Positions 1 through 64,000 of a DNA stretch of 64,000 bases are shown one piece after another. The number at the start of each line of letters is the position of its first letter. Position 1 is the first letter of the stretch. The position numbers and the translations under genes are program-made. The notes beneath the pieces are model-generated. The model did not search any database and had not been told where the DNA came from. It saw only the letters and a list, made by a program, of their open reading frames with translations. The stretch is from contig CM020618.1 in the NCBI GenBank assembly GCA_009829735.1, positions 6,384,882 to 6,448,881 of the forward strand, written 5' to 3'. The DNA is from Pyropia yezoensis. Taxonomy: Eukaryota; Rhodophyta; Bangiophyceae; Bangiales; Bangiaceae.

Positions 1-1130
1 AACCGACCGGGCAATCGAGCAGAGGGTGGCCGTCGTCCGCGCGCACCCAAGCACGAGTCTATGCAATGATCCCCACTTGTCTTCCCCCTCCTCCCTCCTC
101 GCTACTCGATGCGAGGGAGCGCTTATATAGGCGCGGAGTGTCTCACCACAGGCGTGAGACGGCACTCCACACCCCATAGGCAAAGCATGCACACATGGCA
201 AAACAAACACACAACGCAGCGCGAGGATGCAGCGTCAAATTGCCAGCGCGGCCGACATGTGTCAGCACGGCTGACGAAATGTGATGGAACCACGCGATTG
301 GCTCCGTAACATTCCATCACCTTCCAGAATCATTCGCAATCACGGTTTCGACCATTATGGAACTCGCGTGGCGTTACTGTCAGCAGCGACCGCAACATCC
401 AAGATCATCCAGAACCATCTAGTGATGACTGGGCCGCGTCGGACAGCAATGTGACGCAGGTTCCATCAGCTATGGATTCACACTGTGGAAGACCTGGGGA
501 ACAGAAGTGGGCAATATCGTCAGATCCTCTGTTAAGGTTTTTTACTCCAAATTTGGATGTCTCGTGAAACTCTGCTTCGGTCTGCAGACCGTGAGCCGGT
601 CTCGATGACCACGGCCCTGGTCCGGTGCCTATTTGGCGGCCTAGGAGCACCCCTGGGAGGACCAGTTCTTAAACGGGCCACGTCGAGCCCCCGCGGACGG
701 AAAGTATTCAGAAACTATTTCCCTGTGGGCAGAGGCAAATTCCGCCACCCTCTAATCCAGGACGGCCCCGTGAATTGGACTGAACACGCGCCGCCCGTGA
801 GAGCCATTCTATTCAGAAACTGTTGCCTGCTGAGACGGTCCTTTTTTTTTCGCCGCGGAAGCGAGCAGGGCGCCTCTCTTTGGTCAAGATGGCGCCCCAT
901 TGGTCCAGCACGATGCGCTTGTTGTCACAGGAGAGGCTTCACCCTCCAGCTTGAAGACGGACTTCGCAGGCCAACACACGCGACCGACACGCCTGCTGCC
1001 TCTCGCCCCGCCGGTCACCCCTGTCTTTCGCCAAGTCGCTCCGCGCTGGCTATGCTGCCTCTGCTTTCTGCCACCCCACCCTCCGTCTCCCCGCCTCCCC
1101 ACGGCAGCTGCAGCTTTCCCCCCCCCCCCC
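1..1130. other. Left-end spacer, no supported gene
   Basis: Moderate-GC sequence with no frame that looks like a conserved protein. A TATA-like stretch (cttatatagg, about 129-138) lies in a GC-rich context and could be a core promoter for something on the + strand. A short near-repeat (TATTCAGAAACT) occurs near 706 and 810. The open frame over 557-1285 is Arg/Pro-rich and reads like a composition artefact. Confidence 0.3.
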
Positions 1131-1333
1131 ACTTGCCTCCGTCGACGCCCTCTCCGCCGACGTTGCCGGCACCGTCACCTGCGGCACTGACAGCGCCGCC
1201 CAGCTCGCCGCCACCCCCGCCGCCGCCGCCGCCGCCGCCGCCGCGGCCACCACCGCCGCCGCCGCCGGAGATGGAAATGCTGTGAACGAGTCGGTGGCGG
1301 TGGCGGTGGCGGGCGGGGGGAGCCTCCGCCGGT

Positions 1334-1420
<87 letters not shown>

Positions 1421-2336
1421 GGCCGGCTGCGACGCGGCCGGCGGAGGCGGAGGAGCTGCGGGACGTGCGGGAGGGGCGGGCGGTTTTAAAGGGATAGGCC
1501 GCGGCGTCGGCGGCGGCGGCGGTGGCGGCGGCGGCGGCCGCGGCGGCCGTCCCCGTGTCGTGGGCGGATGGCCCACCGCACCCGCTGGGCGGTGCGGACC
1601 ACGCGCACGGCACGGCCGCGGCGGCGGCGGCGATGGCCGCCGCCGAGGAGCACGCGCTGGGGGCCATGTGGGGGGGGCCCCTCGGGGGGGGGGGGGGTAC
1701 GACGGGCCGCTGAGCCACCCGGGGGGCGGGAGAAGGACGGAGGGGGTGGGCGGGGGGGGGGGGCGGGGGCGCCGGGGGGGGGGCAAGGCGGGGGGCTGAG
1801 CCGCCACTGGGGGGCCGTTTTGGCGGACGAAGGACGCGGCGGAGGGCCGGCGGTGGCGGCGGCGGCACCAGCGCGGGGCCCGACACGCCGGCGAGGGGGT
1901 GGCGGTGGCGCCCGGCGCGGCGGCGCGGCAGGCGGCCGGCCGGCGCGGGGTGCGGCGGGCGGCAGCGCGGCGGCGGCGCCAGGTGGGGGGGGCGGCGCCG
2001 CTGGAGGGGGGAGGGACGGGGCGCGGCGGCGAGGGGGGTGCTGGGGGGGGGGGCGGCCGCCGGCGACGGCCCGCGCGCCGCCGCGGCGGCCGGTGCCGCC
2101 CCCCCCTCGCCTTGACGAGCACCCCGACGGCGCGCGACGGCGGCGGCGGCGGCGGCGGCGGCGCGGCGGCGCGGCCCGCCGGCGCATTCCAGGCCGCGGC
2201 GGCGGCCGGGCACGCGACCGCCGCCGCGGCCGCGTCGGCGGCCGCCGCCGCGCGGAGCGTCGCCCACACGTCCGCCACGCTCGCCAGCAGCCGCACCAGC
2301 GCGGCGGCCTCGGCCAGGCGGAGGGTGCTCGGCGGC

Positions 2337-2376
<40 letters not shown>

Positions 2377-2497
2377 CGCCGCGCCGGCCGCCGCCACCAG
2401 CCGCCGCCGCCGCGGACGCCGCCGCCGCCGCCGCCGCGGACGCCGCCGCGGCGGCCACTTCCGCCGGGCGGCGGCCGCTATCACCCCCCCCCCCTCA

Positions 2498-2559
<62 letters not shown>

Positions 2560-2816
2560 CGGCGTCCACGCGCCCGCCACCACACCCGCGCGCGCAACGG
2601 TGGCGTCGACGTGACCGAGCAGCTCTGTCGCAACGACGCGGACGCCCACGTCGGGCCGCCGCGTCCGCGCCGCGACCGCGACCGCGTCATCGGCGGTGGC
2701 GGTGAGGACGGGCGCGAGTGGCAGCCGCGGGAGGACGTACGTGGGGAGGGGGGGAGGGGATGGGGGGGGGGGGGCGCCGCCGCCGCCGGCGAGACGGCGG
2801 CGGCTGCTGCCGCCCA

Positions 2817-2857
<41 letters not shown>

Positions 2858-3232
2858 AGGGGCACCGCCGCGGCGGCGGCGTGCACGCCGCGGCGCCCCC
2901 TCACGCCGGCGACCGAGGCGGCGCGCAGCGGCGGCGGCGGCGCGAGCAGCGCCGCCGGCCGGCCGAACAGCATGTCCACGACCGCGGCGGTGGCGGCGGC
3001 GGTCGCTGCCGCCGCCGCCGCGGCCGCCGCCTCCACCGCCGGCCGCAGGCGGCCGCCGCCGCCGGCCAAAATCCCCCCCCGCCGCCGCCGCTGACGCGGT
3101 GGCCCGCGGGGTCGGGCCTGCCGCCGCCGCCGCCGCCACGGGCAGCGGCGGTGGGCTCCCCGCCGGCGGGGGCCCCGCCGCGGCCGTCGCCGCCGCCCGC
3201 CACGGCCACCGCGGCTGCCGCGGCAGCCCCGT

Positions 3233-3265
<33 letters not shown>

Positions 3266-3510
3266 GGACTGTGGCGGCGGCGGCGGCGTCGCCGCCCGCG
3301 TCGCGGCGGGTGCGGGGCGGCATCAAGCGCCCGCTGGGAACCGCCGCGACGCCGCCGCCCGCCGGCGGCGGCCGGCGGCGGCCGTCCCCCGCGGGCGCCG
3401 ACTCGCACCCGCCGCCCACCCCGCCGCGGCCGGGCAGTGGCGGCGGCGGCGGAGGCGGCAGCGGCGCGCCGCCCCGCTGCCCCCCTTACCGACGGCGTCG
3501 CCGTCGTCGC

Positions 3511-3561
<51 letters not shown>

Positions 3562-3640
3562 GCAGGGCCCGCCGCGCCGACCAGCCCACAGAGAGGGTCG
3601 ACCTCGGCGCGCCGCGCGGCGCGTGGTGGGGGAGGTGACA
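1131..3640. repeat. GCC/GGC trinucleotide and G/C homopolymer block
   Basis: Dominated by long GCC/GGC runs (about 1206-1265, 1334-1420, 2338-2375, 2503-2556, 3515-3560) and G runs. All six frames are open for long distances as poly-Ala, poly-Pro, poly-Arg or poly-Gly, so openness is not evidence of coding. A few pieces look more protein-like. On the + strand, 1132-1350 reads LASVDALSADVAGTV and GDGNAVNESVAVAVAG. On the - strand, pieces near 2230-2330, 2570-2700 and 2900-3000 have regular hydrophobic patterning (for example AEAAALVRLLASVADVWATL). The + pieces could be 5' coding sequence of the fasciclin gene; the - pieces could belong to a separate repeat-expanded gene. Neither is resolved. 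Confidence 0.5.
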
Positions 3641-3641
3641 G

Positions 3642-4303
3642 GGGCGCCCGTCGAGCCCGCGCCGGTCGAGCCGGTGCTGCAGACGATTGCCGACATTGTG
3701 GCCGGCAACGACGACTCCTCGGTGCTCCTTACCGCGCTCCAGGCGGCGAGCCTGGTGGACACGGTGGCGGACGCGTCTGCGTCACTGACGGTGTTTGCGC
3801 CCACCAACGCGGCGTTCCTGGGCCTGGCCCACACGTTGGGGTACACGAGCAACGACGTGGACGGTGTGTTTGCGTTCCTGGTGCAGACGCTGACGGGCCT
3901 GGCGGACGGCGGCGACCCGGTGCCGCTGCTGGCGTCCGTGCTCAAGTTCCACGTGGTAGGCTCCACGGTGTCGTCGACTGAGCTGGTGGCGACGGGCTTC
4001 TTTGAGCCGCTCGAGGGCCCGGCGGTGGTGCTTGCCGAGGACGGCAAGACGCTGTACGACTACGCTCCGGGGGTGGCGGACCCGATGCTGGTGGCGGAGA
4101 TGCTGGACATTGAGGCGTCCAACGGTGTGATCCACGCGATTACCGGCGTGCTGCTGCCGATGCCGGTGCTGTCGCCCATGCCTGTCGCTCCGACTCAGGC
4201 GCCAGCGACACCGACGTACGAGCAGAGATTCTCTGGTTACTATGGCAGGGGTGGGAGGCGCCACGGCGAGAAGAGCCGTCGGTACCGGGACGTTTACGGT
4301 TAG
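3642..4303 (+). CDS. Fasciclin (FAS1) domain protein, 5' end unresolved
   Basis: One complete FAS1 domain of about 160 residues, usually an extracellular adhesion or cell-wall module anchored at the surface. The H1-like motif LTVFAPTNAAF and the C-terminal motif NGVIHAITGVLLP are both present, with LKFHVVG between them. After the domain comes a Met/Pro-rich linker and a basic Tyr/Gly/Arg tail (FSGYYGRGGRR...) ending at TAG 4301-4303. Upstream the frame stays open but turns into Arg/Ala/Gly repeats. The start used here is a possible splice acceptor (ggtgacag, ending 3641); the signal peptide and first exon are not identified. The gene is tail to tail with the SPX-MFS transporter, whose stop lies about 190 bp away. 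The domain call is firm; the gene model is partial. Confidence 0.75.
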
Positions 4304-4496
4304 TTTTTGGGGCGCCGTTATCGGGGTCGGGCAGTCTGTGTGGTGGTGGTGGTGAGTGTAGGGGCTGTGCCCAGCGAGGGTGCCTATAGAGGCTTGCGCG
4401 CGTGGCCTGCATTGCAGGCTGTGTCAGTGTCGTGAAGAGAGAAGTGAGAGCGCTATCTCCCAAGAAATATATTTGGTTTCTGTCTTCCTATGTCGT

Positions 4497-7400
4497 TTAC
4501 GCTGCCGTCTGGGAGACCTTCCAGCTCACGGTCTTTCCCCCGTCCCTCACTCCTCCCTCAAGGTCGCTTCCACGCCCCCCCCCCTCTCCCGCCACCGCCT
4601 GCCCACCCCCAATTGCCTCGCCCTCACTCTCTGTATCATCGTCATCGTCGTCCCCGTCACCACCAAGCAGCGAAAAGGAGGCGGCCACGGCCCAAACGGT
4701 CAGCCCCATCGCCGCCGCCAGCGGCACGTACGCCCGCGCCAGCAACATAATCCGCTCCGCAGAGGCTGCGGCGGCCGTGCCCGCCTGGTCGGGACGGTGA
4801 CCTACCCCCGCGAGCGTCACGCCGAGGTCGCCAATGGCGCGGCCAAGCATGCCCGCTTCGGTGGAAAGGAGCCCGCCATTGAGGGTGCCCCCCGCAAGGC
4901 AGGTAGGCATCGTGTCTACGAGCAGCGCCATGGCGTGAGCCTCGACGAGATTAGACGAAACAAATATGATGACGGCGGCCACGACGTAGTGGGCGGCGGT
5001 GTACGCGCCACGAACCCACGGCAGAGGAATGATCGCCACACATCCCACCCCCAGGGACATCATCGTCCATAAAAGTGGTCGACGATCGTCGTAGCGGGCG
5101 GCGCGGAGGAGCGCAGAACCGAGCGCTGCAGCGGGGAACATGAGCAGACCGAGGGCGGCGAGAAAGGCCCCAACAGTGCCCGCACCCCACCCAAACGCCA
5201 CCGTCACGGTGCCTGCAGACGCCACCAGCAGCTCAGCAGCAACCTTAATGATAAAATACACCCACAGACAGAGAAGAACGCCCCGTTGTTGCACCACAGT
5301 AGCCAGCTTGGCCCGCACCGACTGCTTGGGCGGCGCCGCACCCGCGGCGGCGGCGGCAGCGGCAATGGCCCCGGGAGAGCCCGCTGGCGGCGGGCGGTCC
5401 CGGAACACCGCCGCCAACACCATAATGTAGACAGCCCAGACGGCGACGAGAGCCCAGCCGGGGGTGGTCAGCCGGTTGAATGCCAGCCCTCCAATGACGC
5501 CTTCGGGTGCCCGCGACAGCGCCGACGCCAGCGCCGGTCCTGCCGCCATGCCCAGCGCGGAGACAGACACAAACGCGGCGGACCGGCGGGTGCGGTCGGC
5601 GCGCGCAGAAAAATCCGATATAAACCGCCGGTTGATAGCGCGGGCCCCCCCGCAGCCCACCAGCAGGCGGCCCACCAACACCAGCGGCAGAGACTGGGCA
5701 GTATAAGCGGCAGCGTAGAGGGCGTTGCCAGCGAGACATGACGTGGACGCCACGAGTAGTGGTGCCTTGACGGTGCCACCGTTTGAGGCCGCGGAAAAGG
5801 CCACGGAAGAGAAGAGGCCAGCAAAGGGGGTAAGGCCAACAATCACACCGGCGAACGACTCAGACGCACCCAGCTGTGCGGCGTAAGCGCCCGCCGTAGG
5901 CGCGCATACATACATGGACACGACGTAGAGAAAGGCTGACGCGAGGTTGAGCACAAAGTGTGACTCTGGCGGTGGTGGGGCACCGACGCTGCGCAGGGGG
6001 GTGCCCACCCTGTTGCTACGATCGCCGTCGGCGGTGCCGACACCACCAGCAGCGCCGCCACCGTCGGCTTCTGATTCCCCTTCCGCGGCGTCCCCGTCAT
6101 CATCGTCATCCGAAGCCCACTCGATACCCGACTGGAGGGCGAGCGTGCGCGTCACCGACACGGTGCCCTCCTCCATCAGTGCCGCGGCGGTGCCTAGCCG
6201 CCGCACCAGATTCGCATTGTCCGCCGACGCCTTGTCCAGGCGTTCCACCAATTCTCCCACCGCCACCGCCGACAGGCCACCGCAACCGCCACCGTCCGCT
6301 GACCGCAAGGTCACGGCCGTAGCGCCATAGCCCACGTCAGCGGGCACACCAGCGTCCACCCGCATTCCCAAATCATCGAGGGACCGCACCAGCCGCCCGG
6401 CCGCCGCGTCAAGCTCCCCAAGCGCCAAGCACAGCCGGCCAAGCAGCGCTCGGAGCCCGGCGTAGCGGCCGGCGCCCAAGCCGGCCGGCGCCAGGCCCGT
6501 CGCCGCCACCGCCGCGGCCGTTACGCCGTAGCCGGCCACCGCGTCAGCAATCACGTCTGCGGCATGGTGGGCGCCTCCCCGCCCCCCGCCACCACCGCCG
6601 CCGTCAGCAGAGTTATGGGCTGCAGACGCCCCGCCCCCCCCCCCCCCCCTTCTGCTTGTCCCTCCGCCACGTGGCCGCCTCGTGGAGACCCCCCCCGCCA
6701 GCGGGTCCCAGCCGACGCGGGCGGCGAGCTTAGCCCCCAACTTGGCTGCCGCCTTCTCATTGACCCGCCCAAACGCCAGCAGCGCGAGCGCCCGAAGACT
6801 CAGCCGGTGGGCTTCCTCGGTCAGCTGGGCCAGCCGCCCAGCCATACCGGCGGCGTCGACCGGCGGCAGCCCGTCGTCGGCGTCATCATCGCTGGCATCG
6901 CCGTCGACGACAGCCGCCCAGTCGGGGTGCGCTAGCAATTCGCGAAGGCCCCCCGCCAGGCGGCCCTGCTCCATCAGGTAAAAGAGCGTCGCGTCGGCAA
7001 TGGCGCGGTGGAGGTCCGCCGCGACGGCAGCCACCGCCTCGGGGGGCACCCCAACCGCGGCACCACCGCCGTCTCCGCCGCTGCCACCGCCGCCGGCGCT
7101 GGCGTCAGAGGCGCCGCCCCCAAAGGATAGTGTCGACCGTAGGCGGTCCAGCACGCCGCCCCCCCCCCCGCCGCCGCCGCTCCCCGCGCTGAGCAGCGAC
7201 ACCCCACTCGCCGACGGCGTCGCCGCCGCCGCCACGCTGGGCCGTCTTGCCGACGGGAGGCGCTTGATGGCCTTTCGAATCCGCCCGTACGGCACGTACT
7301 CGGCCTTCCACTCGGGGCGCATCCGCGCCTTGTAGCGGCGACGGAACTTGTCCGCCTTGCCCCCCCCGCGGTCGCCCCCGCGGTCACCACCGCGGCTGCT

Positions 7401-7529
7401 GGCAGCGGGCACGGTCATGGCGCGGCGGGGCACGTCCACCACCCCCGTGGGGGAGGACTCTGGATCCGAATCCGCCGTGGCGGCGGGCGGGGGGGTGCCC
7501 CCAGGCGACGTGCGCTGGTGGCGCGGCAT
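4497..7529 (-). CDS. SPX-MFS vacuolar phosphate transporter-like protein
   Basis: A 1010-residue protein with an N-terminal SPX domain and a C-terminal major facilitator domain, the architecture of plant and algal PHT5/VPT transporters that load phosphate into the vacuole and sense inositol pyrophosphates. SPX hallmarks: RPEWKAEYVPYGRIRKAIK near residues 71-89, and a later helical part (residues ~165-275) including NEKAAAKLGAKLA, where the InsP-binding lysines of the family lie. Gly/Asp-rich insertions split the SPX domain and link it to the MFS part, which starts near residue 525 (FVLNLASAFLYVVSMYVC) and shows about ten to twelve hydrophobic segments, with an acidic cytosolic tail. ATG at 7529 opens the frame; no intron is needed. 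The long Gly/Asp linkers make it larger than the roughly 700-aa plant relatives. Substrate is inferred from architecture. Confidence 0.9.
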   Translation of the reverse strand: MPRHQRTSPGGTPPPAATADSDPESSPTGVVDVPRRAMTVPAASSRGGDRGGDRGGGKADKFRRRYKARMRPEWKAEYVPYGRIRKAIKRLPSARRPSVAAAATPSASGVSLLSAGSGGGGGGGGVLDRLRSTLSFGGGASDASAGGGGSGGDGGGAAVGVPPEAVAAVAADLHRAIADATLFYLMEQGRLAGGLRELLAHPDWAAVVDGDASDDDADDGLPPVDAAGMAGRLAQLTEEAHRLSLRALALLAFGRVNEKAAAKLGAKLAARVGWDPLAGGVSTRRPRGGGTSRRGGGGGGASAAHNSADGGGGGGGRGGAHHAADVIADAVAGYGVTAAAVAATGLAPAGLGAGRYAGLRALLGRLCLALGELDAAAGRLVRSLDDLGMRVDAGVPADVGYGATAVTLRSADGGGCGGLSAVAVGELVERLDKASADNANLVRRLGTAAALMEEGTVSVTRTLALQSGIEWASDDDDDGDAAEGESEADGGGAAGGVGTADGDRSNRVGTPLRSVGAPPPPESHFVLNLASAFLYVVSMYVCAPTAGAYAAQLGASESFAGVIVGLTPFAGLFSSVAFSAASNGGTVKAPLLVASTSCLAGNALYAAAYTAQSLPLVLVGRLLVGCGGARAINRRFISDFSARADRTRRSAAFVSVSALGMAAGPALASALSRAPEGVIGGLAFNRLTTPGWALVAVWAVYIMVLAAVFRDRPPPAGSPGAIAAAAAAAGAAPPKQSVRAKLATVVQQRGVLLCLWVYFIIKVAAELLVASAGTVTVAFGWGAGTVGAFLAALGLLMFPAAALGSALLRAARYDDRRPLLWTMMSLGVGCVAIIPLPWVRGAYTAAHYVVAAVIIFVSSNLVEAHAMALLVDTMPTCLAGGTLNGGLLSTEAGMLGRAIGDLGVTLAGVGHRPDQAGTAAAASAERIMLLARAYVPLAAAMGLTVWAVAASFSLLGGDGDDDDDDTESEGEAIGGGQAVAGEGGGRGSDLEGGVRDGGKTVSWKVSQTAA

Positions 7530-7991
7530 GACGACGAATGATGGGGAGGCAGCGATAGAAGAGGCGAGTAGCCCGCGGGCAAGGGGCGGGGCGGGCGGGG
7601 CGGGGACAGGTTTTGGGCGCCGCGGGAAGTATCAAAATGGTGGGCGCAGAGGCAGGGGGATAAGAGGGGGAACAGGCAGAAGGGGGGGGGGGGGGGAGGG
7701 GGCAAAGAGACAGGAAGGGGTAGGGGGGCAAAGAGGCCGGGGGGGGGGGAAGGCGTGGGCGGGGAGGAGGCCGGGATCCTGACAGGGTTGGCACCGACCA
7801 ACAGCGAGTGGCAGGCGACCACCTGCCCATGGGCGGCCGCCGTCGCCCCCGACGGCGGCGGCGGGTATCCAAAACCGTGGCCGCGGCGGCGGTGGGCGCG
7901 CCGACCCGCAGCGCCACAGAGGTACGGACGCTCCACCCGGACAGTGACCGCCGCGGCGCACGCGCGGCCGGGCGGGTGCGCCGTCGGGGCG

Positions 7992-8036
<45 letters not shown>

Positions 8037-9502
8037 GGTGGCGGCGGCAGAGGGCACCAACCGCCAGCCGCGGCCCAGGCGGGGGACCAGCCGCCGCCAG
8101 AGGGGGGGCGGGGGAGGGGGGGGGGGGGGGGTGGGGGGAGCGCGGCTGTGCCGGCACCGTAGGCAGGCAACACGGAGGGGGCGGTCGCACGGAGCGGGCG
8201 CCGGCGGGCGCCGGGCGGTGGTCGCGGGCGGTACGGTACCCGGGGAAGGGCAGCCCCGCGTGGCGGAAGGGAGGCGGGAGGGGGCCACGGGGGGGGGGTG
8301 GGGGGGGGGGGGTGGGGGAGGCAGGCCGGGGCGCCGCGAGCCCCCCCCGGGGGGGGGGGGGGACCAGCGCCCCCATCTCCCCCCCCCCCCCCGCGGGGAG
8401 GGGCCTGAGCGGTGGCGGCGGCCCGAGGCGCAGGGCGCGCTGGGGATGTGGCTGCGCCTGGCGATGCAAAAGGCGGGCCTGCCGTCGACCAATCGGGGGG
8501 TGCCAGGTCCACAGGCGCGCGGGCGGCCAGGGTTTTTCTCTTTTTTTTGCGGCTCTCTCGCGGTGCAGAGGCGGCGCGGGCGGTGGCGGCGGTTTCGGGC
8601 CGCGCGGGGTCTCGGCCAGGGTGGGGGGGGGGGGGGGGTGGTGGTGGCGGGCCAGAGCGTCTGTGCAATGATGAGGGGATGCAATGAGGGGAAAAGGAAG
8701 GAGAGGAGTTGGAGGGGGGGGGGGGGGGGGGGGGGGTGGGGTGGGGTGGGGTGGGTGGGGGGGAAAGGGTGCAACACAGGCCACAGGGGGGTGGGGGGAG
8801 GGGTGGGGGGGGGGGGGGGGGGGGGGGGGGGCGGTGTGGAGGTGGTGGTGGCGGCGGTGCCCGCCCGTGCGCGCATGCGCCGCACCCGGCAGAAGGATGG
8901 GGATCCGTGGCGTGGCGGCGGCGGTGGGGCGGAGCGTCGGCGGCAACGGGACGTGGGGGGGACGGGGCGGGGAGGGGCGGCGCGGCCGACGCCAATGGGG
9001 CAACAGCGGCGTGCCGCGGATCGGATGAATGGGGGGCGGGGGGGGGGGGGTGGAGGGATGGGGGTGGCCACGGAGGGGGCCCGGCCCAATGTACATATAC
9101 ATACTCCACGGGGGGGGGAGGGGGGGGGTGTGTCAGGAGCATCCTGTCCTGATGGCGCGGGGGGGGAGGGGAGACCGTCGCCGCTGGGCGTAGGTAGAGG
9201 GGGGGGGGGGGGTGGCTACCACGGTGTGGGGTGGGAGCGAGGCGGCTGCCAATAATGACGGCAGCTGTGGGGACGCACCCGTCCCGCTGCGCAGACCATA
9301 GACCCATCATTGGTGGGGGAAAAAAAGAGCGGCCACTCCTTTTTTTTTTTATCCCACGTCCCCCCCGCTCTAACGGGCACGCCGCTCTCCCCCCCCCCCC
9401 ACCCCCCCCCCCCCCCTTCCCCGCCCGCCCTTCCCCCCTCCCTACATCCTGCCCTCCCATCCCACCATCCGGATTCCCGCCGCCGCCCGCCGCGCCGCCC
9501 GC
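7530..9502. other. G-run-rich spacer, no supported gene
   Basis: Dense G homopolymers and GGC/GGT repeats. Long Pro/Gly frames on both strands are composition artefacts. Near 9088-9106 there is a TGTACATATACATACTCC-like patch (read on +), about 400 bp past the stop of the minus-strand secreted-protein gene, and an A-rich stretch at 9320-9327. Either could belong to that gene's 3' UTR. Confidence 0.4.
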
Positions 9503-11479
9503 CTAGGCGGTCGGCCCACACGGGGACGTGCACACCAGCTGGTGGCAGCGGTAGGGCGCGTCGCCGCCAGCCGCCGGGCGGCTGGCAGGGCCAACGGCAC
9601 CCGCCTCGGCGCGCGGCGTCGGCGCGCGTCCACCACCCCCACCACCACCGCCGCCGCCGGTGCCGCCGGTGGGGGTGGGGGTGGGGGTGGGGGTGGTGGG
9701 GGGGGGGGGGGGGGGGGGGGGCGTCGGCGCCGCCCCGTCGGTCGCGCACGGGAGCACCGACGGCACCCAGGCGGGCGCGCAGACGGCCTTGCACGCCCCC
9801 GCCCCGCCCCGTGGGGGCGGCCGCCGCGGCCGCCGCGGCGCCGCGTCGGCGGGGGCGTCCCAGTGGCGGCGGCGGCCGCCGCCGCCACCCCCACCCCCAC
9901 CCCCACCGCCGCCGCCGCCACGCGTTGGCGGTGGCGGCCCGGCGGGGGGCGGCGGCGCAGACGGGGCGGGCGTGGCGGCGGCCGCCGACGGCTCGGCGGG
10001 GGGCTCGGTCGCGGCCACCGGGGCCGCCGCCGCCGCCGCACCCGCCGCCGTCGACGGGTCGTCGGCGGCCGGCGCGTCGGTCCCCGCCGGCCACCCGCCG
10101 TCGGCGGCGTCGGCAATGTCGGGGACGTTGGTCGGGGCGGGGGCGTCGGCCTCCCAGACGCCGCCGCCGCCCGCGTCGCCGCCCCCATAGGGGCTGGCCG
10201 TGCCGGCGGCGGCGGCGGCGGCGGTGGCGGCGCCCGCCGCACCGGCGGCCGTGGTGGCTTGCCCGTCTGACCCGCCAGCGCCGTCGGCGGTGGCGTCGTC
10301 CGTGGGGGGGTCGGCGGCCATGACCGCGTCGGACGCGTACGACGCGCGGCCGCCGCGGGTCGGCATGGTCAGCGACGGCGCCGCGGGCGCCACGGGCGCG
10401 TTGGCCGCCGCCTCGCCGGCCTCGTCAGCCTCATCGTCGGTGGCCTCGGCAGCAGCGCCGGCGGCGTCGTCGTCGTCCGTCTGCGCCGCAGCGTCGGCCT
10501 CGTCGACGTCGGTCTGGTCCGCGGCGTCGGCCGCTTCGTCGTCCGTATCGTCTGCAGCGTCGGCGTCGGCGGCGGCAGCAGCAGCAGCGTCAGCAGCCTT
10601 GACAGCGTCGGACGCGTACGGCGCGCGGCCGCCGCGGGTGGGCATGGTCAACGACGGCCCCGCGGGCGCGTCGGCCCCCGCCCCGGCGGCACTGTCGGCC
10701 CCGTCGGCGGCAGCGTCGGCAGCCACGACAGCGTCAGACGCGTACGACGCACGGCCGCCGCGGGTGGGCGCGGTCAGCGATGGCGCCGCGGCCGCAGCGG
10801 GGCCCGCCTCGCCCACAGCGTCGGCATCATCGTCGTCAGTCTCATCCGCAGTGGCAGCGTCGGCCTCATCGTCGTCGGTCTGGTCGGCCTCGTCGGCGGC
10901 GGGGTCGCCAGCCATTACGGCGTCTGACGCATACGACGCACGGCCACCGCTGGTGGGCATGGTCAACGATGCCCCCGACGGTGCGTCGGCGGCTGCCTCC
11001 TCCGCATTGTTGGCCTCATCGTCGTCGGTCTCTTTGGCAGCGACCTCTTCCTCGTCGGCGGCGGCGGCGTCAGCGGCCGAAACGGCGTCTGACGCGTACG
11101 GCGCGCGGCCGCCGCGGGTGGGCGCCGTCAGCCCTGGCGCCGCGCGCGCCCGGGCGCGCGCCTCGCCGGCAGGGGCGGCGGCGCCCTTGCGCCCGGGCAC
11201 GTCGCTGGCTGGGGCGCCCGCGGCGGCGTCACCGCCCCCCTTCTGCTTGGCCGCCCCGTCGGCCGCGCGCGCCCGCTGGTTCATTGCGTCCCACGCGGCA
11301 ACGGCGGGGGTGGGCTGGAAGACCCCGTCCCCGTCGCTGCCGCCAGCCGCCGCCCCCACCGCCGGTGGCGGCGCCGTGCGGGGGGTCGGCACCGCCGAGC
11401 CGGGCGCCGCAACCGCAACGACGCTGGCGGTGAGGGCGAGCGCCGTCACCAGCAGCGCCCCACGCCGGACAGGCGCCAT
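9503..11479 (-). CDS. Secreted protein with five TRGGRA-YASDAV repeats
   Basis: A 658-residue protein I cannot assign to a known family. ATG 11479 is followed by a basic start and a hydrophobic stretch (VRRGALLVTALALTASVVAVAA), a clear signal peptide, so it is exported. Residues ~112-385 hold five copies of an 18-residue motif, consensus SLTxPTRGGRAxYASDAV, near residues 115, 170, 233, 275 and 368. They are separated by Ala/Asp/Glu-rich acidic spacers of 40-95 residues. Then come Ala/Pro/Gly-rich segments and a C-terminal part with six or seven cysteines (GACKAVCAPAW..., YRCHQLVCTSPCG). The frame stays open upstream to 12997, but that part is basic low complexity. The repeats vary synonymously while the peptide is kept, suggesting selection on the protein. 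It may be a cell-wall component or a multi-copy peptide precursor; both are guesses. Confidence 0.75.
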   Translation of the reverse strand: MAPVRRGALLVTALALTASVVAVAAPGSAVPTPRTAPPPAVGAAAGGSDGDGVFQPTPAVAAWDAMNQRARAADGAAKQKGGGDAAAGAPASDVPGRKGAAAPAGEARARARAAPGLTAPTRGGRAPYASDAVSAADAAAADEEEVAAKETDDDEANNAEEAAADAPSGASLTMPTSGGRASYASDAVMAGDPAADEADQTDDDEADAATADETDDDDADAVGEAGPAAAAAPSLTAPTRGGRASYASDAVVAADAAADGADSAAGAGADAPAGPSLTMPTRGGRAPYASDAVKAADAAAAAAADADAADDTDDEAADAADQTDVDEADAAAQTDDDDAAGAAAEATDDEADEAGEAAANAPVAPAAPSLTMPTRGGRASYASDAVMAADPPTDDATADGAGGSDGQATTAAGAAGAATAAAAAAGTASPYGGGDAGGGGVWEADAPAPTNVPDIADAADGGWPAGTDAPAADDPSTAAGAAAAAAPVAATEPPAEPSAAAATPAPSAPPPPAGPPPPTRGGGGGGGGGGGGGGGRRRHWDAPADAAPRRPRRPPPRGGAGACKAVCAPAWVPSVLPCATDGAAPTPPPPPPPPTTPTPTPTPTGGTGGGGGGGGGGRAPTPRAEAGAVGPASRPAAGGDAPYRCHQLVCTSPCGPTA

Positions 11480-13290
11480 GGCGGCTACCGGTGGAGGGGG
11501 GGGGACAGAAGGGATGGTGTCAAGGGGATGGGGGGGGGGTGGGGGGGGAGCAAGGCGGTGGGGGGGGCGTTCCAGAGCACAGCCCGTGTGGGGCGGGACC
11601 GCGGGAACGAGGAAGACCGCCACGGGGGGCTGTGTGGAAGCGGCGGCGCGCAGCTGCCGGCCCCGCAGGCGGCGCCTTCTTGTACCAATCCCACCCCCGG
11701 GTGGTCGGGTGCTCCACGCAGGGGGACGCGTGCCCCAGCCCCGTGCGCCCACCCCCACCCCCACACCCCCACCGCCGCCACCCTCCTTCCGCTCGCCGTG
11801 TCGCCGGGCGCAGGACGGCATTGCCGCCGCGTGTTCCGCCCACCCCCCTTCCCCCCCCCCCCCCTCTGCCCACCTCCGCCCCCCCACTCGCCCCGCCCGT
11901 GTGCCCCATTGCCGCCGTCCTCGCTGGCCGCCACGGCCGTCGCGACCCGCCCACGTGGGGTTCCGACGCGCCGCCGCGGCCGCGCCTACCCCGGCGGGAC
12001 GGCAGCGGCGGCGGCGTCGTCCCCGCTCCGGGGGCGGAGGCGCCCCCCCCCCCCGGGGGTGGGGCCGCAGGCCGTATTGACCAGAAATACATATGGGGGG
12101 GGGGGGGTGGCGCAGAGGGGTGGCGGGCAGGGGTGGGGACGGGGGGCGGCAAAGGGGTGCGGCGGCGGCGGCCCCCAAACAGGGAGACGCCCGACCGTGA
12201 CGCCGCCGCCGCCTACATCGAGGGTGGGTCGCGGCGGGGACGCAGACACCCCCCCCCCCGCCGCACGCACCGTCTGCAGAGGGGGCGCGGCGATTTTTTT
12301 TCTTGGCAGCCCCCCGCCGCCGCGCCTGGTCAGCCCGCTGGGCGCAGCGGTCGCGAGATTGGTACCCAATACGGTGCAGCGCTGGAATTGGGGGTTCAAA
12401 AAACAGGGAGCGCGCGGGTGCGTCACGCGGTCGCCCGCGCGAAAATCCCGCTGCCAGCGTGCGTGCCAGCATCGACGCGGGGGCGGCCAGCCCCTGGGGC
12501 ACAGCTCTACAGCGTGCCAACGCGGCTTTGGCCTTGGTGCCTTCAGTAGGGCGGGGCACACTGCTTGGTGGACATGGACTGGCCCCCGCCCTCGCCCCCC
12601 ATACAAACGGTCTGTCGTGGGGTGCACCCACCACCCGTGGTGGTGCCGCCGACCGTGGCGGGCGGCCAGAGGGGGGCGCCCCCGCTGGGCTCGCTGCGCG
12701 CATGGAAGCAGGGTCCTCCCCTCGATAGCGGATCACTACCGACGGGCCCAGACGGTAGAGTGGGTTGTCCAGCTCCAGCGAGCAGACAGTCGGTGGCGCG
12801 CCACTATTGCGTGGGGCACCCCGCGTCCGCCGCGCCCGCTCGCGCCGCGTGAGACCGCACTTACACCTTCCAGTTGTGGGCAAGGGGGGGGGGGGGAGGG
12901 GGTGGGCGACGAGACAGTGGGAGTGGCGGTGGGGGTGGTCATGGGGGCGGCGGTGACGGCCAGCTGCGGGCGGCGGCGTTGTTTCCCTTCCAGACATACT
13001 GTACTCTTGTGCTGTCTACATACAGGACATACGTACTGTACAATACGTACTGTACTGTATGTATGCACAGTACACATGTACATATGTATGCATACATGGT
13101 CCACAGCCACTCCAACGCGGCGGTACATGCCACTGGTCATCGACGAGTGGGTGTACTGCCGCACCGGAGTCGCATGTGCGGACTTGCAGGGACGACGCCG
13201 CAGGCTCATCAATTCGTACACTTATCTCAGAATGAGTGTCAACTACACTTTGTGCCCCTTCTGTGACGTTCTGGAGCTCCAATACGGAAA
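11480..13290. other. Spacer with TAC-rich palindromic patch
   Basis: GC-rich up to about 12960 with no convincing gene. From 13015 to 13100 the sequence changes to TAC/GTA-rich DNA: direct copies of ACGTACTGTAC, then a 14-bp perfect palindrome ATGTATGCATACAT at 13084-13097. The GTACTGTATGTA word recurs at several other intergenic places in the window. Confidence 0.5.
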
Positions 13291-13297
13291 ACACCAG

Positions 13298-13341
13298 CCT
13301 TGACTGAGGAGACCCCAGGGTTGACTGGATCCAGTCAACCC
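13298..13341. repeat. Perfect 24-bp palindrome with TTGACTG core
   Basis: A perfect 24-bp palindrome spans 13318-13341; its 18-bp core is TTGACTGGATCCAGTCAA. Just before it, at 13298-13309, lies CCTTGACTGAGG, whose exact reverse complement occurs at the related cluster near 30500. This could be a dimeric regulator site or the remnant of a small mobile repeat. Confidence 0.7.
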
Positions 13342-13699
13342 CCCCCACGTGCGCGCAAGCGTGGGTGGCCCAAACTGAGCCGTTTCGAGTACTCTAAATG
13401 CGCCCCAAGCACTCCTCCAGCCCCTGGACTTCAAGTTCTTGGACTGTCCTCATGCCGAATCCACGACCGTATTCGCAGAGCTTCCCTCGACCACTGCACG
13501 TTCGTGAGCTTCTCGGTCATAGCTCCGAAGCCTGTTTGTCATTCACGCGTCGACGCGGCGTGCCGCCTCCGGCCGCCCCGCTGCCACGCTGTCCCACCGA
13601 GAGACCGGTGCTGCACGTGCCGACCGTCCCTCGGTCCTGACCTGTGCGTCGAGACCGGCCGCTCAGCGGTCTGCGCATGCCGACCCCCGTGATTCCGCT

Positions 13700-15530
13700 G
13701 CTGCATGGGGGGCGCGTGCCCTCCCCGCAGCCACGCCGCCCCCGCCCCGGCCGCGGCGCTCCCGCCCCGTCCGCGCCGCCCCCCCCCGCCCGACGCAGCG
13801 CCCCCCCCCCCGGCCGTGCTGCCCGCCTGGTCGGCGCCCCCCCCCCCGGCCGATTCGCCCGCCCGGTCGCCGCCCCCCCCCCCAGCCACGCCGCCCCCGC
13901 CCCGGCCGCGCCGCCCCCGGCTGCCCTCCGCGGCGCCCCCCCCCCGGGCCGTGCCGCCCGCCCGGTCGCCGGCGCCTCCCCCAGCCACGCCGCCCCCCCC
14001 ACAGGCCGCGCCGCCCCCGCCCCGGCCGCGGCGCCCCCGGCCGCCCTCTGCGGCGCCCCACCCCCCGAGCGCCTGCTGCGGCGCCCCCCTCCCCGGCTGT
14101 GCCGCCCACCCGGTCGACGCCCCCCCCCCCAGCGACGCCGCCCCTGCCCCGGCCGCGCCGCCCCCGCCCTGGCCGCTGCGGCCCGCGCCCCGCCAGCCGT
14201 GCCGCCCGCCCTGCCGCGGCGCCCCCGCCACCGGCCGCGGCGCCCCCGCCACCGGCCACGGCGCCCCCGCCCCGGCCGCGGCGCCCCCGGCCGCCCGCCG
14301 CGGCGCCCCCCCCCCCGACCGCCCGCCGCGGCACCCCCCCCCCCGGCCGTGCCCCCCCCCCGGTCCCCGCCCCCCCCCCCCCCCCGCCGCCCCCGCCCCG
14401 GCCGCGCCGCCCCCGCGGCCCCCCCGGCCGCGCCGCCCTCGGTATCGCTGCCCCTGGCTGCGCCGCTTGTCCCGCCGGCCGCGCAGGCGGGGGCACCTCG
14501 GGTGCGAGCGCCACGGGTGGAGGCGGCGTGGGCGGGGGGGGGCACGGCACGGCCTGTGGGGGGGGCACCGCGTCTAGGGAGGCGAGCGGCACGGCCGTAG
14601 AGAAAAGCGACGCGGCTGAAGGTGGCGATACTGGGGGCGGCGCGGCCGGGGCGGGGGCGGCGCGGCCGGGAGGGGGCTAGCCAGCGGGCGGGCAGCATGG
14701 CCGGGGGGGGGGGTGGCGCGGCGGGCGGCTGAGAGCGGCGCGGCCGGGGCGGACGCTGCGCGGCAGGTGGCGGGGCGGCGTGGCTGGGGGGGGGGGCGGC
14801 GCTTCCGGGGTCGGGGGCGGCGTGGCTGGGGGGGGGGCGGCGCGGCCGGGGGCGGCTCGGCCGTGCGCGGCGGTGCCAGGGCGCGGGGGGCGCGGCCGGC
14901 GGGCGGGCGGCGGCGCAGCGGGGGGGGGGGGCGGCTCGGCCAGCGGTGGCGCGGCGTCGGGCGGCGCGGGCAGGGTCCGCGCGGCCTTGGGCGGCGCGGC
15001 CGGCGCGGGGGCGGCGTGGCTGGGGGTGGCGGCGCGGCCGGGGGGGCGGGTGGCCGGGCTGGGCGGGGGGCTGCGCGCGGGGCGGCGGCGCGGGCTGGAC
15101 AGGCGTGGCCGGGGTGGGGTCAGCCCGCCGGCGGGGGGGGCCGCGCCGCCGCCGGTGGGGGGGTGCGCCGCGTCCGAGGGCGCAGCGGTCGGGGGGGGGC
15201 GAAGCGGGGGCGCCTCAGGCGGGGACGCCGCGAGCGGGGGCGGCGTGGTCGGGTGGGGGGTGCGGCGCGGTTGGGGGGGGGGGCGACGCGGCCGGCGGCG
15301 TCGCGGCCAGCGGCCGGGGGCGCTGCGGCCGGCTGCGGGGGCGGCTCGGCCGGCGCGGGGGGCGGCTCGCCCGGGGGGGGTGGCGGCGCGGCCGGGGGGT
15401 GGGGCGGTGCGGCCGGGGGTGGCGTGGCAGGGCATGGAAGGGGCTGCGCGGCCGGGGGAGGGGGCGGCGGGGCCGAGGCTGGGGGCGGCGCGCCTGCACG
15501 GAGCCACTGGCGGGTCTTCTGCGATGGATG
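13700..15530. repeat. Strand-switching GC minisatellite
   Basis: About 0.75 kb of C-rich units on the + strand (GCCGCGCCCCCGCCCC-like, 13700-14450) is followed by about 1 kb of G-rich units of the complementary kind (GGGGCGGCGCGGCCGG, 14470-15530). The block therefore resembles a giant imperfect inverted repeat. All frames are open as Ala/Pro/Arg/Gly runs; no protein is called. Confidence 0.6.
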
Positions 15531-17198
15531 CTCCCCGAGCCCGGGCGCCCGGCGCGCGAGCCGCCGCGCCGCTAGCTAGCACCCCGCGCACCACCCCGGC
15601 CGTGAGGCCGGCCCCTCGCGTCACGGCACGACGCCGCACCGCCGCACCGGCCGCGACGCCACAGTCCCCAGCCCGCGCGCCCCCTCGAACGGCCAGGGAG
15701 GACGCCAGCTCCCCCCTCCTCGCACCGCCCCCACCGCCCCTACACCGCGGACACGCCCGCCGAGAACGCCGCTCCGGCTGCCCGCCCCCCACATGCGTCG
15801 CCACGTCGGGGACGACACACTGGACAGTATGCGTATGTGGTGTACCGGGCGCTGGGGTCGCATGTCGCGGCCGCTCCGCCAGTCGACGTACAGTAAATGA
15901 GTGTGAGGCGAGAGAGGGGGGGGCGCGCGGGTTGCGCGTGTGGTTCTGATGCCAGGTGCTGGCGGACAATTGATGGGGCGACAGAGGCCCTGATGGCTGC
16001 TCCTGCGCTGCTTGCTCAGTGGGTCGGACGACTCGCGCGGGGTCGCGCGCTGCGACCATGGCGGCTGCTGGTCGATTGTCGCGGGGGGTGTGCTCTGTCG
16101 GAATCTTGCTACGCAGTGCATACATATTCTATGGTGTGCGGCGGGCGGGCCTCTCTCGAACTCTGTGTAAACCACGTCGTGTAGACAGGTGGGGATCGAC
16201 GGAGGCGCGTGTCAGTGCATTCGCCCCACTGCGAGAGCTGCAACGCTTGGTGCGTCGCATGGCACCTACAGAACGTCCTCTCCCGTTGCCCGTGATACGC
16301 GACGTCCCAAACGTAGACGCGGTCCTGCTCACGCTTGTCCGCTGGTGGCGAGCCGGCTGCTGCCCCTCGGCATGTCCCTCTCAGCTCCTGCTCTTCCATG
16401 TGCGCCACGACTGAGCTTGCCTCCCAAGGCCCCCCTGCACCCCCTTCGACCCACGCACGCATGCGGTTCTGTCCACGCTAGGCTCCCCTTACCTACCCCC
16501 CGTCCCTTCCGTGCCGCGCTGTGCATGCTGGTTGACCGGTCTGGTGACCCCCGGCTGCGCTCCCACTGCAGTGGCGCTTCCTGGTCCGCGGTGGTGGAGC
16601 AGGATCTTGGCCAGTGCTGGCCGGTCCTGCTGGACGGCGCTGGAGCTGGCTGCTGGCGCGGTGACGCCCCGTCGCGGAACATCCCTGCGTGGGCACGGTC
16701 CGTCGCCGTGGAGCAGGGCGCTGCTGCTCGGCTGGCTCCGACCTTCACTGGCGCCGCCCCGTCAGTGGCGGTCGACCAGGTGGCTGATCCCGCAGTTTCC
16801 ATCTTCCTCCTCTTTGTCTGCCGTCCTGAGGCCGTCTTGTTCGCCGTGCTGGCCCTATCAAGACCGTGGTGGAGGAGCTCGCTGCTGCCGCGTCCCTGAC
16901 CTAGCTGCGTCGTTGGATCTGGCGGCGGAGGGGCTGCATCCAGCACCGTTGCCGCGCCTTGTCCCCCCAGGCGCGTCCCGCTCTGCGGCAGTGGACCCGT
17001 TCTGCCCCCTCGCGCTGTCTGAGCACCCCCCTGCACCGCCCTTCTCGCGGCGCTCTGGCTGTTGCGCCTCTTGCCTAGTCCGCATCGGGCTGGGCACGGT
17101 GCTTGAGCCGCTCCCACCTCATCCCTTAGCTCTACCGGCGTTGTCCCTGGCGGCGTTGGTCTAGTTCTCTACGCCCCCCAACATCACCGGTGCCAGCG
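15531..17198. other. Spacer upstream of unknown ORF, no supported gene
   Basis: GC content falls here relative to the left flank, marking the start of an accessory stretch. Several frames of 80-260 codons are open on both strands, but none has recognisable motifs. The frame ending at 17164 on + is rich in Trp, Arg and Ser and looks non-coding. Confidence 0.3.
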
Positions 17199-19400
17199 AT
17201 GGAGCCATGCGGTGACTGCGGCTCCGTGCTCGCCTCCTTCGGCTTTTCCTCGCAACACAGTGCTACCATGCTCGCTGACGTGGTGCAGTTTGCGGCGGCC
17301 AAGATGGAGCAAGTGCTAGGCAAGCGCATGGTGATTGGTGTGCTCTGCGGTCCGCGAGAGGGCATTGGCGGCTACGTGCTGCACGGGACAGGCGTCACCT
17401 CGTGCACATCTCCGGCGGCCATGGACGCGCTCTCAAGCAGTGTGGACGGCGTGGTACAGGCCCTGCAGCTTGTGGCCTCGTCGACTGATCTAGCCGCGTC
17501 TTTGGACGTTGTGAACGTGGGGGACGTGGACATGCATCTCGACGAGGTTGCGCCCATGCGTCGTGCTGCGTCGCCGCCACCGGAGTCTGGCTGTTTGAGT
17601 GGTGCACGTCGGCATCCTTCCCCTTCTACCATGGATGCTTCCACTACTTCCCGCCCTGAACCGTCGCCTGCCCCGGTCTCGCGCCCGCCCTCCCAATCGG
17701 CTCATGGTTCAACACCTGTTCCTTCTGTTTCCGCTAGCGGGCCAATGGCACAACCACAAGGAGATCGTCGCCGCGCAGATGGCGGCTCGAATCGTGCGGA
17801 TAGGTCCGCTCTCCCACCATCCGCCCCTCGTCGGTCTTCCTCGCCGGCGGTCGGACTTCCCGCTCTCATCCCATGGCTGACTAAGCTCCCAGAGCGTGTA
17901 CAGATCACTTCGGAAGCAACCGGGCGCTCAACGGAGCCCGTCGCGGACGACCGCGCCCCGTATCACATCACAGACACAGTGGCCAAGGATGTTACGGACG
18001 CCCTCGCGGTGCAAAGGAAGGAGAGAGGTGGCGGCATTAAGGAGCGCCTGGTCGAGCTCGTAGCGCTGTACAGGTTCAACGTGATCAAGCGCACGCGAGT
18101 GCAGTACACGTTTGAAAAGTGCACTCCGGAGGTAGCCCGTGGCGCCACGATCATCTGGTGGAAGGGCAAGAAGAAGTATGAGGTGAAGGACCCGCGCTTT
18201 TGCAACTCCGCTAGCGTCCGGGTCATTCCCATCTTGAGTATCTTCTTGCTCATGATCCACTTGAGGGACCCTGCATTCATGGCCATCCTGAGACACTACA
18301 AGGGCGGGGCGCTCGCGGACGAGTCGGCGGCGGCGAGAAAGAGTGTACAAAGCCCGACCTACACCGGGACGAAGGCTGTCGGCGGGAAGCGTAAGAAGCG
18401 AAAGGCGAAACGGGCTCTGTCTGATGGGGACACGGACGACAGCGGGGCGCCGGATACAGACGCAGATGATGCAACCCAGGACACCCTCCAGGGTCGCGGA
18501 GCTGCTGCTTCCAGTGGGAGTGGCGCCGGGACTGCCGATGCGGGCAGTAACGGAACGGCTGCTGGGAGCGGGGGTGGCGACGCGGCCGCGGGGAGTGGGG
18601 GTGGCGCCGCGGCTGCTAGGGATGAGGGTGGCGACGCGGCTGCCTGGAGTGGGGCAGGCCGCACGGCCACCGACAGTGGAGGTGACAACGCAGCTGCTCG
18701 CCGTGGCGGTGGCGTACTGCCTGCTGGGGGTAGGCAAGGCGATGCCGGTGCTGGGAATGCGGGTGGCGGCGCTACTGCTGATGAAGGTGGGTCTACTGCT
18801 CCTGACGCTGACGAGGGCGGCCCGCGAACGAGTCTTGCAGGTGTGGCTACACAACGGGCCAGTGGCGGCTCGGGTGCAGTGCGTGGGGACGGTGTCCTGG
18901 CGACCCAACATGATGGCTCTGGCTTGGGGGCTGCTACACCAGCCGGCGGACAAGGCCTTGCTCGTGCGGGGCATACTCCTGGTGGTGCGGCTGGTGGCGC
19001 CGCCGCAACTAGTCCTGCCGCCGCCCTTCAGGCGGCAGAGGAACTTGCCGCTCCTCTTGTTGCGGCGTCTGTTCACGTCGATGGTGCCCTAGTGGGCACG
19101 GGATTGGTGTGCCCCGGCATGGACGAGTACCACGGCAGCGTCTTGAGCCCGGATGTTGTTTCCGTTTTTTTGCAGCAGGTTGTCCCAGCGGCAACGTCAT
19201 CGGTGTATCCTTTTTCGACGCACACCAAGTATTGCTTGGAGCCTACTGGTGCTGGTCCTGTTCGGTCGACTCTCGCGCAGTGCCAAAACATGAGAAGCGT
19301 GTGGAGCCTCCAGTCTATCGGGTACGAGCAGTCCACCTGTCTTTCTCGAGAGCCCCGCTTCGCGATCGTTCTTCTGTCGCACTCAGACACCTCATACTGA
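17199..19400 (+). CDS. Unknown 733-aa protein in accessory island
   Basis: I do not recognise this protein. ATG 17199 opens MEPCGDCGSVLASFGF. Residues ~15-100 look folded, with an Ala/Val-rich helical pattern. A Ser/Pro-rich linker follows to ~235. A second folded segment (~250-370) contains RFNVIKRTRVQYTFEKC, GATIIWWKGKKKYEVKD and an aliphatic stretch (VIPILSIFLLMIHL). A basic cluster GGKRKKRKAKRA near residue 395 could be a nuclear localisation signal. Then come Asp-rich and Gly/Ala/Asp repeat regions. The terminal ~60 residues before the TAC-TGA end look unlike coding sequence, and the same frame resumes at 19407, so an intron may remove 19398-19400. The gene is tail to tail with the PIF1 helicase; a role in a mobile element is possible but unproven. 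Confidence 0.5.
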   Translation: MEPCGDCGSVLASFGFSSQHSATMLADVVQFAAAKMEQVLGKRMVIGVLCGPREGIGGYVLHGTGVTSCTSPAAMDALSSSVDGVVQALQLVASSTDLAASLDVVNVGDVDMHLDEVAPMRRAASPPPESGCLSGARRHPSPSTMDASTTSRPEPSPAPVSRPPSQSAHGSTPVPSVSASGPMAQPQGDRRRADGGSNRADRSALPPSAPRRSSSPAVGLPALIPWLTKLPERVQITSEATGRSTEPVADDRAPYHITDTVAKDVTDALAVQRKERGGGIKERLVELVALYRFNVIKRTRVQYTFEKCTPEVARGATIIWWKGKKKYEVKDPRFCNSASVRVIPILSIFLLMIHLRDPAFMAILRHYKGGALADESAAARKSVQSPTYTGTKAVGGKRKKRKAKRALSDGDTDDSGAPDTDADDATQDTLQGRGAAASSGSGAGTADAGSNGTAAGSGGGDAAAGSGGGAAAARDEGGDAAAWSGAGRTATDSGGDNAAARRGGGVLPAGGRQGDAGAGNAGGGATADEGGSTAPDADEGGPRTSLAGVATQRASGGSGAVRGDGVLATQHDGSGLGAATPAGGQGLARAGHTPGGAAGGAAATSPAAALQAAEELAAPLVAASVHVDGALVGTGLVCPGMDEYHGSVLSPDVVSVFLQQVVPAATSSVYPFSTHTKYCLEPTGAGPVRSTLAQCQNMRSVWSLQSIGYEQSTCLSREPRFAIVLLSHSDTSY

Positions 19401-19406
19401 CGACCA

Positions 19407-19814
19407 TTGTTTGTGTTTTCTTGCCATGTGTGCCACATTGCATGTCCGATGCTGCTTAACAGAAGGAGATGCCGCTTGTATGACGGCCCGCCGGCCAGGC
19501 CCAACCGAGTGTTACTGGCAACAGGGCTCGTGTGGCGGGCAGCACCGCCGCTGTGCGCCCCTGCCCAGGCTGCTGCGGTCGTCGCGAGAATGCCTGCCGT
19601 CGAGGTCTTTGGTGCAGTGCCGGAGCAGGGGCAGGACAACTCAGACTACCCCTTCAAGACGCTGTTGTATGAGTCGTCTTCATACAAGCACCTCAAGAAG
19701 GTGCACTTTGAGGACCTGGTTCCCGGCACCATGACAGCCGTGTGTGGCGTCAGATCTGGGGCCGCACCCAGGATGAAGGTAATGCTTTGGAACCGTCTCT
19801 ACATTGAGCAATGA
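19407..19814 (+). CDS. Possible 3' exon(s) of the 17199 gene
   Basis: The stretch 19550-19778 reads as well-patterned protein (VFGAVPEQGQDNSDYPFKTL, KHLKKVHFEDLVPGT) and is in the same frame as the preceding ORF. No start codon with good context is seen, and an acceptor-like sequence (gcttaacag, ending near 19461) lies upstream, so an internal or terminal exon is more likely than a separate gene. A second small intron is plausible: AAG|GTAATG at 19778/19779 and cttttactag ending 19840. The continuation would then run antisense into the 3' end of the helicase gene. Exact exon limits need transcripts. Confidence 0.4.
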   Translation: MFVFSCHVCHIACPMLLNRRRCRLYDGPPARPNRVLLATGLVWRAAPPLCAPAQAAAVVARMPAVEVFGAVPEQGQDNSDYPFKTLLYESSSYKHLKKVHFEDLVPGTMTAVCGVRSGAAPRMKVMLWNRLYIEQ

Positions 19815-19882
19815 ACCTATTGTTCATTGTCTTTTACTAGGCTCTCTTGAACGTCGTGACACGAACAGAGAAAAGCGATAGC

Positions 19883-21347
19883 TCAACGAAGAGAAGCATA
19901 AAAACGCGTGGCTCGGGCACTGACAACAATCAGCTCATGCCGCAACCCCCTCACCAAAAGCCCGCGGAGAGTGCAGCAACGCGACAGACCCGAGTATACA
20001 AGGCCCTGCTTTCTCCACATCTGCTTGGAGAAATCAATGGCGAGAGAGTCCAACGTCATCCCCTGGCACCTGTGCATGGTAACCGCCCAACCAAGAACCA
20101 GGGGAATCTGTGTGCGCGAAGCCAGCTTCTCTCCACAGTTGTCCACCACATCAAAAGCCTGGGGCTGCACCCGCACGACCTCTCCACCGAAATCACACTC
20201 AACGTACACACCAGCAGCTACACTGGTAACTGTGCCCTGCTTGCCAGGCGGGACAGATTCAACGCGGCGCGTAGAAATGACTACCGCCCCGACCTTGAAC
20301 TCCTTCGACGCGGCGACCATTCCGGCGAGCTTGCTGAGCGCGTAGCGCTGCCTCGCGGGATGCGTGACAAGCACAGTGTCTGTCGCGCGGAACTCGACCG
20401 CAGGGGCGGGTAGCTGCGCCATTCGCGCGTCGTGCAGTGCGTCAACAGCGACGTTGGTAGCCCTCACCTGAGTGCGCTGGTCCCACTCCGCATTCGACAC
20501 CCCCGCCGATGTCGCGTTGAGCAAAGCGATGTCGGCGTCCGTCTGCTCGCCAAGGCGGATGCGATGTAGGACTTGGAGGAGCACTAGATCTCCAGCATGG
20601 CGGTGCACCCCTGGTAGCTGGAAGACGGTGCCCCATACACTGCTTACCGTCTGCCGCCACGTCGGGGTTTCGTACATGAAGAGTTCCCGGCTGTTCTCTT
20701 CCTGCATAACAGGCCCAAGCTGGTGCGGATCGCCAGCAACTGCAATCAGGGACAATCAAGGCACGTAAGAAGGGCCACATGATAGCACGCGGATGGAGAT
20801 GTAAGAATGGCACCCCACGGACAGCAACAGAACACGAAACGGACCAGTACCTGTCAGGATAGCCGCCGAGACACACGACCACTGCATTAGGGCGAAACGT
20901 ACGTAGGACCTGGCGCCCGCCCCACGGCTCGCCCTGCATATGGGCAGGAGATAAGCTGCGCAAAACAAACTCCAGCTGCGTGAAGTGCCTGCCAGGAAAA
21001 GTCGGGGCCTCATCGACGACCACAACACGTGACTGCTCCAGCCTGGTCCTCAGGCGGGGCTTCTTCATAAGAAGCTCCAGCGTGTGCTCCTTGGAACAGT
21101 CGGTGGTCGAGATGCCAAGGTGCGAGTGGTAAGACTGCCCGTCGATCTGACCGGCTGCCGCCCACGTCCACGCCATCACGAGCACTGCATCGGTGCCGTA
21201 GCGCTGCCGAGCTTCCTGGATGCAGGAAAGCAAGACACGAGACTTGCCACAGCCGGCCGGACCCACGACAGCGACGTTGGACCCGGCGACGAAAGCAGTC
21301 CACGCACGCCGCTGGCCGTCGTCGAATGTCCTCACGAACACCTCCAT
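19883..21347 (-). CDS. PIF1-family DNA helicase, two exons
   Basis: An ATP-dependent 5'-3' DNA helicase of the PIF1/RecD-like SF1B group. Exons are 21347-20903 and 20739-19883, giving 433 aa from ATG 21347. The intron (20740-20902, 163 nt) begins GTACGT and ends TTGCAG; joining restores GGRQVLLAGDPHQLGPV, the family's motif III region. Other motifs: Walker A GPAGCGKS (~30), motif Ia near GQSYHSHLGI, Walker B VVVVDEA, and the motif VI region LGWAVTMHRCQGMTLD with YSGLSRCC. It is about half the size of yeast Pif1, with only the helicase core. It lies in a lower-GC island next to a transposase-like gene, and such small PIF1 copies often travel with mobile elements; it could equally be a resident helicase. 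The C-terminus may be overlapped antisense by the gene ending near 19814. Confidence 0.85.
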
Positions 21348-24300
21348 CGCCGTTCGAACTGGCTCTGCAACGGGCCACCGACGGCGAGATGGCACGCACG
21401 GAGTGGGTTGGTAAGGGGCGGCGGCAGGAGAGAGCAGACGGAGCAGATCGAGGATACACAGCAGAGACACACTCTCGACAGACGGGGTCTTGGCTTCGGG
21501 CGAGGATGTGACTGGCCGGTTCAGTGTCACCTGGCCAATGAGGACACCAGCGACACAAGAAGCTCGGCCACAGGCTGCGCAACTGTGCTGACATTGCAAG
21601 GCGACCAATCAATCAGGTTCCACGACACCATCGAAAATCTTGCCGGTCATGGTTTCTAATTGCAGTCTGGCTTTCAACGTTGGTGCACATCGGTCTCGTG
21701 GGAGATGCTAGACCCTTGACGCTTCCCCTGGGTCCCCTCAACTCACGCCTGCACCGCTACCCTCGTCGTAGACAGAGTATATGTCTTGCACATGGTCCCA
21801 GCGAGTGTGCTGAACGAGGCACCACGATCAAAGCAGTGGCCGTCTCAGCAGGCCCGCGACCCACCGCGTGTCGCGTCAGTGCGGTGGGGGGCTGCGCATT
21901 CCTTGCAAGTCATGCTGGTGACGCATATCCTAGCATTGCCATAGCGGCAGCCATGAGAGCCGAGCTCCATGCGAGGGTCGACGCGCTGCACACGTCAGCT
22001 TGATGCATAGCTCGATAGGCGGCGGAGCGGTAGCCGAAGGTTTGTGGACGCGCACCGGCGCGTAAGTACGCAGGATGGAGGCATTGGCAGCAAGGCAGGG
22101 TACAAGCCCCCGCCGAGGGCATCCCGGTGTAGGCAGGGTTGGGCGAGGGTACGGGCATGCTCGCCAGCTAGGGGCGGGAGTCGATCGAGAGTAGTATGTC
22201 AATGTCGTTCATCGAGGATGGCCCCACGACCGCACGAAGGACCAGTCCCCCTGATGGACCCCGTTAGACTCTGACGCACCCCGGGAGGGAGCGGAACCTG
22301 TGCACACACGTACTGCGGAGGGGTGGGGGACTGCTTTGCTGACACCAACCAAGACCCCAAGCAGCCGGTCCCAGTCTGCCGTCAAGGGTACTGGCCAAGC
22401 ACTCGCATTTTCACCCTCACACCCCCACTGCAACCACGCACTACCACCAACACTCATGGCGGCCGACGGTCATGCCACCTCCTACCCTCTCACACCCCCC
22501 CCCCTCCCAGGTATCGCCATGGACACGTGTGACGCCCCCCCTGCCCCCTCCCCTACCCGTCGCCTCTCCAACGCAAGAGCCGCAACCCCCACCGCGGCAA
22601 TTGTTTTCGCAACAGCCACAACCACCGCCGACGCCGTGTGAAGACCACGTACCCCACGGCGCCAGCCGCGCCCACGACCGTCTTCTTCGACGCATCTGCG
22701 TTAGCTGTCGGAGAGGACAAATCGCCGCGGCGGCCGCCGTCACCGGCCGTCGTCAACCCGCCAGCGGGGGCCCCCGCGGATGCGGATACAGAGGATGGGC
22801 AATCTTCCGTCCTGACAGGACCCGAGCCGAAGCCATCGCCCTGATACCACATTCACACTTCGTATCGCCAGCGTGCGCGGCCCGTGCCAAACTACGCCGA
22901 CTGTTCCCCAGACCTACCCTCAGTGGAGTGGTGCGCTCGGTCTCTTCTCAAGAATCGCCTGTTGGACGCGTCCGACGTTAATGAGGTGACCCCTCCCAGT
23001 GTTCCGTCTCCCAACCGGTATCTTGCATGCCATGCACGTGGGACAACCGATACGTGCAGCATGTCAGCGTCCTTTTGGGAGCCTACTATCTGCGGCGCGG
23101 TCCGTGGCATTCGTGGTTCCAGTGCACGGTGCTGTGAGGGGGCAGGGTGTGTCCAAAATGTCGGTAGGTCTTGCTTCCCCGTACCTCCCGTGGCCTCCTC
23201 TGCAGACCTCAAGTACTCGCCCGAGCTCTCTCCCACCCGTCAGACTCACGGCTCCCCCCTCTGTCCAGGTAAAATGCCCAAGGCGAGCACGCCCCTCTAC
23301 GCATTACTGCCGCCGCCTGGGGCTGGGAAAAAGGAAGGCATGACCCCCCCCTTGCCGCTCCCCTGCTCGTCCGGGCAACGCTACTGGGCGCGTACGCGGG
23401 AGCTGGCAGCACTCGCTCTGCGCGCACCACCAGCGCTGCTCATCTCCGCCGTCATCACGCCCCCCGGGCAGAAGGTCGTGCACTCCAGCGTGTCGCACGG
23501 CGCCGCACTTATGTCGCCGCTGCGGCTGTTAGCCGACCCGTTCCCGGCGGTCCCCATCGCCGGCTCGACGCAGACATTGTTGGAGCACCAAGGGAGGGGG
23601 TTTGACCTCTCCCCACCTGGTCCCTTTTACCCGCGCACCCAGACACACCGGCGAGAACAAAGGATGCCCACTTTTTCATGACCTGCCCCCTCCCGCCCGT
23701 TCCCCCCGTTATATAAGGGCCACGCGGTCCTTCACGCCCTCCCCGACTTGTCACGCAGCCTCGCCCCCTCACCGCAGCTCACCCATCGCCCGCCCCCCAT
23801 CGTGCGGCTTCCCTCGCATCTCCCCTACTTGCGGGACAACCCGCGCCCGTCAGTCCCTCCCCTGAATCTCCAACAGACGTCGGCCGCCGCCTCCTTGCGG
23901 ACCACCGTACGCGCCTCATCGCCATGGGCTCCAGAGGTCCACGCCCGTGCCGCACTAAACCGCAGCGACAACCGCAGCGAGCACTGCGCCTCTGGCAGTG
24001 GTGGCACGAGGAAGGCGCCCACGGCAACTCCGGTGGTGGCAGGGGGGGCAACAGCTAGCAGTCGCGCCCCCCAACTCGCCCACTTTCCCGCATCCGCTCC
24101 TCCGTCACCCCCGCACCCACCCCTGCCGCCTGCTGCACCGCCCGCTACCATCAGCGCGTCTGTGGCAGTCCCCGCACGGCCGCACGCTGCCCCTCGCCAC
24201 TGCAAGTCCGGGCCGCTGATACCATTGTCCCATCGGCGACGCGCAGCGTCGCGGCGTCAGTGCTCGGGGGGGCGGCGGCCGCAAGGCAAAGGGGGCGCCC

Positions 24301-24825
24301 CAGAAAGAGCAAGCCTCCAGTCCTGCAGGCCCCCGCCTTCGAAGCCGCCCCTCCGGCCAGCCGCGCACTCCGCATTGGGTGGCGCGGCCGCCCACGCCGC
24401 CGCGCGGCCTGCCGATGTCCTTAAGCGGCTGTCCGCCGCCAACCCGTTGCCGTCGCCGCTAGCGACCCACGCCGCGCCACAGCGTCAGCATGTGGGGCGG
24501 CGCCGGCACCACCTGAGGTGGGTGGGGGCGCACGCGAGGTGAGTTCGGCCCCCCCGCCGATCTTCGTCTCCCCGAAGCCGCTGCTTCCCCGGTCGGTCAA
24601 GCGGGTCCCCTCCGCCGGCACGCAGTAACCGCCACAGCTGCCGTTCGACGGTCCGCTACGGCCGCGGCGTCGCCGCCCAGCTTTCCGCCGCCACAAGTGT
24701 GCGAAGGCCGAACTCCTTGGGTGCAGCACAGACACTTCGACGCGAGCACACTCGCTCAGCCAACGTGCTGGAGTCCCCGCCTGGACTAGCACTAGCGATC
24801 GCACCGCCAGCACTGCCATCATCTT
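21348..24825. other. Long spacer, weak open frames only
   Basis: About 3.5 kb between the helicase and the KDZ-like gene. Small frames with some protein-like texture exist on + (22638-22844, 23274-23681, 23748-24542, the last Ala/Pro/Arg-rich), but none has a motif, a supporting splice signal or a partner. They are left uncalled. A TATA-like TTATATAAGG at 23709-23718 is a possible promoter for the 23748 frame. Confidence 0.3.
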
Positions 24826-27800
24826 CTACTGCTCTTCATTGGACGATGTTATCGATGCGCTCGTTGATATCGTTGGCGTAGACGGTACAGATGATGGGGG
24901 GCTCGGCAGCGGCGGCTCCGTCTCTGCTTGACCACACCCGCATGCGCACGTCTGCCGAGAAAAGTAGAACTTTCGAAAGTTGTAGTCGTCCGGGAGGGGG
25001 TACGTGCACGTAGAGCGTGCATGCGCATGCACGTTGTGGACGATGGTGTGCAGCTTCATAATGCGCATGTACTCATCTTGGCCGCACGCCCTTAGCGTCT
25101 TCATCATTGCCGCAATAGGGGAGTTCCTCTGCTCGTGAGCGACCGTGTTCTTGCCGTCCATAGGGGAGTACGAGCGCGGGTTGAAAATATCGCTGCACAC
25201 GTGGTTGACAATGTGGAAGAGGTCGGAGATGATGACAACAATGGCAACGAACAATGGGAGCTTGCCTAAAGCGCTGCGCAGCGCGCCGCAACCAAAGTCG
25301 TACACAATGAAGTGCGGCAGAAGAGCGAAGCGGGTGATGATGGCATTCAACAGGGCGTATGGCCCCTCCCGCTTCTCCAGGACGACGAACCCAATGAGCT
25401 TTGGGTGCGGGCATGCGCAGCAAACAGTGAACGTTCCGGGAGAGAAGAACTTGCGAATCGCCTGGTAGTGCTTTGCGCACATGCCCAGCTCCGGCTGCTC
25501 GCCAGCGGCAAAGGGCCCAGGGCGGCACTGGCTCAAGCCCGGGAAGAAGCACCCGGTGACCATCGCGTCGTCCGAGGTGTGAGGAAACCGCGCACGAAAG
25601 CGCTCGCGCAGCTCACTGGGTGACAGCGAAGGGTCCAGCCAGTCCGTCCCAAACTCCAGTGCCGTCCGATCGCCACCTTCTCCCTCACGGGGGAGGTGGT
25701 AGTCCGTCACCGTGGCACATACAGAGCGCAACGCAGCCGCTACTTTGCGACGCAGGCGCTCAAACGTAGGCTCATTGAACCGCATGGACACGAGGCAGGC
25801 CATCAGCAGCCTCAACTCGTACACAACGCGCGCTTTTGACGCCGCCAGGATGTCAGAATCACTCGGGGGGGCGTTGCCGACAAGACCGGGTTGAGTTCGG
25901 GCCTTGGGATTGCATGCAGCCCCTAGCAGCATATCCACACGACTACCTGCATCAGGTGCCTCTAAGTCGCCCGCGACGCTCTCCAGAACGGCTACATGTC
26001 GCGGTTTAAAGGCGTTGACAACAGCGTCCGTCGCGAGCGCCACGCAAAAGGACGTAATGGGCTTGTACTGATCTGCGCCCAGACCCGTAATGGCGGGTCG
26101 CAGGCAGCGGGGGTCAGATGGCTCAGCAACAGTAACGTTCTCGTGGTGCCGCCGTGCAGCTGCTGCCTCTCGTCCCGCGCGCACAGCAGCTGCTGGTAGA
26201 CCTCCAGGACGCTGAGCTCCTCCGGCTTCACCGCGACGTCTTCCTCGTCGGCGATGCGGTGCCGGCCGGGCCACCCGCCGAGGTCGGGGCGGCGGTGTGT
26301 CGTGTCCGGACGACGACCCCCCGTCTGAGACCTCATTCCCGAGTCCGTCGTCGAGTCCAGTGTCCACAGCAGCAGCAACCGCGGTGTCGAGCCATTCTCG
26401 GATGTGAGCGGCCGTGGCAACATCAGAGGCGACGCGATGGGCAGGACGGGAGTTGGCAATCTCGTTCGTGAGCACGTGGCGGATGCGCTTGACGATTCCG
26501 CGGGCGAGCTCAATCGCTGACCGTTTGAGCTCCCACACGCTGTCCAGAAGCGCATACAGGCTCTCCAGCTTGCTCTTCTCAAACTCTTCACAGGCAGGGA
26601 CCCGGTCAGCCGGTAGAGCGGCGGGGCACAAGAAGAACAGAGCTCTTTCCGCGCTGGGGAGCTGGCCCGTGTTGATGACAATCGCTCTTCCTGGCTGCTT
26701 GAGTGAGAGCCGTATGAAGCGTCTCACTGCCTCCGACCCGCAAAGACTTCCTGCACGCACGCGCTCCGAAACTGATACACACGGCTGGCACGGATTAGAA
26801 AACGGCTTGCACGCCAGCCGCCGCAAGAAGCCGAGCCAAATCCCATCTGCCGTCACCACCCGGAAGCGGCCGTCCTCCTCCTGACAGGTTCCGCACGTGA
26901 ACGCCCACTGGGGAGGGTTGTCCGTCATCAAACGAACCGCGGCGTTGAACACCTTGTTGATCGTCTGCTTGGCGCGGATGTGGCAGGCGGACGCCTTGCC
27001 CGCATCGCGCCGATCCAGGTACGACCGCCGCCATGTCTCGGATGAGGAAGCGTAAGTCGTGCCGTCGAGCACCAGAGCAAAAGCCCACTGCCGCATCAGC
27101 ACCGACGTCGCCGCCGTACAAGCCGTGTAGATGACAACGCCCTGCTCACCGCCGTCGGCGCTGACCCACTCACCGCACTTCGTCGACGGGCAGAGATACG
27201 CTTCGAGGCGCATGGGACAGGGGCCAGCACTGCAGAGGATGACGCCCGTAGAGCCAATGTCGGGCGCCGCGCCCCGCGGAGTGCTACACTTCCTGCAACA
27301 CGCTGGTGCCGAAATTCTGTAGGTGCCGCCCTTTGCGACGAGCTCTCCGATTCCGGCGTCAGTCACTGTCGACCGGTGGCAGTTGAACAGCCCGATCGGC
27401 TTCTGTGACACGGACTGGACCACGTCGGCTTCGCTGTACGCTGTGCCCTCCCGGCCAGTCGGCGCGTCGTCGGTAGTCGACGCCGTCTTGTCAGCTGGGG
27501 CCTTCTGCTCCGTGTCTGCCTGCTTGCCCTGCTTCGCCGCCCCACTTTGGTCCCTGGCATCCGCCGTGCGCTTGAAGTGGCGCGTCAATGACACGTGCGC
27601 GCACGCCGCCGTTCTGGCCGTGTCACATAGCATGCACGTCGTCGTGAGCCGCGTAAAGCGAACTGGCGCGGCCACGACCCCGTCCCCGTGCCCAGTTACA
27701 GCGATGCCAAACACCGACTGTCCGACGACAAACCGCTCACAGTCACCGTCATCCACTCCATCGCCGTCCAACGCGCTGGGCAGCCGCGAGCTACACCGAG

Positions 27801-28677
27801 TGTGCAAGTGGCCGAGCGTGGACCGTAAAGCCCGCAAGTCAACGCCGAGAACACGAGCAAACTTTCGGAGGCTCTTCAGCATCGCCAGACCGTGCGTGCA
27901 GTTGATGTCCGTAGCCTCACCTTCGGGCCTTCGCATGACACTGAGTAGCCGCGTCCGGCCCTGGCAGCTGCAGTTAACAAAGCCGTTCCTTCCTACCCAC
28001 GTGCACGACACGTCCCGCTCCCCAGCAACTCCCGACAAGCCACCAACACACTTGGAGAAGAACCCAAAGATGTGCCTCAGGGGCCACACCTCCCCGCGAT
28101 AAGAAGCGGCGGACATGGCAGACAGCTGGTCGGACAGCGCCTCCGCGCTCAACTTGTGGGTCGCCTGTACCATAAGCTTCTGCGAGAATCGCTCCGCCCC
28201 ATATTGCAGCAGCGCCATGGCCATCGCCCTGCGACACCCAGTAGAAAGCGTCTCGCGAGTGAAGCGCCGAGACCCAATTGGCCGTCCTCCCTTGCCCTCG
28301 GCGCCTCCGGTGTGCTTTTGCGTACCTCTCGCATCGCCTTCATCGCCAAGGTGGTCCATACCGGCGCCCGCGTCCTCATACCGAGATCGCTTGATGGAGT
28401 ACGCCGTTAAATCCGGCAACAGCCTTGGGCGCACCAGCATACGTGAAGGGGACAAGCGAGGTGCATGACGGATCGCAGCTGGGACTCGGCCTGCCAGCGG
28501 AAGGGTTATGGACATGCACGCCGACGGGGTGGGCCGCAACAAAGAGGGGGCCAGAAGCAGTCGCCTCTGCGCTCTCGTCGTCCCAAACCGAGGTTGTGCA
28601 GACACGTCTTCGCCGCCAGGAGCAGCTTCAGGAAGCAATGCCGGCTTCCCTGCAACAATGATGGGTGGAACATCCAT
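24826..28677 (-). CDS. KDZ/HMGXB3-type transposase-like protein
   Basis: A 1283-residue single-exon protein resembling the KDZ transposase / HMGXB3-like group (RNase H-fold DDE transposases with Cys clusters). In the C-terminal part, VYDFGCG (~1126), SDLFHIVNHVC (~1151) and AHEQRNS (~1181) match the spacing of the D, D and E positions and the D-x2-H-x3-H signature of that family; INPRxY-like FNPRSY follows the second D. Residues ~235-266 contain CSCQ...CTHGLAM, a CxCx(n)CxH SWIM-like zinc motif. A Cys-rich region with CRKC, CSAGPCPMR and CPSTKCGEW occupies ~440-540. The first start in the frame is TTG at 28749; ATG 28677 is used here. The frame is intact over 3.8 kb, so the copy could be active or domesticated. 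I could not define terminal inverted repeats or a target duplication. Confidence 0.75.
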   Translation of the reverse strand: MDVPPIIVAGKPALLPEAAPGGEDVSAQPRFGTTRAQRRLLLAPSLLRPTPSACMSITLPLAGRVPAAIRHAPRLSPSRMLVRPRLLPDLTAYSIKRSRYEDAGAGMDHLGDEGDARGTQKHTGGAEGKGGRPIGSRRFTRETLSTGCRRAMAMALLQYGAERFSQKLMVQATHKLSAEALSDQLSAMSAASYRGEVWPLRHIFGFFSKCVGGLSGVAGERDVSCTWVGRNGFVNCSCQGRTRLLSVMRRPEGEATDINCTHGLAMLKSLRKFARVLGVDLRALRSTLGHLHTRCSSRLPSALDGDGVDDGDCERFVVGQSVFGIAVTGHGDGVVAAPVRFTRLTTTCMLCDTARTAACAHVSLTRHFKRTADARDQSGAAKQGKQADTEQKAPADKTASTTDDAPTGREGTAYSEADVVQSVSQKPIGLFNCHRSTVTDAGIGELVAKGGTYRISAPACCRKCSTPRGAAPDIGSTGVILCSAGPCPMRLEAYLCPSTKCGEWVSADGGEQGVVIYTACTAATSVLMRQWAFALVLDGTTYASSSETWRRSYLDRRDAGKASACHIRAKQTINKVFNAAVRLMTDNPPQWAFTCGTCQEEDGRFRVVTADGIWLGFLRRLACKPFSNPCQPCVSVSERVRAGSLCGSEAVRRFIRLSLKQPGRAIVINTGQLPSAERALFFLCPAALPADRVPACEEFEKSKLESLYALLDSVWELKRSAIELARGIVKRIRHVLTNEIANSRPAHRVASDVATAAHIREWLDTAVAAAVDTGLDDGLGNEVSDGGSSSGHDTPPPRPRRVARPAPHRRRGRRRGEAGGAQRPGGLPAAAVRAGREAAAARRHHENVTVAEPSDPRCLRPAITGLGADQYKPITSFCVALATDAVVNAFKPRHVAVLESVAGDLEAPDAGSRVDMLLGAACNPKARTQPGLVGNAPPSDSDILAASKARVVYELRLLMACLVSMRFNEPTFERLRRKVAAALRSVCATVTDYHLPREGEGGDRTALEFGTDWLDPSLSPSELRERFRARFPHTSDDAMVTGCFFPGLSQCRPGPFAAGEQPELGMCAKHYQAIRKFFSPGTFTVCCACPHPKLIGFVVLEKREGPYALLNAIITRFALLPHFIVYDFGCGALRSALGKLPLFVAIVVIISDLFHIVNHVCSDIFNPRSYSPMDGKNTVAHEQRNSPIAAMMKTLRACGQDEYMRIMKLHTIVHNVHAHARSTCTYPLPDDYNFRKFYFSRQTCACGCGQAETEPPLPSPPSSVPSTPTISTSASITSSNEEQ

Positions 28678-30714
28678 CGCCAAGCACCGAGGCCGTCCGT
28701 TACTCAAAATTCTCGCCTTCACCAGCCCGCCGGACTCCGATTGCCGCAAGATGGACCTCAGCTCCAGTCGAAAGAAGCCTCAACAGTAGAAGCGGGCGCA
28801 TCGAGGAGGCAGCGGCCACGACGGGCCACGCCCACCGCAAGCGCCAACAGTGCTGCCGCCGCCTCCAATGGACATTCCTCGCGGTGAGCACGCCGGCGGT
28901 AGCCACCACCCACCGCCGGCGCCAGCACGCCACCACAGGCGCACGCACAACACCACAGGCGCACGCACAGCAGCACAGGCGCAGACGCACCGGGGGCAGC
29001 AGCCAGCCACACCCGCGCTGGACGCCGCGCCGCCTCCGCCAATCGACGGCCCTTGCCGCCGGCGCGCCACAATCGCCGCCAGCAGCCGACTCGTGCACAG
29101 GAAGCGCCGGCGGCAGCACCCGCCCACACCCGCGGTAGTCGCGGCGCCGCGGCCGGCACCAAAAGATGGTGGCGGCGGGCACACCGGTGGCGGCAACCAC
29201 CCACCGCCGGCGCCAGCACGCCACCACAGGCGCACGCACAACACCACAGGCTCAGGCACGCCGGGGGCAGCACCCGCCCTCACGCACACCGGCCGCGACG
29301 CCGCCGCCGGCATGAAGCGATCCTGGCGGCGGGCACGCGGGCGGGGGCGACGACCCACAGCCTGTGCCGGGACATAGGCGTGGGAAAGCCGATCGCCGTC
29401 GCCTCTCACGCGCTGGCGCCGCGAGAGCGGGGCAGCGGGCGCCGGTGGACCCGCGTCGTGGACGTGGCCCGCCGTCAGCAGCCGACGCCTGCCACAAGCG
29501 CGTCGCAGGTAGCGCTCACAGGCGGCCCCGCAGGCGGTTTGGACCCTGCGATCGGTGCGGCGGTCGTGGCGCGCCACGACTTCAGCGCCGCGGGCAGGCT
29601 ACATGCGACGCGCGCCTCTGGCACGTCGCACGGGGCACCTGGGAGCCCCGAACACGCGCGAGTGGCTTTGACGTGCTGACCACACACCGCCTTAGGCCCG
29701 CCAGCACCACTGTAACTCGTATACACCAAATCGAGTGAGTCAACGTTGCACGGTCCGCTGCGCAAAGCGTGGCCGCCGTCTCGGCAATCAGGACAACGGG
29801 CCCATTCATGCCAGGTGTATCGCACACTGCCCTAGCGCTGTGCGGTTGCACGAACAGCTGCCGGGCCTCAAACATCCCCTGTCCCACAGCCTCACATCTG
29901 GAAGGCCTCACGGACGCTGCCACGCGCTCGTGCACGTGGAGCCCGAGGCACACTGTACGGGGGCCGGTGTCGAGCGAGGCGCGCTTGCGACAGGAAGGAA
30001 GCGGACAGCTTATATGTACAGTAGCATTCTGCTCACCCCGGACTGGGTCATAGAAGGGGGGGGAAAGATGGGGCCGCCGCACACGCACTCACGCTTCGGA
30101 GCGACTAGCGCCCAATCGGCCACTGCAGGAGACCGCAAACGGCAGCACCGCCCATCAACGTTCGCGCTGGTCCCGCACGAAAGCTGATCAGGAACAGGGA
30201 GCGATTCTCTGGGGGCTTCTCCGACGTCATTGCTGCACGCGGACCGACCGTCGCCAGCGATGGCGCGAGGATCCCAACCGATCCCGCGACAGAACCACGC
30301 TTCAAACCATAGATATCATATTCGCACGTTGAAATCCAGAATATGCACCGGATTCTAACGACCGAACTCCATGGCATGGAACAAATACAAACAAGTGTGC
30401 GTTGTATTTGAAATAAAATTAAGGGCGCCCAAACCGCCCCAACCCCCCCCAGTCAACCCCCTGCAGCCCAGTAAACCCCCCTTGACTGGATATTCCCCCT
30501 CAGTCAAGGCTGCTATTTTCTCGGCTCGGAGCATACCGGTCGTCTTGAAAATTGGGTCGCAGTTTACTGGGTTGAAAAAAATCCCTGGCGTCGAGAATCG
30601 CCCTCGACCGTCGCCCCCGCGGGCGCGCCGTATTTGTCGTGCGCTCGACTGTTGTCGATGCCTTCCCTCCCTTCCACCTCTTAGGTGTATCTCCCTCGAT
30701 GGGCTTTGTTCGTT
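28678..30714. other. Spacer with ~290-bp-spaced direct repeats and TTGACTG cluster
   Basis: From 28905 and again from 29196 a segment of about 60 bp recurs nearly unchanged (CCACCGCCGGCGCCAGCACG, then GCGCACGCACAACACC), part of a degenerate CA/GC-rich repeat. Frames here are Pro/Ala/His/Arg-rich and not called. Near 30010 there is TATATGTACAGTAG. Around 30445-30575 lies a cluster of TTGACTG and TTTACTGGG inverted repeats, described separately. Confidence 0.5.
30449..30575. repeat. TTGACTG / TTTACTGGG inverted-repeat cluster
   Basis: CCAGTCAACCCCC at 30449, CCTTGACTGGA near 30480 and CCTCAGTCAAGG at 30498-30509 share the TTGACTG word in both orientations. CAGCCCAGTAAACC (near 30463) is matched in inverted orientation by GTTTACTGGGTTG (near 30562). 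The 12-mer CCTCAGTCAAGG is the exact complement of a word at 13298. The cluster ends about 140 bp before the TFIIIC start codon, so it may be promoter-proximal. Confidence 0.6.
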
Positions 30715-33700
30715 ATGGCCACCGTAGGTGAGTCTGACCTCCGTGCTGCCGCAGCTGCGCTACGCCTTCTCGAAGCCGAGGACGGCGCAGACGGGTCGCG
30801 GCCCGGGTCGCCCGCCGGCGGGGCCGGTGGCCCTGACGATGAAAGTGAGGAGGACGGGGGGGGAACTCCCCTTGCCCCGCCGCCGGCCGCCCCAGTTGTG
30901 GCTCCCATCCCTCCCCCGTTTCTCCCTGGTGCCACCGCCGCCACCGGCGGGGCACCTGCTGCGCCCGCGTCGGGCGTGTCCGCCGCGGACGCGCTCTTTG
31001 GCGCCTCGGTCGACGCGCTGCTGGCCGAGGCGCCCCGTGGCCGGGGCGGGCGGCGGTCTTCCAAGCGCCCCCGCGGTGGCGGCAGCGGCGGTGGTGAGGA
31101 TGGGCGCAAGCGCCGCACAGACCTCCCCCGCCACCTCCAGCCGCTGATGGGGGCGGCGACGCTGGCCTACCTCCACGGCCGCCTCCCTGACGCAGTCGCC
31201 ACCCTCCGGCGGGTCATCACCGAGGCGCCCAAGGCGCCCGCCCCGTACCGCACGCTCGCGCTCATTGCACGGGAGCGTGGTGACGCTGCGCGAGCGCTGA
31301 ACCTGTCCCTCCTCGCGGCGCACCTCAGCCCGCGGGATGTGGGGGTCTGGAAGGACCTGGCCGGTGACAGCGTCGCGGCGGGCCGGGTGGACCAGGCAGT
31401 CTACTGCCTGGGGATGGCGCTCAAGGCGTCGAATGGGAAGGATGTGGGCGCTCTATCAGCTCGGGCCGAGCTCTACGCGCGGGTCGGCAACGCAAAGCGG
31501 GCAGCCGAGGCGTACGCACGGCTGGCAGCGGCCGTGCCAGTACACCCGGCAGTGGCGGTGCGACTTGCGACGCTGGCGTCGTCCTATTCGAATGGCTATC
31601 GTGCAGTGGCGGGGGTGTCAGGTGTGCTGCGGCGGCTGGAGAGTGGGGGAGTGCTGGGCGAGCCATTTGGGCTATGGGAGCCGCCGCCGCCGCCGCCTGC
31701 AGCACCTCCTTCGCTGCCTGTGAGTGCGACAGCCGCCACCGAGGGCGATGATATCGACGCGACGGCCGCGGCCGCTGCCGCGGCCGCTGACGACCCTCGC
31801 TCACGGGAGGTGTGGCGATGGAAGCTGATCCGCATCCTCGCGCGTCTGCTGGCGCGCACCCGCCAGTGGGGAGCCGCTGCCGCCCTGTTGTCGCGGGTCG
31901 GTATGCAGGTGGGGGCGGGAGAGATCAGCACCTCGATGGACGAGGAAGGGGTACGGGCCGTGGCGGCGGCGGAGGCGGCGGCGGCAGCAGCGGCGGCGGC
32001 AGCGCCTATTGGCGTTGACGGCGCAACCAGCCCACAGCCCCCGTCTGCCGGCAGCACTGCTACAGCTGGCGGGGAGGCACTCGCGGCGTCTGCGGCTGGT
32101 GATGGCGCCGCGGCCGCATCTGCCGCCGACGACAGCGGCACGAGGGCTTCTGTCGGGTCCGCAGCGGAGAGCGCGTGTGCCCGAGCGCGAGGCGCAGCTG
32201 TTGGAGCGACGGCCGCCCAGCCGTCCACCCCTGCTGTCCCTTCCGCGCGCCCAGTGATGGCGCTGGACCTTCGCGTCCGCCTGGCCACTTGTCATGTGCG
32301 GCTGCACTCGCCTGCGCTGGCCACACGCGCAGTATCAGAGCTCCTTGCACACCCTGCACCTGCGGCCACACACACCGAGGTTGTGTGGGACCTTGCCGAG
32401 GCGTACCGGTCGGTGGGTGATATGGACCAGGCTCTGTTTTTCTACGGCCTCCTCGACGCACTGCCAGCCTTTGAGTATGCGTCGACACTGCATTTCCACA
32501 TGAGCCGCTGCCGGCGGCTCGCGCTGGGCCGCGACACAGACATTGCGGTGGGGCGTGGGGCGGTTGTTGCAGTCGGCCATGTGGTGGCCGCTGGAGCGTC
32601 CCCGGCGGTGGCTGTAGCGGGAGCGGTGGGCGACAATTTTGGGCTGGGGGATGTGCCATTTGCGCTGCCACCAGCCCCATCCAATCGACCGCTGTTAACA
32701 CCTGCGCAGCGTGCGGCTGCGGCCGCAGCAGCAGCTGTGGTTGGTGGCCCCGACGACCGCGGCACCAAGCGGCCGCAGCCCGGCGCTGATGGAGCAGCTG
32801 CCGACTCTCTGGCGGCAGCGGCGGGTACACCGGTCGGTTCCATGTCGGTGACGGCGGCGGTGGGGCCTGTTGCGACCGAAGGGCCTTGCCGCGTGGCTCC
32901 TGACGCGTCGCATGACATGGAGGCGTCGCAGGCCGGCGCTCTGGCTGCCCTTCACGCAGCCGAGGCTGCTGCTACTGCGGACGACGAGGCGGGCCCTCCT
33001 GCAGGTCTGGCATCCGTTGGGCTCACCGCCACCCCCTGGGCGGTACGTGCCACCGACGGTCCGGCGGGCGGCCCACCCCGCGCGAGCGGTCTGGCCACCC
33101 TCTTTGACACCCCCCTCGCCACTGACGGCGCATCGGTACTGCCGCCTGGCTCGGGAGTGTCCATGCCCTACCGTCGCCCACGCAAGCCTTACACCCCCGC
33201 TGGCAGCGGTGGCGGTGCTGCTGGCGCGCCGACGCCGGGCGTCGAGCTGTCCCCGTCTTTCCGACAGAGGGCAACGAGTGCGGCGGGCTTGCCCAACCGC
33301 CCCAGCACTGGGGACGCTGCCGGCGGCGGCGGCAGTGGCCCCAGCTGGGCACCCAGTTACAACTCCCGCTCTGTGACCGCCGCAGGCGCCGCTGCGGGCG
33401 TTCGGGAGGTGCTCGCCGCTGCCGACGAATGGTACGACGCGGGCTTCCCGGTTCGGTACCTGGCAGCGGTGGCTCCGCTGGTGGAACTCACCGCTGGGGT
33501 GGTGCGGGGCTTCCTTCCCCGCCATGCGCTGGGGGGGGGGCTGTGCGGACGCACGGGCGCTACGCATGACGAGGAGGTGGACGCCGCCCTGCGAGCGGCG
33601 GTGGCATCCTACGCGAGCTCTCCACATGCGGCGGCTGCCTCGTCTGGATCGGGGGTGCAAGGTGCTGCGGCGTCGGCGGGGTCTAGTGTTCTTGCTACGG

Positions 33701-34965
33701 ACGCTGTCGAGGCTTGTGTCCCGATGGAGGGGGTGGTGGCGTCCCGAGCAGGCGAGGCAGCGCGCGGTGGCGTGGATGGGGCGCCATCAGCCTCGGCAGC
33801 GTCTGCGGCAATGTCGGCCGCCCCTTCGGGTGCTGCTGGGGCCACTTCTGGTGATGCCCAGCCGCCGTCCTCCGCGGCAGGCGGTACCCCTGCCCCCGCA
33901 CGTACCCCTGCTGCCGCCTCTCCCCACCCCGACCGTTGGTCGTGGCGCAAACTCTGGTGGCGCAATGGCCGCCGCGCCTTTGGCGTCGCGCACGTCTCCC
34001 GGGCAGTCACCACCGTCCTGGACGAGGCTGCGTTTGTGCGGCTGACGGAGCGCCTCCTTGCCGCCGCCGCGGCCATCCACATTCTCCCTGCCGCCGCGGC
34101 GGTGGCGCGAAAGCTCGCCTCCCAGCGCCGTTTTCTCGGCCGCACCCGCGCCGCACGAATGCGACTGCTGGCCGCCGTCGCTGCCGTTGTCCTCCATCGG
34201 CCGGCGGTGGCAGCCACCGAGCTCCGTGGCCTCATCGGGGAACGCCCCCACGCGGCTGGTCTGTGGCGCGTGTTCCTCGACTCTGAGGCGCTGGCCAGCG
34301 GCAGGGATGTCCTGGAACAGCCCGTCACCCGCTTCATGACCCGCCTCGTTTCCAAGGAGCCCGACGCCACCCCCCTGGGCCTGCTGATGGGCCACGAGAG
34401 CGCCGCGGCGGGCAGCCACGGCTACGCCCTCGCCCACTATGCGAGCGTCGCGCGGGCGGCGCCCCGCTGTGCCCTCGTTGCCCTGTGCATGGGCGTTCAG
34501 TACCTGCAAGCGGCACTGTCGCGGCGGACGCGCAACCGTAATGAACAGGTGCTTCGTGCGTTTGTCCACCTCAATCGCTACCGGGAGCTTCGGGTTGCGG
34601 GCGCGGGTGGGTACGAGACTGGGGTGGGGGAGGATGACGCCCCTGCCGCTACCGCCGGTCCCGTCGCCCCCATTGGGCTTCGCGCGGCCGTGGTTGCTGC
34701 AGAGGCCGACTACAATGTGGGTCGGGGATTCCACATGATGGGACTTCTTCACTTGGCCGTCCCCCTTTACCGCCGTGTTCTGGCCGCTCCGCTGCCGTCG
34801 ACGGTCACGGAGGCCGATGGAGGCGGCGGCGGCCGCGGCTTGCCGCCGCAGTCGTGGCTAGACGTGCGGCGGGACGCAGCGTTTAACCTCGCAGCTATAT
34901 ACACATCTGTTCCAGGGAACGAGGCGGTGGCGGTGGCCGAGACGCGGGAGGTGTTGACATTTTGA
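30715..34965 (+). CDS. GTF3C3: TFIIIC TPR subunit (GTF3C3/TFC4/TFIIIC102-like)
   Basis: A 1416-aa TPR protein of the RNA polymerase III factor TFIIIC that bridges promoter-bound TFIIIC to TFIIIB on tRNA and 5S genes. The N-terminus is acidic and disordered. Residues ~130-300 hold tandem TPRs (LAYLHGRLPDAVATLRRVIT, LALIARERGDAARALNLSLL, LAGDSVAAGRVDQAVYCLGM), as in GTF3C3. A long Ala/Gly/Pro-rich insertion splits the array (~410-900). The C-terminal block contains DYNVGRGFHMMGLLHLAVPLY and DAAFNLAAIY, the conserved end of the family. ATG 30715 (MATVGESDL) is chosen over an upstream in-frame non-ATG codon. A donor-like GTAG|GTGAGT overlaps codons 4-6, but the frame reads through naturally. The large insertions make it longer than human GTF3C3 (about 890 aa). 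Confidence 0.85.
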   Translation: MATVGESDLRAAAAALRLLEAEDGADGSRPGSPAGGAGGPDDESEEDGGGTPLAPPPAAPVVAPIPPPFLPGATAATGGAPAAPASGVSAADALFGASVDALLAEAPRGRGGRRSSKRPRGGGSGGGEDGRKRRTDLPRHLQPLMGAATLAYLHGRLPDAVATLRRVITEAPKAPAPYRTLALIARERGDAARALNLSLLAAHLSPRDVGVWKDLAGDSVAAGRVDQAVYCLGMALKASNGKDVGALSARAELYARVGNAKRAAEAYARLAAAVPVHPAVAVRLATLASSYSNGYRAVAGVSGVLRRLESGGVLGEPFGLWEPPPPPPAAPPSLPVSATAATEGDDIDATAAAAAAAADDPRSREVWRWKLIRILARLLARTRQWGAAAALLSRVGMQVGAGEISTSMDEEGVRAVAAAEAAAAAAAAAAPIGVDGATSPQPPSAGSTATAGGEALAASAAGDGAAAASAADDSGTRASVGSAAESACARARGAAVGATAAQPSTPAVPSARPVMALDLRVRLATCHVRLHSPALATRAVSELLAHPAPAATHTEVVWDLAEAYRSVGDMDQALFFYGLLDALPAFEYASTLHFHMSRCRRLALGRDTDIAVGRGAVVAVGHVVAAGASPAVAVAGAVGDNFGLGDVPFALPPAPSNRPLLTPAQRAAAAAAAAVVGGPDDRGTKRPQPGADGAAADSLAAAAGTPVGSMSVTAAVGPVATEGPCRVAPDASHDMEASQAGALAALHAAEAAATADDEAGPPAGLASVGLTATPWAVRATDGPAGGPPRASGLATLFDTPLATDGASVLPPGSGVSMPYRRPRKPYTPAGSGGGAAGAPTPGVELSPSFRQRATSAAGLPNRPSTGDAAGGGGSGPSWAPSYNSRSVTAAGAAAGVREVLAAADEWYDAGFPVRYLAAVAPLVELTAGVVRGFLPRHALGGGLCGRTGATHDEEVDAALRAAVASYASSPHAAAASSGSGVQGAAASAGSSVLATDAVEACVPMEGVVASRAGEAARGGVDGAPSASAASAAMSAAPSGAAGATSGDAQPPSSAAGGTPAPARTPAAASPHPDRWSWRKLWWRNGRRAFGVAHVSRAVTTVLDEAAFVRLTERLLAAAAAIHILPAAAAVARKLASQRRFLGRTRAARMRLLAAVAAVVLHRPAVAATELRGLIGERPHAAGLWRVFLDSEALASGRDVLEQPVTRFMTRLVSKEPDATPLGLLMGHESAAAGSHGYALAHYASVARAAPRCALVALCMGVQYLQAALSRRTRNRNEQVLRAFVHLNRYRELRVAGAGGYETGVGEDDAPAATAGPVAPIGLRAAVVAAEADYNVGRGFHMMGLLHLAVPLYRRVLAAPLPSTVTEADGGGGGRGLPPQSWLDVRRDAAFNLAAIYTSVPGNEAVAVAETREVLTF

Positions 34966-35839
34966 GGCGAGTTCAGGACGAGGAGGAGGCGCGGGAGGGG
35001 GAAGGAAGGGGGCCAACACGAGGATGTTTCGCAGACGCGTGAACTGCGCAGGGGATGCGAAGTGTGACTGAAAACGGTTGCAACTATTTTTCTTCATTCA
35101 TGTGCATGCGTGTGTGCGTACCCTGCAGCGACACAATTCTTAGGACAGCACAACCGCGTCACGGAGTCATGCGCCGCCCAACAGCGGCCGGGCGGTCCAG
35201 CGGCCGGGCAGCTTACAACCAAGCGCCTCATCGACCAACCAGCGGACCGGAGCAGGTCGCCTTGATCGAGCGGCCACCCCCTTATCCTCCCCCACCGCAC
35301 AGTGAGGCCGTGACGGCAATGGACGCATTCCAAGGCACCCCATCCGCACAAAAGCGCGCCAGCGCGGCCAGCACGCCACCTGCCAAGAGGGTGCCCACCT
35401 TTCCGTGGAATGGGGCTGGTCAAACGGCGGGCTGCGGGTCCCTATCAGGACAGTCGTCGGCTGGCACCAGCGGTCATGGCGGCATCGGCCGACAAAACCG
35501 GCAGGACTAGAGCTGGACCGGCCGCGGCGTGGCAGCAGCGACGGCAGCAACGCTAGGTCCGGCACCGACAGAGGCAGAGACGGTCAGGGTAGCAAAGGGT
35601 GGCAGAGGAGGCCGCCGCGGGAGAGACGGCGGCAGAGGTCGCCGCGGCGGCGGAGGCGACGCTGACGACAGCGGCTGTCACGACCGGTAAAACGAAAGCG
35701 GGCGAAGATACATTGGCGCCCACGGGCACCGACGGGCAGGTTGTTCACTTCTTCAGATCGCGGAGCCAGCACCGCACGAGCCAACGCCGTAGCGACTGTG
35801 GCTCGCTTCGAGCATCACGACTGACTGGCGCAGCTACTG
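34966..35839. other. Spacer with weak RGG-rich reading frame
   Basis: On +, ATG 35321 opens 63 codons (MDAFQGTPSAQKRAS...) ending in TAG 35508-35510. The same frame past the stop reads KGGRGGRRGRDGGRGRRGGGG to a TAA near 35692, an RGG-box texture. This could be a small basic RNA-binding protein interrupted by a stop or an intron, or plain GC composition. Not called as a gene. Confidence 0.25.
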
Positions 35840-36478
35840 CTATGCGGCCCGCTGGCGGGGGCTAAGCGTCCGCTGCATGGGCGCCTGGTCTGGTTCAATG
35901 AAGCGGTAGAAGAGGTTCTCGTTCTTGAGGCAATGCTCTCCGTAGACATGCTCAATAACATGATGCGCAACGAGGTCGTTACCGACTGTCAACGCCTCCT
36001 CAATCGTCACCGCAGCGCCAATCGCAATGAGCGTCCGCACCGCGTCAACGCCAGTGAAACACGCCTTGTAGCGCCGCAAGCGGTAAGTGCGGTCCTTGAC
36101 CGTCACGGCCGCCCGGAAGGCCTCGACGAGCTCCTCCAGCGACGAGATCTGTGTGCGGGCAGCCGCCGAGATGCTCACCGAGCGGACCCGGCGCACCAAG
36201 GCTTGGGGTGGGTCTGCATTGTGCGCCTCGGACAAATTAACCCCCTCCGCAGGTGCTCGCCGCGACTCCCCTGACGTGGGGGTGGAAGAGCCAGGCTCCT
36301 GCTCGTCAGGCGCTGCCCTGGCAGACGCGCTCGACAAAGCTGACGTGATGGACGACATGGTCGAAACTGCCGACATCAACGACGCCGGTGGCGACGACTT
36401 GGATCGCTGCTTTGACGACGGTGTTCTTGACGAGACGGGCGAAGGCGCGTGCCACGGAACATTCGACAGGCCGTCCAT
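35840..36478 (-). CDS. Stand-alone DEP-domain protein
   Basis: A 212-aa protein with a Ser/Pro-rich, probably disordered first half and a C-terminal DEP domain (~residues 118-200), a membrane-recruitment and signalling module. The domain contains TVKDRTYRLRRYKACFTGVDAV, EALTVGNDLVAHHVIEHVYGEHCLKNENLFYRF, matching DEP hallmarks. It is closely similar to the DEP domain of the reductase fusion 4 kb away (shared KDRTY, YKxCFTGxDAVR, ALTVGN, LFYRF). ATG 36478 is the first ATG in a frame that opens upstream with TTG. It is divergently arranged with the cyclophilin gene. No catalytic domain accompanies it, so it could be an adaptor or a fragment of a duplicated fusion gene. Confidence 0.75.
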   Translation of the reverse strand: MDGLSNVPWHAPSPVSSRTPSSKQRSKSSPPASLMSAVSTMSSITSALSSASARAAPDEQEPGSSTPTSGESRRAPAEGVNLSEAHNADPPQALVRRVRSVSISAAARTQISSLEELVEAFRAAVTVKDRTYRLRRYKACFTGVDAVRTLIAIGAAVTIEEALTVGNDLVAHHVIEHVYGEHCLKNENLFYRFIEPDQAPMQRTLSPRQRAA

Positions 36479-37153
36479 TAAGGGGCCCACCGCCAAGAAT
36501 GAAGGGTAGAAGAGCACGGGTGAAAGCGCGGCCGGCTGCGGTAGTAGGGACAAATGTGTGGCGGAGCAAGGGAGTGCTCAGGCGAACGCAACGACGAATG
36601 CGAGGACGGGTTGTCAGCACCAGTGTCTGCCGCACACTGTTTCATCCGCCACCTATCGCAAGAGAGACCGAGCATCTTGCGAAAGTCATGTGGAAAAATA
36701 TCTCCATAGATCTCGTGGGCAAGCTTTTTTAGAACTATTTTCTGAAGCTTTCTTGCCTTTGAGCGCGAGAGCGCTCATATACCAATTACACGAATAACTA
36801 CATTAACGGACTTTCTGAACAATTGTTCTGTATCTGATTTTTCACGGAGGTTCATATTTGGTTATGTGTCAGACTACTTCTTCTTGTTCTGTCCATTCGG
36901 CTACGTAGTCGATATGGTCACTGCTTCAGCATGGAAGACTGTTCAGAGGGCGTTACAAAGACTGCCCCCTGACCAGCGGCCGCACGAACACACGAGCTTT
37001 CGCTTGCTCCTATACTGTACCCGCTGTTTCTCCCCTCTGCTTCCCGGACCCCCGCTACCCCTCGTCACAATTGTGTGCTTTTCTTCCAGGTGCTGCTCCT
37101 TCCCCTCCGCTGCAGCTCTATGCCCCCTCTGGGCTGCCATTCCCTTAGTCAAG
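36479..37153. promoter_or_regulatory. AT-rich divergent intergenic region with hairpin
   Basis: This interval separates the minus-strand DEP gene from the plus-strand cyclophilin. 36690-36870 is strikingly AT-rich for this window. It contains a short perfect hairpin TGAGCGC-GAGA-GCGCTCA at 36760-36777, followed by CATATACCAATTACACG. It is a good candidate for a bidirectional promoter; the assignment is positional inference. Confidence 0.45.
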
Positions 37154-37947
37154 ATGGAGGCCAGGAGGCCTGAGAAGTGGGACGCGACCCGCCATACAAG
37201 CCCATCGAATCCTGTTGTCTTTCTCGAGTTTTCCATTGCGGGCCAGCCTGTGGGCCGTGCTTTTTTTGAGCTCTTTGCTGACCGTGTGTACGTTCTTCGT
37301 TGCTGCTTGGAATCGGTTCGCAGTCGCAACTCCTCGTCTCCTCGTCCTATTATCCTCGAACGCTTTGTCCGCTTGTGTTGCACGCACATTTTGGCTTGTA
37401 TCTGATCATCAAACTCGCCTTTTGCAACCCTTGACGCGTTTCCATTGTGCCTCCTGGGTTGCCCTCGTTTGCTCTGCGTTTGGTACACAGCCCCCGGGCC
37501 GCAGAGAACTTCCGGCAGCTTTGCACCGGCGAGTACCGCCCGTCTGGCTCCCCCGTGGGCTACAAGGGCAACTGTGTACATCGCATCATACCGGGTTTCC
37601 TTATGCAGGGCGGCGACTTGGTGGCCGGAAACGGTTCTGGCGTCGGCGGTGGTATATACGGCGGTGGCGCGCCATTTCCAGACGACCCGTCCGGTCTGAC
37701 TGCCACCCACTCGGGTGGGCCTGGGCTCTTGTGCAGTGCTGCCGTCGAGCGGGACGCCAACGGCTCCCAATGGTTTGTCACTCTTGGGGAGGGAGGTGGC
37801 GGCGCGGGTGGCCTAGACGGTCAGCATGTGGTTTTCGGCAAAATTGTAGGGGGCATGGACGTTGTGCGTGCCGTGGGCGCTGTGCGCGTGACGGGGGCGG
37901 GACTACCAACGGCGGAGGTGTTGGTGAGCGAGTGTGGCGAAATGTGA
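37154..37947 (+). CDS. PPIH: Cyclophilin-type peptidyl-prolyl isomerase, PPIH-like
   Basis: A 196-aa peptidyl-prolyl cis-trans isomerase closest to PPIH (USA-CYP), the cyclophilin of the U4/U6.U5 tri-snRNP. Exons are 37154-37287 and 37491-37947; the 203-nt intron begins GTACGT and ends TACACAG. Joining gives ELFADRVPRAAENFRQLCTG, the canonical cyclophilin segment. Other signatures: NPVVFLEFSIAGQPVGR near the start, VHRIIPGFLMQGGDLV (catalytic loop), NGSQWFVTL, LDGQHVVFGKIVGG and the terminal SECGEM, typical of PPIH. A Gly-rich insertion (GEGGGGAGG) replaces the usual short loop before the LDGQHVVFG strand. The upstream region is AT-rich and shared with the divergent DEP gene. The function is assigned from strong family similarity. 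Confidence 0.92.
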
Positions 37948-38668
37948 GGTCCTGCGCATGTGCACATTGGAAACAGCACCTCGTGGCGCGTCGACTGGGA
38001 GAGCTACACCTTCCGAGGGAAGCGGGCAGTACCCGGCGTGCGCCTGTAGGCAACGGCTCAGGCCGACACGTCTTGACCCCTCCATTCCCTGTCTCACGTT
38101 GGGGCCCAGAGCGCAAAACTAGCACACGGCTGCATCACCTTCTCCAAACCAGCCAGAGGTTATCACCCCCCCCCGCAGTTATCACCCCCCGCAGTTGTCA
38201 CCCCCCCCCCCACAATCATCGGCGTTGGTGTCACGCTGATGATGCTACCCGTGCAGTGCAAGCTGATTGGGTTGCAGTCTGGCTTCCGCAAGTCAGTCGT
38301 GGTACGTTGTTCTGAGTGTTGGCCGTCTTGCCTCGTCGCTGTCTGGCAAGCGTGCATGGCTCGGACAAGAATGACAAGAATGAAAAACATCGCAATCCAT
38401 CATTCTTCGAGCCAAGTAGAGAGCCCTACTAGGCCAATGGCAGCGACGCGAGACGACAAAGAGAGAAGGGGTTGACAAGCACATGATGACAGAAAACTGC
38501 AAACGCCCAGACCCCGGCGCAAGCCCGCCTCCAACCTACACGTCGTGCCCATGCAAGACCGTCTTGAGCAAACAGACTGGCGCAACCAATTCAGCGCAAC
38601 CGAGCGCCCGCACGCCGCCCCTCCCCACGCGGACCATTGTCTTAATGGTGACCAGTGCCCCATCCACA
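37948..38668. other. Spacer between convergent genes
   Basis: Between the stops of the cyclophilin and the DEP-reductase gene. It contains C-run repeats at 38165-38215 (TTATCACCCCCCGCAG-like, three imperfect copies) and otherwise ordinary sequence. No gene is seen. Confidence 0.4.
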
Positions 38669-40768
38669 TCAACGGTGAACCTTGAGGAGTTGCCTAAAGA
38701 TCAGACGGACCGTGTTGGAGAGCTTGGTCTTGTTGTACAAATCGCCGGCGCGGGCGATGCTCTCTGCAAAGGTCGGGTACGGGTGGATGACACCAGCAAG
38801 CGCACCGAGGCCCATCCCCGCCTGCATCGCCACGGTGATCTCAGAGATCATGTCACCCGCCTCAGGCCCGACGATTGTAGCGCCCAGAATACGGTCCGAG
38901 CCCTTCTCCACCAGGATACGAACGACGCCGTCGGTCTCGCCCTCAAGAATAGCACGGTCATTGTGCTCAAACGACTTCTCATACGTCACGTACTCCTTGC
39001 CAGCCGCCTTGATGTCCGCCGCATAAAGCCCCACATGCGCAATCTCGGGGGAGGTAAACGTCGCCCACGGGATAAGAAGGTTAGAAAACTTGGATTTGCC
39101 AAAGAACAAGGCGTTACGGATGACCATCCGCGCCTGTGCGTCAGCCGAGTGGGTGAACTGGTACTTGCCTGTCACGTCCCCAACGCCGAAAATGTTGGGG
39201 TTGGACGTCTGAAGCTGGTCATTAAGAGTGAGGCCCTTGCGCACATCGACGTTCACCCCGGCCAAGCCCAAGTCGAAGCCTGTCACGTTCGGCTGCCGGC
39301 CGGCCGCCACCAAGATGGCGTCGCACAGGAACTCAGACGTCACGTCCGTGCCGTGAAGCCCGGCCTCGACGGTCGTCAGTTTCATTTCTTGGAAGCCGAG
39401 GTCGTCCTTGACGCCTGTCAGCTCCACAGACACATACTTGGTGACTCTCAGCCGGAACTGAACACCGTCTGTGACCATCTGCTGCTTAATGATGGCGGCC
39501 AAGTCCTGGTCCTCCTTGGGCAACACCTTACCCGACCGCCCAAACATGGTCACCGTCGAGCCCAACCGCTGCATGGCCTGTGCCAGCTCCATCCCAATCA
39601 CCCCCGTCCCGATAACAAGCAGCCGCCGCGGCATCTTGGTGAGGTTCCATATACTCTCGTTGGTGGCAATCACAGGCGCGGTCGCGTCGCCACCACTCCA
39701 GCCGACGGCCAGCTCCTTCATCCCAGGGATCGGCAGCAGCTGTGGGTAGCCGCCAGTGGCCACAACGGCCTTAGCAAACCGCAGCGTCTGGCCGTTGACG
39801 ACCAATGTGTTGGGTCCCGTGAACTTGCCATACCCTAGGTAGACATCACAGCCCAGCTGGGCCGAGAAGCGGGCCGCCGAGTCGTTCTCGGAAATCTTAG
39901 CCCGCAGTCGCCGCAGCCGCGTCATGACCGCCCCGAAGTCAATCTCCACCTCGCCCTTGATGGAAATGCCCATGTCCGCCAGCCGCTTCGTATTCTTCAG
40001 GTCCGATGCCGCCCGCGCCGCGCGGATCAGTGCCTTCGACGGCACGCACCCAACGTTGAGGCAGTCCCCGCCAAGCATGTGAGCCTCAACCAACGCCACC
40101 TTGGCGCCTACACCCGCCGCGCCAGCGGCGGTGACCAGACCGCCGGCGCCAGCACCCAACACGAGCAGGTGGTAGGTGAAGCCGTCGGAGGGAGTCGGGT
40201 CCACCCACGACGCTGGGTGCACATTGTTAAGCAGCGCCACGTTGTGCTCGTCCAGTGGCGCCACAGCGGTTGCCACGTGCACAGACGAGGACGGCACGGA
40301 CGACAGGTCAGGCCCAGGGAAGGAACCTGTCAGGCCCGCCACCGTGCTCGAAGTACTATCGGTGAGGTAATCAGACCACGACACACGGGCGCCATCGGCC
40401 CCGCGCGCGGTTGCGCCGCGCTCGTCATTGACAAAGCGATAAAATAGGGGACCATTCTTGAGCGGATGCTCCCGGAGGACATGCTCAAAGACACCATGAG
40501 CCATGAGCCCATTACCAACGGTCAGCGCATCGTCCACACTGTTGATGTCGTCCAGAGTGCGTAGCGCGCGCACCGCATCCTCGCCCGTGAAGCAGGACTT
40601 GTACGTCTTCAGGTGATACGTGCGGTCCTTGATCACCACCTTGCTGCGAAAGGAGGAGACCAGCTTGTCAAAGGCCAAGTCTGACGCCTTATCCATCTCT
40701 GATCGCGAGCGGATAGTCCGAAGCGACTCAAACTCGGCAGCACCGCTGGCGGAGGAGCTCTCAGCCAT
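38669..40768 (-). CDS. DEP domain fused to FAD/NAD(P) disulfide reductase
   Basis: A 699-aa fusion. Residues ~28-110 form a DEP domain (KDRTYHLKTYKSCFTGEDAVR, DALTVGNGLMAHGVFEHV, LFYRFV). From ~190 a class-I pyridine nucleotide-disulfide oxidoreductase follows: FAD-binding LLVLGAGAGGLVTA, redox-active GGDCLNVGCVPSKAL, NAD(P)-binding LLVIGTGVIGMELAQ, the ATG-type VVATGG, second FAD motif NIFGVGDVTG, and a C-terminal dimerisation domain ending near HPYPTFAE. This is the mercuric-reductase / dihydrolipoamide-dehydrogenase-like group; the extra N-terminal metal-binding and C-terminal Cys pair of MerA are not seen, so the substrate is unknown. ATG 40768 is chosen; the frame is open upstream to 41266 and could add a targeting sequence. 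No intron is needed. The paralogous stand-alone DEP gene lies 2.2 kb beyond its 3' end. Confidence 0.85.
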   Translation of the reverse strand: MAESSSASGAAEFESLRTIRSRSEMDKASDLAFDKLVSSFRSKVVIKDRTYHLKTYKSCFTGEDAVRALRTLDDINSVDDALTVGNGLMAHGVFEHVLREHPLKNGPLFYRFVNDERGATARGADGARVSWSDYLTDSTSSTVAGLTGSFPGPDLSSVPSSSVHVATAVAPLDEHNVALLNNVHPASWVDPTPSDGFTYHLLVLGAGAGGLVTAAGAAGVGAKVALVEAHMLGGDCLNVGCVPSKALIRAARAASDLKNTKRLADMGISIKGEVEIDFGAVMTRLRRLRAKISENDSAARFSAQLGCDVYLGYGKFTGPNTLVVNGQTLRFAKAVVATGGYPQLLPIPGMKELAVGWSGGDATAPVIATNESIWNLTKMPRRLLVIGTGVIGMELAQAMQRLGSTVTMFGRSGKVLPKEDQDLAAIIKQQMVTDGVQFRLRVTKYVSVELTGVKDDLGFQEMKLTTVEAGLHGTDVTSEFLCDAILVAAGRQPNVTGFDLGLAGVNVDVRKGLTLNDQLQTSNPNIFGVGDVTGKYQFTHSADAQARMVIRNALFFGKSKFSNLLIPWATFTSPEIAHVGLYAADIKAAGKEYVTYEKSFEHNDRAILEGETDGVVRILVEKGSDRILGATIVGPEAGDMISEITVAMQAGMGLGALAGVIHPYPTFAESIARAGDLYNKTKLSNTVRLIFRQLLKVHR

Positions 40769-42100
40769 GGACGGAAGGCAACGACGCCAAGCCGGGGCAG
40801 GGGACGCGGCTACCCGGGGACGGCGCCGGCGGGTATGGATGCAGAAAGGCAGGCGGGCAGGAGCGCGCAGCGGGTGGGACAGCCCAGCCTGGCTGGCGCG
40901 GCTCGCCCCGGGGCCAGCGGGGACAACAAACGCGGCGGAATAAATCCACTGCACCTTCGCCCCGTGTGGCACACTGTACGAGCCGCTCACGGGGTCGGTG
41001 GGAAAATGGGCGGCGATATGGGGCAGCGGCCAAAACGGGCGGCCGGCCGGGGCGGCGTCGGTCACAGCGTGCGGAGTCGAGGATAACGACGCGAGCCGCG
41101 TGATGTGCGATGGATGGCACCGCGGGTGAGAAATAAACATGCCCACGACGTCGTGCGCAGAGGGGCACGTCCCAAGTGGCGGTCCCCGTCCAGGCAGTCG
41201 AAACCGCGGGATTGAGTCAGCTGCATCCGATCGCGCCTCGAAGGCACCACCCCGCCACTGGACCACGACGCCGTCCGACGCTGGCTACGTCAGTGCAACC
41301 ACAGCTCTCCCTGCAGCAGCAGAGCCCTACTTGCCGCCCACCCTCGCAGTCGCGTCGAAACTGGGCTCAACCAGCATTTCTACACTGTGCGCAAGGCGCT
41401 CCCGGCTGGACTGCAGTTCGGCTTCTTCAGTCTCGAGTGGACTCATGAGCTGCGGATCAACTGCATTCCAGTTTGACTTCGTTCTGCAATTCTCAAGCTT
41501 TCTTCAAACAACACGGTGGTAGCCGGATTTCTACGTTTGAAGCGCCGCTGAGATCATCCCGAACCAAGCCCTGTCACCTCCATGGGTACATTCACACTCA
41601 CACACGTGCTCATTCACCCCTCCTCCGTCTCGTCCCTCAACATTGTTCGCCGCGAGCGAAAATGAACACGTGTCGTGTGGCGCGCGTACAAATAGGTAGA
41701 TCCGGGAGGATGGGCAGCCACGACCGCCACTGCACAGCTGTCGGAAGCGGGCTCGACCGGCGACATCCCATGTGGGTGCGTGTGTGGGCACGCCCGCTGT
41801 GGTGGACCCACCACTAACAAACGATCGCCGCTCCTCCCTTCTCCTCCTCCGCCTGTCCAGATACCTCCGCCGTCTTCGCACTTTTCACTATCCTCCCTGC
41901 GCAAGCAACCTGTGCGCATATGTGTCGTCTTTGTTGGGCGCAACGAAGTGCCTGTTTTGTACCACGGGTAAGCGTCATTCCTCTCTTCCTCTGACTATCA
42001 GTTTCATCCGCGACCCAGGCGAATAGGTGTGAACGCAGGCAAACGTATGTCTATGTACAGTACACCAGAACCCGAAAATTGTTGTATGGCAGGAGGACAT
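40769..42100. other. Spacer with TGTACAGTACA element
   Basis: No gene is supported. At 42052-42065 lies ATGTACAGTACACC, about 40-50 bp beyond the stop of the minus-strand gene at 42101, hence probably in its 3' UTR. Confidence 0.4.
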
Positions 42101-44239
42101 CTACCACAGAGGAGGTAAGCCAGGAGGGCGCTTGCTCTGTAGCCCGCTCCGCGTCGTGCCAGCGCCAACAGTTCGAAGAAACCAACTCCGCCGGCTGCTG
42201 CCTGGCTCTTCCACATCAGTCTCTTCCTCTGTGCCGCTGCTGGACACCGACATGGCGCTGGCCGAACTCATCGAGCTGCTCCACGTTCGTACCGTGGATG
42301 CAGTTGAGTTCACGCCGCCCCAAAAGATGTGCCGCCGCGGCCTTGCCATGAAAGGGGCGGGAGGAGCTTCTGCGGGGGCCGACGGCTGCACCTCCGCGTC
42401 TCCTTCTGGCAGAGGAGATCGCTCGCCAGAAAGAGACGCACTCCTGGGAGAGCACCGCGATGTCGATCTGGGTGGAAGAGGCGGCCGCCGCGAGGATGGC
42501 TGCGAGGGCTCCCGATGGATGGAAGGCGAAGACGGGGGCGGGAGAGGAGGCAGTCGCGGGGATAGAGGAGTGAGCACCTGCTTGGGTGAAGAAGAAGCCG
42601 AAGGAGGGCGAGGAGACGCCGGAGAGGAAATGGCAGTGAGATCACGAGCCGCTGGTGCGTCGTTCCGTGGTGGGGGGCTCCGTGACCACATCCCGCTATG
42701 TGACTGCCCATCGCTGAGCCACGAATCGGCAGCCAGCCGTTGTCTGCGGCTGATGGGCAATCTGGGCGCCGGGTCCAGCGCCAGTGACCCCGACTCATCG
42801 TCCGTCTCTAGCGACACGACTACTGACTCCATCACAGGCGGTAAACCCGCTGTCGCAGAGGCATCTCCGCTGGCACACAGAACATCCACTGGAAGCGCGC
42901 ACGTCGTGGCAGGAGGAGGTGGAGGTGTCGGGGGTGGTAACAGCGGACACGCTGCATCGCCGCCGACGCTGGCGGACGAGACGGAAGACTCAAGGCCGTC
43001 CAGGTCCAACTCCAGCCCAAAGGTGTCCTTGCCTTGCACGCTTCCATCGCTGGCTACCCTAGACCTCGGCTCATCCAGGTCCAGAGGCAGGAGCGGCGGA
43101 GGCCCGGCCGTAGACCCCGCCTTAGGCTCGCCATTGTTCGGCTTCGAGGCACCCACAATGACTCGGGCATGCGTTGTAGGCGCAGCCGGCGACTCCGACC
43201 ACCAGGGCGCCGACGAAGATGCGATGCTCACGATAGACGCCTTACTCGCGTGGTCGGCCCCCCCGACCAGGCGGCCAACATCGCCGCCGCCGCCGTCACC
43301 GCCGCCATGAAGCTCAGTTCGCTCCACCGCACCAGACGCCCCTGCTACTTCTTTCGTCGCCGCCGTCTGGCGTGGGACGATAATGGCGTAACCACCCTTG
43401 CCGCTCGCCGCACTTACCATACGGCGTATCAACCGGGGCCCGCGGCTGGGGAGGGTGTCGCGAGTGGGAAATACCCACGGAGAGACAATAAGACCGCGGG
43501 CCTCGGCGCCCGCAATGGACCCACGAGAGCGGTCACGGGTGGGCTGTCTCAACGGCGCCGTGCCGACGCCGGTGCGCGACACGGACGACAGGCGGGCGGC
43601 ACTGCCGACAGAGTCCTCGCCTCCGCCCATGACGGGGAGTAGGGAGGGCGACCCCGGCTTGCGCGTCCCTTGCCTCGGGGATGCGGGACAAAAAATGGAA
43701 GTGGGAGAGGGGGGCTCCCGAAGCGGCACAGCGGGTCTTCGATGAGGAGCGCCACCGGGGGTGGGACGGAAGAACGGCTGCGCCACCGCAACCGCCGACA
43801 CTGCCGCGCGACGGGCCGACAGGCCGAGGCCGACGGCCAGTGGGGGGTGGTAGTCCCGACGGTGCCGCCGCCGAGCACGCAGGGTCGTCGCCGGTACGGC
43901 GTCGGCGGATGCCCACAAGGAGCCCTCGGGGTGGAGTGGGGGCACGGGGAAGGGCCCACGTGAAATTAGGGTAGGTTGGCGCGGCGGGCGGTCCGCGGAA
44001 GGACGACGAGGATAGGCAACGACCTCCTCCTCCTCTCTCCCGGAGAGCCCTTCCGAGCCAACCGGGCAACCCGAGTGAGTGGCTGGCCACGACGCGCAAG
44101 AAGCGTCCAGACGCTCCGGCGCTGCAGGGTACGGCGTCGGAGAACTTAAACACGCACCGCCACCCCGCTCCAGGCGCAACCGCACGACGGAGGGCGCGTA
44201 GCCCGCCGCGGGTGGGGCCGGCGACGCGCCAGATTGCAT
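42101..44239 (-). CDS. Hypothetical disordered Ser/Pro-rich protein
   Basis: A 712-aa open frame from ATG 44239 without a domain I recognise. It is rich in Ser, Pro, Arg and Ala throughout, with acidic patches (LELDLDGLESSVSSASVGG; ETDDESGSLALD) and one more ordered segment near the middle (LIRRMVSAASGKGGYAIIVP). Phosphorylation-prone SP/SPR motifs are common (SPRPPSASSSPK, RCSPRSASLSGERSPL). This composition suits a regulatory scaffold, but a 392-codon frame is also open on the opposite strand (42132-43310). The minus frame is preferred because it is longer, starts with ATG and has a more natural residue mix. A TGTACAGTACA element lies just beyond its stop, and GCATGTACAGTAA about 100 bp before its start. 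Confidence 0.45.
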   Translation of the reverse strand: MQSGASPAPPAAGYAPSVVRLRLERGGGACLSSPTPYPAAPERLDASCASWPATHSGCPVGSEGLSGREEEEVVAYPRRPSADRPPRQPTLISRGPFPVPPLHPEGSLWASADAVPATTLRARRRHRRDYHPPLAVGLGLSARRAAVSAVAVAQPFFRPTPGGAPHRRPAVPLREPPSPTSIFCPASPRQGTRKPGSPSLLPVMGGGEDSVGSAARLSSVSRTGVGTAPLRQPTRDRSRGSIAGAEARGLIVSPWVFPTRDTLPSRGPRLIRRMVSAASGKGGYAIIVPRQTAATKEVAGASGAVERTELHGGGDGGGGDVGRLVGGADHASKASIVSIASSSAPWWSESPAAPTTHARVIVGASKPNNGEPKAGSTAGPPPLLPLDLDEPRSRVASDGSVQGKDTFGLELDLDGLESSVSSASVGGDAACPLLPPPTPPPPPATTCALPVDVLCASGDASATAGLPPVMESVVVSLETDDESGSLALDPAPRLPISRRQRLAADSWLSDGQSHSGMWSRSPPPRNDAPAARDLTAISSPASPRPPSASSSPKQVLTPLSPRLPPLPPPSSPSIHREPSQPSSRRPPLPPRSTSRCSPRSASLSGERSPLPEGDAEVQPSAPAEAPPAPFMARPRRHIFWGGVNSTASTVRTWSSSMSSASAMSVSSSGTEEETDVEEPGSSRRSWFLRTVGAGTTRSGLQSKRPPGLPPLW

Positions 44240-45496
44240 CCTCCCTTGCGGCGAGGTACGTCAGGGGGGGAGCAGCTGGGCGCGGCACAGGTTGGTAAGT
44301 AAAACAGCCACTCCGACCACCCCCGTTCGTCGCGGGCGCATGTACAGTAATGGCAGCGCGTGCACTCTCCCACCGTGGCGACGAACGGGGCCGCGCCCGA
44401 AGGTGTGCTGGAACGCTTAACGGGCGGCGAATGGCAGTCCGTCCTCAGGAGCAAATACCACGCTGGGAAGACCCTGTCAAAAGATCCCCGTATATGTATA
44501 GTTCCGAGCAGGTCGCATCACCGGGAGGCGGGGTATACGAGGATGAGGCCGTCCAAAGGTCCACAGGGGCGGGGGGGACAGGCGACGCCGAATCCTGCCC
44601 CCCCCGCGCGCAACCTGCCAGTGGGGAATAAGCGGCAGAGATGCAACCAGGAAAGTGTCGTTTCCTTCCAATGGCCAACGAGGCAAGTCCGAGAAGGGGC
44701 ACGGTCCCAGCTGGCACCAACCCGTCCATCCGAGGCAATAACGGTTTAGGTGGGACGGGGACGGCCGACCTGTCGCGCCCAGTCGCGCGACAGCTCAGAA
44801 TCGCATGGCAACACGCTGTCGGCACAACTCGTCCGCTGACAGGCTCGGTCGAAGCGGCCGCCGCGTCCAATCCCATCTCATAGTGGGATAGATACGTACA
44901 GCACAGATAGACCACGCTGGACCGCGGAAAAAGCATAACCGGGAGGGCCTGTGCGAGGCCAGCTTGCACAGATGGAGTCTTCGGACAGCCTTCCCTCGGG
45001 CCGGGCCATGAATATTAGTACACAAACCGCCTGTTTGGAAGGACAGCTGCAGAGCACTCTGCACCATCGGACAGCCTTCGTGCAGGACTCGTCAACGTCC
45101 ACGTCCAATCCGGTGCCTTGTCAGTCCTCGACAGCCAACTGACTTGCCACATGCAATCAGGACACGCGTGTCAATCAAATCGTAGTTCTTTGGAGGAAGA
45201 ATTGTGCTCGTAAAGTACCTTCAGAACTCGGGCTTAGATGGGAGCGTTCAAATCTGACGCGCGATCGCACCGCCACCACCCCGACGCGCCCGCCCATGCA
45301 GCGGCCACTCGGATGATGCGTTTCTTGCACGCACGTCCTGCATCCCGCCCGTTCTTTAAGACCACCACACTCCGGTGGTGCTCACCCGGGACAGAAGAGC
45401 TGCCCTGTGCAGGAGTGGCCGCGTTTCTGTGCGCGCTTCCGCGGATCTTCCCGCTGTGCGACCCGCTGTGAGCAGGCCCTCTTGGCCGTCGCCGCC
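44240..45496. other. Spacer upstream of SWIM-RING gene
   Basis: No gene is supported. The interval separates the disordered-protein gene (-) from the SWIM-RING gene (+) and presumably holds both promoters. GCATGTACAGTAATGG lies at 44338. The short frames are not protein-like. Confidence 0.35.
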
Positions 45497-47140
45497 ATGC
45501 CGCCGCCGGCCGCCCACGGCGGCTCCTACGCCGCGCTGCTGCTGGCCGCGGTGGCAGACGCGTCCGCTGCTGCGCCCGCGCCCGCTCCGGCCGCCCTGCC
45601 GTACCCTTCACCAGCGCCCATTCCGCCGTCGCGGCTGCCGCCGCCGCAGACCGCGCCTGTGGCGGCAGAGGGGGCGGCGGCGGCATCCGGGGAGGACGTG
45701 GTGGACCTGACATTGGAGTATGGCAACGACTTTGGAGCCTCTGCCGGGGGAGCAGGGCGTGCGGCTGCGGGTGACCCCGAATCTACGCCCGCTGCTGCAG
45801 ACGCCTCACCCGGCGCGCGCCCCCGGCGGGCGCGCGGCAAGGCCGCGGCGACGACGCCCGCGGCGACAGCGGCGGCGGCAGCTGCCGCCGCTGTCTCCGC
45901 CGCGCCCGCAACGACCGCTGCCGCGCGCCGCCGGGCAGGCGGCTATGGGGCGCCCGCGCCGGCGTGGGCTGCGAGTGCTGCGTCAGCAGGCTATGGCTAT
46001 GGCCTGGCTGCCGGCTGTGGCGGCGACGCGGATGCCCCTGCCGGGGCGCCCGCAGGCAAAGCGCCCAAGGCCACCAAAGCGGGTCGTGCTGGTGCAAAAG
46101 GTGCCGCCGGTGCCGCCGGTGGAAAATGGGCCAGGGCCGCCACTGCCGACACCAAGGCGGCGATTCCGCCCGCCGCGAAGCGGTCGCGGAAAGCTGGCAA
46201 AGGGGACGGCGCCGGTGGTGGTGGCGGCTGTGCGGAGAAGCGCGCCACCCGCTACCGCCCCGTCCCATCCCAGGCGATGCAGGAACGCCTGTCACGGGCC
46301 TTTGCTCATCGTCTTTTCTTGGTGGGCGTCGAGACCCCCTCCACCGCCGCTGCCGATGGAGGCGACGAGGCGCGTGTGTACTCGGTGCTGGGCTCCACTG
46401 CCAACGTCTACACCGTCACCATCCGGGAGCGACCGTCGTGCACATGCCCCGATCATATCAAGCGTGGGGATCCATGCAAGCACATCCTCTTTGTCATGCA
46501 CCGGGTACTTAAAGTCGAGCGCACCGACCCGTGCTTGTGGCAGACATCCCTCCTTCCGTCCGAGTTGGCGCGAATTTTTGGGGCCGCGCCGCGCAACGGG
46601 GAGGGGGGGGGGCTGCTCGCGTCCCCTGCTGTGCGGGCGAGCTACACAGCCACCATGGGGGAAGAACCGGCCACTGCTACCGAGCCAGACGCGGCGGGCA
46701 CGATTGGTGGCGTTGCTGCTGCGGACGGCCGCCGCCCCCTGAGTGACGACGACGACTGCCCCATTTGTTGCGAGGAGATGGGTGCAGGGGACCCTGGCGC
46801 CACCGACTGGTGCCGCAGCTGCAAGAACAATGTCCACACCCAGTGTATTGGCAAGTGGCTGGGTGTCAAGGCCGCTGCCGGTGAGCCGGCGACGTGCCCT
46901 ATGTGCCGGGCGGGGTGGCACACTGGGGGGGGGGGGCGCCGTGGAGGTGGGGCGGGGGCACGTGTTGCTGCCGGCCCGGCCCGGCCCGAGGGCGGGTACG
47001 TCAACCTGGCGTCCGTCTCGGAAGCGCACGCCCAGCCGCTGTCCTTGGCGGAGCGGTACCCACGGACATCTCGCTTCATGAGTGATGGGTGGCGGTCCCG
47101 TCGAGGGTTTCATCTCGTGCGCGACGACGACGAGGACTGA
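45497..47140 (+). CDS. SWIM and RING finger protein, ZSWIM2/MEX-like
   Basis: A 547-aa protein with an Ala-rich N-terminal half, a SWIM zinc finger (CTCPDHIKRGDPCKH, CxCx(n)CxH, ~residue 315) and a C-terminal RING-type finger (~418-475): CPIC, CRSC, HTQC and CPMC provide eight zinc ligands. The spacing and the NNVHTQCIGKW segment match the RING of ZSWIM2-type E3 ubiquitin ligases, also common in plants and algae. ERPSCTCPDHI and VMHRVLKV flank the SWIM motif as in that family. ATG 45497 (MPPPAAHGG) is chosen over a weaker upstream in-frame ATG at 45407. Predicted role: ubiquitin ligase; substrate unknown. No intron is needed. Confidence 0.85.
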   Translation: MPPPAAHGGSYAALLLAAVADASAAAPAPAPAALPYPSPAPIPPSRLPPPQTAPVAAEGAAAASGEDVVDLTLEYGNDFGASAGGAGRAAAGDPESTPAAADASPGARPRRARGKAAATTPAATAAAAAAAAVSAAPATTAAARRRAGGYGAPAPAWAASAASAGYGYGLAAGCGGDADAPAGAPAGKAPKATKAGRAGAKGAAGAAGGKWARAATADTKAAIPPAAKRSRKAGKGDGAGGGGGCAEKRATRYRPVPSQAMQERLSRAFAHRLFLVGVETPSTAAADGGDEARVYSVLGSTANVYTVTIRERPSCTCPDHIKRGDPCKHILFVMHRVLKVERTDPCLWQTSLLPSELARIFGAAPRNGEGGGLLASPAVRASYTATMGEEPATATEPDAAGTIGGVAAADGRRPLSDDDDCPICCEEMGAGDPGATDWCRSCKNNVHTQCIGKWLGVKAAAGEPATCPMCRAGWHTGGGGRRGGGAGARVAAGPARPEGGYVNLASVSEAHAQPLSLAERYPRTSRFMSDGWRSRRGFHLVRDDDED

Positions 47141-47402
47141 TGACTGTCCGGGGGAGCCTGTGGTGGTGTGTGGGGAAGCAAGCTATGGCTGTTGGTTGGG
47201 GAGCTGGCGAGGAAACAAGGTGGTACTCGGTATACGTTGGGGAAGGAAGCTTTAGCTATGATGTCTTTGTGGGGAACACAGGTGTTTCTGGGTCTGGGAA
47301 GCAAGCGAGGTATCGGGTCAGAGTCAAGAAGCAAGCTGGCTACGGGGCGTGTGGGAAAGCATTCTCTCTGCGGACAGTGACTGTGTGAAGCGCGTCCTAC
47401 GG

Positions 47403-47428
47403 GGGATCGTCACCAGTCGCGTTTTTCC
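47403..47428 (+). repeat. Left terminal inverted repeat
   Basis: Contains GATCGTCACCAGTC followed by GCGTTTTT. Pairs with 49168-49193. Confidence 0.65.
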
Positions 47429-49167
47429 GCTCAAGACGCGCATCAACACCCTTGAGCGCTGTGGGCGCTCCAAATCAAGTTTTGATACGGCCACTAATGT
47501 GCGTCAGGCATCGCTCAAAAGTGATCAGGCATCCCAGTCGCGAGTGGGATCTGAGCGCCGCCATTTCATTGGCCGCTGCCCTTCTGCTTCTGTATGGATG
47601 ATGACCATACGTGGCCAATGATCAATCTTTTTCCAGAAAAAAAACACATGGGCACAGAGCGCAAGGTCTGAGGAGCACAGCGGTGTGCCCCACGTCCCGC
47701 AGGATGCACTTCTTCATGGTCGACAGGGGTCGTAGGACTCGACGGGGGGGGGGGACGGGTGGTGAGATCAAATGTCACTCTGCGTGCAAATTTGTCACTT
47801 TGCGCAACTGCCTCCTTGGCTGCTAGACAGTCCGTCATCAGGAACCCTTCCGGCCGTGCCCTGAGTCTGCGGGACAGTCCCCCTTTTCAGGGACTCAGGG
47901 CGGTGTCTTGGAGTCCCTCTTGGGGGGACCACGCAACGCCCTGAAGTGCCGCAGCGGTGCCCGTGACCGCCCTGCAGGCGCTGACTAACAGTAGGCTGCC
48001 CCTCCTCTGCACAGCCGCAACGTGCACCTCCGCCGCCACCCCCACCGCCGCCACAACTGCAACCATCACCGCCACCGCCACCCCTGTCGCCACCGCCACT
48101 GGCACTCCCTTCTCTTCAATCATCACACCCTCGGCAGCATCGCTGTGTGTCTGACTCCCTTCTACCACTGCTGGCGATCGCGATGAGGGGAGTGGGAGTT
48201 GCAGGTCCTTCATCTGCTGGTCGGGGAGTCACGCGGGGATGGGGGTTCCCAGGTAAGAAGCGGGCTTGACGGGGGGGTGGGGAGAGCGGGCCTGCAAGAG
48301 ATGTAGAGTGGAGGTGAGGCAGGATGGGCGGGGGAGTGCGGAGAAGAGTTCGGGGGGAGGGTGGTTGGAGTTGGCGGCGGGGGAGATGCGCTGGTCGTCG
48401 CCATCGCCTGCGACTTGCCGAGGTGGCTGCGACTGTGAACGAGCGCCTCTCCTTATGCGATCCCTGAGGAGGTAGCGGGCTTGTGCTATGCACGTGTGTG
48501 TACTCTGGTGACGCCTCCTGTGTGCGCTGCCTGTTCAGCTCAGTGATTTATATTCTTTCTCTTTCTTTCTCCTCAGGCCTGCTCATTGAGCGGCGAGGAT
48601 GCCCATATGGGCACCGCGCCGCCTGCGAAGGCGGGGACGCCGCGCGGCCGTTGGTGATGGCGCTGCACTGCCAGTGGGGCGAATAGGTGCCGTACGCCCA
48701 GCCTGGGCCTGAATGGCAGCGACTCTGGTTTTGATGGCGCCGCGCTGCCGGCAGTGGCGATGGGCTGGCGCTGTTAGTGCGGGGCGCCGTACTACATGTG
48801 GTGATGTAGGGCCGGTGCATCTCGAGGGCGGCGCCGCGCTGCTGGCCGTGGCCGTGCGGGGCGCTGCTAGCGCGGGAGGATAGAGCTATGCTGCCGCAGA
48901 TGCTGGTGGTGGAGCGGTCTGGGGGGCGGCCGCGCAGAGGCTGTCCGCTCAGGTGCACCAGTCCGTAGCGACCGGAGCTGCACGGGTGCTCCTCTCAAGA
49001 ATAAAATGCGTATTTTCTAGTGGTTTAGCGGAGACTGATCATCCTCGCACCACTTGATGCCGCATCACTGACGAGTCACCCTGATGCCGTATCCAAACCT
49101 CACGGGACCAGCTGAGTGATGCACATCAGGCGCGCTCAGATTGCGCTCAGAATGGCGGCTTTGATTC

Positions 49168-49193
49168 AAAAAAGGTGACTGGTGACGATCGCC
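49168..49193 (-). repeat. Right terminal inverted repeat
   Basis: Read on the minus strand it contains GATCGTCACCAGTC followed by ACCTTTTTT. Pairs with 47403-47428. Confidence 0.65.
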
Positions 49194-49418
49194 CAAGCTG
49201 GGAGTGGCGTGGCCTCCTGCGCTCCCGAAATCTCCTAACGTTTTGAATTTTTCCGAAACTCCTAGATCCTTCTTCGCTAGCTGTCAGCTGCCACCGCGAC
49301 CACCATCACCACCAGTGGGTGCACACTGCTGCTTGCTCCATATTCTGGATGCCATCGTCGTGAACCTTCTCTGTACCAGACCAGGACGCGCCCCCCCACC
49401 ACCTTAGTCGTGGCGGCC

Positions 49419-52400
49419 ATGGCGTCGACGGCCTCCGCTTCCGCCCTTGGGCACATCCCCTCAATCGGGTATCCGCCGTCCCCCGCTGTCGCATCTTCAG
49501 CCGGCTTGTCTCCCATGGCTGGCGACGGCTCTCCGGCCGCAGCTGGCGGTCTGCCGGCGGCCGCTGTCGCTGTCACCGACAGCGACGCTGCCGAAGATGG
49601 GGGCCTGGACAACCTGCTGCGACAGCTTGAGGCGGATGAGTCCCTCCGCGCCTTTGTCGCCGCCGACTTTTCCCCCGCCGCGCACGTTGGCGACGCCGTC
49701 CGCAGTGGCGCGGTAGCCGCTTCGCTGGCTGCCTCTGAGGCCGCCGCGGCGCGCCTCTCTGCCACCGTCCGTGCAGAGGTGGTGCGCCGAAAGGAGGCGC
49801 TTCTTACTGAAGTCGCTGCTGTTGGGGCCCTTGAGGGGGAGGTGTCCACCCTGGCGGCAGGGGTGGGCTCCTTGTCCGCCGCCTCTGCGGGGCTGGCGTC
49901 GGGGCTGGCCGCGCCGCATGTGCCGCTGCGCGAGGCGGCGGCCAAGCTTGGGCATCTGCATGAAGCCGCTCACCTGCTGCGGCTGGTAGTGCGCGTCCGT
50001 CGGGCGGTGGACCGATTGACCGACGCACGGCTGATGCCGTCTGCCGGAGGCGTGGGCGGCGGCCGTCGTGACGGCACTGGAAAGGGCGCGGGGGGGACGA
50101 GCAGTGGTGTAGACACGGTCACAGCTGCCGCGAGTGCGCCCGCGGACAGTGCGTCGGGGGATCAGCTGGTCGCCGCCGCCGACGCCATACACGAGCTGGA
50201 CGAGATGCTCAGCAGCGTCGATGGTCCGTCGCTCTCTCAGTTAGCCGCCGTGCGACCCGACTTGCCAGCGGTGCGGGCCGCGGGGGCGGCCCTGCGGGGA
50301 ACGCTCACTTCCACGCTGGCTGCCGCCCTCGACGGTCGCGACGGAGCTGCAGCTGCCGTTGCACTGTCGGGCTGGCACGCGCTGGGCGGACTCCGACCGG
50401 CGGTGGCGGCCCAACAGTCGCGACTGGTTGCTGACGTATCCGCGGCGGTGGTGCGGGGGCTAACCCCTCCTCCTTCCAGCGTGCGGCCCATGGTGGGGGG
50501 CATTGGTGCGCCGGCTAGTGGGGGCGTGCAGCAGCTGCTGCCGACGGCGAGAGAGGTTTGGGCGGCCGTGGACACTATGATGGAGCGGATAGCTGAGCTA
50601 GCCGCCACTGCTGTTCTCCTTCAGGTGACTTTGATGAAGACGTACGATGCGGGGGGGGGGGGGGGCGCCAGCTACGCCCCGCTGTTGGTGTCGTCCCTGC
50701 CACCGCTGCCAGCATTGCCGCGGTCCTGGGGGGAGAGCGCTGGTCGCGGGCAGCCAGCCACCCCTCTGCCGCCGCTGCCGCCACCGCCTGCCTCCCTTTC
50801 GGTGTCCATGGTCGACGCCATCGCGGCCCGCCTGGCCGGTGCAGTCGCCACGCTCGCGGCAGCCTCCCCGCGTACAGCCGCTGGTGTCCGCTACGCGACG
50901 CTCGTGGCCGACTACCCACGGCTGGCGGTGGCGTTGGCCACCGCCGCAGACCGTGTGGACGCGGCAGCCCGAGGGGCTACCGCCCGCTTTGTGCCAGTTG
51001 CAGCCGTGCCGCCCCCAAGCTTGGGAGGTGGGGTGGCGGCCGCAGCTGCCGCTGCGGCTGCATCAGCGGCTGCAACGGCACTGCCCTCCCGCCGGGTCGT
51101 CGTGGCCCGCCTGACCGCCGCCGTGCGTGCGGTGGGTGAGCGCCATGTCGCGACCTCCCTTGAGCGGGTGACCGCCCCGCTGCGCGGCATGTTTGACGAC
51201 GACGCCCGGCCGCCGGTGGGCGCTGGCATGGGCAGCCCCGGCGGGGGTGACGCGTCCGTGGCGGCGGCTGCGGGTGGCGCCCGCCACCGCGGCGGAGGCT
51301 CGCCCAGCGGGCGCCTGCCCGACGAGGCCGACGCGGCTGCGTTTGCTGGAGTCCTCGCTGCGGAGCTGGCCGCAACGTGGGAGGGCGGCGAGTCTCTGCG
51401 GACGACAGCTGTTGCCAACGTGCTTCGCGCCCTGCGCTTGTTTACTGCGCGCGCAGAGGCCACCGCGGCGGTGAGCGCGTCCATGGTGGGTGATGGCAGC
51501 GGCGCGGCCGATACGGTGCTGCCGGTGAGCGCACTCAGCGGGTGGCGCATGGCGCCATTGTACAATGCGCTTGTCACGGTTGCAACGGCCGCGGAGCGGG
51601 GCCTCGGCCGCCTTGACAGGGGTCCCGCCCCCGCGGCGGGCCCCGGCGCGACGCTGGTCCCGGCGCTGGCCGTCGAGGCCGCTGCAATGCGCTCCCTCGC
51701 CACGTCGCTCATTGATCGCCTCTTTGCGCGCGTCACGCCGAGCATCGCGGGCGTCCTGTCTGACGTCCATGACGAGCCGTGGGCGCACGGTGCTGACGGT
51801 GGGGCGGCCGCCCCTGGCGGCCGCCCGCCCCGCGAGTCGGCCTACGTGGCAGACGTCGCCCGCCGGCTGCGGGTCTTCCACGCCGGCATTGTTGTCCGCG
51901 TGGCGCGGTCACCTGCGCTTGCAGCCGCCGTCGCCCGTCTCGCCGCGGCGGTGTTGTCCACCTGGGTGGTCCACGTCAGCTGCCTGCCGGGACCCGTCTC
52001 CCCTGCGGGCCGCGCCTATTTGGCCGCCGACGCGGCCGCACTGGCCGCCGCCGTCGATGGCATCGCGGCGGTTGACTCGCTTGACGCAGTGTCCACCGCG
52101 GCGGGCGTCGGCGGGCTGGCCTTCCCCGCCTCCTCCGCCTTTGCCGCAGCGCGCTCGGCGGTGGACGTGGACGACGTGGCGGCCACTGTCGCCAACGATG
52201 AGGCGGTGGCCGCCCTTGGCGGTGCGCTCGACGGACTGCCGCCGTCGGCGGCCGCGCGGGTGCTGCTCTTCCGCGCCCCCGCTGGGGGGGCCGGCGGGCC
52301 GCTGCCCGCCACGTCCAAGCTGCTCATCCCCCCGCGTCGCGTGCGAGCGGGCGACGGCGCCGCCTATGCGCGGCAGCTGCTGGCGACGGGGGCATGCGGC

Positions 52401-52652
52401 GGGAACGCGATGGCCGTTGTCGACGACGCCGACGCCGACGGCTGCGGCGATGGTGGCGCGGCAGAGGTGGCCGGGGACCCCGCTTGGGCCGAGGTTGCCG
52501 CCGGGCTGGCCGCCCACGAAGCCGCCGTGACGGTGGCCAATGAGCCGCCCGCCGCCGAGGCGGCGCTGGTGCGCTCCTTGACACCGACGCTGCTGCGGCA
52601 GTGGCGCGAGCGGCAACGCGAATCCAAGGGGAAAGGGGATGCTGATTGGTAA
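49419..52652 (+). CDS. COG5: Conserved oligomeric Golgi complex subunit 5-like
   Basis: A 1077-aa protein matching COG5, a subunit of the COG tethering complex that guides retrograde vesicles within the Golgi. The N-terminal third carries the family pattern: LDNLLRQLEADESLRAFVAADF, then a heptad-like coiled coil (EVVRRKEALLTEVAAVGALE, GVGSLSAASAGLASGLAAPH), then LGHLHEAAHLLRLVVRVRRAV, and ELDEMLSSVDGPSLSQLAAV with REVWAAVDTMMERIAELA further on. The rest is helical, Ala/Leu-rich and interrupted by Gly/Pro loops (~410-480, ~590-640). ATG 49419 in GCCATGG context is used. Human COG5 is about 840 aa; the excess is low-complexity insertion. Single exon. Downstream, a TATATGTACGTGACTGTACG element lies near 52750. 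Confidence 0.75.
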   Translation: MASTASASALGHIPSIGYPPSPAVASSAGLSPMAGDGSPAAAGGLPAAAVAVTDSDAAEDGGLDNLLRQLEADESLRAFVAADFSPAAHVGDAVRSGAVAASLAASEAAAARLSATVRAEVVRRKEALLTEVAAVGALEGEVSTLAAGVGSLSAASAGLASGLAAPHVPLREAAAKLGHLHEAAHLLRLVVRVRRAVDRLTDARLMPSAGGVGGGRRDGTGKGAGGTSSGVDTVTAAASAPADSASGDQLVAAADAIHELDEMLSSVDGPSLSQLAAVRPDLPAVRAAGAALRGTLTSTLAAALDGRDGAAAAVALSGWHALGGLRPAVAAQQSRLVADVSAAVVRGLTPPPSSVRPMVGGIGAPASGGVQQLLPTAREVWAAVDTMMERIAELAATAVLLQVTLMKTYDAGGGGGASYAPLLVSSLPPLPALPRSWGESAGRGQPATPLPPLPPPPASLSVSMVDAIAARLAGAVATLAAASPRTAAGVRYATLVADYPRLAVALATAADRVDAAARGATARFVPVAAVPPPSLGGGVAAAAAAAAASAAATALPSRRVVVARLTAAVRAVGERHVATSLERVTAPLRGMFDDDARPPVGAGMGSPGGGDASVAAAAGGARHRGGGSPSGRLPDEADAAAFAGVLAAELAATWEGGESLRTTAVANVLRALRLFTARAEATAAVSASMVGDGSGAADTVLPVSALSGWRMAPLYNALVTVATAAERGLGRLDRGPAPAAGPGATLVPALAVEAAAMRSLATSLIDRLFARVTPSIAGVLSDVHDEPWAHGADGGAAAPGGRPPRESAYVADVARRLRVFHAGIVVRVARSPALAAAVARLAAAVLSTWVVHVSCLPGPVSPAGRAYLAADAAALAAAVDGIAAVDSLDAVSTAAGVGGLAFPASSAFAAARSAVDVDDVAATVANDEAVAALGGALDGLPPSAAARVLLFRAPAGGAGGPLPATSKLLIPPRRVRAGDGAAYARQLLATGACGGNAMAVVDDADADGCGDGGAAEVAGDPAWAEVAAGLAAHEAAVTVANEPPAAEAALVRSLTPTLLRQWRERQRESKGKGDADW

Positions 52653-53011
52653 AGGAGGGGGGGCAGGGCATGGAAAGGCGTACGGCAACAGGCAGGGGAT
52701 GGGGTGAGGCGCGAGCTGCGTCGCGAAGAGCAGTTCCATTGGATCGTGTATATGTACGTGACTGTACGTACACTTTCTTGGGAGGGTACCCTTCCGTCAA
52801 CACATGAAAACGGGTCTTGACCAGGGCGGCACACCAGCCCGTTGGCTGCCCCAAGCGGCGGCCGTGCGCCCACGTAAATGAGACTGGTCCCGTCACGCAC
52901 TTCGCACGCGTAATACACTACAGGCACCAACCACCGCGGCTACCAGGTCTCCATACTCCCGTTCCTCTCCCACTCCCCCCCACCCCCAAACGCATCCCCA
53001 CCCCACTTTGC
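52653..53011. terminator. Shared 3' region of convergent COG5 and WGR genes
   Basis: The 360 bp between the two stops contain GTGTATATGTACGTGACTGT at 52746-52765 followed by ACGTACAC, with TGTA words on both strands. UGUA is a known upstream polyadenylation element in eukaryotes; assigning it that role here is inference. Confidence 0.4.
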
Positions 53012-54316
53012 TCATACGGGTGGCAAGTTGTCCGGCACAATGCCCGGTGGCACCCGTCGGATCCTCCGCCGCGTGTGCGCATAATGTTCCAGGTTGGTCT
53101 GGCTCATGTCCCCCAGGTTGACCAAGTAGGTCCAGACGCCGCTCGCCACGACGCGCTCAGTCAGCCACGCGTTGAGCCCCCACTCGACAAAGAGGCCCTC
53201 GGTGACGGCCGCGCCGCCCGCGTCATAATCGTACCAGCCGTTGGGCTTGCCGTCCACCCCATCGTCCACCCAGTACTGCCAGCGGGGGGAGTCAGACGCG
53301 GCTGCCGCCTCAGCACGGGCGGCGTGATCCATGACAACGACCCGGTACTTGCCGGGCACCGGGGGGGTGGCTCCCGACAGGTTGGCGGCGTCAAAATCGA
53401 GGCCCGTCTTTTCGACGAACTTGGCTGCAAAGGCGCTGATGGCGGCCGCAAGCCCTGGCTCCTCGCCCGCCTCATCATTGCCGTCGTTCTCGTCGCCACC
53501 CCCAAACTCCACGGACAGACATTGACCCGCCGTGCCAGTGCGCCCATAGTGGGAAAACACAACAAACCGCCCGTCCGTCGCCCCTATGAGCTGTAAAATG
53601 TAGTACTTGTCGCTGTTCAAGGCCGCGTCCCGCAGGTTGAGGGTGACGTCATAGACGATGCCGTCCTCGTCTACACAAATGGCGCCGTCCACATTCGACC
53701 GGGGGTCCACAATCCCCAGCGGGCCACCCGACGTGGCGGGGGCGCGTGTGCCCGCAAGGCCCCGACGCTTGCGCGTGCCACGCGCAGCGGCCGCGGGGAT
53801 GGTAGCTTTTCCCTTTGCCCGCTTGGGTGGCGACGGCGCTGCCGCGGCCGCGGCTGCGGCGGCCTTGCCCTTTGCCCGTTTGGGTGGTGAAGGCCCGGCC
53901 GCGGTCGCGGCAGCTGCCGCCCCAGACGCGCCCCGCTTGCCCCCCCCCCCCCTCCGCGTGGTCGCCCCCGATGCTACTGCTGCGGTCGTGGCAGGCTCCG
54001 CCTTGACATTCCCACCACGCTTGGCTGCGGCGGCTCGCTTGGCCCGCGACGGCGACGTTACCGCTGCGGGGGCGGAGGGCTGTGCCTTGACGGCCCCACT
54101 CCGCTTGGCGGGGGCGGCCTGTTTAGCCGGCGACGGCGACGGCGCCTTCGCTGGTGCGCCCGGCTCCGCCTTGACAGTCGCCACGCTGACCGACGTCAGC
54201 TGCGCCGTCCGCCGCCTCGTCATGGTCGTGCTGGCCACGTACGCCTCCGCAGCCCGCCGTCGGGTCATGGCACCCCCTGATGGGGGGGTGACGGGCTCAG
54301 CCTTGACACCACCCAT
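53012..54316 (-). CDS. WGR-domain protein with basic repeat N-terminus
   Basis: A 434-aa probable nuclear protein. The N-terminal ~200 residues are Ala/Lys/Pro-rich with repeated basic units (PSPPKRAKGKA twice, further SPxxAKxAAxAK units, VKAEP/VKAQP), like histone-H1 or DNA-binding tails. Residues ~205-320 form a WGR domain as in poly(ADP-ribose) polymerases: VYDVTLNLRDAALNSDKYYILQ, FSHYGRTGTAGQ; the signature Trp is Tyr here. A C-terminal module (~345-430) with WQYWVDDGVDGKPNGWYDYD and GVWTYLVNLGDM resembles WWE-like aromatic modules. No PARP catalytic domain is present. ATG 54316 is chosen; the frame opens slightly upstream. Likely role: DNA/RNA-end or ADP-ribose-linked regulator; inferred from domains. 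Confidence 0.75.
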   Translation of the reverse strand: MGGVKAEPVTPPSGGAMTRRRAAEAYVASTTMTRRRTAQLTSVSVATVKAEPGAPAKAPSPSPAKQAAPAKRSGAVKAQPSAPAAVTSPSRAKRAAAAKRGGNVKAEPATTAAVASGATTRRGGGGKRGASGAAAAATAAGPSPPKRAKGKAAAAAAAAAPSPPKRAKGKATIPAAAARGTRKRRGLAGTRAPATSGGPLGIVDPRSNVDGAICVDEDGIVYDVTLNLRDAALNSDKYYILQLIGATDGRFVVFSHYGRTGTAGQCLSVEFGGGDENDGNDEAGEEPGLAAAISAFAAKFVEKTGLDFDAANLSGATPPVPGKYRVVVMDHAARAEAAAASDSPRWQYWVDDGVDGKPNGWYDYDAGGAAVTEGLFVEWGLNAWLTERVVASGVWTYLVNLGDMSQTNLEHYAHTRRRIRRVPPGIVPDNLPPV

Positions 54317-56717
54317 CTTGTGGCGGGGGGTGAGGAGGAAGTAGCGTAGAGGAAGGCAAGGAAGAAAACGGTGCTGGTCCGCAGCGACCGGGGCCGCGCT
54401 CTGCACCAGCCGTCAGTCACCGCGACGGCGGATGTGGGCCACCCAGAGGGGTTGAGCACGCAGGAGGCAACACGGGGGGAACGCGGCGGCCACGCGCTGC
54501 AGTACAAGCACAAGAGGCAACGTGTGCAGCGGCTACCGAGGTGTGCTGCTGGTTGCGGCACACGGTCGGGAGTGGTCGCCGCGGCCCCCCGGTTGCATTT
54601 ATTTGGAGCGTGCCCCTCCCAACGGCAGTTCTGAGAGGGCTTGTGCGCGAGTGCGACGGGGCTCTCGTTTGGGAGGTGGGGTGAGGAGTGACAGTGCACC
54701 TGGAAGGAAAGCCCGGCCGCCCGAGCCCTGAACCCAATTGCAGCCAACTAGGATGTCTGATGGTCGTGGGGGGGGCCCCTTTGATTGACATTGACAGTGC
54801 GCTGATGCATCCGAAGTCTTGGCCATCCCGATGCAGCCGCTCTGGGTTTGCCAGCCGCGCTGCGCTCACGTCCGCGCCCCCAAGAGTTTTTGCATCGGTG
54901 TGGCTAGCACCCGCCGAGCGCATCGGAGGGCGCGCTCCCGAGCACACGCCGCTTTGAGCGGCGGTTGGCTCGGCCGCCACTCGCAACCACAAGGGCGACT
55001 TGTCGGGGACTCGCGCCAATAGCAATGGCGGCGCTGACGCAGCTGGCGGGCACTTCCCGCCGCCTTCCTGCGGGTGCCGCCGCCTCTTTCCAGTGGCCGA
55101 GCGGACTCCGCGGCGTTGCCACTGCCATGGCCGGTCTGGTGGTGGCCGGGCCGGGAGGTTGGACGGCTGAGGTGCGCACAGAGAAAGCGTGAAGTGCCTG
55201 GAGCTCCATTATGTTTGTTCGCAAGGCGGTGACCCACATGAATCGCACATACAGGCGCCTGATGTGAAGGACAATGTTGGCTGCATTGACATGGGTGTTC
55301 TTCTTTTTCTTGTTCGTGTCGTGCTGGTGCTATCGCATCAAATGCTGCCAACATGAAACTGGGAGCATGGGGGCTTCGCCTTGTACGCATAGACCACTCT
55401 GTTCACAGGCATCCTTTGCTCGAGAGGATCTTGTCTTTGGGTTTTCAGGGCTGGCATGTGGCTCTTCGTATGGTCTCCAGTTGCTCTGAGGACGAGACGG
55501 ACTACGTACGCCCAACTGTATCGATCACAGACGAGGCCACCACCAACAGCGTTCGGTCAACAGCGGGGGGGTGGATGGTACTATGGGGAGGGGGACCGAC
55601 GGGGCAGGAGCGTATACAAGGCTTCTGGTGGATGTCGAGGGGGGGGGCTCAGAAGTCGGCATGAGTGGGTCGGGAGAAGCCGGGTGGTGCGGCTAGCGAG
55701 TAACGGGGGTGTTGGCGGACAAGTCCCCCTGTTTCACACGTGTCAGACACACCGTTTTTTCGTCAGCCGCTGGACTTGGATGGAGTTTGTGCCGTGGCCG
55801 TCAGTACCATGCCACTTTCCGCCCCCCCCCCCCCCCCCCTCATCTGGTTCCCCGCTCCTGGTGCGTCGGCCGCGGCCGGCCACGAAGGTAGGTAGAGTCG
55901 GGGCGTTCCCTTCCTTCTCGCGGTGGCCCGCACCTGTTGCGTGTGGCGCGCACGTGGGGGACCCCCATCTCCTCTATTTGCCCGTCCCCTGCTCAACGCT
56001 GTCGTCGGCCGTCGCTGCCACCGCGGCTGCCGCCGCTGCCGCGGGCGACCTTTAGCCACCCTCCGGCAACAATGCGGAGGGGTGGGCGCGCCCCTCGCCC
56101 CCCTCCACTTCCAGCCTCTGCACTTTCGTCCCCGACCCCGTTGACTTCTTCATCTCCCGCCCCCGCGGCGCTACGGGTGTCTCGCCCATTGAAGTCCCCT
56201 CTCCCAAGGCCCACGCCGCCCGAAGGCAGCACCAATCCCACTGGGTTGGGGGCGAGGCCGGAGCGGGCCGCCCACCGTACCTGTTGCCTTCCCCCCCCAA
56301 CACAGCAGCATCGTAAGGTTACGAACCGTGGCACGCGCCCCCCGTGCGTTGTCGCCCCTCCCCCCTCGGTGGGTCGGCACGCTGGCGCCGCGGCGGGTGT
56401 GACTGGCGGCCGTGGTGGCTGCCGCTCGCCCGTAGCTGTCCATTGGGGCACCCGGCGGCAAGCAGTGCCCCTTACCCACGCCCGTCCGTCCGGCGTATGC
56501 GCGCGCTGCCTGGCACTGGCGGATAATGGGGCGGCCGACGCCACGGGGAAGCAGCGCGTGAGCCCTCAAAGAGCGGGAGGGGACACGCGCCCTCCCAGAC
56601 GCGACGGCGCCGACGACGAGGCAGCCGCCCGCTGGCACTGGTACCGCGCGCCCCCGCCCTCGGCGTCAAGGATAACAGCCGCCATCGAGCTGCGGGGTGC
56701 CCTTTTTTGCGAAGACC
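54317..56717. other. Spacer, no supported gene
   Basis: Two open frames over about 55937-56983 (+) and 55993-56544 (-) overlap each other, are Arg/Pro-rich and lack motifs, so neither is called. The 54317-55700 part has only short frames. Confidence 0.3.
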
Positions 56718-58048
56718 ATGACGGGGTGCTGGGCGCGGGCGCCCAATGTGCTGGCGGCCGGCGCCGTCGCCGCTGCCGCTGCAGTAGCGTCGGTCGCTGC
56801 GTCGGCGGCCAGGGCGGGTGGCGGCGGCGCCCTGTCGGCCGGCGCCCTCCCCCGCCCGGCTCGGCAGGCGGCCACCCCGTCATCCATCGGGGACGCGTGC
56901 CGACTGGGCGCGCCGCCGTGCAACGACCCCGCCGTGACGTGAGCAACGACCCCGCCCTGACGTGTGCAACGACCCCGCCCTGACGTGTGCATACGTCAAC
57001 ACGGTGGAGAGGGAGCGGGGCTTCCCCGCCCCCGTCTGCGTACGGCGGCTGGCCGTCGGGGAGGCGTGCAGCCCGCGGCAGCTGGAGATGTGCGCCTCCT
57101 CCTCCTGCCGCGGCGGCGAGTGCTCCGACGCGCCCGGCGGCGGCGGCGGCGGCGGCGGCGCTGCCGCAGCCGTCGGCGACGAGTGCACGTGCCGGGGGAC
57201 TGTGCAGAAGGGCAGTGTACCACCGTGGCCTTCTCCGGCATCTCTTCCGTGTGTGTCATGACCGACGTGCCGGAAGGGGGGGTGTGCCACTCGGCGGCCG
57301 TCTGTGCGCCGGGCGCCGGCTGCGTCGCCGACGCGGGCAACCCGGTTGACCCGGTGGTGGGCCCGACTGGCACGTGCACGGGGCCACCGGGGCGGCCGTG
57401 TCGGCTGCTCAACTTTGCCCTCGTCGAGTGCCCCCTCGGCACCCGCTGTACCGACGCCAACTCGAGAGGCTGCGGTGCGCGTGGCTCCGCCGCCTCGCCG
57501 GGGGGGCGTGCCAGGCGGGTGACCCCGACGCGTGCGCCAACGGCACGACGTGCGTGCAGGCGGCGCGGGAGCGGCTGGGCACGGGGGGCTCGTTAGTGTG
57601 CCGCCCAGGGGGGCCGACGGGGCCCACCCCCACGGCGGTGCCGCCGCTGCTTCCGTCGTCGCCGTCGCCGTCGCCGTCGCCGTCACCGACGGTACCACCG
57701 ACGACCGATGGCGGGTCGTGCGCCACCGACGCCGTCTGCATGGCGCCGGCGTACTGCCGCGGGCCCGTTGGGGGTGCCACCGCTGCGGGCGTGCGTTGCC
57801 GCCGGAACGTCCCCCCCGGCGCGCCCTGCGCCGCGGCGGGCCGCGTGTGCTGGGCCGGCCACGTGTGCGTCGTTGCCGAGGGCGAGGCTGTGTGCGTGGC
57901 GCGGCGGTGGGCGCCGCCGCGCGGCCCGTGTATCGGCCCAGGGATTGTGGGCTGCTGGGACGGCTACGAGTGCGTTGGCCGAAGGCACAAAGGGGCGTCT
58001 TGGACGTCTGTGTGTGTGCGTCGTCGTGGGTACGGACGCCGCCGTTGA
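56718..58048 (+). pseudogene. Cys-rich secreted protein gene with frame breaks
   Basis: ATG 56718 opens a signal peptide (VLAAGAVAAAAAVASVAASAARA) and a Cys-rich ectodomain with spaced Cys pairs (GDACRLGAPPC; EACSPRQLEMCASSSCRGGEC; SSVCVMTDVPEGGVC; CATDAVCMAPAYC; CWAGHVCVV), reminiscent of small EB-like or Dickkopf-like Cys modules but not assignable. The coding signal moves between frames three times: at a 23-nt tandem repeat (about 56920-56990, three copies), at GGGGG near 57196, and at GGGGGGG near 57520. Cys spacing is sensible on both sides of each break. Homopolymer indels from sequencing are a likely cause of two of them; the tandem repeat is a real expansion or a local misassembly. 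Alternatively it is a decaying gene. TGTATGTACAGTACAC follows about 130 bp after the stop. Confidence 0.65.
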
Positions 58049-58732
58049 GAAGCCTCGCTCGGCGGTGAGACGTCTGTCGTATATTTGTTGTGGCCCCGGA
58101 TGGGACCCCGCCCGTGGCGGAAGGGGGAGCTGCATGTCACCTGCTGTAACCTACTTGGGGAGTACGCAGTCTCAGAAACCTATGTATGTACAGTACACAT
58201 CCCCGTCAATGGCCGGCGCGTGTGCCGCGCATAGCTCATGTCAAGGAGAGTACATACAGTACATACAGTACCGTCGCAGCATGGCCTTCAACGTTGGACC
58301 ATGGCCCTATGCTATCGCGTCGCCGAGGGTGCACGAGCGAGGGTGCGCCCTGCCCGTGGGGAGGGGCGGGGGTTGTGGGCGTGCCCAAACGCTCCCCGCG
58401 GATGGGCGACCATTCGCCTCGCCAGCCGGCGCCCGTCGCACTGTGCCGCCGCCGCCGGGGCAGTGCGCCGCACGGGGGGGGGAGGAAGGCGGCGCGTCGC
58501 GGAGGACCGGCACCTTACAGCGCCGGGCCACGACGGCCTCTGTTCCAGCCACCGGATCGAGAGAACACCGCGTGTGCCAGCCGTGTGGTCTGTCGCTCTC
58601 ACGCCGAGGCGATCCCGCACGGTGCCGCCGCCCGTCCCCCCGTCGCGACGGGTCGCGTCGGCCTTCGCTTCCGCCGTGGCCTATCCCCCCCCCCTCCCAC
58701 TCCTCCCCTTCCCCTTCCCCTTTTTCCCCCAC
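58049..58732. other. Spacer with GTACATACAGTAC elements
   Basis: ATGTATGTACAGTACAC at 58181-58197 and a doubled ACATACAGTAC (58253-58271) lie between the Cys-rich gene and the TACO1-like gene. The long frame open through this interval is low complexity and is treated as upstream of the TACO1 start. Confidence 0.45.
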
Positions 58733-59631
58733 ATGTTGGCCATCGCCAGGTGGTGGGTGGCGGGGCGGGGCGCCCCACCCCGCCCCACTCCCACCCCCCT
58801 CCTCAGGGCCGCTGCCGCCGCGTGGCGGGCGGGCGCCCCCCCCCCCCCCCCCCCCTCTCCCCCGGCGCGGGGGGTGCCCCCGCCGCCGTTCCCCCGGCGG
58901 GGCCTTGCCGGCCACTCCCATTATGCCAACATCAAGCACAAAAAGGCGCGCGCGGATACCGCGCGGCAGGCTACCCACGCCCGCCTCGCGGCGGCCATCA
59001 CGTCGGCCGCCCGGGTGGCCGCCGCCGCCGCTGCCGCCGCCGCCGCCACCGCCGCCGCCCCCGTGTCGTCGCCGGCGTCGTCGTCACTCGGGGCTGCTGC
59101 TGCTGCTGCTGCTGCGGCTGCCGGCGGTGGGAGCGGGGGGAGCGGGTCGGCGGCGGCCACGGCGGCGGCGGCGGGCCGCCTAGCGGCGGCGCTGTCCGCC
59201 GCCCGCGCCGCCGGCCTGCCCGCCGCGCGGATTGAGAGTGCGCTGGCGGTGGGCAACCGCCGGCCGGGCGCGGCCGCCGCCGACGCGGACGGCGGCGGCG
59301 ACGGCGACGCGGTTGTCTACGAGGCGGTCGTTGGGGGGGTGCCGCTGGTGGTGGAAGCGACCACCAACAACCGGGCGCGCCTCGCGGCGGCGGTGCGGGC
59401 GGCGGTGGCCCGGTCGGGGGGGCGGGTGGTGCCGCCGGGGAAGGGGGGGCTGGAGCGGTGGGGGGTGGTACGCGTCGTTGCCGCCGACTTGGGGGGAGGG
59501 GGAGGGGGGGACGGGCGGCCCTGGCCGGCTGTTGCCGACGCGGTGATGGCCGCGGCGGTCGACGCGGGGGCGGTGGAGGTGGAGATGGAGGAGGAGGAGG
59601 AGGAGGCGGAGGGGCCGCCCGCCGGCCGCGG

Positions 59632-59666
<35 letters not shown>

Positions 59667-59968
59667 TCCTGGGGAGGGGCGGGGGGCATGCCGGTGGTGG
59701 CCCCGCCCGCGCAGCGCTTCGGGTGGTGTGCCCGCCGCCGGCGCTGCGTGCCGTGACGGCGGGGGTGGGGGCGGCGCTCGCCGCGGGTGGGGGGGGGGTG
59801 CTCGCGTCGGCCGCCACCGTCTACTTGCCACGCCCTGGAGGCGGGGGTGCGGCGGTGGGGGGAGGGGCTCCACCGCCGCCACTTGTCGCCGCGACTGCTG
59901 CGCTGACCGCGCTTGACGACGTCACCGCCGTCACCACGGGGCTGGATGGCACGCCAGTTACGGGGTAA
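58733..59968 (+). CDS. TACO1: TACO1/YebC family protein, probably organellar
   Basis: A 411-aa member of the YebC/TACO1 family; the mitochondrial members promote translation (human TACO1 for COX1) and bacterial members relieve ribosome stalling or regulate transcription. The signature GHSHYANIKHKKARADTARQ (residues ~62-81) marks the mature start. It is preceded by a basic, Ala/Pro-rich leader (MLAIARWWVAGRG...) suited to organelle import. Later conserved pieces: RLAAALSAARAAGLP and IESAL, YEAVVGGVPLVVEATTNN (family: YEGYGPGGVAVIVEVLTDN), and GRVVPPGKGGLERWGVV. Ala/Gly and Glu-rich insertions (poly-Ala ~105-145, EEEEEEE ~290) enlarge it beyond the usual ~250-300 aa. ATG 58733 is chosen because upstream sequence in frame is low complexity. 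The family call is firm; mitochondrial versus plastid location is open. Confidence 0.88.
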
Positions 59969-59984
59969 CGCTGTCCCCTCCTTT

Positions 59985-60350
59985 GCGTCTGCCGCTGCCA
60001 CTACCACTCCCGCTACTGCTACTTCTACCGCTACTGCTACTGCTACCGCTACCTTTGCCGCTACCGCGACTGCTGCCGCTACCGCGACCGCTGCTGCTGC
60101 CGCTGCCGCGACTGCTGCCGCTGCCGCTGCCGCTGCCGCTGCCGCTGCCGCTGCCGCTGCCACTACCGCTACCGCTGCCGCTGCCGCTGCCGCTGCCGCT
60201 ACCCGTACCGCTGCCGCTGCCGCTGCCGCTGCCACTACCGCTACCGCAGCCGCTGCCGCTGCCGCTGCCGCTACCCGTACCGCTGCCGCTGCCGCTGCCG
60301 CTGCCGCTACCGCTACCGCTGCCGTTGCCGCCGCCGCCGCCGCCAGTCTT
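59985..60350. repeat. CTGCCG/CTACCG microsatellite tract
   Basis: About 360 bp of CTGCCG hexamers with CTACCG and CTACTG variants, starting about 15 bp after the TACO1 stop. Frames read as Leu-Pro, Ala-Thr or Ser-Gly runs on the two strands and are not called. A degenerate CTACCACTACCG start grades into purer CTGCCG in the middle. Confidence 0.85.
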
Positions 60351-60973
60351 TGTGTGACTGGCCACGGCGGCTTGGCGGCAGCCGCCGTCGCTCGGGCGTG
60401 CGGGCGTGCGGGCGGGCGGGGGCGTTCCCTCGCATGCGCCCCGTCCCCTCCTCCTGACCGTCATTGTCTTGGCGGCCGGCGCCTGCCTCTGCCATGCAGG
60501 CGCCAGCCGTCCCGCCGCCTACATGTCTGTAGCGCCGCCCCGCGGCAGCCACCCATCGTTGCGGGGGGCGCACCGCGGCCCCGCTGTGCGCTGCCCCCTC
60601 AATGCGCCCGATGGGGGTGAGGACCCCGCGGCAGGGGGTAGGGTGGGGTGGCGCGCGGCATCCCTCCGCCCCCCCCCCGCCCAGCGTGCCGTCGGTGCTA
60701 GAGGTACTGCGCATACCTCTCCCCTCGCCCGTGTCGCGGGGGCGGCCGCACCTCTCCCTTTCCGCCAGCAGAGACGGCGCCCCGGGAGCCGAGACCGTGC
60801 CCCCTCCCCCCGCGCAGATGACTGCACGCGTCCGTTGCGGCGGCCGTCGCGGGCCGCGACGGGCGGCGGCGGCTGTGGGGACGGCGCCCGCGGTGGTCGC
60901 GCGCACCTGCTTGCGTGAACGTTTGGCCGCCCCCCGTGGTCAGACGCGGCCCCGGGACAAGTCGCTTTGTGCC
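60351..60973. other. Spacer, no supported gene
   Basis: GC-rich sequence with overlapping Pro/Arg-rich frames on both strands. Nothing distinguishable from composition. Confidence 0.3.
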
Positions 60974-61555
60974 ATGACCGGGGTCCATGGGGTTGTTACG
61001 CGCTGGTATTTTTTTCTTGTGTGTTTCGGATCCGCTGTGTCCCTCACTGCAGAGGCGGGCAGCAGCCTCTACAGTGGCGCTTTTTCATCACCCCCTTCTT
61101 CTCATCACCCCTCGTCTTCTCACCAACCCCCGTCTTCTTACCACCTCCCTTCTTCTCACCACCTTTCATCTTATCACCACCTTCCATCTTCTTACCACCC
61201 TCCTTCTTCTCACCCCCCCCCCTTCTCCCCTCAAGTCGGGAAATCTGAGACGTCTCGTCGCGGGAACGGTGCCGCCGCACCGCGAGACGCGCTGTCGATG
61301 ACGACGCGCGGCGTCCCGGCCTGGCGCCCCTCCCCCCCCCCCGTCCGTGCACGGACGCTCCGCCCCGAGCCGTGTGCTGCCCGCGGCTCCCCGGCGGGCG
61401 CGGGCAGCGACCCAAGGAGGGAGCTCATTGGCTCCCGCACGCGTGTGGCTCGTCGCGTCGACTCTCCGTGCGCTAGCATGTGCTGGCGGAATGTTGACCA
61501 ATACGGTACCTGCCGTCGTCGACCTTGTCGCTGTGAGGGTCAAAAAATACCATAA
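60974..61555 (+). CDS. Possible small secreted protein with Pro-Ser-Ser-His repeats
   Basis: ATG 60974 opens 193 codons. The first ~30 residues (basic, then WYFFLVCFGSAVSLTAEA) look like a signal peptide. Residues ~36-80 are a tandem array of a six-residue unit, SSHxPP / SSYHxP, encoded by an 18-bp DNA repeat (61083-61218). The remaining half is Arg-rich with several Cys. The repeat is real; whether it is translated is uncertain, because the tail looks like composition-driven frame and no relative is recognised. Confidence 0.25.
   Translation: MTGVHGVVTRWYFFLVCFGSAVSLTAEAGSSLYSGAFSSPPSSHHPSSSHQPPSSYHLPSSHHLSSYHHLPSSYHPPSSHPPPFSPQVGKSETSRRGNGAAAPRDALSMTTRGVPAWRPSPPPVRARTLRPEPCAARGSPAGAGSDPRRELIGSRTRVARRVDSPCASMCWRNVDQYGTCRRRPCRCEGQKIP
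61083..61218. repeat. 18-bp tandem repeat (TTCTTCTCACCACC-like)
   Basis: About seven to eight imperfect copies of an 18-bp unit, with variants TTCTTCTCATCACCCC, CTTCTTACCACCTCC and CATCTTATCACCACC. Confidence 0.8.
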
Positions 61556-63999
61556 AAACGCTCTCGTTATGAGCATCACAACACATCCTTTTTTTCTCCG
61601 TGTTGTTGCTCTGGCCGAGACACACGCACGAGAAGGCGCTGAATGTGAAAGCGGCAATGTTTGCTTCGTTGTAGCGCTCCATGTAAGACGCGGCTGGGGG
61701 CTCAACCGACGACCGCAAGCCGGACTGTGTGTGGGCCCCACAGAGCTCGTAGCGGAATCGCTTCTGCACGGGCCATTGCGGGCTATTACGGTGGAAATCT
61801 CCCACGCACTGCGTTCCCGGACGCCTCGAAGAGTGACGTGAACGAGCGGTCCTCGCTCCCCCTCCCTCCCTCTGCACCCCCCTCCCGCTCTTCTCCCCCA
61901 CTCCGGGGCTCCCCCCGTTCCCCCCCCGCCGTCCCCCCCCCGCTCCGTTCTTCTCGCTGCACCTCCTCCGCCCCCCCCCCCGCTCCGTTCTTTTCGCTGC
62001 CCCGGCCACCGATGCCGCCGCCCCGCTCGTTGCGGCTGCCCGCGAGCCGCGCTGCCCGCCGAGCAGGGCGGGTGGAGGCCCCGCTCCCGGCGACCCGGCC
62101 GAGGGCGCGCCGCCCGCCCGTTGCACCGCCACCAAGGCGCCACCGCCGCCATCGCCGCTGCCGCCGCCGGGCTTCCACGCGCTACCAGCGGACGCTCTCC
62201 TCTCGGCCAGCGCTCCGCCCACTTCCGCCGCCACACACGCGGCGGCCACCTCGGCGGCTGTCACCGCCACTGGCGGCGACCGCAGGGCGCCACTCACCGC
62301 CGCCCCCGTCCTGGCAGGTGGGTCGGCGGCGGCGGCGGCGGTACCGCCCGCAACGCCCCCCTACCCCCCCCCCCGCCGCCGTCGTCCTCAACCACCTGAC
62401 GCCCCGCCATATCGCGGCGAGGGCCTTGCACTGGTGCATGTATGTACTGTACATACAGTACAGTCTTTCTCCATTGCTGTGACATCCTTTCTTGGGCACG
62501 GTGTCTAGTAACCAATGCAGGTCGACCGACCTCTACGGTGCGATCAACGCATGTGTCAGCATTCGATCGTTGTCACCGACCAATCAGAGGGCGGAATCAA
62601 GTTACAATCCTTGGGCTTACGGTCGCCACAAAGGGTGCCCAACAATGGAGAAAGACTGTAGGGAAGAAAGCGAGGCGTCCGAATGCCCTTCCCATCCAGG
62701 CCTCTGATTGGGTACACTCCAGCGGTCGATGGCAGTCGCGGAAGGGGAGATTTCCGCAACGAGCCCCGCAAGAGTGATGAGTTTGTGGAAAACGCGGACT
62801 CCGCAGAAAAACCTTGCGGTTTCCGCAAGGGTTCTTGCGTGGCCGCAGGAATCGACGCCATGCTTGGCAAGCCCACAACGGTGCCCGCAGAAGAAAAAGC
62901 AAGATTTTTTTGAGACGGTTTAGCAGGCACTGCGCGGTTTAGGGCACAGCCACCAATGTCGACTATCGGTCTTAAACGGTTCATTTCAGAACGCCACGTG
63001 TACATACGTGTACGCTCCAGATTGGTCCGACCATCGCGGTACTATCGGGATGGTCGGACGCTGAGGACTTGAGGTCGACACGGGGGCTACCAACAGGCTA
63101 CCTTGCAAAATGGAGGACAGCTTGCCCAGTTCAGACCCCGAATTTGTGAACGGTTAGTGTTCACATTGGTGGTCGGTTGTGCAGCGAGCAACTCCATGTT
63201 GAGACCGGTTTCAGACAGCTTTGCGGTGACCTCGAGCATTCGTGGCTACGTAGTCGACCGTTGGTGACGTACAAGCGGATTGGCGCATGAAGTCCACGCG
63301 CATTCAGATTTATTTGATTCAGAGTTCATTGAACCTAGCAGCTCTCGAGATCGGACGACAGAGACACGCCGGCGAGGCCGCCGCGACAGCGCTCCTCGGT
63401 GTCGCCAAGGGGCCAGCCGAGCAGGTTGCTGGCGTGACGCAGCACCCGCCATGCGGTGGATCGCTCGCTGGACGCTTTGCCGACTTGCGTCGTCCTCGGA
63501 GATTGTCATTTCACGATGGTTTTGCCGAGGCGAAGCCATGAGATTCCGTCTTTTTCGTACAGCAGGCTGGCCTGAGAAGCGCTCGAGGGGGCTTCCAACC
63601 GTCCACCGATATGGTATCGTCAACAAAGTGATCTTCGAAAGCGTTTGTCGCAGCGCGGTGCGCACCGTCCTCCTAGCTCATGACACAGCCCGCCCAGACG
63701 TATGGACAGGAGACCAGACACGCTTCCGTGTCCGTTCTAGTCCGGGGCGCTGATTGGGCCGTCCGTGCGCGGACATCCAGGATCCCCTCAATCTGCGGTG
63801 CACGTAGGCAAGGGCGTGAGTCAGGCCAGCACGTGTCCCGCAGGCACCCGATCAGTCTCGTCACTAGCCCCAGTGCGTCACGCTCCAGCGTGGACCTGCG
63901 CAACACGGCCCCTTTCCACAGGAGGGGTGCGGCACCGGCCCCAGTGAAGGACTGACGCCCCCCCCGGACCCCCCCCGCCGGCGCCCCACCGGTGCGCAA
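61556..63999. other. Right-end spacer, no supported gene
   Basis: 61850-62400 is C-rich; frames on both strands look equally plausible or implausible (an AT-poor composition effect), so none is called. 62437-62463 is a near-palindromic ATGTATGTACTGTACATACA element. From 62500 to 63900 the DNA has ordinary composition with short frames only. No RNA gene is recognised. Confidence 0.35.
62437..62463. repeat. GTACTGTACATACAGTAC palindromic element
   Basis: The 18-base word GTACTGTACATACAGTAC is nearly self-complementary. Its half, GTACATACAGTAC, also occurs at 58253-58271, and close variants at 13050 and 58181. Confidence 0.65.
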
Positions 64000-64000
64000 C

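Follow-up and report, generated by a model that had tools for sequence, protein, structure and literature searches.

A minus-strand gene of the red seaweed Pyropia yezoensis, located in the 64-kb window analysed here (the whole stretch of DNA, 64,000 nucleotides), appears to code for a probably nuclear-encoded, exported, floppy and acidic protein in which one 18-residue peptide occurs five times. As translated, its layout is that of a multivalent chain, with conserved short sites strung along a variable acidic tether. Our leading interpretation, held tentatively, is that the product serves as a secreted, disordered, acidic multivalent scaffold of the red seaweed cell wall or extracellular matrix.

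Five units on an acidic chain

The features of the gene, in the order of the protein, are as follows.

9503..11479, minus strand: 658-codon open reading frame and its stop codon, with 11479 proposed as the first ATG, context GCCGCCATGG
11393..11479, minus strand: signal-peptide-like N-terminus MAPVRRGALLVTALALTASVVAVAAPGSA, residues 1-29 (cleavage site placed by eye; comparison with N-termini from the genome)
11237..11308, minus strand: short predicted helix PAVAAWDAMNQRARAADGAAKQKG, residues 58-81, the best-predicted part of residues 1-393 in a single-sequence model
11081..11134, minus strand: unit 1, GLTAPTRGGRAPYASDAV, starting at residue 116 (translation and unit alignment, as for all units)
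10970..11080, minus strand: acidic spacer 1, 37 aa, net charge -12 (charge count, as for spacers 2 and 3)
10916..10969, minus strand: unit 2, SLTMPTSGGRASYASDAV, starting at residue 171
10781..10915, minus strand: acidic spacer 2, 45 aa, net charge -17
10727..10780, minus strand: unit 3, SLTAPTRGGRASYASDAV, starting at residue 234
10655..10726, minus strand: acidic spacer 3, 24 aa, net charge -4
10601..10654, minus strand: unit 4, SLTMPTRGGRAPYASDAV, starting at residue 276
10376..10600, minus strand: acidic spacer 4, 75 aa, net charge -24, with TDDDEADAAAQ-like sub-repeats spaced 11, 11 and 13 residues apart
10322..10375, minus strand: unit 5, SLTMPTRGGRASYASDAV, starting at residue 369
9503..9919, minus strand: basic tail rich in Gly and Pro, residues 521-658, containing six Cys; uncertain reading frame, with a C24 run at 9698-9721

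The minus-strand frame stays open upstream to 12997, and we infer the start at 11479 from the signal peptide and from the start context GCCGCCATGG, which we take to be the Kozak consensus; the start codons of control genes match this type of context only loosely. The predicted product has a pI of about 4. Our genome searches covered 107,475,971 bases of high GC content in 11 contigs, and the loci they yielded lie on three chromosome-sized contigs (43.6, 34.3 and 29.4 Mb). For the published Pyropia (Neopyropia) yezoensis genome, the part of the description cited here gives 65% GC, with 71% in coding regions (PMC7423979). Many long G or C homopolymers lie around and within the gene (8620-9420; 9698-9721, 24 bases), and frames that run across them are unreliable.

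The units align to the consensus [SG]LT[MA]PT[RS]GGRA[SP]YASDAV, with the same residue in all copies at 14 of the 18 positions (and at 15 of 23 columns once the flanks are included). Their most conserved stretch, GGRAxYASDAV, has a single variable position, and the first Arg of the unit is missing from unit 2. Each unit has a net charge of 0 or +1 and contains one Tyr and no Trp; unit starts are 42-93 residues apart, and the flanks are partly common to the copies (AP before, AAD after). Within residues 116-408, 161 pairs of 18-mers share at least 13 residues, overlapping registers counted, and the best pair shares 17, whereas 300 residue shuffles of the same stretch averaged 0.03 such pairs, with no more than 13 residues shared in the best. 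The five near-identical units reported by a first-pass annotation of this DNA are thus borne out. When the copies are anchored on one another, residue identity is 0.80-1.00 within the unit, climbs gradually ahead of it (0.13-0.53) and drops to 0.13-0.37 from 24 residues past the unit start, reaching the level of random spacer windows (0.23) at 24-27 residues.

The unit is unique to this gene in the genome: the back-translated core GGRAxYAxDA gave five matches in 107,475,971 bases, all of them in the gene at 9503..11479, against none for the reversed control. The shorter core GGRAxYA is at chance level, with 26 genome matches (the five units included) and 34 in the control. A site at C3:5867145 matches 20 bases of the unit exactly, but was set aside as it continues as unrelated sequence.

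The same annotation had described the spacers as acidic and Ala/Asp/Glu-rich, and they are so: they measure 24-75 residues and carry net charges of -4 to -24. TDDDEADAAAQ-like acidic sub-repeats in 11-residue (33-base) steps make up a second repeat level within them, and the 33-base spacings in spacer 4 are also seen at the DNA level (repeat family D2). Lys and Arg are absent from spacers 2, 3 and 5, and the five dibasic sites of the protein (residues 5, 97, 536, 549 and 552) all lie outside the unit/spacer array. AlphaFold2, run without an alignment on residues 1-393, returned a mean pLDDT of 48.8, with 252 of the 393 residues below 50; the chain may thus be intrinsically disordered, low single-sequence pLDDT being weak evidence of this. 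Weak predicted helices in the spacers extend as far as the ends of units 1 and 4, and the units themselves take up no confident structure. The long helix modelled in spacer 4 has a pLDDT of about 60, and the helix PAVAAWDAMNQRARAADGAAKQKG, between the signal peptide and unit 1, rises to 85 over a 10-residue block and is possibly a binding helix.

All sequence past unit 5, the Cys tail included, is doubtful. The Cys-rich tail noted earlier stands insofar as six Cys fall in the last 96 residues, but three of them lie beyond the C24 homopolymer at 9698-9721, on whose length the frame depends, and little weight should be placed on the Cys tail. Another frame also scores better in codon preference: over 9503-10321 the gene's frame has -10.7 and another stop-free minus frame +2.8, and over 9503-9820 the two frames have -5.8 and +1.0. 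The tail model is poor (mean pLDDT 51.3).

Synonymous change and the coding strand

Changes between the units are biased towards synonymous ones. Over 10 unit pairs, NG86 gave a mean dN of 0.085, below the dS of 0.441, and the minimum number of changes comprises 12 synonymous and 6 non-synonymous ones, whereas neutral change would make 0.69-0.72 of them non-synonymous (three mutation models, P 0.0006-0.0018); a cruder count of sites, in which 8 of the 15 variable ones are third positions and one third would be expected, falls short of significance (P 0.088), and these tests are biased in that the units were picked by their residues and copies within one gene are not independent. The dS of 0.44 suggests that the copies are not recent, and that their residues have nevertheless been kept.

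The comparison of dN with dS that the first-pass annotation proposed therefore comes out in favour of constraint, but the opposite strand gives nearly the same result. A plus-strand frame at 10200-12080 is open throughout the array and would encode TASDAYxARPPRVGxV units between Ser/Ala-rich spacers; for the same units it has a dN of 0.085 and a dS of 0.322, with minimum changes of 9 synonymous and 5 non-synonymous (P 0.003-0.008). Because the third positions of both frames coincide, synonymous bias cannot fix the strand, which therefore rests on codon preference and on the signal peptide.

Codon preference was scored from 1,613 codons in Pfam-matched stretches of the window. Over the array it amounts to +14.4 for the minus frame as against -11.9 for the open plus frame; another plus frame reaches +10.2 but contains a stop. 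Over 10301-11479, which takes in the N-terminus and the array, a plus frame with three stops scores 12.0 and the minus frame 11.5. In a check of the score, the listed frame was the best of six in 4 of 4 untrained and 2 of 2 trained long open frames, the four untrained ones having no Pfam matches and negative scores and thus being presumed, not proven, genes. Furthermore, the first ATG of the plus frame adjoins the first unit that it encounters, the frame has no signal peptide, and its 3' part runs across G-runs. The minus strand is thus supported as the coding strand, and we regard coding by the plus frame as very unlikely. Conservation of the peptide by selection, as proposed at first pass, is likewise supported in that non-synonymous changes are fewer than under neutrality, with the caveat that this does not settle the strand.

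Probable export signal and search for relatives

The protein probably enters the secretory path. Its N-terminus, MAPVRRGALLVTALALTASVVAVAAPGSA, has an Arg ahead of its hydrophobic core and lacks Phe close to the start, as is typical of the secretory kind: in all 10 usable secretory controls from the same genome (one calreticulin and nine alpha-carbonic anhydrases), Arg precedes the hydrophobic core and residues 2-10 lack Phe. It is unlike the usable LHC transit peptides, all three of which open directly with the hydrophobic part and carry a Phe at positions 4-6. Hydropathy by itself cannot separate secretory from plastid N-termini because the ranges overlap (2.38 for the protein; 1.95-3.02 for secretory and 1.23-2.18 for plastid controls). 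Inspection by eye and this comparison with 10 secretory and three plastid N-termini uphold the signal peptide recognised at first pass, and support predicted export.

Control start codons were chosen by hand, among several in L031, L032, L036 and L037. Nine of the 10 alpha-carbonic anhydrase loci (L030-L039) were usable, L035 having no Met. Among 12 LHC loci, three had a usable start (L018, L020 and L021) and eight lacked a Met in the open stretch upstream; L024, with two Met and a match that begins inside the domain, was left out, as were L040, L041, the second calreticulin match (L029) and 17 further matches without a locus.

The alpha-carbonic anhydrase family has 29 matches in the genome, these being matches and not genes; an excerpt of the published genome description reports expanded carbonic anhydrases, with 15 copies of the alpha type (PMC7423979). 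Two of the matches, L038 and L039, lie about 4 kb apart in opposite orientation (C1:25367498-25368121, minus; C1:25372372-25372995, plus); both matches begin with the same 20 residues, and the two loci have signal-peptide-like starts that resemble each other. At C1:2961768-2963132 (minus), two further matches each lie in a 1394-residue open frame, apparently one frame, whose product is possibly a multi-domain enzyme.

By sequence search, the predicted protein is an orphan within Pfam, the PDB, bacterial and archaeal genomes, viral contigs and its own genome. Pfam membership was rejected for Root_cap (PF06830; E 0.0015, best stretch residues 365-390), with 19 bits against a curated cut-off of 27, and for Utp14, with 7.7 bits against 30.2. 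All 28 matches in the PDB are weak: the strongest, at E 0.011, falls in the Pro/Gly-rich part (residues 506-533), and a single one, at E 1.5, reaches into the array (residues 294-377). Both collections agree with the initial statement that the unit resembles no familiar domain. The genome itself holds no convincing paralogue, other matches to the array being at E of at least 0.14 and the next matches to the N-terminus and the tail at E 0.16 and 0.44. Near-exact cores were sought in 84,980 bacterial and archaeal species (four pattern matches) and in viral contigs (39), and none was confirmed by a procedure that is strict for a 23-residue query. A text search for YASDAV within one open-access paper collection gave no match, and among the titles and abstract openings listed there none concerned such a protein. 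Elsewhere in the window, a single open frame at 38669-41266 (minus) codes for a DEP domain followed by a complete pyridine nucleotide-disulphide oxidoreductase, a combination that we know of from nowhere else.

Possible roles of the repeated unit

A secreted scaffold of the wall or matrix would account for the parts of the protein more economically than the alternatives, although what the units bind is a guess. Each of the five units would act as a short linear site for binding or crosslinking, presenting a GGR and a Tyr; the Arg might engage sulfated galactan or a protein partner, and the Tyr could make aromatic contacts or be coupled oxidatively. The role of the Ala/Asp/Glu spacers would be to separate these sites and to keep them hydrated and free of aggregation, and the spacers may also bind cations. 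In favour of such a scaffold are the conservation of units but not of spacers, the shortfall of non-synonymous changes, the uniqueness of the core to this gene, the secretory-type N-terminus, the charge of the spacers (-4 to -24) as against that of the units (0 or +1), and the low pLDDT. It is weakened by the lack of a homologue in any collection searched, the loss of the first Arg from unit 2, the cruder synonymous count (P 0.088), the overlap of the hydropathy groups and the score of the three-stop plus frame (12.0 against 11.5 over 10301-11479).

Conserved short segments between hydrophilic stretches are also found in dehydrin/LEA-type proteins; the seaweed protein shares this layout, but has no Pfam match to them and has a secretory start. 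Wall crosslinking would be compatible with one Tyr per unit and the secretory-type start. Extensins and other Pro-rich wall glycoproteins are similar in being secreted and having Tyr-bearing repeats, and a Pro/Thr-Pro stretch occurs in the tail, although this is the doubtful part. Extensins repeat a Ser followed by 3-5 Pro, with Tyr-X-Tyr in some, according to the part of PMC4769139 cited here; neither motif occurs in the translated units or spacers. Also in favour of the scaffold, sulfated agar (porphyran) is given as a matrix polymer of Porphyra species in an excerpt of PMC8307928. Against it, a sulfated matrix would repel so acidic a protein everywhere but at its units.

Among the alternatives, the best placed, while still unlikely, is a little-constrained low-complexity orphan that arose by repeat expansion in GC-rich DNA, with units that are alike as copies. 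The protein is indeed an orphan in every collection searched, its spacers and tail are Ala/Gly/Pro-rich like chance frames (27 open frames of at least 80 aa overlap 8000-13000), the 11-residue sub-repeats suggest that expansion is still going on, and the cruder selection test is in keeping with weak constraint. Opposed to this are the apparent age of the copies, whose residues have yet been kept, and the codon preference that backs the frame over the units.

Multi-copy peptide precursors (CEP/CLE-like, yeast alpha-factor and neuropeptide precursors) combine a signal peptide, repeated short peptides and acidic spacers. The first-pass annotation had pointed out this layout, and the signal-peptide-like start, the five near-identical units and the poorly conserved acidic spacers still agree with it; the units would then be released from a secreted precursor as peptide hormones, possibly with amidation at Gly-Arg. 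The proposal is weakened by the lack of dibasic sites flanking the units or anywhere in the array, which argues against an animal-type precursor, by spacers that show no regular cleavage motif, and by a length far beyond that of such precursors. Cutting at a single Arg within the units is possible, but an amidation cut at GGR would remove the most conserved stretch, which continues past GGR. The copper monooxygenase family includes amidating enzymes among others, and its C-terminal domain has three genome matches over the curated cut-off; together with five matches to the 2OG-Fe(II) oxygenase domain, these favour no one reading over another. Given the missing cleavage sites, we consider a precursor improbable, and less likely than the scaffold.

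Still less probable is an acidic cation- or ice-associated surface protein, in which the spacers, with TDDDEADAAAQ in 11-residue steps, would do the work and the units would serve as anchors. The regular sub-repeats of spacer 4 and the long helix predicted there would suit this role, as would the shell-living conchocelis stage, which has been proposed to use shell-released HCO3-, with support from 13C uptake from labelled CaCO3 (PMC7423979, in the part cited). The spacers, however, vary in length and sequence, and conservation sits in the units.

Least likely of all is a plastid sticker-and-spacer protein, for instance a linker of Rubisco in the pyrenoid of red algae, of which we know no example. 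The spacing of unit starts does fall within the 20-120 residues used in the FLIPPer search (PMC11570498, excerpt), and of the diatom PYCO1 stickers KWSPRGGS and GTGYNP the unit shares only RGG and a Tyr (PMC10288592, excerpt). However, the N-terminus is secretory rather than plastid, as judged against only three plastid controls, the units have no Trp, and the pI of about 4 contrasts with the 10.03 stated for PYCO1 in the same excerpt; N-terminus and charge thus make a linker unlikely. The cited portion of PMC10473226 names no red algal linker protein. Compared by description and not by sequence, EPYC1, CsLinker and PYCO1 resemble the seaweed protein in their short conserved motifs and 20-120 residue spacing, and perhaps in a disordered chain, but they are plastid proteins, and PYCO1 is basic, whereas the seaweed protein is acidic and has a secretory start.

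To our knowledge, the cell-wall proteins and secreted peptides of red algae are poorly known. A bolder proposal, which we consider a long shot, is that the unit represents a new red algal binding module: either the first multi-copy secreted peptide signal of the lineage or a new matrix sticker that organises the sulfated-galactan wall, in both cases within a two-level repeat of 18-residue sites and 11-residue acidic spacers. As a conserved peptide confined to a single gene, the unit is a concrete object to tag, purify and test. Were it to act as a sticker in the matrix, it would reveal the organisation of a polysaccharide wall in which little protein is known; were it released from a peptide precursor, it would open up cell-to-cell signalling in red algae.
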